DNA from: Myxococcus landrumus
Lineage (GTDB): Bacteria; Myxococcota; Myxococcia; Myxococcales; Myxococcaceae
Assembly: GCF_017301635.1 (NCBI RefSeq)
Contig: NZ_CP071091.1
Location: 3,422,001-3,486,000 of the forward strand
Reading direction: 5' to 3'
Length of the DNA stretch: 64,000 bases
Shown here: in pieces, positions 1 to 64,000 of the stretch
How the letters are laid out: the number at the start of each line of letters is the position of its first letter
Position numbering within the stretch: the first letter of the stretch is position 1
Translations under genes and position numbers: made by a program
The notes under the pieces: generated by a model
Database searches by the model: none
Told to the model about the DNA's origin: nothing
The model's input: only the letters and a program-made list of their open reading frames with translations

Positions 1-2
1 TC

Positions 3-566
3 ATGACGGCGCAGATTGACTGGGATATCAAGACCCACAACCTCACCCGTCAGGCGCGCTTCACGGTGAACTGGCGTTCGCTCTTCGAGCAGGCCAGCAC
101 CTTCGCCGCCTTCCACCTGCGCTCCTGCGTGGACATCGAGGTCCGCGGCTTCTTCGAGCGCCTGGTCACCTGCTCCTCGGAGAACACCTGCGGCATCCGC
201 ATCGAGTACCTCAACAACAATGTCTGGGGCCCCACCGCGCCCAATGACGCCAACTTCATCAACGTCGTGAACGCGGTCCAGAACCGCCTCCAGGACGAGC
301 TCTTCAACGAGGTCCGCCGCTACACGACGCCGGTCAACGGCCAGGTCTCCAACCAGACCAACTCCATCTTCACCCTGCGCGCCAACTACGAGAAGCTCAT
401 CCTCGAGCGCAACGAGACCATCTACCTCCAGTACAACCCGGGCCCCACGGACTTCCAGGTCAAGACGAACCTGAACGTCACGTGCCTGAAGGACGGCTTC
501 GAGATGGGCCGCGTCAACTGGAACATGGATGACGCGGGCTGCCGCGCCCTGCTGGGCCAGCCGTAA
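3..566 (+). CDS. Hypothetical protein, 5' end probably cut by the window
   Basis: An open frame of 187 codons reaches the left edge, with only two bases before its first ATG. The true start and any signal peptide may therefore lie outside the window. The visible part has four cysteines and a mixed, beta-rich composition, with no motif I recognise. The next gene encodes an exported protein in the same direction 93 bases downstream, so an envelope or secreted role is plausible, but this is inference from position only. It could belong to a run of four same-strand genes reaching to position 3050. Confidence 0.65.
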   Translation: MTAQIDWDIKTHNLTRQARFTVNWRSLFEQASTFAAFHLRSCVDIEVRGFFERLVTCSSENTCGIRIEYLNNNVWGPTAPNDANFINVVNAVQNRLQDELFNEVRRYTTPVNGQVSNQTNSIFTLRANYEKLILERNETIYLQYNPGPTDFQVKTNLNVTCLKDGFEMGRVNWNMDDAGCRALLGQP

Positions 567-659
567 TCGCAGACGCTCGCTAGACTCTCGGGGGCGGGGG
601 CCCTCCACGTGTGGGCCTCCGCCCCTGTTCTCCCTCCTCCAACCCGACACCACTCTTCC

Positions 660-1487
660 ATGCGATTGCTTCCGCTCTCTGTCTCAGCCCTGCTCTGTCT
701 CCTGGCGGCCCCGGCCCTTGCCCAGACGGACACGCCCCCGCTGGACCACGCGCGCACCATCCGCGAGTCCGAGATGGTGTTCATCCCCTACATGGGCATG
801 AACCGTGGCCCCGTCTTCTATACCCAGTACGTGCAGGTGGCGACCGACTCCACCGCCACCGTGGGAGGGATGCGGCGGCTCTTCGTCAACCTCCACCCCA
901 CCGCGCACACGCTGGACCTCTACAACAGCTTCATCAGCCGCCATGGCATCACCGACGCGCGGCTGCTCCCGCTTCCGTCGTCCGGCTCCTGCCAGCCCAC
1001 GCAGGGCATCATGGACCTGCTCAACGGCATGCCCGCCAGCTACAAGCCCAAGATTGTCGGCGGCAACTATCCGCTCGTCTGCGGCATCAGCATCCACTTC
1101 ATGCCCACCGACGAGGCCATGGTGCGCAGCTACATCGCCGCCAACCCGGTCATCACCCTGCGCGCCACGGTGCCGCTCTGCACGCCCACCAGCGCCCTCC
1201 TGAGCGTGCCCGCCATCAACCAGGCCCTGGTGACGGCCGGAGCGCTCCAGACGACGCCCAACGGCGGCGTGGCGGGCAACAGCTGGGACGTGCTCTTCGA
1301 GTCGAGCAAGCTGGCCCAGAACAATCCCTCCCTCTTCGTCACGCAGGACCCGCAGCAGGGATGGGAGACCTATATCAAGTCCTTCCTCCTGGACCTGACG
1401 GCGCAGACCGCGACGATGCCGCCGGCCACGGCCACCAACCCCGCGACCATCTGCACGCCCGCGCCGCTGGTCATCAACTTCGGCTAG
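660..1487 (+). CDS. Secreted hypothetical protein
   Basis: This is a 275-residue protein starting at the ATG at 660. An upstream in-frame GTG at 609 would add 17 residues ahead of a clear signal peptide, so I reject it. The N terminus is a typical Sec signal: MRLLP, then a leucine/alanine core, then a likely cut after ALA-Q around residue 22. The mature protein has four cysteines (SCQPT, LVCGI, PLCTP, TICTP) that could form disulfides in the periplasm. I do not recognise a family. It follows a truncated gene of similar character and precedes a lipoprotein gene. Confidence 0.7.
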   Translation: MRLLPLSVSALLCLLAAPALAQTDTPPLDHARTIRESEMVFIPYMGMNRGPVFYTQYVQVATDSTATVGGMRRLFVNLHPTAHTLDLYNSFISRHGITDARLLPLPSSGSCQPTQGIMDLLNGMPASYKPKIVGGNYPLVCGISIHFMPTDEAMVRSYIAANPVITLRATVPLCTPTSALLSVPAINQALVTAGALQTTPNGGVAGNSWDVLFESSKLAQNNPSLFVTQDPQQGWETYIKSFLLDLTAQTATMPPATATNPATICTPAPLVINFG

Positions 1488-1575
1488 GACGTTCACCGCT
1501 GTCCCAATTCCTCACATCAGCAGCCGGGGGCGGACATGGCACCACCATGCCGCTCCCAGCTCGGGAGACTTCAAG

Positions 1576-1905
1576 ATGACACGATGGGCCTGGGTCCTCA
1601 TGGGACTCGTGGGATGCATGGCGTGCTCCGGGTGCGGCAAGGAGGCGAATCCGCGGGAAACGCCCGAGCAGCGCAAGCAGCGGCTCCAGGAGTGCATCGT
1701 CGCCAAGGTGCCGCCGCCCGCGGGGGCGACCCAGACGGGGTGGACGGTGTCTGGCTATGCCGTGGTGGGTGCCTACCGGAGCTGCACCAGCCTTCCCGGC
1801 GAGGCGACGTCCGCGGACTTCCGCGAGGTGATGCAAGGGCTCGCCACGCCCGATGAAGACCCCTCGCGCATCAAGCTCACCCGGCCGGGCCAGAGCGCGC
1901 CGTGA
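1576..1905 (+). CDS. Small lipoprotein, coupled to the cytochrome gene
   Basis: This 109-residue protein has a short positive N terminus (MTRW), a hydrophobic stretch and overlapping lipobox candidates (LVGC, CSGC). It should be lipid-anchored after signal peptidase II cleavage. The mature part is charged, with two further cysteines, and matches no family I know. Its stop codon overlaps the GTG start of the multihaem cytochrome gene by four bases (GTGA), a standard sign of translational coupling. The two products probably act together at the cell envelope, for example as partner and haem carrier. Confidence 0.75.
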   Translation: MTRWAWVLMGLVGCMACSGCGKEANPRETPEQRKQRLQECIVAKVPPPAGATQTGWTVSGYAVVGAYRSCTSLPGEATSADFREVMQGLATPDEDPSRIKLTRPGQSAP

Positions 1906-3050
1906 GAGCACTCTGGGTCCTCGCGCTCCTGTGCAGCGGGCTCGCCTGGGCCAAGGGCGTGGTGGCCCAGGAGTGCACGGGCTGCCACACCGCGCGGCGC
2001 ACCGAGCCCGAGGCGCGCTTCGCCAATGGCCTGGGGCGCTGGACCGACAGCCAGTGTTTTGGCTGTCACGCCGAAATCAACGACGTCGCGCGCAAGCGGC
2101 AGAAGCGGGAGCCAGACCCGCGCTACTTCGCGGTCCCCGTGCGCGAGGAGAAGCTGGTGCATCTGGCCACCACGCCGCTGTCGTACATGAACGCGCCCGA
2201 GGTGCTCCAGCCTCCCGGACGGGAGGTTCCCCGCATCTCCGTGAAGGGGCTGGCGGCCTTCTTGAAGCGCCCCAGCACCCTCTCGCCCACGGAAGGCAGC
2301 CGGGCGCCCCGGATGATGGCCTACCCGGAGCTCCTGGCGCGGGATGAGAAGGACATCGCGAAGCTGCTCTCGGTGCGCAGCGCGTCCATCGGTCCCCCTC
2401 CCGCCCGGCTGACCCAAGCCGAGCGAGGCACCGCCGAGTCCCTCTGGAAGGCCCGCTGCGCCGCGTGTCACTCGGGCCCCAAGCCCCTCGCCGGAAGGGA
2501 TGGGGTGGCGCTGGGGCTCTACACGCCCGAGTGGACGTATGCCTACAGCCGCGAGCAGCCGCCGTATGCCAATCCAGACCGGCGGATGCCCGAGGTGCCG
2601 CTCTCGCTGGACGAGGCGAAGCTGCTGCACCGCTTCTTCGGCGAGCTGCGACAGGAGAAGGAGCGCGAGGTGGACACCCGCGTCGCGGCCCTCTCGCTCG
2701 AGCGCTCCGCCGCGCCCGGCCAGGTGCCGCAGGCGATGCTCGCGTATCTCTGGGGGCCGTTCTTCAGGGATGCCACGTGTGTGCACTGCCATGCGACGAG
2801 CCCTCGCGCGGCGGGGGCCTTCAACGCGAGCGCGGACGGGCTCAAGGCCTACCTGCGCAAGAAGTCGGGCGAGGAGTACTGGCGCCGGCTGGAGACTCGT
2901 GCCCTGGAGGCCGAGCACGGGCTCGTCGCCGGGAAGCCAGGCATGCCCATGGCGGGCCTGGAGCTCCCCGTGGAGCTGCGGCGGCTCATCGCCCGGTGGG
3001 TGGTGGACGGCTGCAAGGATACCGAAGGCAAGTCCTGGTGCCGTCGCTGA
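1902..3050 (+). CDS. Periplasmic four-haem c-type cytochrome
   Basis: The product is 382 residues with a Sec signal (cleavage near AWA-KG, residue 17). It has four CxxCH haem-attachment motifs: CTGCH at 25-29, CFGCH at 52-56, CAACH at 186-190 and CVHCH at 293-297. The spacing suggests two paired N-terminal haems and two separated C-terminal haems. CxxCH motifs covalently bind haem c, so this is a periplasmic or outer-membrane-facing electron carrier. I cannot assign it to a named cytochrome family. It starts with GTG, overlapping the stop of the upstream lipoprotein gene. No terminal oxidase or reductase partner is in the window. Confidence 0.88.
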   Translation: MRALWVLALLCSGLAWAKGVVAQECTGCHTARRTEPEARFANGLGRWTDSQCFGCHAEINDVARKRQKREPDPRYFAVPVREEKLVHLATTPLSYMNAPEVLQPPGREVPRISVKGLAAFLKRPSTLSPTEGSRAPRMMAYPELLARDEKDIAKLLSVRSASIGPPPARLTQAERGTAESLWKARCAACHSGPKPLAGRDGVALGLYTPEWTYAYSREQPPYANPDRRMPEVPLSLDEAKLLHRFFGELRQEKEREVDTRVAALSLERSAAPGQVPQAMLAYLWGPFFRDATCVHCHATSPRAAGAFNASADGLKAYLRKKSGEEYWRRLETRALEAEHGLVAGKPGMPMAGLELPVELRRLIARWVVDGCKDTEGKSWCRR

Positions 3051-3074
3051 AGGTCCCCGTCACAGGAGGAGTCC

Positions 3075-5318
3075 ATGGCCGCACCTGCATCGCGTCTGGT
3101 GTTGACGTTGCGCTGGCCCCTCGGGCTCTTCCTGGGCGTGTGCCTGTGGCTGGGGTGTGGACAGGACGTCCCTCAGGGGCGGGCACCGGTCGACCAGACA
3201 CGGGCGGCGCTCGCGGGCCGGGCCTCCGTCGCCCGGCTGTCGCTGGGGCAATACCATTCAGTGGGGGTCCACTCGGACGGCTCGGTCTGGGCGTGGGGCT
3301 TCAATCGCCAGGGACAGCTCGGCAATGGCCTGTTCACCGACAGCCCGACGCCCGTGAAGGTGAAGAACCTCACGGACGCGGTGGCGGTGGCATCCGGGGA
3401 CTATCATTCCCTGACGCTGCGCAGCGACGGCACGGTGTGGACGTGGGGTGACAACTATTCCGGGCAGCTCGGCACGGGGAGCACGACATCCAGCGCCGAG
3501 CCCGTTGCCGTGCAAGGCCTGTCGGGCGTGCTCTCCGTCGCCGCCGGCTTCGCCCACTCCGCGGCGCTGCGCAGCGATGGCACCGTCTGGGCCTGGGGCG
3601 ACAATCGCTATCGCCAATTGGGGCCGCTCTCGGCGGGGAACTCTCCCCTGCCCGTCCAGGTGCCGGGGCTGAGTGGGGTCATCGCGGTGGCGGCGGGTGG
3701 CAACACCACCCTGGCGCTGCGTGCGGATGGCACCGTGTGGGCGTGGGGCGACAACCGGAGCGGGCAGCTCGGGGATGGGACGGTGACGACGCGAGGCAAT
3801 CCCTTGCAGGTGCTCGGTCTCACGGGCGTGGTGACGGTCTCCGCGGGGGCGTCGCACTGCGTGGCCTTGCGCTCGGATGGCACGGCGTGGACGTGGGGGC
3901 TCAATGCCATGGGGCAGCTCGGGGATGGGACGAAGACTCAGCGCTCCGTGCCCGCGCAGGTGGGGCTGACGGACGTCATGGCCGCGGTGGCGGGCAACTA
4001 CCACTCGCTGGCGGTGCGCTCGGATGGCGCGGTGTGGGCCTGGGGTGACAATCGCTATCGCCAGTTGGGCAACGGGACACTGACCAGCAGCCTGGTGCCC
4101 ATCCAGGCCGGACTCAGCGGCGGCATCACCCTGGTGGCGGGCTTCAAGCACTCGCTGACGTTGCGCGCGGACGGCACCGTGTGGTCCTGGGGTGACAACG
4201 CCTTCGGGCAGTTGGGGGATGGCACGTTCCAGCCTCGGATGTCTCCGGTGAGAGTGGCCACCACCACGCTCGGCAATCCGGGCGTGGCCTCGGGGCAGTT
4301 GCATTCGGTCTACCGGGACTCGGCGGGGCGCGTGTGGAGCTGGGGTGACAACGAGGACGGACAGTTGGGCAACGGCCTGGGCGCAGACAAGCTGACGCCC
4401 GCGCTCACGGGGCTGACGGGGGCGGTGTCCGTGGTCGCCGGGAATCGGCACACGGTGGTCCTCAAGGGCGACACGACGGTGTGGGCCTGGGGGGTCAACA
4501 GCCGGGGCGAGGTCGGCGATGGGACGAACGTCAACAAGTCGCAGCCCGTGCGAGTCCTCGGCCTGTCGGGCATCACCGCCATCTCCGCGGGGGCGTATCA
4601 CTCGCTCGCGCTGCGGACGGACGGCACGGTGTGGGCCTGGGGATTCAATCGCTATGGCCAACTGGGCGACGGCGGCACGGTGGACCAGAACCAGCCCGTG
4701 CAGGTGGCGGGGCTGACGGGGGTGTCCGCCATCGCGGCGGGGCACAGCCATTCGCTGGCGCTGCGCAGCGACGGCACGGTGTGGGCGTGGGGCTACAACT
4801 TCGACGGGCAGATTGGGAGCGGGACGAACAACTGGCACATCCTGCCCGTGCAGGCCGTCGGCCTGACGTCGGTGACCGCCATCACCGCGGGGGGCTACCA
4901 CTCCCTGGCGCTGCGCTCGGACGGCACCGTGTGGTCCTGGGGCTACAACGGCTCGGGCCAGTTGGGGAACGGGGCGCTCTTGAGCCTGAATGCACCGGGG
5001 CCCGTGTCGAACCTGACGGGCGTCGTGTCCATCGCCGCGGGGGACTACCACTCCCTGGCGCTGCGCTCGGACGGCACGGTGCGGGCGTGGGGCTTCAACT
5101 TCGATGGCCAGATTGGAGATGGCTCGCTCACCAATCGCCATGTCCCGGTGATGGTCGCGGGCATGAGCGGCGTGGTGTCCGTCATCGCGGGAGACCACCA
5201 CTCCATGGCGATGCGCTCGGATGGCACCACCTGGGCCTGGGGCGCGAACACGGAAGGCCAGCTCGGGGATGGCACGAGGAACGACAGCATCATCCCCGTG
5301 CGGGTGGAGCTGTTCTGA
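3075..5318 (+). CDS. RCC1-repeat lipoprotein, 14 repeats (two seven-bladed propellers)
   Basis: This 747-residue protein begins with a signal and lipobox (LWLGCG, residues near 30-35). The rest is fourteen tandem RCC1-type repeats of about 50 residues, each with the pattern [21 protein letters not shown] followed by GQLGDG. Seven repeats make one RCC1/BLIP-II-type beta-propeller, so fourteen imply two stacked propellers anchored to the membrane. Repeat 8 is the most divergent (RDSAGRVWSWG), at the propeller boundary. In bacteria such proteins are thought to bind protein partners at the surface; the ligand is unknown. A paralogue with exactly seven repeats is at 15682-16863. An RBS-like AGGAG lies just before the ATG. 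Confidence 0.9.
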   Translation: MAAPASRLVLTLRWPLGLFLGVCLWLGCGQDVPQGRAPVDQTRAALAGRASVARLSLGQYHSVGVHSDGSVWAWGFNRQGQLGNGLFTDSPTPVKVKNLTDAVAVASGDYHSLTLRSDGTVWTWGDNYSGQLGTGSTTSSAEPVAVQGLSGVLSVAAGFAHSAALRSDGTVWAWGDNRYRQLGPLSAGNSPLPVQVPGLSGVIAVAAGGNTTLALRADGTVWAWGDNRSGQLGDGTVTTRGNPLQVLGLTGVVTVSAGASHCVALRSDGTAWTWGLNAMGQLGDGTKTQRSVPAQVGLTDVMAAVAGNYHSLAVRSDGAVWAWGDNRYRQLGNGTLTSSLVPIQAGLSGGITLVAGFKHSLTLRADGTVWSWGDNAFGQLGDGTFQPRMSPVRVATTTLGNPGVASGQLHSVYRDSAGRVWSWGDNEDGQLGNGLGADKLTPALTGLTGAVSVVAGNRHTVVLKGDTTVWAWGVNSRGEVGDGTNVNKSQPVRVLGLSGITAISAGAYHSLALRTDGTVWAWGFNRYGQLGDGGTVDQNQPVQVAGLTGVSAIAAGHSHSLALRSDGTVWAWGYNFDGQIGSGTNNWHILPVQAVGLTSVTAITAGGYHSLALRSDGTVWSWGYNGSGQLGNGALLSLNAPGPVSNLTGVVSIAAGDYHSLALRSDGTVRAWGFNFDGQIGDGSLTNRHVPVMVAGMSGVVSVIAGDHHSMAMRSDGTTWAWGANTEGQLGDGTRNDSIIPVRVELF

Positions 5319-5386
5319 AGCGCCACGGCTTTGCGGGACGGGGACGCTCCGTCCCGCGCGCAGCACCCCTCTGACAGGAGACGCTC

Positions 5387-6352
5387 ATGTTGTCTCGCAC
5401 GTTGACTCGATACGGCTCGCGAATCCTCGCGAGTGCCTGCTTCGCGCTGTGCTTGTTGTCGGGCACCGCGGCACAAGCCTTCACCGAGGAGCACGTCGTC
5501 ATCTTGATTGACCGCAGCGGCTCCATGCGGACGACGCGTGCGTCCGGGCTGACGCGCTTTGAAGAGGCGCTGACCCGAGGCCGGGACTTCGTGCAGATGC
5601 CCAATGTCCTGCCCCGTCAGTTCTCGGTCTGGACCTTCGAGGGCAGCACCTATCGTCGCGAGCAGGGATTCAGGGACGGGGCGACGACGCTGACGACCCT
5701 CGGAGGACTGAGTGCGGGCGTGGGCACGACGCCGCTCGCGCTCGCGGTCTGCGACGCGGCCGATGAGCTGCTCCAGTTCGCGCCAGGTGTCGATGCTCGA
5801 AAGGTCGTCCACCTCATCTCGGATGGCGAGGAGAACAGCACGCCCGAGACGACGATGTGCTACGGCCACTCCAGCGCCACGAAGTATCCCGACCTCGAGG
5901 AAGGCTCCTGGCAGTGGAAGGTCCGGAACATGCTCAAGACGGGGGACCCGCTGCGGGACAGCCCCAATCCCTTCCAGCTCGTCTTCGACGCGGATGTCTT
6001 CTACAACCACATCGCCCTGGTCCCCGCCACCGCGGAGCCTGGCGAGCCCCCCTTCCTCGCGCTGCTGCGGGGGATGGCGAAGGACTCGGGTGGCAAGTAC
6101 ACACCCATCGATGATGCACGTCCCCTGCCCATTCCGGGAGACACCGACGCGAACGGCTGCGTCGACTCGAAGGACTATAACTTCCTCCTGGCCAACTACG
6201 GGATGAGCGTCCCACCCGCGGACCCCAGGGCGGACCTCAATGGCGATGGGGTGGTGGACTTCACGGACTTCGCCATCCTGAAGCGGAACCTCGGCCGGGG
6301 CTGCCCCACCACACCCAAGCCGCTCGTGCCGGTCCGCGAGGTCCGCGAGTAA
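5387..6352 (+). CDS. Secreted von Willebrand A protein with dockerin-like calcium repeats
   Basis: The protein is 321 residues with a signal peptide ending near residue 31 (TAAQA-F). A von Willebrand factor A domain follows directly, with the MIDAS metal motif DRSGSM at 42-47 and further conserved polar positions (TTPLALA, LISDGEE). Near the C terminus there are two EF-hand-like loops, DTDANGCVDSKD (about 252-263) and DLNGDGVVDFTD (about 283-294), spaced as in a dockerin type I pair. VWA domains bind protein ligands through a metal ion and dockerins bind cohesins. I see no cohesin gene in the window. The gene lies 68 bases after the RCC1 gene, so the two may be co-expressed surface proteins. 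Confidence 0.85.
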   Translation: MLSRTLTRYGSRILASACFALCLLSGTAAQAFTEEHVVILIDRSGSMRTTRASGLTRFEEALTRGRDFVQMPNVLPRQFSVWTFEGSTYRREQGFRDGATTLTTLGGLSAGVGTTPLALAVCDAADELLQFAPGVDARKVVHLISDGEENSTPETTMCYGHSSATKYPDLEEGSWQWKVRNMLKTGDPLRDSPNPFQLVFDADVFYNHIALVPATAEPGEPPFLALLRGMAKDSGGKYTPIDDARPLPIPGDTDANGCVDSKDYNFLLANYGMSVPPADPRADLNGDGVVDFTDFAILKRNLGRGCPTTPKPLVPVREVRE

Positions 6353-6406
6353 TCACACACACCCGGCCCCGCGGAGCCCTGTCCGAAAAGTGATAACAGG
6401 TTTCGC

Positions 6407-6438
6407 CCGCACTCCGTGTTCCGGAAGGGGGAGTGCGG
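6407..6438 (+). terminator. Stem-loop after the vWA gene
   Basis: Nine-base perfect arms (6407-6415 and 6430-6438) enclose a 14-base loop, about 55 bases past the vWA stop. There is no strong T tract after it, so it may be a Rho-associated or mRNA-protecting hairpin rather than a classical intrinsic terminator. Confidence 0.45.
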
Positions 6439-6518
6439 TCATTGAATGAAAACAAGACATCGTGTCGGGCATGGGTGGATGATTTGCCCGACATGCGACG
6501 GCGTGGGCAGTAGGTGCG

Positions 6519-7577
6519 ATGCGGAAACTCCCAGCACCCTCCCAAGCCATGACTCGAATCCCCAAGCCTGTCAGACCGCCCAACAGTTCCTCCTACAGGG
6601 CTCGCCCGGAAGGCCCGCGTCCCCCGCCGAACCTCGCGACGACGCTCCCGGACCTCTCGAACGTCGCCAACCGGAGCAAGCTTCCCAAGCCGGCCGCGCC
6701 CAACAATCCCCCGGCCGCCCTCCAAGCCCATCAGGGCATCAGCAGCTTCAACACTCCGGCGACCACGTCCACGCAGGCTGCGGGCAACCTCAGCAGCGGG
6801 GCCCTCCATCCGCAGGGCCCCTGCCCCGCACTGGCCCCACCCGTCCCTGGCCGGCCCCAGACCGCCCTCAACCTGAACAACACCTCGTGCCTCACCCACG
6901 GCATGGCCCCGGAGCATGTGCAGAGCGCGCTCCAACAGGGCCAGCTCAACTCCGCCTACAGCCGGCTGGGAAAGGACGGCAACTATTCGCGGGAGGCGGA
7001 CAAAAACGGCGGTGGAGCGCTGGCGGTCTACACACGCGCCGTGGGGACACAGCAGACCGGCTGGAAGTCCCAGGGCCATGGCGTGGGGAGCAATGACAGC
7101 AAGGTGCAGTTGATTCTCAGCCCCAATGTCCTGCAGAACCCCAACCACGGGTGGCGTGCATCCTCCACGGACAACATGGGCCGGGTTCCAGGATCAATCC
7201 CCGCCCATCAGACGGGCCTCCCCAGCAATGACCCGCTTGGCCGAGCCCCGCTCTGGTCCCGTCAGACCGAGTCAGGCCGCAACCGCGCCTTCAACGACAC
7301 GGTGAACGGCGGGAGCATCCAGGCGAACAACGAGCAGTTGCACTGGGAGAAGGTCCCGCTCGAGGGAAACCTCAAGGGAATCGTGGCGACGTCTCAAGGC
7401 AGCTTCAACACGCTGATGGCGATGAACGGCGCACAGCAGACCGCGGGAGTGGCTGGACGCGGCTCCGTCCGCTTCGGGAACCAGGATGTCCCCGTCGTCC
7501 TCGCGCCGGGGAACTCCTCGCTGGTCGCCACGCTGAGGAACGCGAACATCGCGGACGCCAACGGACAAGTCCGCTGA
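6519..7577 (+). CDS. Hypothetical protein with proline-rich N terminus
   Basis: This 352-residue open frame starts at an ATG preceded by a weak AGGTG. The first ~140 residues are rich in Pro, Ala, Asn and Ser and look disordered. The C-terminal ~210 residues look folded (LNNTSCLTHGM, WEKVPLEGNLKGIVATS, FGNQDVPVVLAPGN). There is no signal peptide and I recognise no family. The long disordered N terminus plus compact C terminus is the layout of many secreted effectors or toxins, but nothing catalytic can be named. Another frame past the stop also looks coding-like for about 35 codons, which raises the possibility of a frameshift near the 3' end. Confidence 0.6.
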   Translation: MRKLPAPSQAMTRIPKPVRPPNSSSYRARPEGPRPPPNLATTLPDLSNVANRSKLPKPAAPNNPPAALQAHQGISSFNTPATTSTQAAGNLSSGALHPQGPCPALAPPVPGRPQTALNLNNTSCLTHGMAPEHVQSALQQGQLNSAYSRLGKDGNYSREADKNGGGALAVYTRAVGTQQTGWKSQGHGVGSNDSKVQLILSPNVLQNPNHGWRASSTDNMGRVPGSIPAHQTGLPSNDPLGRAPLWSRQTESGRNRAFNDTVNGGSIQANNEQLHWEKVPLEGNLKGIVATSQGSFNTLMAMNGAQQTAGVAGRGSVRFGNQDVPVVLAPGNSSLVATLRNANIADANGQVR

Positions 7578-7721
7578 AGGCCAGGGCCACCACCAAGGCG
7601 GCCTGGACCTGGACACCACCGAGCGCGACCTACTCAAGGCACTCTCGGTGGCCCGGCCCTTCGACATGTGCCAGGTCTCGCCCCCTGCCCTGCTTCTCTC
7701 GAGACCCTCAAACGATGGACC

Positions 7722-8267
7722 TCACATCGCGTCGTCCTTCACGTCGTCTCGCAAGTATGGCGCGATGGTGGAGAAGTCTGTCTTCCACGGGTACTCGACG
7801 CTCTCCCGGGTCTTCTCAATCACCAACTCCACGCCCCACTTGTACAGCTCCGTGCCGTTGTTCCCGAGCACCGACGCCTTGTAGTGGACCCAGACCGACG
7901 CATCCTCCGGGTTCACCTCCACGTAATACGTCCCCACCCCGCGCTGACTCGGCGTCAGATTCCCTGGCGACATGACAAAGTCACGCAGCGGCACCACCAT
8001 GGAGTACTTCGTCCGCTTCTTGTTCGAGAGGACCACCACCCCACCGGCCTTCTCCCTCGACAGGTTCAGGTGCATCTTCCCCTTCTCCAGGATGCCCATG
8101 AACTCAAACCTGTCCCCCACCGCGTACCACAGCTCATACTTCTCGGTTCCGTAGTTATTGAACTGTATCGAGACAGCCTTCGTCGTGAAGATGTTGGGCA
8201 AGACGGCCTTCCCCACGACATCCGCGATGAGCTTGAGCAGATCGGGCACGATTTCCTTGACGGACAT
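7722..8267 (-). CDS. Hypothetical beta-rich protein downstream of the di-iron oxygenase
   Basis: The start is the ATG at 8267, which has a GGAGGA Shine-Dalgarno sequence at the right distance. A longer frame to 8348 lacks one. The product is 181 residues. A short amphipathic helix (EIVPDLLKLIADVVGKAV) is followed by alternating polar/hydrophobic strands (AVSIQFNNYG, YELWYAVGDRFEFMG, GVVVLSN). Such a layout occurs in small pore-forming or lipid-binding folds, but I cannot match it to a family. It lies 117 bases downstream of the oxygenase gene on the same strand and may share its transcript. Confidence 0.7.
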   Translation of the reverse strand: MSVKEIVPDLLKLIADVVGKAVLPNIFTTKAVSIQFNNYGTEKYELWYAVGDRFEFMGILEKGKMHLNLSREKAGGVVVLSNKKRTKYSMVVPLRDFVMSPGNLTPSQRGVGTYYVEVNPEDASVWVHYKASVLGNNGTELYKWGVELVIEKTRESVEYPWKTDFSTIAPYLRDDVKDDAM

Positions 8268-8384
8268 TCTTCCTCCGGGAGATGGAATCCCTGCAATGGA
8301 TTCACGAAAAGGGAGTCGTCCGACGCCCCCCGAGGCGTCGAGTCTCAACCCAGTCGAGGGGGCGTCGAGCGAATCCTGAGAAGG

Positions 8385-9323
8385 TCAGGCCGCGGCGTCG
8401 ACATGACAGTAATACGTCGGCGCCAACTCCCGGACTCGCTGCTCGGCGAGCGGGGAAAGCGCCCGCAGGCGCGAGAGGAAGAGCGGCGCCTTCATTCCCA
8501 TTCCGATGAACCCCCAGACATACGAACGCTCCTGGGACTCGAACAGGTGATTGCGCTGCTCCGGAGTGAACGTGCGTCCCACGGCCCGCTCCAGCGACTG
8601 GAGATCCAACGCGAGCTGGGCATTCAACGTCCCTCGCAGCGCCTGGAGCAGCTCCGCGTACTCCGTGAGGGCCGCCTCCAACGCATCAGGCTCGCGGGCG
8701 AGGATCTTCTGCGCCTCCAGGAAGTCCAGCCGCGTGTGCTGCGCCTCTTCGAGCCAATGGTGCTTGAGCAGGTTGCAGAACAACGGGTCCAGCGTCTCGG
8801 TCTTGTTGTTGCGGACCGTCTCCAGATAGTGCTGCTGCGTCATCAACTCCAGATGCAGGTTGAAGAGGAGCACCCCCAGGTTCGACTTCGCCATGATGGC
8901 CCGTGCCACCTCGACGTGGTTGTCGAGCAGCGCGGGGACAATCTTGAACCCCCGGGCAAACGCGCTGGTGAAGCGCGCGAAGAGCTGCTGGTGCTTCAGC
9001 TCCTCCTCCGTGAAGCGCAGGAGCGCACGCATGTGCGTCGCATTCCCGTGCAGCTCCAGCCCGGCACGCTGGGCGGCCAGGGCCACGGCGTACTCCTCCA
9101 GGAACAGGAACAGGTGCGCATAGCTGTTGGAGCGGATGTGATTCAGCATCAGCCGCTCCTCGGCGTTCAGGAAGGGAATGGCTTCCGCCCCTGTCAGCTC
9201 GTCCGACAGGAACCGGCGGCTGAAGTCCAGGACGGTGTCCTTGGGCAACAGCTCATCAAGACGCCAGGACACCTTCTCCGAGCTCTGGATACAGGATTGA
9301 TATTCCGGAGTTTGATCCATCAT
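8385..9323 (-). CDS. AurF-type di-iron oxygenase (ferritin-like)
   Basis: I chose the ATG at 9323, which has a GAAGGA upstream, over a TTG at 9353. The product is 312 residues. Four helices carry what looks like a full di-iron ligand set: Glu76/77 (LFLEEY), Glu108 and His111 (ELKH), Glu159 (NLHLEL), and His189, Glu193 and His196 (HWLEEAQH). The last group, H-x3-E-x2-H, is the arrangement of the seven-ligand site in AurF, the p-aminobenzoate N-oxygenase, rather than plain ferritin. AurF-like enzymes oxidise aryl or alkyl amines or hydroxylate carbon in natural-product pathways. The substrate here is unknown; the NRPS is 16 kb away, so a link is speculative. Confidence 0.75.
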   Translation of the reverse strand: MMDQTPEYQSCIQSSEKVSWRLDELLPKDTVLDFSRRFLSDELTGAEAIPFLNAEERLMLNHIRSNSYAHLFLFLEEYAVALAAQRAGLELHGNATHMRALLRFTEEELKHQQLFARFTSAFARGFKIVPALLDNHVEVARAIMAKSNLGVLLFNLHLELMTQQHYLETVRNNKTETLDPLFCNLLKHHWLEEAQHTRLDFLEAQKILAREPDALEAALTEYAELLQALRGTLNAQLALDLQSLERAVGRTFTPEQRNHLFESQERSYVWGFIGMGMKAPLFLSRLRALSPLAEQRVRELAPTYYCHVDAAA

Positions 9324-9785
9324 TTGCGATTGATCCTTCCCATGGGAGGCCAAGCACTGACGGCATGCGCGAGTCTATCGCGAGGCGCCAACGGCTGACA
9401 CTCTGGGGGTGAAGTAGGGGTACGACCTGGATGACTCACCGCGAGATGTCGCGCGACAGTGCAACACCAATGCCAGTCGTTTCCAGACGCAGTCCTGGCT
9501 ACTCCCGAGTGCACGAGGCGTCTCCACACGCCCGCAGGCGCGTCGTGCGGGGTGGGCCCTTGTCAGCCTCGACCGCGGAGGTGGCCGGCGACGCGGGACC
9601 CGAGACGTATCAAGATGCGGGGTTGACGCGTCATGAGACGTCGCTGACGTGTCAACGGCGAGGATGGACGCGGGGCGTGCCCCATGGACAAGCGAGGAGC
9701 TCGGCGCGCCGTGTCAGTGGTACGAGCATGCCGTGCACGTGATGGGCGTATCACGTCCCGGACCGCTGGCACTCGCGGCTCGACG
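9324..9785. other. Intergenic region of about 460 bases
   Basis: No convincing gene. Open frames here lack initiation signals and have no protein character. It must contain the promoter for the oxygenase gene, which I cannot pin down. The only structured element I see is the inverted repeat at 9622-9656. Confidence 0.5.
9622..9656. repeat. Imperfect inverted repeat, 11-base arms
   Basis: Arms GTTGACGCGTC (9622-9632) and GACGTGTCAAC (9646-9656) match at 10 of 11 positions across a 13-base spacer that itself contains GACGTC. It could be a regulator operator or a hairpin. It sits between two - strand genes, about 130 bases beyond the stop of the zinc-ribbon gene's neighbour space, so neither role is clear. 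Confidence 0.4.
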
Positions 9786-11102
9786 TCAGTCCCCGCCGAT
9801 GACGCCGATGAGGTCTCCCGTGGCGGCATCGAAGACGTGCAGCCGGCTCCATTGCGGCACGTACACCCGGGCATCCCGGACCCAGATGGCGCTCAGCGTG
9901 GGGAGGGATTGGGAATGCGGCACGGCCACGTCCCACACGATGGCGCCTGTGCGCAGGTCGCGCCGGATGAGCTGCAAGCCTCCCTTCTCCAGCGCGTAGA
10001 CGACGTACACGGCGTCCTTCGTCAGCTCCCCCACCTCTGGCGCGGAATCCCGAAGGAGGAGCGGATCCTTGTCCGACACGATGTCGTGCCACAGCGGCTT
10101 CCGGTTGCCGGGCGCGTACAGCGCGACCAGCGGCACCTGCGTCCCCGGCCACCTCGTGCCCAGAGACAGCGTGTAGCCATTCGAGCGGAAGAGGTACTTC
10201 GTGGAGAAGCCACGGATGTCGGAGGGCGGGTAGCTGGAGCGCTCGCAGGAGGTGGGGTGCTCCGGCGGCCGTGACATGTTGCACGTCTCGGGGCTCAGGG
10301 GAGGCGTGGCGCAGTTCTTCGGCGCACGCGGGGCGGGCGTCGCCGTGGCCGTGCGTGTGTCGAAGAGCAGGTGCTGATGGTCCACCACTTCCACCCAGAC
10401 GGAGGTCGTGTCCCCAGGAGGGATGCAGAGTCGGCGCGGCGAGTCCGACAGCGGCACGCGCCCCAGTCGCTTGCCGGTCTCGAGTTCGAGCAGGTTCACC
10501 GTGCGCTGCTCGCTCATCACCAGCCGGCCGTTCTGGGCGATGACCTTCGTATGGCGGGAGGCATCCGGGCCTTCCGAGGGCAACGACTCCCAGAGCTTCC
10601 GGAAGGTCCGCCCGTCGAACGCGGCGACATACTCCCGGGCACCGGCCTCTTCATGACGGCGGACGTGGCCAACGATGTCCTCCGTCCCATCCCCATTGAC
10701 GTCCACGAACGCGGGCGCGTCCCGCTCCGTCCACTGGAGGCGCTCGGGGGCGGGCTTGGGCTTGGGTTCGGCGATGACGGGGGGCGGCGCGGGAGGGATG
10801 ACGGCCGGCGGCGGCGGCGTGGGCCTGGGCCTGGGCGCTTCATCGGGGCCGGAGGCCAACGCGAACACCCCTCCCACGATGCCCAGCACGAACACGAGCA
10901 TGCTGCCCCCGACCACCATGAGCGCCGTCTGGTTCCGCGCGGCCGGCGAGGGTCCCGGCGGGACAGGCGCCGCCGGGAGCGAGCCATCCACGTCGAAGGA
11001 GAGGCCGCAGTAGCCGCAGACGTAGTGCGTCTTCCCGGCCTGGCGAGTGAAGGGCGCGTTGCAGTGGGGACAGTAGGAAGCTCTGGGGGCGGGCCGGGCC
11101 AT
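9786..11102 (-). CDS. Zinc-ribbon, single-pass membrane protein with FG-GAP/PQQ-like propeller
   Basis: The start is placed at the ATG at 11102 (MARPAPRASYCPHC), giving 438 residues. A zinc ribbon (Cys11, Cys14, Cys29, Cys32) is followed by one transmembrane helix (about 58-82), a long proline-rich linker (about 85-120) and a large C-terminal region. That region starts with an FG-GAP/VCBS-like calcium loop (VDVNGDGTED) and continues with repeated strands of PQQ-type propeller character (FDGRTFRKLWE, RDLRTGAIVWDVAV, FDAATGDLIGVIGG). The topology suggests a cytosolic zinc ribbon and an external sensor or binding propeller. The architecture is familiar from myxobacteria but the function is unknown. 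Confidence 0.78.
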   Translation of the reverse strand: MARPAPRASYCPHCNAPFTRQAGKTHYVCGYCGLSFDVDGSLPAAPVPPGPSPAARNQTALMVVGGSMLVFVLGIVGGVFALASGPDEAPRPRPTPPPPAVIPPAPPPVIAEPKPKPAPERLQWTERDAPAFVDVNGDGTEDIVGHVRRHEEAGAREYVAAFDGRTFRKLWESLPSEGPDASRHTKVIAQNGRLVMSEQRTVNLLELETGKRLGRVPLSDSPRRLCIPPGDTTSVWVEVVDHQHLLFDTRTATATPAPRAPKNCATPPLSPETCNMSRPPEHPTSCERSSYPPSDIRGFSTKYLFRSNGYTLSLGTRWPGTQVPLVALYAPGNRKPLWHDIVSDKDPLLLRDSAPEVGELTKDAVYVVYALEKGGLQLIRRDLRTGAIVWDVAVPHSQSLPTLSAIWVRDARVYVPQWSRLHVFDAATGDLIGVIGGD

Positions 11103-11512
11103 GACTTCAGGTGTAGCACCTTGCGCACATGGGGTCTCGGAAACCCGGCGCCATGGCCTCCCTCCCACGACCAGGTCGAAGCCCCAGATGCTACGCCCGC
11201 AGCTGCGTCATCCACTTGGGGAGGGAAGGCCAGGCGGGCCGGGTCCACGCCGTCCGTGGCGACCCGAGCGCATCCTTGCATCTGCCGCCCGCCCCTCGCG
11301 CCACGCACCTCCCTTCCCCCCTCCTCCCAGGCGTTCATCGGGTGATGGACGTGGCAGGCGCCGGTGTGGAACCCGTGGAGCGGAGGGACCTTGCCATCGC
11401 GCCGCATGACACAGACGTAGGTGGCCCGCTCGAGCTTCCAGGCAATGGTACTGGGGCCCCGCCAGCGGCCCTCCGCACAGCCCCTACCCGATTTGACGGG
11501 GCCTCCTCCCTG
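11103..11512. other. Intergenic region of about 410 bases between divergent genes
   Basis: Divergent spacer between the zinc-ribbon gene and the STAND gene. A long - strand frame crosses it, but it has no ribosome binding site and runs antisense through the zinc-ribbon gene, so I treat it as non-coding. A promoter for the downstream gene sits at its right edge. Confidence 0.5.
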
Positions 11513-11547
11513 TTGTGAGGGGCATGTCGCGCTCATACAATCCGTGT
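11513..11547 (+). promoter_or_regulatory. Sigma70-like promoter of the STAND gene, probably leaderless
   Basis: TTGTGA at 11513-11518, a 17-base spacer, then TACAAT at 11536-11541: a good housekeeping promoter with ideal spacing. Transcription would begin about seven bases later, at or next to the ATG at 11548. That would give a leaderless mRNA and explain why no Shine-Dalgarno precedes that ATG. Confidence 0.6.
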
Positions 11548-14500
11548 ATGTCCATGCCTGCGGAAAGCCAGCGCAGAGTCGATGTCGTCATCCTCACTGC
11601 GATCACTCTCGAGTACCAGGCAGTGCTTCAGGTGGAGGCCGGAGCGCAGGAAGGGAGCCGGTGGGAGCCGCAGCAAGGGCCCAACGGTCTTCCAGTGGCG
11701 TTTCGTACCTTTCGAGGCAAACAAGACAGAGGCCTCCGCGTGGCGGTCGCGCAGGCAGCGGACATGGGGGCCGTAGCGGCAACGAATGCACTGCTGCCAC
11801 TGGTGGAAGCGTACCGACCTCGATGCGTGGCGATGTGCGGTGTGTGCGCGGGGCGTCCGGAAAAAACGAACCTCGGAGATGTCATTGCAGCAGAGCGGTT
11901 GTTCTTCCATGACACAGGGAAGCGGCTGCCAGACACCGTGGAGCAAGATCTCAAGACGTACAACCTCCGCGACGACTGGAAGGTCGCACTGGAGCACTTC
12001 GAGTTCGCCTCGCGTTACCGAGACGAATCGTGGTGGAAGGCGCGCCCCGTGCCTCATGAATGGCAGGAAGCATGGGTGTTGGCGAAGTTGAACGAGGAGC
12101 TCAGCGACCCCGGTTCAATTTCCGAGAGCGCTCCGTTCAATCTTCACTGGGGCAAGGTCATCGAGTCCCTGTGGGACTCCGGCATGGTGCAGGACGGCAT
12201 GCTCGCCCTGACCGAAGAGGGGAGAAGATATATCAACCGGTTGCTGATCAAACACCGCAACCGCTTCCCAGATGTCGGTCCTTCGGGCCAGCTGCACCCT
12301 TTCAAGGTCCACGTCGCCCCCATGGGCAGTGGCAACCAGGTCGTCGAGGACGAGGACATCTGGAGCTTCATCTCCGAGTCCATGCGCAAGACGCTCGGAC
12401 TCGAGATGGAGGCAACAGCCTTGGGCCAGCTGGCGCATGCCCAACGTGAACGGAGGCTCACCGCACTCGTGATGAAGGGCGTCATGGACTTCGCAAACCA
12501 TGGCCGCGACGACCACTTCAAGGCGTTTGCCGCCCGTGCGTCGGCTGAATGCTTGATCGCCTTCCTCCGGGAGCACCTGGACGTGGAGGTTGTCCCCGAT
12601 ACAGATGATCTCCTGGTACTGGGGACAGGGGAGATGTCGCCGGAAGTTTCGCCCCCCTCCGCACAGCTCCACCCTCGATATGAAGTGGTCCCCTTCCACA
12701 CGCGAGGGCGCGAAGCGATTCTCGCGGAGCTCGGGCGGTGGTCCAACGACGGCAACAAGGTCGCGGTGCGACTCCTCCATGCCGAGGGAGGGATAGGCAA
12801 GACTCGCCTCGCGATTGAATGGATCCGCCAGAGAAAGGCGGAGGGATGGGCAGCGGGGTTCCTTTCAAAAGACGTCCCTGACAATTGGTTCGAGCGCCTG
12901 TGGATGCTCGGCCAACAGGTGCTCGTGGTGATCGACTACGCGGAGAGCCGACCCGACCTGCGAATGCTCCTCATGCGGGTACTCCGCTACTCCCAACAAG
13001 AAGGCACGGGCAACCTCCATCGGATGCGCATCCTCCTCCTCGCGCGCAACAGCGGCGACTGGTGGCAATCACTGCTGCAGACCGATATCGCGTTGGGTGC
13101 ATGGCTCGACTCAACACCTCCATTCCGCCTGCCACCACTGGCCACGGAGAAGACCGAACGAGAGAGAATCTTTCAAGAGGCGGCGGAGCGATTCGCCGCG
13201 CTGCGAGGCAAGGCCTATGTCGGGCCTGCCTCGGTGTCGCTGGCTGACGAGTGTTTTGACCGCGTGCTCTATCTGCACATGGCCGCGCTGGCATCAGTGG
13301 AAGGCCTCTCCTTTGAGGCGAACACGCTGATGGATGTCATTCTCGACCATGAGGAGCGCTTCTGGGAGATGCGCGCCCAGCAGGCGGCGGTCCCACTCGC
13401 GATGCAGCGCTCGTTCGCGCGCCAGCTCGTTGCCGCAGCCACCCTTCGAGGCGGATTCCCTGACGCATCGACAGCATCCAGCATCGCGAGCAGGCTCCTC
13501 GGGCACACTCCTGCCCTGGAGGACAGAGCGCTGCTTCTGTTGCTCCAGCGCGTCTACCAGCGGCCGGGTGAGGCTTCCGGCGCCTTTCTTCCCGCCCTGG
13601 AGCCAGACCTCCTGGGCGAGGGCATTGTGCTACGTGTCGCATCCCCCGTGCTCCAAGGAGACCGCCCTCCCTCTGACTGGATTGAGCGGGTCTTTCCCGC
13701 CGACGACACTTCCCAGGCAGTGAGCATTGGGCTGGAGGTTCTTGGCCGTGCGTCCACATCACACCCAAACGTGGTGCTGCATTGGCTCAAGCAGCTGCTC
13801 GCAGGCCCATTGCGCCCCCGTGCACGTCTCGCGCTCAAGGCAGCGAAAGTCGTTGGGAAGCGGACCGCGTTCTCTGCCTTGGGCCTCGTTCTCGCCGAGC
13901 GACTTCAAACGGACGGTGACGCAGGGCTGGCCCGCGAACTGGAGGACGATGGCATTCCAGATCGAACGCTGTCACTGCGAAGAGTTGCTGAATGGGTCAG
14001 CCGGACTCTGCTGGAGGCATTGCCTGCGTCGGGACCCGACGAAGTGCTAGACCAACGGGCGCGACATCTGGATGCATTCGGCCGGCGATTGAGCCACCTG
14101 GGCCGGAATCAAGAGGCGCTCCCGGTGATGCATGAAGCTGTCCAACTCTATCGAGAGCTGGGAACGCGCCACCCCAAGAAGTTCGAACCCAACCTTGCCA
14201 GCAGTATTGACCATCTGGGTGGCATTCTCAGTGAACTGGGGCGCCATGAAGAGGCACTAAAGGCACTGCACGATGCCGCAGATTTGCGCCGGGTTCTCAT
14301 GCAAGACAGTCCCGCCAAATTCCGGGCTGACTTCGCCATCAGTCTAAACAATGTGGCACTTGTTTTGAACTATCTGGGTCGAAACAAGGAGGCAAAATCA
14401 AATGCACTCGGGGCTGTCGCCCAGAGCCGCATTCTGGTGCAGAATCAATCTGCCACGTTCTGGCCCGACCTCGCAGTGAGTCTCAATACATTGGGGCTTG

Positions 14501-15402
14501 TACTCAACGGGCTGGGACAGCACCCTGAGGCGCTCAAGGCCACGCGAGAGGCAGCCGGACTCTACCGTGCCCTGACCCGAATCCACGCCGACGCGTTCTC
14601 GTCCGAACTCGCCATGAGCCTGGGGAACCTCGGTAACATGATGAGCGATATCGGAGAGTATGAGGATGCCCTCGACGCCGCGATTGAGGTTGTCAAGCTC
14701 TTCCGAAGCCTGGCACGAGACAATCACGACGCATTTGGGCTCGATCTGGCCAGGAGCCTGAACAATCTGGGAAATCGACTAAGCCAATTAGAACGAAACA
14801 AGGAGGCACTCGCCGCCGCAAGCGAGGCGGTCTCCTTGTGCCGGGCGCAGGAGCGAATCAGCCCGATCCCCGTTCGGATCGAGCTCGCAAGGCAGCTCTG
14901 CAATCTCGATGCGATATTGAGCGCTCTAAATCGGCACGAAGAGGCGCTGACTGCCTCGCGTGAAGCGGTCGTTATCTACCGAGGCCTGGTGCAAAACGAC
15001 CCTTCCGCGTTCCAGCCCGCCCTTGCCAACAGCCTCGGCAATCTAGGCACCACGTTGGGCGTACTCGGCCAGACCGAGGAAGCGCTCACGGCAATGCAAG
15101 ACTGCATCAAGATCTTCCGGTCTCTTGCACACGATAACCCCGAAGCGTTTCAGTCGCCTCTCGCGATGTGCCTCAACAATCTGGGGAGTATTCTTTCTAC
15201 CGTGGGTCGATATGAGGAAGCCTTCACGGCCGTGAACGCAGCCGTTGAGACCATTTGGCCCCCTTTCGAACGGATTCCCCGCGCATTCGTCCAACCGGCC
15301 AAAAGCATGCTTCAATTTCTCCAGGAGCTTCACAAGCACCTTCAGCGTCCAGTTCCCCCCTTGCTCAGGCAGCGCGTCTCCATTCTCGAGAACCTCCCCT
15401 GA
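11548..15402 (+). CDS. PNP-domain STAND ATPase with TPR repeats, predicted antiphage sensor
   Basis: This 1,284-residue protein has three parts. Residues ~8-350 are a purine nucleoside phosphorylase/MTA-nucleosidase fold (VDVVILTAITLEYQAV, AMCGVCAG, GLEMEATALGQLA, VMKGVMDFAN), with a winged-helix-like insert near 190. Next is a STAND/NTPase domain with a P-loop (GGIGKTRL, 12787 onward) and a Walker B-like VVIDYAES. From ~14050 there are about eight TPR repeats of ~44 residues (SLNNLG, GRxEEAL). STAND proteins are NLR-like switches that activate an effector domain when the repeat region binds a trigger. Phosphorylase-fold effectors in bacterial immunity are known to cleave nucleotides such as ATP. 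I start at 11548 because of the promoter; GTG 11515 and ATG 11524 are alternatives. AT-richer codons than its neighbours suggest acquisition by transfer. Confidence 0.88.
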   Translation: MSMPAESQRRVDVVILTAITLEYQAVLQVEAGAQEGSRWEPQQGPNGLPVAFRTFRGKQDRGLRVAVAQAADMGAVAATNALLPLVEAYRPRCVAMCGVCAGRPEKTNLGDVIAAERLFFHDTGKRLPDTVEQDLKTYNLRDDWKVALEHFEFASRYRDESWWKARPVPHEWQEAWVLAKLNEELSDPGSISESAPFNLHWGKVIESLWDSGMVQDGMLALTEEGRRYINRLLIKHRNRFPDVGPSGQLHPFKVHVAPMGSGNQVVEDEDIWSFISESMRKTLGLEMEATALGQLAHAQRERRLTALVMKGVMDFANHGRDDHFKAFAARASAECLIAFLREHLDVEVVPDTDDLLVLGTGEMSPEVSPPSAQLHPRYEVVPFHTRGREAILAELGRWSNDGNKVAVRLLHAEGGIGKTRLAIEWIRQRKAEGWAAGFLSKDVPDNWFERLWMLGQQVLVVIDYAESRPDLRMLLMRVLRYSQQEGTGNLHRMRILLLARNSGDWWQSLLQTDIALGAWLDSTPPFRLPPLATEKTERERIFQEAAERFAALRGKAYVGPASVSLADECFDRVLYLHMAALASVEGLSFEANTLMDVILDHEERFWEMRAQQAAVPLAMQRSFARQLVAAATLRGGFPDASTASSIASRLLGHTPALEDRALLLLLQRVYQRPGEASGAFLPALEPDLLGEGIVLRVASPVLQGDRPPSDWIERVFPADDTSQAVSIGLEVLGRASTSHPNVVLHWLKQLLAGPLRPRARLALKAAKVVGKRTAFSALGLVLAERLQTDGDAGLARELEDDGIPDRTLSLRRVAEWVSRTLLEALPASGPDEVLDQRARHLDAFGRRLSHLGRNQEALPVMHEAVQLYRELGTRHPKKFEPNLASSIDHLGGILSELGRHEEALKALHDAADLRRVLMQDSPAKFRADFAISLNNVALVLNYLGRNKEAKSNALGAVAQSRILVQNQSATFWPDLAVSLNTLGLVLNGLGQHPEALKATREAAGLYRALTRIHADAFSSELAMSLGNLGNMMSDIGEYEDALDAAIEVVKLFRSLARDNHDAFGLDLARSLNNLGNRLSQLERNKEALAAASEAVSLCRAQERISPIPVRIELARQLCNLDAILSALNRHEEALTASREAVVIYRGLVQNDPSAFQPALANSLGNLGTTLGVLGQTEEALTAMQDCIKIFRSLAHDNPEAFQSPLAMCLNNLGSILSTVGRYEEAFTAVNAAVETIWPPFERIPRAFVQPAKSMLQFLQELHKHLQRPVPPLLRQRVSILENLP

Positions 15403-15681
15403 CCCGAGGCGCGGCGGATGTGACTGCGGAGGATTGAATCCCACCATCGAGGTTGCATGGGGGGCGACCTCCCCCAGAAAGCGAGAGCGTCTCGCCCATT
15501 CGAAGCACGATGGCCAAGCAAGGCCCGCCGGCGTGATTGACACGGACCTGCATCGTGCTCGTTCTGTCACATAGACCGTCGTGGTCTCTTTCCTTACCTG
15601 GATGCCTCGCTCCACGGCGGTCATGCTCGTACCACGACGAACTCCGCCCCCCTGCGTGCCCTGGCTCTCCGAGGTGAAACC

Positions 15682-16863
15682 ATGACAAGGCAAACTGGAA
15701 TGCTGCCATCCATCGGAATGGCGCTCGTGCTCCTCTTCTCCATGAGCGGCTGTGGCGAGGAGGATCGCCGGGGAGTGCTCTTCAAGGGAGTCGTGGCGCC
15801 GCCCGGCATCGTTATGGTCGCCGGAGGTCGGGAGCACACGTTGGCGCTGATGGCGGACGGCACGGTGTGGGGACGCGGCAGCAATTTCTACGGCGAACTC
15901 GGAGATGGGACGACTCTCAATAGCCTCACCCTGGTGCAGACCGTAGGGCTCGGAGACGTCGCGACGATTGCCGCTGGTGGCCTCTTCTCGATGGCCGTCA
16001 AGAAGGACGGCACTGTCTGGGCGTGGGGATACAACGGCTTCGGTGCGCTCGGCGATGGAACAACCACTGACCGGTGGTCTCCCGTTCAGCTCCAAGGACT
16101 CTCGGATGTGACCACTGTCTCCATCAGCGGATACCACACCCTTGCCCTGACTCACGCCGGCACTATCTGGGCATGGGGGTACAATGCCCGTGGCCAGCTC
16201 GGCGATGGAACCATCGAGGACCGGCTCACTCCCGTCCCCGTCGCCGGCCTCACGAATGTGGTCGCCGTCTCCGCGAGCACGAGTGGGCAGTACTCTCTCG
16301 CACTGAAGTCGGATGGCTCCGTCTGGGCGTGGGGCTCCAATTCCTCGGGTGAGCTGGGGGATGGCACATGGCTCGAGCGAAGCACTCCGGCGCCAGTGCA
16401 GGGACTCACGGACATCGTCTCCATCGCCGCTGCAAGGCGGCACGGCATGGCCCTGAAGCGAGATGGCACCCTGTGGGCGTGGGGGGCCAACTACTACGGA
16501 CAGCTGGGGAATGGGACACGAACCTCCACGAGGGCTCCCGTCAAGGTGCAGGAGCCCTCGGGCGTCATCTCCCTGATGGGGGGAGAGGACCATTCGGTGG
16601 CCCTGAAGCTGGATGGCACCGTCTGGACTTGGGGTGTCAACGACCAGGGGCAGTTGGGGGCCGGGCGGGATGACATCGACAGCGTCATCCCTCTCAAGGT
16701 CTTGAGACTCACGGAGGTCAGCGCCATCTCGGCCGCTTGGACACATGCGATGGCGATGAAACAGGATGGTACGGTCTGGGCCTGGGGCCTCAACAACCGT
16801 GGTCAGCTTGGTGATGGGACGACCACCAACAGGAACATCCCTGCTGAATTCCTCGGGTTGTGA
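15682..16863 (+). CDS. RCC1-repeat lipoprotein, seven repeats (one propeller)
   Basis: The product is 393 residues with a lipoprotein signal (lipobox MSGC near residues 21-24) and then exactly seven RCC1 repeats from about residue 47 to the C terminus. That is enough for one closed seven-bladed propeller. The repeats use the same wording as the larger protein at 3075-5318 ([10 protein letters not shown], GQLGDGT) but are clearly diverged, so this is an old paralogue, not a recent copy. It probably acts as a binding scaffold at the envelope; the ligand is unknown. It ends 16 bases before the convergent metalloprotease gene. Confidence 0.88.
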
Positions 16864-16879
16864 CCCGGGAACGCCTCCA

Positions 16880-18490
16880 TCACCGACCTTGTGCCCTCTC
16901 TAGCGAGATTCGCAGCTTGACCCACGCGTACTCGTCGACCGTCGCCCCACCCACCCGGACGGGCTTCTTCTCATAGCCGATGGCCTGGAGCTTGATGGGG
17001 CTGCCGTTCACCACGTGCGTATTCGTATTCGTGGCGACGAAGCGAGCCATCGTCGTCGTCCCCATGACGATGGTGCCCGGGCAGTCCGCCTTGAGCTTGC
17101 ACGTGGGGGCGCGGTAGACAATCACTGTACCGCCCGCAATCTGGTTCGCACCGTTGAGAACCGACTTCGGGACGACGATGAACAGCCGATACTTGGAGTC
17201 GGGCGTCTCCCAGACCGCGCCCAGCTTGTGGTCGCTGGGGCTGTCGGGACTGTCGTCGTTGCGGTCCACGGGGCGCAGGATGACCTCCGTGAACCCATCG
17301 CGCTCGAGGGCCGCGTTGACCTTCACGATTTCCTCCTTCTTCGTCCACCCCAGCCAGTGGAGCTGCGGAAGGTTGTAGTTGTCCGACGTGAACTGCCCCA
17401 TGTACGTGCTCGCGTCGCCGTACTGAGTCACCTTGCCCGTGGCAGGGTCCCGCGTGTTGCCGTGCGCGAGGCCGAGGACGTGCCCCGCCTCGTGCGCATA
17501 GCTCCGGAACAGGTTGTCGTTGAGGAAGATGCTGCGGTCCCGTGCGTTCGACGTGGGGCACAGCCCACTGGGCATCATGTACACAGTCATGAACGCGGAC
17601 GACCTGGCCTGCGCCATGGCCAGGGTCTTGACCTTCTGACAGGTCGCCCCCGCTACATTCACGAGCTGCGAATCCATGGAGGTCCGGCTCACCTGGTGAC
17701 GGGATGCGACGGCGAAGAACCCATAGAGGCTTTTGACGTTCGGCTCGATGGATGACATCGAGAACGTGCTCCTGCCCGGGACGACGACGCGAACAACCTT
17801 GACGGTGTGACTCTGGTTGATGGCGCCCAAGCGGTCGTTGTAGTTCTCGACGCACGCCTCCTCCCCAGCGGCACAGTCGTAGTTGTAGGCCGAAGGCGGT
17901 GCCTCGACGTCCTGAATCCTGAACGAGCCCACGTTGCCGTCCGCGCTCGCGCCCGTCTCGAACGAGGTCTCACAGAGATTCATGTCGGTCTGGGAGGTGA
18001 CCGAGTCGCCGGTACAGTTCGCGCCCGCATGGAGCGTCACCGACTTGCCAAACGGAACCTCGACAAAGGAGGCGCCAGCGGCTTGCGCGACCGGATGGCA
18101 ACCATTGGGCTCGGCCTCCTGAATCACCAGGGAGGTGCCGTTACAGGTTTCGCGCAAGCGGACAGGCGCGGGGCTCGGGTCGATGAACTGCTCGCGCAGC
18201 GTGGGCCAGCTCGCCGCCGTGCAATTCCCTGCCTGCACCTCCTCGAGGAAACGGCCGTCCTCGAGCACCGGGTGCTCGTAGGTCATGCACGTCTCCCACA
18301 GCTCGCTCCAATGAGACCAGTCACACGTCCCCGCGTCGACATACGTCTCGACGCACGCAAGCGACGCCGCGAGCTCCTGGGAAACAACGGCCTGCCGAGT
18401 CGACGCAACGGACGGCTCCCCCTCCCCTCCCTCACACCCGGCGACCAGAACTCCGAACAGCACGACGCCTGTCTTGGACAGCTTCCGCAT
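16880..18490 (-). CDS. M11 (gametolysin)-type zinc metalloprotease lipoprotein
   Basis: The start is the ATG at 18490, preceded by AAGGAG; an upstream in-frame start at 18535 would bury the signal. The 536-residue product has a lipobox (VLVAGC) and then a ~240-residue N-terminal region rich in cysteine pairs. The catalytic domain has the metzincin motif HEAGHVLGLAH, in which three histidines bind zinc and the glutamate is the base. The following YGDASTYMGQF fits the M11 (gametolysin) pattern of a YGD element plus a Met-turn. It is probably a surface or secreted protease in a predatory bacterium. The C-terminal ~150 residues are beta-rich. Confidence 0.85.
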   Translation of the reverse strand: MRKLSKTGVVLFGVLVAGCEGGEGEPSVASTRQAVVSQELAASLACVETYVDAGTCDWSHWSELWETCMTYEHPVLEDGRFLEEVQAGNCTAASWPTLREQFIDPSPAPVRLRETCNGTSLVIQEAEPNGCHPVAQAAGASFVEVPFGKSVTLHAGANCTGDSVTSQTDMNLCETSFETGASADGNVGSFRIQDVEAPPSAYNYDCAAGEEACVENYNDRLGAINQSHTVKVVRVVVPGRSTFSMSSIEPNVKSLYGFFAVASRHQVSRTSMDSQLVNVAGATCQKVKTLAMAQARSSAFMTVYMMPSGLCPTSNARDRSIFLNDNLFRSYAHEAGHVLGLAHGNTRDPATGKVTQYGDASTYMGQFTSDNYNLPQLHWLGWTKKEEIVKVNAALERDGFTEVILRPVDRNDDSPDSPSDHKLGAVWETPDSKYRLFIVVPKSVLNGANQIAGGTVIVYRAPTCKLKADCPGTIVMGTTTMARFVATNTNTHVVNGSPIKLQAIGYEKKPVRVGGATVDEYAWVKLRISLERAQGR

Positions 18491-18562
18491 ACGTCTCCTT
18501 CTCGCAGCCCAGGGCTGCATGAGGCCGCGCGGCATTCACCATTGGAAATCTGTTGCAACTCA

Positions 18563-18676
18563 ATGCGCAATGCGTCGGTGGGCACTCCCGGACGCGTGAG
18601 CGCTCAGTCGTGCTCCAACAACATCCTGACCTGCAATTACAAGTGCGTGGTCATCGAGACCAATCCGTACGAATAG
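18563..18676 (+). CDS. Possible 37-residue cysteine-containing peptide or gene remnant
   Basis: A short open frame ends in SCSNNILTCNYKCVV, with three closely spaced cysteines, then a charged tail. It lies in the divergent gap upstream of the metalloprotease gene. There is no clear ribosome binding site and no modification enzyme nearby. It may be the surviving 3' end of a lost secreted-protein gene or simply chance. I list it because its composition is unlike shadow frames in this GC range. Confidence 0.25.
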   Translation: MRNASVGTPGRVSAQSCSNNILTCNYKCVVIETNPYE

Positions 18677-18751
18677 CGGGAATGCGCCGTTGAGGGTGAC
18701 GCGGAGCCCGGAGTGCCCCATGGGAGGGCAGGCCAGGCCTCGCGGTCCTTG

Positions 18752-19519
18752 TCAGGTCCTGCCACGCAGATATCGCCTCGGCGTCTCGCCGGTCATCTGT
18801 CGGAAGAAGGCGATGAAGGCGCTGTCGCTCGCGAAGCCCAGGTCGGAGGCGACGCGGCTCACGCTCTCTCCCGAGGCCAGCAGGTCCACCGCCCTCAAGA
18901 GCCGCCAGCTCTGCCTCCAGGCCTGGTAGGTCATCCCCGTCTCGCGCCGGAAGATGCGGGTGATGGTGCGAGTGCTGGCACCCACCAGGTCCGCGAGCTC
19001 CATGAGCTCCGGCGGCAATTCCTCGAGATTGAGCCGAGCGAGCCGAGGATCTCCCGGCACCGGCAAGAGCATCGGCTCGCGGTGGGCCGTTCGAAGCTCG
19101 TCCAAGCAGACCGCCAGGAGATTCGCCGCGGCGCCCTTGTCCCAGTCGGTCTTGAAGGGCGCGAGGCTGATGCGTTCGAACACCTCACGCAGCAGCGGTG
19201 TCATCGACAGGATGGCCGGCCCCTCGGTCGGGGGCGCGATGCGAGACGTGTCGAGGTAGATGGACCGATACTCCACCTCACCACGAATCAACACGCGATG
19301 CGGAGTCGCCGGAGGAATCCAGGCCACCCGAATCGGGGGCAGCATCGATATCATTCCCGGCAGCGTCATGCGGATGGAGCCAGCATGGGCGAACAAGAGC
19401 TGCCCCCGCTGGTGGCTGTGCAAGCCCGAGTCGTGGCGCACCAGTCGCGAGGCGATGCCGCTGACCGGCGCCGCCTGCTGGTCGGGGTCAAACGGGTCGC
19501 TGGGCGCTAACCAGGGCAT
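18752..19519 (-). CDS. AraC-family transcriptional regulator
   Basis: This 255-residue regulator starts at the ATG at 19519, which has GGAAG eight bases upstream. Starting at 19594 would leave only 17 bases to the divergent transporter gene. The N-terminal half is a cupin-type sensing domain (LHSHQRGQLLFAHAG, WIPPATPHRV). The C-terminal ~100 residues are the double helix-turn-helix of AraC proteins (LADLVGASTRTITRIFRR, VASDLGFASDSAFIAFFR). It is divergent from an MFS efflux gene, the classic layout for a local regulator of that pump. The ~90-base, locally AT-rich gap between them should hold both promoters and the operator. Confidence 0.9.
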   Translation of the reverse strand: MPWLAPSDPFDPDQQAAPVSGIASRLVRHDSGLHSHQRGQLLFAHAGSIRMTLPGMISMLPPIRVAWIPPATPHRVLIRGEVEYRSIYLDTSRIAPPTEGPAILSMTPLLREVFERISLAPFKTDWDKGAAANLLAVCLDELRTAHREPMLLPVPGDPRLARLNLEELPPELMELADLVGASTRTITRIFRRETGMTYQAWRQSWRLLRAVDLLASGESVSRVASDLGFASDSAFIAFFRQMTGETPRRYLRGRT

Positions 19520-19611
19520 TTGTCCGACTTCCGATGGAAATTGTCTTTTCGTTTGTAATACGCGGGGACGTGAAGGGCTAGACCCGATGGCCACTCGTCG
19601 TTGAGGTTGCC

Positions 19612-20751
19612 ATGTCTCGCCGTCCGCCGCTCCTGCTCGCCCTTCTGCTGCTGAGCTTTCCGCAGTTCGTTGAAACCATCTACAGCCCGGCCCTTCCGCT
19701 GATTGCCACCGGCTATCGCGTCACCCCCGCCGAGGCGGGACAGACATTGTCTCTGTGGTTCGCGGCCTTCGCGTTCGGCGTGGTGGCCTGGGGCCGGCTC
19801 TCGGACCTGTGGGGCCGCCGCCCCGCGCTGCTCGCGGGCCTGACGCTCTATGCGGCGGGTGCGGCCTGGGCGATGGTCGCCGGTGATTTCTCACAATTGC
19901 TGGCGGCACGGCTCATGTCCGCCTTCGGGGCGGCGGTGGGCTCCATCGTGACCCAGACAGCGCTGCGCGACAGCCACGCGGGCGCGGAGCTCGGCCGGGT
20001 CTTCGCGGTGCTCGGGCTGGCGCTGGCCATCAGTCCCGCCGTGGGCCTGTTCGCAGGACAATTCATCGCGGCCAATGCCGGGCACAGGGGCGTCTTCGCG
20101 ACCCTCGGAGTGCTCGCGGCGCTCCTCCTCGGATTGAGCTTCTGGCGCTGGCCTGAAACCCGCCCCGCGACGGTGTCTGTCGCCCCCTTCTGGCCCACCT
20201 TCCGCGCCATGCTCCGCGACCGTGGAATCTGGCGCAGCGCCCTGCTGATCGCCGCCTTCAATGCCGCGATCTTCTCCTGGTACCAGTTGGGCCCCTTCCG
20301 CTTCGCGGCGTTGGAGCACCCGGGGCTCTCATTCGGGCAGAGCGGCTTCCTGCTCGCCGCCGGTGCCCTGGCGGGGGCGCTGATGAACCGTGCCCTGTTG
20401 CGCCGGGGTTGGACGGCGGAAGCCTTGATATCGCTCGGAACCCTCCTCCTGGTGGCGGGGGCCGCGCTCGTCATCGTGCTCGCGGCGCTCCTGCCGCAAA
20501 GCCTTGCATTCCTGTCCGGCATGACGCTGGTTTCGTCTGCCTATGCCATCGCGATTCCCAATGTGCTGGCCATCGCCCTGCGTGCCTATGCGGATCGCTT
20601 CGGGACCGCTGGCGCCATCCTGAGCCTCGTCTATTACAACCTCCTCGGCGCGGGACTGGTGCTCGCGGGCTATGGCCAGCGCCTCGAGCTGGCGTTGGCC
20701 GTCTGTGCCCTGCTGGCGGTGTTCATGCGAGCCCGGCCGACGACAGGGTGA
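19612..20751 (+). CDS. Bcr/CflA-like MFS drug efflux transporter
   Basis: A 379-residue inner-membrane protein with about twelve hydrophobic segments. After helix 2 it has the MFS signature loop WGRLSDLWGRRP (motif A). The TRxPALPLI-like start (YSPALPLIATGYRVTPAEAG) is typical of the Bcr/CflA drug-proton antiporter branch. It is divergent from an AraC regulator that probably controls it. The substrate cannot be read from sequence. Confidence 0.88.
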   Translation: MSRRPPLLLALLLLSFPQFVETIYSPALPLIATGYRVTPAEAGQTLSLWFAAFAFGVVAWGRLSDLWGRRPALLAGLTLYAAGAAWAMVAGDFSQLLAARLMSAFGAAVGSIVTQTALRDSHAGAELGRVFAVLGLALAISPAVGLFAGQFIAANAGHRGVFATLGVLAALLLGLSFWRWPETRPATVSVAPFWPTFRAMLRDRGIWRSALLIAAFNAAIFSWYQLGPFRFAALEHPGLSFGQSGFLLAAGALAGALMNRALLRRGWTAEALISLGTLLLVAGAALVIVLAALLPQSLAFLSGMTLVSSAYAIAIPNVLAIALRAYADRFGTAGAILSLVYYNLLGAGLVLAGYGQRLELALAVCALLAVFMRARPTTG

Positions 20752-20892
20752 GGGGCGGAGTGCGAGGCACGCGAGACCCCCTCCCCCTCCCTGGAGGGTC
20801 TGTCGAGAGCACTGGCCTCCGAGGGTCGGCTTCGGGAGAATGCGCGCGGCCGGGAGGTGGGTGGTCCGGCCACATCAGGGGGCAGGGAGCTC

Positions 20893-21453
20893 ATGAGCCA
20901 GGAGCGCGTCATCTTCGGCAACACGGTGGACAGCCTCTACCTGAAGACGCTCGACAAGGACCTGTCCTACGAGCTGCGCAACGAGTTGCGCGAGCTGGGC
21001 ATGGACCTGGACGGCCCCCTCCAGGCCGCCTATCCCCATTCGGTGTGGGTGCGGTGCCTGGACACCGTGGGCCGCGCCCTGCATCCGGAGAAGCCCCTGG
21101 AGGAGGCGCGCCGGATGCTCGCCCGGCGGATGATTGAGGGCTACGCCCAGACGGTGATGGGCGCGGCGGTCCTCACCCTGGCGCGGGTGCTGGGCCCCAT
21201 GCGCTCGCTGGGCCGGATGACGCACAACTTCCGCAGCGGCAACAACTTCACGGAGACCCGCGTCAACGTGGTCTCCCCCAACACCGCGGAGCTCTGGTTC
21301 AACGAGCCGGCGGCCACCGAGGGCTTCGTCGAGGGGGTGCTGGAGGAGGGACTGCATCGCATCGGCGTGCGCGGCCTCACCATTTCCCGCACCCGACACG
21401 ACGCGGAGTCCTGTACCTATCGGCTCGAGTGGTACGACCCTTCCGCGCGCTGA
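20893..21453 (+). CDS. DUF2378 / TIGR02265 family protein
   Basis: The ATG at 20893 is preceded by GGGAG, so I prefer it to an earlier start at 20857. The product is 186 residues and soluble. The sequence follows the DUF2378 pattern: FGNTVDSLYL near the start, AYPHSVWVRCLD, a GYAQTVMGAA helix, LGPMRSLGRMTHNFRSGNN, then a beta-rich C terminus ending RLEWYD. The family is expanded in myxobacteria and has no established function. It lies 19 bases upstream of the cysteine-cluster gene, so the pair is likely an operon. Confidence 0.85.
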   Translation: MSQERVIFGNTVDSLYLKTLDKDLSYELRNELRELGMDLDGPLQAAYPHSVWVRCLDTVGRALHPEKPLEEARRMLARRMIEGYAQTVMGAAVLTLARVLGPMRSLGRMTHNFRSGNNFTETRVNVVSPNTAELWFNEPAATEGFVEGVLEEGLHRIGVRGLTISRTRHDAESCTYRLEWYDPSAR

Positions 21454-21472
21454 GCGCACCTCGAGAGCCCCC

Positions 21473-22570
21473 ATGTCCCGCCTCCTCGACAGCCTCCCCG
21501 AGCTCTACCGCGAGCTGCTCCCCGGCTTCTTCCGCCAGGACGTCCCGGAGGAGACCAAGGCCACCTGCTCGAACTGCGCCATGTGCAAGGACACCGCGCA
21601 GGGCGCCGTGGAGGCCGTGGACGGCGTCAGCCGGTTCTTCCGCCCCGACACCAAGTGCTGCACGTACTTCCCGCGCCTGCCCAACTACCTCGTCGGCGCG
21701 CTGCTCTCGGATGACCGCCCGGAGCTGGCCGAGGGCCGCCGCCGCATGGAGGCGCGCATCACCAGCCGCATCGGTGTCACGCCGCAGTGGGTGAAGCCCC
21801 CCGCCAAGTTCAGCTTCCTCTACAAGAACGGGCACCAGTTCTTCGGCCGCGCCGCGTCCCTGCGCTGTCCCTATTACGGGGAGACCAGCGGAGGCTGCAC
21901 CATCTGGCCCTACCGCGAGGCGGTCTGCTCCACGTTCTTCTGCAAGTACGTGGCGGGCAACGACGGCCGCAAGTTCTGGATGTCCCTCAAGACGTACCTG
22001 ACGCTGACCGAAATCCAGCTCTCGCGCTGGGCCTCGCTCCAGCTCCTCCCCGACTACGTCCTCTCCGGAAAGGACCGCGCCGACCGGGGTGAGTCCACCC
22101 CCCTGGCCGTCGAGGACCTGGACGACGCGCCCCCGCCCCCGCGCGCCTACGCCGACCTCTGGAAGGAGCACACGGGCCGGGAGCTCGAGTACTACCGGGA
22201 ATGCTACCGCCGCGTGCGAGCCCTCTCCGCGGACGACCTCGACCGGCTCCTGGGGTTCGACGGCCACGTCGAGCTGAAGACGGTGGAGACGCTGTTCGCC
22301 ACCGCCAACTCGCCGCGCCTTCCGCGCACGCTCAAGTTCAACCCCGACGCCACCGTGCAGTGGCTGCCCGACGGCAACGTCGCCCTGGGCGCGTACAGCG
22401 ACTTCGACGCGATTGCCCTCCCGGGTGAGGCGTACGGGCTGCTCGTGGAGTTCACCGGCCGGCAGCCCGTGGAGGCCGTGCGCGAACACCTGCGCGAGCA
22501 CAAGCAGGCGGACCTCTCCGAGGACGTCCTCCTGGAGCTCTACCGGCACCGCATCCTCGTGGAGGCCTGA
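21473..22570 (+). CDS. YkgJ-like cysteine-cluster protein
   Basis: The product is 365 residues. Cysteines cluster as CSNCAMC (residues ~36-42), KCC (~60), RCPYY (~122), GGCTIWPYREAVC and FFC (~132-150). The stretch RCPYY...GCTIW..REAVCSTFFC resembles the YkgJ-type motif (C..L..C.IY..RP..C..FPC), a family thought to bind iron-sulfur or zinc. The remaining ~200 residues are unlike short YkgJ proteins and may be a separate domain. It forms a likely operon with the DUF2378 gene and converges tail-to-tail, five bases apart, with the next - strand gene. Confidence 0.7.
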   Translation: MSRLLDSLPELYRELLPGFFRQDVPEETKATCSNCAMCKDTAQGAVEAVDGVSRFFRPDTKCCTYFPRLPNYLVGALLSDDRPELAEGRRRMEARITSRIGVTPQWVKPPAKFSFLYKNGHQFFGRAASLRCPYYGETSGGCTIWPYREAVCSTFFCKYVAGNDGRKFWMSLKTYLTLTEIQLSRWASLQLLPDYVLSGKDRADRGESTPLAVEDLDDAPPPPRAYADLWKEHTGRELEYYRECYRRVRALSADDLDRLLGFDGHVELKTVETLFATANSPRLPRTLKFNPDATVQWLPDGNVALGAYSDFDAIALPGEAYGLLVEFTGRQPVEAVREHLREHKQADLSEDVLLELYRHRILVEA

Positions 22571-22575
22571 GGCCC

Positions 22576-23379
22576 CTACGGAGGACCGGACAGCGCGCCC
22601 AATTCCTGGAGCAACCGGCTGGCCGTGTGCGCCTCGCGCCAGGCGGGCACCGACGCGGAGAGGTGCTCGGCCAGCCAGGTGCAGAAGCCCGGGTCTCCAG
22701 CGCCCAGCCACTCGGAGGACTCGGACAGCTCCGCCTCCGCGGCCTCCCAGGCCCGGCGGTACGCGCTCGCGGCCGACATCACCTGCATCACCGAGTGGGT
22801 GAAGGCGTCCAGCGTGGCCCGCAGCTCCAGCCCCGCGGTGGGCTCCTTGCCCCGCGCCTCCCGCAGCCGGCCCAGGTGCAGCAACAGGCCCTGCTCCAGC
22901 GCGGCCGTGGTGCCCAACCGCGCCTGCGCGCCCCGTAGGAGCAGTTGCAGGTCCCCGTTCAGCTCGCGCAGCAGCTCCTCGGTGGAGCGGGCCACGGGCC
23001 GCCCCAGGCGGGTACAGACGGCCTGCCACAGGTTGCTGTAGGCCAGCAGCTCGCTGACCCCCCGGCGGACATGGGGCGGGATGCGGTCCAGGAACTCCAG
23101 GGCGGCGCCACGCGCCTCGGCCGGCAACACCCCGGGCCCCTTGCCCAACTGCAACAGCTTCCAGGCCCACGGCAGGGCCTGCTCGGTGGAGCGGAACAGC
23201 GCCTCGCAGCTCGCGCTCAACGCGCCCGCATGGCTGCCGTCCGTCAGCGGCGCGGGGGCCTGTGACAGGACCGGATGCGCTGGACCGGGGGGCTCCTCGT
23301 CCACGCGACGCGAGTCCTCATGCCGGGCCTCACCGCCGGCGGCCCCGTCGCGTTCCGAAGAGCTGTCATCCAGCCACAT
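22576..23379 (-). CDS. Hypothetical helical protein
   Basis: The start at ATG 23379 has a strong GGAGGAG upstream. The 267-residue product has an acidic, low-complexity N terminus of ~60 residues. The rest is leucine/alanine-rich and probably all alpha-helical (ALEFLDRIPPHVRRGVSELL, LELRATLDAFTHSVMQVM). There is no signal peptide, membrane segment or known motif. It ends five bases from the convergent cysteine-cluster gene. Confidence 0.7.
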   Translation of the reverse strand: MWLDDSSSERDGAAGGEARHEDSRRVDEEPPGPAHPVLSQAPAPLTDGSHAGALSASCEALFRSTEQALPWAWKLLQLGKGPGVLPAEARGAALEFLDRIPPHVRRGVSELLAYSNLWQAVCTRLGRPVARSTEELLRELNGDLQLLLRGAQARLGTTAALEQGLLLHLGRLREARGKEPTAGLELRATLDAFTHSVMQVMSAASAYRRAWEAAEAELSESSEWLGAGDPGFCTWLAEHLSASVPAWREAHTASRLLQELGALSGPP

Positions 23380-23523
23380 GCATCTCCTCCCGCTTCGCCG
23401 CGAATCTCCGGTTATCGCACGCCGACACCCCAACCTCCAGGCCCCCCGCAGAAGATACCCGCAGTGCGACAGGCCCGGGTCGCGAAAGGCGACCCAGGCC
23501 CGGCATCCGCGCCCTTCCGCACC

Positions 23524-23961
23524 TCAGTGGAGCGTGTGCTTCAGGTGGCTGAGCTTCTTGTGGGTGCTCTTCTGCGCGGGCAGCAGCTCCATGCGCACGA
23601 AGCGCCGCAGGTCCCCGTGGACCTTGTTCGCGTCACGCTCGTACTCGCGCAGGCCCACGTCCTCGCCCTCCTCCAGCGCGGTGATGGCCGCCCCCTCCCC
23701 CAGCGCGTTCGCGCCCCCCTGCACCACCTTCGCGAACGCCCCCCAGACCCCCGAGCCCTCGGCGGGCTTCCCCTCCATTTGCAGGATGCGCTCGCGCAGC
23801 GCCTCCACCCGGTGCTCATGGTCCAGCCGGCACTCCTCCAGCGTGCGCCGCCGCACGTCGTCGGAGACGTGCCCTATCGCCTGCCGGTAGGTCTCCACGG
23901 CGGAAATCTCTCCTCGGAGGAAGGAATTGAGCGTGTCGACATCCTTGTCGGTGTGCGCCAT
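23524..23961 (-). CDS. DUF2383-like ferritin-fold four-helix protein
   Basis: The start is the ATG at 23961, with AGGAGG nine bases upstream; longer frames reach 24270 without support. The 145-residue protein begins LNSFLRGEISAVETYRQAIG and has an ECRLDHEHRVEALRERI helix, as in DUF2383/PA2169-type ferritin-like proteins. Glu and His residues on those helices could bind metal. A short linker (GSGVWGAFAKVVQGGANALG) joins the second helix pair. Related proteins are often stress-induced; the role here is unknown. It is divergent from the MFS gene that precedes the NRPS. Confidence 0.78.
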   Translation of the reverse strand: MAHTDKDVDTLNSFLRGEISAVETYRQAIGHVSDDVRRRTLEECRLDHEHRVEALRERILQMEGKPAEGSGVWGAFAKVVQGGANALGEGAAITALEEGEDVGLREYERDANKVHGDLRRFVRMELLPAQKSTHKKLSHLKHTLH

Positions 23962-24229
23962 GACGGCCTCCTGGAAGCGGTGAACGGAATGCTGAGCCAG
24001 AAGGTGCGACGCGCCCGGCTCCAAGCAACAAGGGCCCCCTCCCCCGCCGCCTCCCCCGGGACACACGCACCGTCCGTGCGCCGGCATCAACCTGCGCGAC
24101 TGTCTGGGTAGTCTGTTTGCAAGAATGCGTCGGGGCTGTGAAGCTGATCCCGCTGTACCCCGTTTCCTGTGCCGTACCCCTGGCCAGTGGGATGCTCGCC
24201 AGGCACCCCAGCTCGCTTCGTCTCGACGA

Positions 24230-25654
24230 ATGACCGCCCCGTCTGCCTCACCGTCGCGCCCGTTTGTCACCTTCGCCCTCGTGTGGTTGGGACAGTTCGT
24301 CTCCCTGTTCGGCTCGGGGTTGACGTCGTTCGCGCTGGGGGCGCACGTCTACAAGCTCACCGGCTCCACCACGCGCTTCGTGCTGATGTCGTTCTGCGCG
24401 ACGTTGCCGGTGGCGCTGCTGTCGCCCTTCGCGGGTGTGCTGGTGGACCGGTGGGACCGCAGGAAGGCGATGTTGTGGAGCGACGTGGGCTCGGGCGTCA
24501 CCACGGCCATCATCTGGGTGCTGCTCATCCTGTCGGAGGCGGGGCACCTGTCGTTCCAGGCCTGGTACCTGTACCCCATCGTCTTCCTGTCGGGCTGCTG
24601 CAACGCGTTCCGGTGGCCCGCGTGGACGGCCACCACGCCACTGCTCATCCCCAAGCAGCACCTGGGCCGGGCCAGCGGCATGGCGGAGCTGGGCGTCGCC
24701 ATCAGCCAGATTTCATCCCCCGTGGTGGCCGGCGTGCTGGTGGGCGTCATCGGGCTGCACGGGGTGCTCTTCATCGACATGTGCAGCTTCTTGTTCGCCG
24801 CGGGCGTGCTCGTCTCGGTGCGCTTCCCGTCGCCCCCCCCGAGGGTGACGCAGGTGACGGGGCCTCGCACGATGAGGGCGGACCTGTTGGAGGCGCTGCG
24901 CTTCGTGCGTGAGCGGCCCGGGCTGAAGTACCTGCTGGCCTTCACCACCTTCACCAACGCGAGCCTCATCCTGGTGATGCTGCTCATCACCCCGCTGGTG
25001 CTCGGCTTCACGGACATGGCGAACCTGGGCCTGATTGCCTCCATCTCCGGCCTGGGCATGCTGGGGGGCGGCATCGTCACCAGCGTGTGGGGAGGCACGA
25101 AGCGCCGCATCCGCGGTGTCGCCGGCTTCCCCATCCTCGCCGCGCTCATGCTGCTGTTGGCCGCGCTCCCGCCCAGCGTGCCGTTGATCGCCACCGCGGC
25201 GATGTTGTTCCTGTTCTCCATGCCGATGACCACCGCGAACTCGCAGGTGCTCTGGCAGACCAAGGTGCCGCTGGAGCTCCAGGGGCGCGTGGCCGCGCTG
25301 CGCAAGACGTCGGGACACACGGGTGTGTTGCTCGTCACGCTGCTCGCGGGCCCGCTGGCCGACCGCATCTTCGAGCCTTGGATGGCGCCGGGCGGAGCCC
25401 TCGCGGGAAGCGTGGGGCGGGTACTGGGCACGGGCCCGGGCCGCGGCATCGCGCTGCTCTTCGTTCTTCTGGGCCTCACGGTGCTGTGCGCCGTGGGCCT
25501 CTTCCTGCTGTCACCTCGCGCGCGGCGCGTCCAGGACGAGCTCCCGGATGCGATTCCCGCCCATCCGCTCGCCCCATCACCTTCCTCCACACCCCACTCG
25601 GCTGACGCCGCGCCTGACAGCGCGCTCCCAGCGACGGGCAACACCCCGTCCTGA
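24230..25654 (+). CDS. MFS exporter (MFS_3/EntS-like), probable NRPS product exporter
   Basis: A 474-residue membrane protein starting at ATG 24230 (MTAPSASPSRPF); the 35 upstream codons back to 24125 have no membrane or signal character. About twelve hydrophobic segments and the loop LVDRWDRRKAMLWSD are typical of the MFS_3 group, which includes the enterobactin exporter EntS. It ends 43 bases before the NRPS start on the same strand, so the two are probably co-transcribed. The likely job is export of the peptide product and self-protection. The ~40-residue C-terminal tail is hydrophilic and unordered. Confidence 0.85.
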   Translation: MTAPSASPSRPFVTFALVWLGQFVSLFGSGLTSFALGAHVYKLTGSTTRFVLMSFCATLPVALLSPFAGVLVDRWDRRKAMLWSDVGSGVTTAIIWVLLILSEAGHLSFQAWYLYPIVFLSGCCNAFRWPAWTATTPLLIPKQHLGRASGMAELGVAISQISSPVVAGVLVGVIGLHGVLFIDMCSFLFAAGVLVSVRFPSPPPRVTQVTGPRTMRADLLEALRFVRERPGLKYLLAFTTFTNASLILVMLLITPLVLGFTDMANLGLIASISGLGMLGGGIVTSVWGGTKRRIRGVAGFPILAALMLLLAALPPSVPLIATAAMLFLFSMPMTTANSQVLWQTKVPLELQGRVAALRKTSGHTGVLLVTLLAGPLADRIFEPWMAPGGALAGSVGRVLGTGPGRGIALLFVLLGLTVLCAVGLFLLSPRARRVQDELPDAIPAHPLAPSPSSTPHSADAAPDSALPATGNTPS

Positions 25655-25697
25655 GCGCCTGGCGTCCTGGCCGTACTGATTTGACAGGAGTCCCCTC

Positions 25698-56063
<30,366 letters not shown>

Positions 56064-56105
56064 CACCAGGCACGCCACTCCTCGATTCATGAGCAGAAAG
56101 CCGTT

Positions 56106-56149
56106 GGTCGAGGCGCCTTGTGTCCTCTGCGATGACAAGGCGCTCGACC
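56106..56149 (+). terminator. Strong stem-loop after the NRPS gene
   Basis: Arms 56106-56121 and 56135-56149 pair over about 15 bases with one bulged base and a 13-base loop, starting 43 bases after the NRPS stop. No T tract follows, so it is either a Rho-type/bidirectional terminator or a 3' stabiliser of the 30-kb mRNA. It separates the NRPS from the next gene. Confidence 0.5.
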
Positions 56150-56309
56150 GTCCTGCTCCTGCGAGAACAAAGCCCTTGAGGAGCCACAAACCCTGGATGA
56201 CCTCGGGTGGCGGCGCCGTCGTCCCATCATCGGGTCGCTCAGCGACGACCCCACTCACCATGCCCCCTGCTGCTATCCTGGCCAGAGGCTCTCACCCCAC
56301 GGAGCACTC

Positions 56310-57533
56310 GTGACTGTCAGCATCGAGGACCTGCGTCAGCGAGCACAGCGGCGACTCCCCCGGACCGTCTTCGACTACATCGAGGGCTTCTCCGACGACG
56401 GCTTCACCGTCACCGCCAATCGCCGGAGCTTCGAGCGCTACCTCTTCCAGTCGCGCGCGCTCGTGGACGTCAGCGCCGTGGACCACTCCACCACGCTCCT
56501 CGGTGAGAAGCTCGCGACCCCCATCATCCTCGCGCCCACGGGCCTCGCGGGATTGCTCGCGCCACGCGGAGAGGAGATGGCCGCGAAGGCCGCGGCGAGC
56601 CGGGGCACCGTGTTCACCTTGAGCACCATGTCCATCGGCACCATCGAGGAGGTGGCCTCCGCCGCGTCCACGCCCCTCTGGTTCCAGCTCTACATCTGGA
56701 AGGACCGGAGCGTCACCCGCTCCCTCCTGGACCGCGCGAAGGCCGCGGGCTACCGCGCGCTCTGCCTCACCGTCGACGTGCCCGTCATGGGCAACCGCGA
56801 ACAGGACCGGCGCAACGGCTTCACCATTCCTCCCCGCATCCACTTCTCCAACGTGCTGGATGTCTTGCGCCACCTGGGCTGGGTGCTGCGCATGTCCTCC
56901 AGCCCCCGCGCCACCTTCGGCAACTTCGTCGGCCACCCCGCGCTCACCCGCACCGACGCCGTGGGTGTCGCGCGCTTCACCAACCACCAGTTCGACACGT
57001 CCGTGACCTGGAAGGACGTGGAGTGGCTTCGCTCCCTCTGGCCCGGCCCCCTCGTCATCAAGGGCATCACCCACCCGGAGGACGCGCGGCGCGCCGTGTC
57101 GCTCGGCGCCGAAGCCCTCATCGTCTCGAACCACGGAGGCCGTCAGCTCGACTTCCTCCCCGCCGCCATCGACCTCCTCCCGGAAGTCGTCGACGCGGTG
57201 GAGGGTCGCGCGGAGGTCATCCTCGACGGCGGCATCCGCCGAGGCTCCGACATCGCGAAGGCCATCGCGATGGGCGCACGCGCCTGCATGGTGGGCCGCC
57301 CCTTCCTCTATGGGTTGGCCGCGGACGGGCAGGCGGGCGTGGAGCTCGCGCTCGACCTCCTCACCTCCGAGCTCGACCGCACGCTCGCCCTGCTCGGCAA
57401 GCCCCGGCTCAGCGACCTGGACCGCACCGCCCTGCGCGTCGACGCTCCTGCCTCACTCGAACCCCGCACGTCGCCGCGACACGGAGAGCCACCCACCTCC
57501 TTGAAGCCGGTGGGTGGGACACACGACACCTGA
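56310..57533 (+). CDS. lldD: FMN-dependent alpha-hydroxy-acid dehydrogenase (L-lactate dehydrogenase-like)
   Basis: A GTG start with GGAG upstream gives 407 residues, the normal length for the family. Diagnostic features are DYIEGFSDDG near residue 22, the substrate/FMN strand LCLTVDVPVMGNREQDRRNG, the active-site SNHGGRQLD (catalytic His and substrate-binding Arg), and the phosphate-binding LDGGIRRGSDIAKAIAMGA. The enzyme oxidises an L-2-hydroxy acid to a 2-oxo acid with FMN. Lactate is the default substrate, but relatives in peptide clusters oxidise mandelate-type acids. It follows the NRPS by 246 bases with a hairpin between, so it may or may not belong to that pathway. The last ~40 residues are a poorly conserved tail. 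Confidence 0.87.
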   Translation: MTVSIEDLRQRAQRRLPRTVFDYIEGFSDDGFTVTANRRSFERYLFQSRALVDVSAVDHSTTLLGEKLATPIILAPTGLAGLLAPRGEEMAAKAAASRGTVFTLSTMSIGTIEEVASAASTPLWFQLYIWKDRSVTRSLLDRAKAAGYRALCLTVDVPVMGNREQDRRNGFTIPPRIHFSNVLDVLRHLGWVLRMSSSPRATFGNFVGHPALTRTDAVGVARFTNHQFDTSVTWKDVEWLRSLWPGPLVIKGITHPEDARRAVSLGAEALIVSNHGGRQLDFLPAAIDLLPEVVDAVEGRAEVILDGGIRRGSDIAKAIAMGARACMVGRPFLYGLAADGQAGVELALDLLTSELDRTLALLGKPRLSDLDRTALRVDAPASLEPRTSPRHGEPPTSLKPVGGTHDT

Positions 57534-57560
57534 GTACACCCGGCGGGCGGGACGGGTCGG

Positions 57561-57597
57561 TTGACGGCAAGAGGCAACAGCCGATAGCTTGCGCCCC
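57561..57597 (+). promoter_or_regulatory. Promoter of the cysteine leader, placed for a leaderless mRNA
   Basis: TTGACG at 57561-57566, an 18-base spacer, and TAGCTT at 57585-57590. Seven bases after the -10 element comes GTG (57598), the first codon of the cysteine-rich frame. Transcription would start at that codon, so translation would begin without a Shine-Dalgarno. There is none nearby. Confidence 0.55.
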
Positions 57598-57690
57598 GTG
57601 CTGATGACTTCCACCCCGATGGCCGCGCTGATTCGCCGCTGCTGCCGCCGGGCGTGTGCCTGTTGTGCCCTCTCGGGCCTGGGCTGTTGA
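57598..57690 (+). CDS. Cysteine-rich leader peptide 1 (30 residues)
   Basis: GTG-initiated frame of 30 codons ending TGA at 57688-57690, with six cysteines. The core is RRCCRRACACC (residues 13-23) and the last codon is also Cys. A run like this makes translation depend on charged tRNA-Cys. It is followed by a terminator hairpin and lies upstream of the cysH operon on the same strand. It is most simply read as a sensing leader, not a functional protein. ATG codons at 57604 and 57619 in the same frame are alternative starts and keep all the cysteines. Confidence 0.65.
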   Translation: MLMTSTPMAALIRRCCRRACACCALSGLGC

Positions 57691-57698
57691 AGCGCGCA

Positions 57699-57770
57699 CC
57701 GGAAGCTCCCTGAGCCCCACGCGCCTCGCCCAGACCCACCTCCCTCCGGAGGTCCGGGTCTTCTTCTTTC
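57699..57770 (+). terminator. Attenuator 1: terminator hairpin with competing antiterminator
   Basis: Terminator: arms AGACCC+ACCTCC (57732-57743) and GGAGGT+GGGTCT (57748-57753, 57756-57761), a four-base loop, a two-base bulge, then TCTTCTTTC. Competing pairing: CCGGA (57699-57703) with TCCGG (57753-57757), and CTCC (57706-57709) with GGAG (57748-57751). The competing pairing uses the terminator's 3' arm. Its left half begins 9 bases after the leader stop codon, where a terminating ribosome would cover it and a ribosome stalled at the Cys codons would not. Confidence 0.55.
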
Positions 57771-57802
57771 ATCCACACTCCGTCTCTTCCTGGCTCCCGT
57801 CC

Positions 57803-57958
57803 ATGCGCCTTGCCTCCACCCAGCTCCACGCGATGCAGCCCGCGCCCCTCGCGGCGCTCGCCCTCGCGCGCGCTGACGTGAAGGTCTGCCGCTGTCTGGC
57901 GTGTGCGTGCGTCGTGTGTCCGCCCCCGGGCGGGCTCCGAGCCTCGAGGAGTGGATAG
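57803..57958 (+). CDS. Cysteine-rich leader peptide 2 (up to 51 residues)
   Basis: A frame from ATG 57803 to TAG 57956-57958. Its start is uncertain: ATG 57833 and GTG 57878 are in frame, and none has a good ribosome binding site. The diagnostic part is VCRCLACACVVC, five Cys codons between 57887 and 57919, directly followed by PPPGG. It lies between attenuator 1 and a very strong terminator just before cysH. I read it as a second cysteine-sensing leader in tandem; its own promoter was not found, so it is probably on the same transcript as leader 1. Confidence 0.5.
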   Translation: MRLASTQLHAMQPAPLAALALARADVKVCRCLACACVVCPPPGGLRASRSG

Positions 57959-58028
57959 CGCCTCTCTACCTCCACTTCCCCCGCTCGCGTGGCCCGCCCT
58001 CGAAAGAGGCGCGGGCCTTTTTGTTTTT
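57928..58028 (+). terminator. Attenuator 2: strong intrinsic terminator directly before cysH
   Basis: Stem 57991-58001 with 58006-58017 (11 pairs, one bulged base), a GAAA tetraloop, then TTTTTGTTTTT at 58018-58028: an unmistakable intrinsic terminator. It ends 18 bases before the cysH start. A segment GGGCGGGC at 57928-57935, nine bases past the last Cys codon of leader 2, is perfectly complementary to GCCCGCCC at 57992-57999 in the terminator's 5' arm. It could therefore block the terminator. Confidence 0.8.
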
Positions 58029-58046
58029 CACCCCCTGGAGTCCATC

Positions 58047-58793
58047 GTGTCCGCCAAGCCGTCTTCTTCTTCCACCCTCGCTCGTACACCCAAGGACCTG
58101 CTCGCCGCCGCCGCGCCCTTCGAGGCCGCGCCCGCCGAGCAGGTCCTCGCATGGGTCGAGCAACAGCTCGGCGAGCGCGCGGCCATCGCCTCGAGCTTCG
58201 GCGTGGAAGACATGGTCCTCATCGACCTGGCCCGCAAGCACGCCCCCAGCCTTCGCGTCTTCACGCTCGACACGGGCCGGCTTCCTCCCGAGACGTACGA
58301 GCTCATCGAGGTCGTCCGCAACCGCTACGGCATCGCGGTGGAGACCTTCTTCCCGGACCGGGCCCGCGTCGAAGCCCTGGAGTCGGAGCAGGGCTACTTC
58401 TCGTTCCGCCGAAGCCTGGAGGCGAGAAAGGAGTGCTGCGCCATCCGCAAGGTGGAGCCCTTGCGCCGCGCGCTTCAAGGCCGCGATGGCTGGGTGACCG
58501 GCCTGCGGCGTGAGCAGTCGCTCAATCGCAACCAGGTCTCCGTCGTCGAGTACGACGCCGAGCACGGCGGGCTGCTCAAGCTCAACCCGCTGGCCGCGTG
58601 GAGCCGCAAGCAGGTGTGGACCTACGTCCGTGAGAACGGCGTCCCGTACAGCGCACTGCACGACCGGGGCTACGCCTCCATCGGCTGCGCGCCGTGCACG
58701 CGAGCGGTGAAGCCGTACGAGGACGAGCGCGCGGGCCGCTGGTGGTGGGAGTCGCGCGAGCACAGCGAATGCGGCCTCCACCCCGTCCGGTGA
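58047..58793 (+). CDS. cysH: Adenylylsulfate (APS) reductase, thioredoxin-type
   Basis: The start is GTG 58047 with GGAG six bases upstream; a longer frame to 57903 would run through the terminator. The product is 248 residues. CysH reduces activated sulfate to sulfite with thioredoxin. The catalytic cysteine is in the C-terminal ECGLH. ECCAIRK and IGCAPC supply the CC...CxxC pattern that binds a [4Fe-4S] cluster and marks APS reductases as opposed to PAPS reductases. SSFGVEDMVL is the nucleotide-binding start. It is the first gene of the sulfate assimilation operon and stands directly behind the attenuator. Confidence 0.93.
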   Translation: MSAKPSSSSTLARTPKDLLAAAAPFEAAPAEQVLAWVEQQLGERAAIASSFGVEDMVLIDLARKHAPSLRVFTLDTGRLPPETYELIEVVRNRYGIAVETFFPDRARVEALESEQGYFSFRRSLEARKECCAIRKVEPLRRALQGRDGWVTGLRREQSLNRNQVSVVEYDAEHGGLLKLNPLAAWSRKQVWTYVRENGVPYSALHDRGYASIGCAPCTRAVKPYEDERAGRWWWESREHSECGLHPVR

Positions 58794-58806
58794 TGCCCCC
58801 TCCGCC

Positions 58807-59463
58807 ATGAGCACCGTCACCGCCATCGACTATCCCGTGAGCCTCCGGTTGGAGGGCCGCCGCGTCCTGCTCGTGGGCGGCGGCACCGTCGCCGAAGGGC
58901 GGGCCCTGGCCCTGCTCGACGCGGGCGCACGGCTCCACGTCATCTCTCCGACCCTCACGGACACCCTCCAGCGCCTCGCCACTGCAGGACGGCTGGAGTG
59001 GGAATCGCGGACCTACCGCCCCGGAGACACCCGCGGCCACGCGCTGGTGCTCTCCGCGACGGACGACGCCGAGGTGAACCAGCACCTGGTCGCCGAGGCA
59101 CGCGCCTCGGGCCTCTGGGTGAACACCGCGGACGAGCCGGAGCTGTGCGACTTCACGCTGCCTTCGGTCGAGCGCAGAGGCCCCATCACCCTGGCCATCT
59201 CCACCGGAGGCCACGCGCCCGCGCTCGCCCGACACCTGCGGCGGGAGCTGGGAGACCACATCGCATCCCACCATGTCTGGCTCGCGCGGCTGAGCGGGTG
59301 GCTTCGGCGGCACCTGCCGCGAGGCCCCCAGCGGCAGCTCCTGCTGAAGCGGCTGGTGGACGGAGACCTGGGCGCGCTGCTCGCGCGCGGTGAGCGCGGG
59401 GCCGTGTTCACGCGGCTGCGCTCGGAACTGAAGACATGGAAGTCATCTGGAGAACCCACATGA
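58807..59463 (+). CDS. Precorrin-2 dehydrogenase / siroheme synthase N-terminal type
   Basis: The product is 218 residues. The N terminus is a Rossmann fold with VLLVGGGTVAEGRALAL, followed by VNTADEPELCDFTLPS and the ISTGGHAPALARHLRREL helix, as in the SirC/Met8 type and the N-terminal half of CysG. It oxidises precorrin-2 to sirohydrochlorin with NAD; some members also insert iron. Siroheme is the cofactor of sulfite reductase, which explains its place here. Its stop overlaps the next start as ATGA, so the two halves of CysG are encoded as separate coupled genes. Confidence 0.9.
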   Translation: MSTVTAIDYPVSLRLEGRRVLLVGGGTVAEGRALALLDAGARLHVISPTLTDTLQRLATAGRLEWESRTYRPGDTRGHALVLSATDDAEVNQHLVAEARASGLWVNTADEPELCDFTLPSVERRGPITLAISTGGHAPALARHLRRELGDHIASHHVWLARLSGWLRRHLPRGPQRQLLLKRLVDGDLGALLARGERGAVFTRLRSELKTWKSSGEPT

Positions 59464-60260
59464 AGGAGTCGTCGAGAGGACGCGTGTACCTGGTGGGAGC
59501 AGGCCCGGGAGACCCGGAGCTGCTCACGCTGCGCGCGGCACGCCTGCTGCGCGAGGCCCACACGGTGGTGCACGACCGCCTCATCCACCCCGGGGTGCTG
59601 GAGCACGCCCGTCCCCATGCCCGGCTCATCTACGTGGGCAAGGAGGGAGGCGGAGAGTCCGTGCGGCAGGAGGACATCAACACGCTGCTCATCGCCCAGG
59701 CCCGGCTGGGCCGCATCGTCGTCCGGCTCAAGGGCGGAGACCCGTTCGTCTTCGGCCGAGGCGCCGAGGAGGCCCTGGCGCTGGAGGCCGCGCGCATCCC
59801 GTATGAAGTCGTCCCGGGCCTCTCCGCCGGCATCGCCGCACCCTCGGCGGCGGGCATCCCCGTCACGCATCGGGACGTGTCCGGTGAGGTGACGTTCGCC
59901 ACCGGGTTCCGGGTGAATGGCACACCGGACTGGCCCTTCCTCGCGCGAGCCCAGACGCTGGTGATGTTCATGGCGGGCCAGCGCCTGGAGGAGACCACGG
60001 CGGCGCTCGTCAGCGCGGGCCGCGCGGCCTCGACTCCCGCGGCGCTGGTGGAAGCGGGCACCTGGGAACACCAGCGTGTCGTAGAGGGGACGCTTGCGGA
60101 CGTGGCCGCGAAGGCGCGCGACGCGGGGCTGGGCTCTCCGTCGCTGCTCGTCGTCGGCGAGGTCGTCGCGTTGCGCGCCCGGCTCCACACACTCACCACC
60201 CGAAGAGATTCAAGCGCGGGGGATGTGCTTCCCCGATTCGCGGAGGCAGGAAATGACTGA
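59460..60260 (+). CDS. cobA: Uroporphyrinogen-III C-methyltransferase (SUMT)
   Basis: The start is ATG 59460, overlapping the upstream stop by four bases; a frame start at 59436 lies inside the previous gene. The product is 266 residues. Family motifs are [64 protein letters not shown] and MAGQRLEE. It adds two SAM-derived methyl groups to uroporphyrinogen III, giving precorrin-2, the substrate of the preceding gene product. It overlaps cysD by eight bases. Confidence 0.93.
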
Positions 60261-61170
60261 CACCATCCACGCACGCTCCACCCATCTCCAGGAGCTGGAG
60301 GCGGAGAGCATCCACATCCTCCGGGAGACGGTGGCGGAGTTCGCCAACCCGGTGATGCTCTACAGCATCGGCAAGGACTCGCAGGTGCTGCTGCATCTGG
60401 CGCGCAAGGCCTTCCACCCCGCGCCCCTGCCCTTCCCGCTGCTCCATGTCGACACCACGTGGAAGTTCCGGGACATGTACACGTTCCGGGACAATTTCGT
60501 GGCCCGGCACGGGCTGCGGCTCATCGTCCACCAGAACCGCAAGGCACTCGCCGAGGGCATCAACCCCTTCGACCACGGCAGCCAGAAGTACACCCACGCG
60601 ATGAAGACACAGGCGCTGCTGGAGGCGCTCGCGCTTCACGGCTTCGACGCGGCGTTTGGGGGTGCCCGCCGCGACGAGGAGAAGTCCCGCGCCAAGGAGC
60701 GCGTGTTCTCCTTCCGGGACAAGCATGGCCAGTGGGACCCGCGCCGGCAACGGCCGGAGCTGTGGAACCTCTACAACGGCCGCGTGGATGCGGGAGAGAG
60801 CATGCGCGTCTTCCCCTTGTCCAACTGGACGGAGCTGGACGTGTGGCACTACGTCCTGCGCGAGCGCATCCCCGTGGTGCCGCTCTACTTCGCCGCCGAA
60901 CGCCCCGTCATCGACCGGAACGGGTCACTGCTCATGGTGGACGACGAGCGCATGCGCCTGCGCCCAGGTGAGCGCCCCACCCTGCGCAAAGTGCGCTTCC
61001 GCACGCTGGGCTGCTACCCGCTCAGCGGCGCCATCGAATCCTCCGCCACCACGGTGGAGTCCGTCATCCACGAGATGGTCCACGCGAGGCAATCCGAGCG
61101 GCAGGGCCGGCTCATCGACCACGACGAGGAAGGCTCCATGGAGCTGAAGAAGCGCGAGGGATACTTCTAA
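60253..61170 (+). CDS. cysD: Sulfate adenylyltransferase subunit 2 (CysD)
   Basis: The start is ATG 60253, with GGAGGCAGG upstream. The 305-residue product has the expected length. The PP-loop [13 protein letters not shown] binds [30 protein letters not shown] and [11 protein letters not shown] are CysD hallmarks. It makes adenylylsulfate from ATP and sulfate, driven by the CysN GTPase. The 3' end overlaps cysN by one base (TAATG). Confidence 0.95.
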
Positions 61171-62903
61171 TGGACACCGCACTCCAAGCCGCACTCCCTA
61201 CCGACGTCCAGCAGCTCCTCGACGAGCACTCCAACCGCGCGCTGCTGAGGCTCGCCGTGGTGGGCTCCGTGGACGACGGAAAATCTACGCTCATCGGTCG
61301 CCTCCTCTACGAATGCGACGGGCTCTTCGAGGACCAGATCTCCGCCGTGCGCCGCGCCAGCGCGAAGCGAGCCGCGGCCCGGACGGAGGTTCCTCCCGAG
61401 GTGCTCGCGCAAGGACTGAAGGCCGCCGCGGGCGCGGGGGATGAGGAGGAGCTCGACTTCTCGCTCTTCACCGATGGCCTGCGCGCGGAGCGGGAGCAGG
61501 GCATCACCATCGACGTGGCCTACCGGTACCTGTCCACGGCGCGACGGAAGATCATCATCGCGGACACGCCGGGGCACCTTCAGTACACGCGGAACATGGC
61601 CACGGGCGCGTCGACCGCGGACGCGGGCGTCATCCTGGTGGATGCGCGGCTGGGAGTCCTGCCGCAGACGCGGCGCCATGCGTACATCGCCTCGCTGCTG
61701 GGCATCCCCTACCTCGCGGTGGTGGTGAACAAGATGGACCTGGTGGGCTACGACCGCGCCACCTTCGAGCGCATCGGCACGGAGCTGGCGGACTTCGCCA
61801 TCACCCTCGGCTTCGAGGGCGTGCGGCTGTTCCCCGTCAGCGCCAGCCGGGGCGACAACATCACCCGCGCCAGCACGCGCACCCCCTGGTTCGATGGCGG
61901 CACGTTGCTGTCGTGGCTGGAGTCGCTGCCCCATCAACGCCGGCTCGACGGCGCGCCCTTCCGCTTCCCCGTCCAGTACGTGCTGCGCCCGCACCAGGAC
62001 TATCGCGGGCTCGCGGGGCAGGTGGCCTCCGGCACGGTGCGAGTGGGTGACGAGGTGCAGGTGTTGCCCTCGGGACGCAGGACCCGCGTGGAAGCCATCG
62101 ACACCTTCGATGGTCCCCGGGAGGAAGCCTCCGCCACCGCCTCCATCACCCTGCGTCTGGCGGATGAAGTGGACGCCAGCCGAGGTGACGTGCTGGCGCA
62201 TGTGAACCAGCCGCCCCTGGCCCTCCAGCACCTGGACGCGATGCTGGTGTGGTTCGGGGAGCAGCCGCTGGACGCGACGCGCCGCTACCTGGTGAAGCAG
62301 GCCACGCGCACCGCGCCCGCGCACATCGAGCGCGTGCTGTGGCGCAAGGAGCTGGAGGACCTGTCGGAAGTCCCGGCGGAGTCGCTCTCGCTCAACGACA
62401 TCGGCCGGGTGCGGCTCGTGTGCCGGCGTCCCCTGCTGTGCGACCCGTACCAGGAGAACCGCCGCACCGGCGCCTTCATCGTCATCGACGCGCTCACCCA
62501 CGACACCGTGGGCGCGGGCATGGTGCTCGGCCCCGCGGAGACCACGTCGCGCGGCGCGCAATCCCTGGTCAGCCGCGATGAGCGGTGGAAGCACCTGGGC
62601 CAGTCCGGCGCCGTCGTCCTGCTCCCCGCCACGCCCGACAGCGAGCACCGCGCCTTCGCGCTGGAGCGCGCGCTGTTCGACCGGGGCTTACATGTGGCCA
62701 CCGTCAACGGAGACGTGGAGGTGGCGCAGGCCCTGGCACGCGCGGGGCTGCTCGTGCTGGTGCATGCACACGCGCCCCAGGTCCGCCGCACGCTGCGCGA
62801 GGAGACTCGCGACACGGGCACGGGTTGGTGGGAGCTGGAGGAATCCGAATCCGTGGAGCGCTGGACCGAGCGCCTCGCGTCCACGCGGGGGAACAAGTCA
62901 TGA
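61170..62903 (+). CDS. cysN: Sulfate adenylyltransferase subunit 1 (CysN) with degenerate kinase-like tail
   Basis: This 577-residue protein has an EF-Tu-like GTPase domain: VVGSVDDGKSTLIGRLLYE, DTPGHLQYTRNMATGAS, NKMDLVGY. Beta-barrel domains follow up to about residue 465. CysN drives ATP sulfurylase through GTP hydrolysis. The last ~110 residues (GAVVLLPATPDSEHRAFALE, LHVATVNGDVEVAQAL) align in outline with the start of an APS kinase, as in CysNC fusions. However, the P-loop GKS is absent and the domain is shorter than a kinase. This tail is probably inactive. It is flanked by overlapping genes on both sides. Confidence 0.92.
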   Translation: MDTALQAALPTDVQQLLDEHSNRALLRLAVVGSVDDGKSTLIGRLLYECDGLFEDQISAVRRASAKRAAARTEVPPEVLAQGLKAAAGAGDEEELDFSLFTDGLRAEREQGITIDVAYRYLSTARRKIIIADTPGHLQYTRNMATGASTADAGVILVDARLGVLPQTRRHAYIASLLGIPYLAVVVNKMDLVGYDRATFERIGTELADFAITLGFEGVRLFPVSASRGDNITRASTRTPWFDGGTLLSWLESLPHQRRLDGAPFRFPVQYVLRPHQDYRGLAGQVASGTVRVGDEVQVLPSGRRTRVEAIDTFDGPREEASATASITLRLADEVDASRGDVLAHVNQPPLALQHLDAMLVWFGEQPLDATRRYLVKQATRTAPAHIERVLWRKELEDLSEVPAESLSLNDIGRVRLVCRRPLLCDPYQENRRTGAFIVIDALTHDTVGAGMVLGPAETTSRGAQSLVSRDERWKHLGQSGAVVLLPATPDSEHRAFALERALFDRGLHVATVNGDVEVAQALARAGLLVLVHAHAPQVRRTLREETRDTGTGWWELEESESVERWTERLASTRGNKS

Positions 62904-64000
62904 GCGCCTCATCCCCCGGGGTCCTCCCCCGGCCGACGTCGCCCTTCGTCGACGCGGTGCTGGGCGCGGAGAAGAGCACGCAACTGCTGCGGCTCGTGGA
63001 GGGACTGGACCCGGCGGCCCTGCACTGGCTCAGCGGCTATGCCGCGGGCCTCGCCGTCCGGACGGGCACGGGCGCCGTGCTCTCCGTCCCCATCACCTCC
63101 GTGGAGTCTCCCGCGCAGGCCACGGAAGCCCCCACCTCGCCGCTCACCATCGTCTACGGCACCCAGACGGGAAACAGCCGTCACCTCGCGGAGCGGCTCA
63201 AGCGACAGACGGAGGGCGCGGGCCTCCCGGTGCGGCTCATCCGGGCCAGCGACTACCCGGTGCGAGAGCTGGCGCGCGAGAAGTTCCTCGCCGTGGTTAT
63301 CAGCACGCAGGGAGATGGAGACCCACCCGACGACTCGCGCGGGTTCTACGAGTACGTGCTCGGCAAGCGTGCCCCGCGATTGGAGGGGCTGCGCTTCACG
63401 GTGCTCGGGCTCGGGGACTCCAGCTACCCGAAGTTCTGCGAAGTGGGGCGGGTGCTCGACGCGCGGCTGGCGGAGCTGGGGGCCACGAGGCTCACGGAGC
63501 GCGCGGACTGCGACCTGGACTTCGAGCCCATCGCCGCGGGCTGGCTGGACCAGACGCTGGCCCGCACGCGCGAGGCGCTGGAGCCTCGTGCGCCCGCTGT
63601 CGCCACCGTCGTCCCGCTGCGAGGAGCACCGGCCCTGCCCACCGTGGGCAAGGAGGCGCCTTTCAGCGCGGCGGTGCTCGTCAACCAGCGCATCACGGGC
63701 CGAGGCGCGCTCAAGGACGTCCGCCACGTCGAGCTCTCGCTCGAAGGTTCCGGCCTGGAGTACCTCCCCGGCGACTCGCTGGGGGTCTGGGCGCCCAATG
63801 CTTCCGAGCTGGTGCAGGCCGTGCTGACGCATCAGCGGTTGGACGGAGCCGAGCCGGTGACTCGCGATGGGAAGACGCTGCCCCTGTCGCGTTGGCTCAC
63901 GGACGAGCTGGAGCTGACCCGGCTGAGCCGTCCCTTCCTGGAGCGCCATGCCACGCTCGCGGCGAGCACCGCGCTCCAGGCGCTGCTGTCACCATCGGGG
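62900..64000 (+). CDS. cysJ: Sulfite reductase flavoprotein alpha subunit (CysJ), cut by window end
   Basis: The start is ATG 62900, overlapping the cysN stop (ATGA). About 367 residues are visible with no stop before the edge. The N-terminal ALHWLSGYAAGLA segment, the flavodoxin domain (VYGTQTGNSRHLAERL, STQGDGDPPDDSRGFYEYVL, LGLGDSSYPKFCEVG) and the start of the FAD-binding region (LEYLPGDSLGVWAPN) identify CysJ. It passes electrons from NADPH through FAD and FMN to the sirohaem subunit CysI, whose gene probably follows outside the window. Confidence 0.92.
   Translation, partial: MSASSPGVLPRPTSPFVDAVLGAEKSTQLLRLVEGLDPAALHWLSGYAAGLAVRTGTGAVLSVPITSVESPAQATEAPTSPLTIVYGTQTGNSRHLAERLKRQTEGAGLPVRLIRASDYPVRELAREKFLAVVISTQGDGDPPDDSRGFYEYVLGKRAPRLEGLRFTVLGLGDSSYPKFCEVGRVLDARLAELGATRLTERADCDLDFEPIAAGWLDQTLARTREALEPRAPAVATVVPLRGAPALPTVGKEAPFSAAVLVNQRITGRGALKDVRHVELSLEGSGLEYLPGDSLGVWAPNASELVQAVLTHQRLDGAEPVTRDGKTLPLSRWLTDELELTRLSRPFLERHATLAASTALQALLSPSG

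Follow-up and report, generated by a model that had tools for sequence, protein, structure and literature searches.

The sulfate-assimilation genes of Myxococcus landrumus are preceded by two short Cys-rich reading frames in tandem, leader peptide 1 (LP1) and leader peptide 2 (LP2), each with a terminator-like hairpin behind it. We interpret this arrangement as a series of two transcription attenuators, ribosome-mediated and specific for cysteine, a reading to which we assign a probability of about 0.74. Judged from sequence comparison, the element is conserved and real and is part of a wider set of leaders in the order, and cysteine shortage very probably switches on sulfur assimilation through these leaders. 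The initial annotation of the DNA analysed here (64,000 nucleotides, hereafter the window) had recognized a TTGACG-18-TAGCTT-7-GTG arrangement opening a 30-codon frame with six Cys codons, an RRCCRRACACC core and Cys as its last codon, on the strand of cysH. These features lie exactly where it had placed them, but they make up half of the element: the second Cys frame, LP2 (...VCRCLACACVVCPPPGGLRASRSG), which sits between LP1 and cysH, had been missed together with both terminator-like hairpins (Table 1). It had also proposed a cysH operon downstream on the same strand. Pfam finds a PAPS reductase domain in the cysH product, and NCBIfam, applied to cysH and cysD, identifies each of them.

Table 1. 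Features of the leader region and the genes behind it, in window coordinates
Feature	Position	Strand	Remarks
Promoter-like TTGACG-18-TAGCTT	57561..57590	+	TTGACG 57561-57566, spacer 18 nt, TAGCTT 57585-57590
LP1, leader peptide 1	57598..57690	+	30 codons, 6 Cys; frame kept in 27/27 genus genomes; GTG at 57598, 7 nt past TAGCTT; stop TGA 57688-57690
LP1 protector hairpin GCCC-TCTC-GGGC	57667..57678	+	Own sequence; predicted to compete with the antiterminator
LP1 antiterminator strand GGGCCTGGGC	57675..57684	+	Candidate in the last LP1 codons; weak support
Partner of LP1 antiterminator (GCCCAGACCC)	57728..57737	+	Overlaps 5' arm of terminator 1
Terminator-like hairpin 1 and U/C tract (TCTTCTTTC)	57732..57770	+	
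LP2, leader peptide 2	57803..57958	+	51 codons from conserved ATG, 5 Cys
LP2 protector hairpin CCGCC/GGCGG	57920..57933	+	
LP2 antiterminator strand GGGCGGGCTCCGAGC	57928..57942	+	
Partner of LP2 antiterminator, GCTCG..GCCCGCCC	57983..57999	+	Overlaps 5' arm of terminator 2
Terminator-like hairpin 2 and U tract (TTTTTGTTTTT)	57991..58028	+	
cysH	58047..58793	+	GTG start; Pfam PF01507 (PAPS reductase domain), NCBIfam phosphoadenylyl-sulfate reductase; first gene of presumed operon
SirC-like, SUMT-like, cysD, cysN-like, flavodoxin/FAD (cysJ-like) genes	58807..64000	+	Run continues past window end

Of the window's frames of up to 60 codons, taken from both strands, only LP1 and LP2 reach at least five Cys within 14 codons. 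Their Cys codons are also unusual. UGU accounts for 11 of the 15 Cys codons in three M. landrumus leaders compared with 1 of 52 in the coding sequences of the window (Fisher p ~1e-8), and over 27 loci for 123/166 in LP1 and 103/162 in LP2 compared with 9/137 in their cysH genes; the leaders favour this rare codon, opposite to the gene bias. As an explanation for the pair, chance frames in GC-rich DNA seem to us close to negligible: at least one such frame did turn up in 7 of 2000 dinucleotide shuffles of 57534-58046, but two turned up in none, both frames are kept in 27 of 27 genomes, and the UGU preference runs against that of genes. Neither peptide has a Pfam match, and an Rfam search of 50000-64000 gave 0 matches at the gathering score, with two sub-threshold ones at the element (E 0.13 and 0.68). 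Elsewhere in the window, upstream of an FMN-dependent dehydrogenase gene and the leaders, positions 25698-56063 form one frame of 10121 codons whose motifs look to us like the domain repeats of a giant non-ribosomal peptide synthetase.

CysH was found in 79 of the 145 genomes of the order, and the DNA upstream of it was compared for 70 of the 79. The search upstream of cysH in relatives that the initial annotation had proposed recovered LP1 and LP2 together in 27 of 27 Myxococcus/Pyxidicoccus genomes (the genus genomes), as well as in two genomes of the genus Citreicoccus (g5; one is Citreicoccus inhibens) and one Archangium MAG (G121). A single Cys leader precedes cysH in two Archangium-genus genomes (L045, L046) and two Deltaproteobacteria-titled MAGs (L054, L056), and in G089 (L057) and G137 (L058, L162) a leader is followed first by a sulfite reductase-like gene, and cysH comes later. 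No Cys leader was counted upstream of cysH in 34 of the 70 relatives; two of these 34, L033 and L060, offer less than 150 nt upstream, too little for a verdict. The two modules of the Archangium MAG are alike, with 106 of 154 aligned columns identical, which suggests that the leader pair was born by tandem duplication.

Several other patterns were seen in the relatives. First, L037, L040 and L061, all among the 34, have Cys-containing frames behind a TTGAC-type promoter-like sequence upstream of cysH, which may be degenerate or further members of the leader set. Second, a terminator-like hairpin before cysH is kept in L030, L032 and L034 (genus g3), where no Cys leader was seen; attenuator decay is a possible explanation. 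Third, palindrome-like motifs (TCCGCCATATTGGCG, TCCGTTATAGCGGA, TCCGTTATAACGGA and similar ones) lie upstream of cysH in 11 relatives (L019, L021, L022, L030, L034, L041-L043 and L045-L047, of which L045 and L046 also have Cys leaders) and in 0 of the 27 genus genomes, possibly marking a transcription-factor operator exchanged for attenuation. Fourth, LP2 of L044, the Archangium MAG with both leaders, contains about a dozen Cys codons in a row. Lastly, genus g6 contributes 0 of the 79 CysH-matching genomes, and 15 g6 genomes are listed without a match.

The position of LP1 relative to its promoter-like sequence is maintained across the genus. TTGACG is present in 27 of 27 genomes, with a TANNNT hexamer at 17-18 nt spacing; a generic sigma-70 scan of 57500-58100 called no promoter. 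LP1 starts with GTG 7-8 nt 3' of the -10 in 11 genus genomes, which make up the window's clade, and with ATG 10-11 nt 3' of it in 12; in 4 of the 27 the -10 region is duplicated and the LP1 start is ambiguous. Among promoter-proximal leaders more widely, a permissive -10 pattern puts the start codon of 57 of 61 rows at 6-12 nt past the -10, a count in which three loci were entered twice, ten cysK-metN leaders were left out and one leader has no recognized promoter. Since transcription usually begins about 7 nt after the -10, this spacing would give LP1-type leaders a 5' UTR of 0-5 nt. It supports an LP1 start at or within a few nucleotides of the expected 5' end, that is, a predicted near-leaderless start. 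A Shine-Dalgarno-like motif was found 4-18 nt before the start in 0 of 27 genus genomes for LP1 and likewise in 0 of 27 for LP2, whose start is not promoter-proximal.

Conservation of the Cys codons, which the initial annotation had made a test of its proposal, was checked and did not refute it. Cys is found in 27 of 27 genomes at LP1 codons -11, -9 and -1 and at LP2 codons -16 and -13, and the L-G-C-stop end of LP1 is kept in all 27; several other Cys columns hold Arg or another residue in some of these genomes (Arg in 4 of 27 at LP1 codon -8). LP2 of L004 has 4 Cys and that of L038 has 6. LP2 codon -6, which falls inside the antiterminator, is CGA in 27 of 27 genomes; CGA makes up 67 of the 980 Arg codons in the window. 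Strong conservation at several Cys positions could also be expected of functional Cys-rich micropeptides with metal or redox binding, which would not be cis leaders. We hold this to be very improbable, given that the conserved non-Cys residues coincide with RNA helices (PPxGG and R-A in LP2, L-G-C in LP1), that terminator-like hairpins follow the frames and no Pfam family matches them, and that the Cys pattern varies between leaders (CCRRACACC, CRCLACACVVC, CCCCCRVACACCL and CCRGTCC).

Both leaders have a hairpin behind them in all 27 genus genomes, at -13.7 to -29.9 kcal/mol for LP1 and -21.1 to -30.9 kcal/mol for LP2. The tract after the LP2 hairpin is U-rich, and hairpin 1 has a poor U tract in several members of the window's clade. 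All of 60 rows examined (30 LP1 and 30 LP2) showed a hairpin with 4 or more U in the next ten bases, some of these hairpins being weak or unexpected. Beyond its last clustered Cys, LP2 encodes GGGCGGGC..CGAGC, a strand able to pair either with the protector CCGCC just upstream or, at the foot of hairpin 2, with GCUCG..GCCCGCC. Pairing with the latter gives an antiterminator duplex of -26.7 to -38.4 kcal/mol, comparable with the hairpins, with shuffle p values of 0.003-0.146 over the 27 genomes. The final LP1 codons encode GGGCCUGGGC, which can pair, with one mismatch, with GCCCAGACCC of hairpin 1; shuffle tests of this duplex were weak (p 0.010-0.508). When a wider segment of the M. landrumus leaders was taken, neither was significant (LP1 p 0.891, LP2 p 0.10).

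This imbalance between the two leaders bears on whether LP2 is the sole attenuator, with LP1 a decaying or auxiliary copy, such as a 5' translated stabilizer. The statistically weak antiterminator of LP1, its fragile fold switch and the poor U tract of hairpin 1 in several genomes would all fit such a role. LP1 nevertheless keeps three Cys columns and its L-G-C-stop end throughout the genus, its promoter spacing is kept in the 23 genomes without a duplicated -10, and hairpin 1 reaches -25.2 to -29.9 kcal/mol in xanthus-like and Pyxidicoccus-like genomes. In addition, a leader model described below (R2), whose alignment contains LP1, matches the LP1 of M. landrumus at E 1.5e-10. We consider a lone LP2 attenuator quite unlikely and favour two working units in series.

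The competing helices were examined by a covariation test on 28 leaders picked for diversity, with helices drawn from one row, 500 shuffles and slid controls. The antiterminator was paired in 78.7% of cells compared with 33.5-51.4% for slid controls, the terminator in 89.2% and the protector in 84.7%, and each of the three helices paired more often than when slid; the covariation score was reached by 0 of 500 shuffles for the antiterminator and for the terminator and by 2 of 500 for the protector. On three of the five measures (cells paired, cells doubly changed and the covariation score), no more than 5 of 500 shuffles did as well. The other two, both-side-changed pairs and further pair types, which are described as less easily inflated, did not exceed the shuffles for any helix (148 to 328 of 500 match). 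We regard helix covariation as support and not as proof, because a single row served to draw the helices and kin rows inflate the counts.

The hairpins need not be terminators if control is translational, as in mycobacteria, with stalling altering the folding at the cysH ribosome-binding site. A GGAG-type motif lies 4-18 nt before the cysH start in 26 of 26 genomes with a settable start, and the minimum free energy (MFE) fold of M. landrumus pairs GCUCC of LP2 with GGAGU before cysH. The mechanism at cysteine genes of M. smegmatis is termed translation attenuation in the accessible part of a 2026 paper. However, the GCTCC string occurs in the 5' part of LP2 in only 18 of 27 genomes, hairpins follow both leaders in all 27, with U-rich tracts after LP2, and the antiterminator/terminator pairing is above that of slid controls. 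Translational attenuation thus appears unlikely to us, and transcription attenuation remains the preferred reading.

Folding calculations with and without a stalled ribosome were less informative about the switch. In M. landrumus LP2 with a ribosome at Cys -51 the antiterminator was the best fold (antiterminator 0.58, terminator 0.19), but it also won without a ribosome (0.71 vs 0.07). In LP1 a ribosome at Cys -30 flipped the MFE fold; with a shorter 3' end the terminator kept 0.90. Across loci, complete leaders at equilibrium mostly favoured the terminator, stalled ribosome or not, and because such folds are mostly uninformative as a test of a switch, truncated transcripts were used. With the 3' arm absent, the best probability of antiterminator pairing to the 5' arm among stalled Cys codons had a median of ~0.9 (30 LP1 and 30 LP2 rows). 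With the 3' arm absent and no ribosome it also formed in most of the printed leaders, often at equally high values; the value of 0 for a ribosome at the stop codon arises by construction, the antiterminator strand being omitted there, and carries no evidential weight. We therefore infer the switch from anatomy and kinetics, not from folding.

The proposed course of events is as follows. Transcription would start about 7 nt past the -10, and translation of LP1 would begin right at the 5' end or no more than ~5 nt from it. When Cys-tRNA is scarce, uncharged tRNA-Cys being the signal, the ribosome would stall at the Cys codons and mask the 5' half of the protector, freeing the antiterminator strand encoded by the last leader codons. 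This strand would grab the 5' arm of the terminator before the 3' arm is made, and RNA polymerase would read through. When Cys-tRNA is plentiful, the ribosome would get to the stop codon, and the antiterminator strand would be covered (LP1) or kept in the protector (LP2); with the antiterminator unavailable, the terminator would form and transcription would end. The same test would be run again at LP2.

Related leaders also precede other sulfur genes. With R1, a model built on LP2, a similar leader turned up ahead of cysK in seven genus genomes (L155-L161; cysK was identified by NCBIfam for L156 and by the same protein start for the other six); in G137, leaders turned up ahead of sulfite reductase-like and Sulf_transp genes. 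The broader model R2 found a third leader type, in some genomes before cysK or cysK-metN-like genes. A DNA query of this type matched 25 of 27 genus genomes, with a Cys-rich frame in 25 of 25, and M. landrumus carries it at C1:5632268-5632500. A scripted check found a cysK start after the leader in ten of the 25 genomes; in G112, cysK scores above the NCBIfam cut-off and the gene behind it, for a MetN-like ABC ATPase, scores below (Pfam ABC_tran and NIL). In 195 genomes of the phylum R2 matched 40 at E 0.05, and its strong hits were all in this order; R2 was trained on some of the matched loci, and the filters of the phylum search are stricter and lose weak matches.

Eleven weak R1 matches (L164-L174) and six weak R2 matches (L184-L189) were judged to be chance, none having a Cys leader before a sulfur gene. 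One of them, L171, has a short frame containing LSLSLSILGLLS and a hairpin with an extended U run, both ahead of a gene recognized by eye as acetolactate synthase-like; it resembles a leader for branched-chain amino acids within this order. In 20 other genomes the DNA before sulfite reductase homologues, short in some cases, yielded no convincing leader; Cys-containing frames were seen in four (L226, L230, L232, L236).

The element resembles classical attenuators in its parts. The trp, his and ilv attenuators of enterobacteria consist of a leader peptide with regulatory codons, a protector, an antiterminator and a terminator, and the same parts are predicted here; the myxobacterial element differs in its cysteine signal, its (near-)leaderless first leader and its two copies in series. 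As in the trp/his type, the regulatory codons are clustered before the operon and a terminator-like hairpin lies between leader and first gene. For protector and antiterminator, the pairing is clear in LP2 and weak in LP1, with a score that beats controls and double-changed pairs that do not. The tandem pair, each member with a terminator-like hairpin and a possible antiterminator, makes the element look trp/his-type rather than mycobacterial.

The initial annotation had likened LP1 to mycobacterial leaders, reportedly described as leaderless polycysteine short ORFs by Canestrari and colleagues in 2020, through either common descent or convergence. Its logic of control by a Cys leader probably holds, a Cys leader being conserved before the sulfate-assimilation operon; its mycobacterial platform probably does not, given the tandem arrangement and the terminator-like hairpins. 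Mycobacterial and actinobacterial cys leaders share with ours, as far as the accessible parts of the sources go, a Cys-rich short frame before cysteine or sulfur genes. The mycobacterial ones are leaderless according to a title, and LP1 would start at or near the expected 5' end. The accessible part of a 2005 account gives no conserved terminator hairpin for Mycobacterium cys leaders (PMC1262725), whereas the myxobacterial leaders are tandem, with a terminator-like hairpin each in 27 of 27 genomes and a possible antiterminator. Because the platform differs, an origin independent of the mycobacterial leaders is likelier than common descent with them. A mechanistic parallel is offered by the uORFC-8-2 motif upstream of cysS in Rhodobacterales, which usually has two tandem Cys codons and which, in the part of the text available (PMC8632094, 2021), is likewise predicted to work by ribosome-mediated transcription attenuation, using Cys codons, a terminator stem and a U run. 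It differs in being alphaproteobacterial and lying before cysS, while the myxobacterial pair lies before cysH, SirC-like, SUMT-like, cysD, cysN-like and cysJ-like genes. Full-text literature searches, which covered titles and the starts of abstracts and reached subscription papers thinly, found no account of such an element in myxobacteria.

If the attenuator reading is correct, myxobacteria join the groups with predicted cysteine-codon attenuators, and a (near-)leaderless leader would be coupled to intrinsic termination. One idea holds that attenuators use sensitive codons, and the UGU bias of the leaders makes it testable for cysteine. In a broader picture, for and against which we see even chances, myxobacteria would have a cysteine regulon built on (near-)leaderless, UGU-biased leaders with intrinsic terminators, and the sulfate-assimilation operon of the Myxococcus lineage would have come by tandem duplication to carry two of them in series, multiplying readthrough and giving a steeper response than a single attenuator; serial leader-peptide attenuation would then be a new regulatory layout. 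The two predicted switches in a row are kept in 27 of 27 genomes of the genus, including the model organism Myxococcus xanthus, in which a sharpening of the response by serial attenuators would be directly testable.
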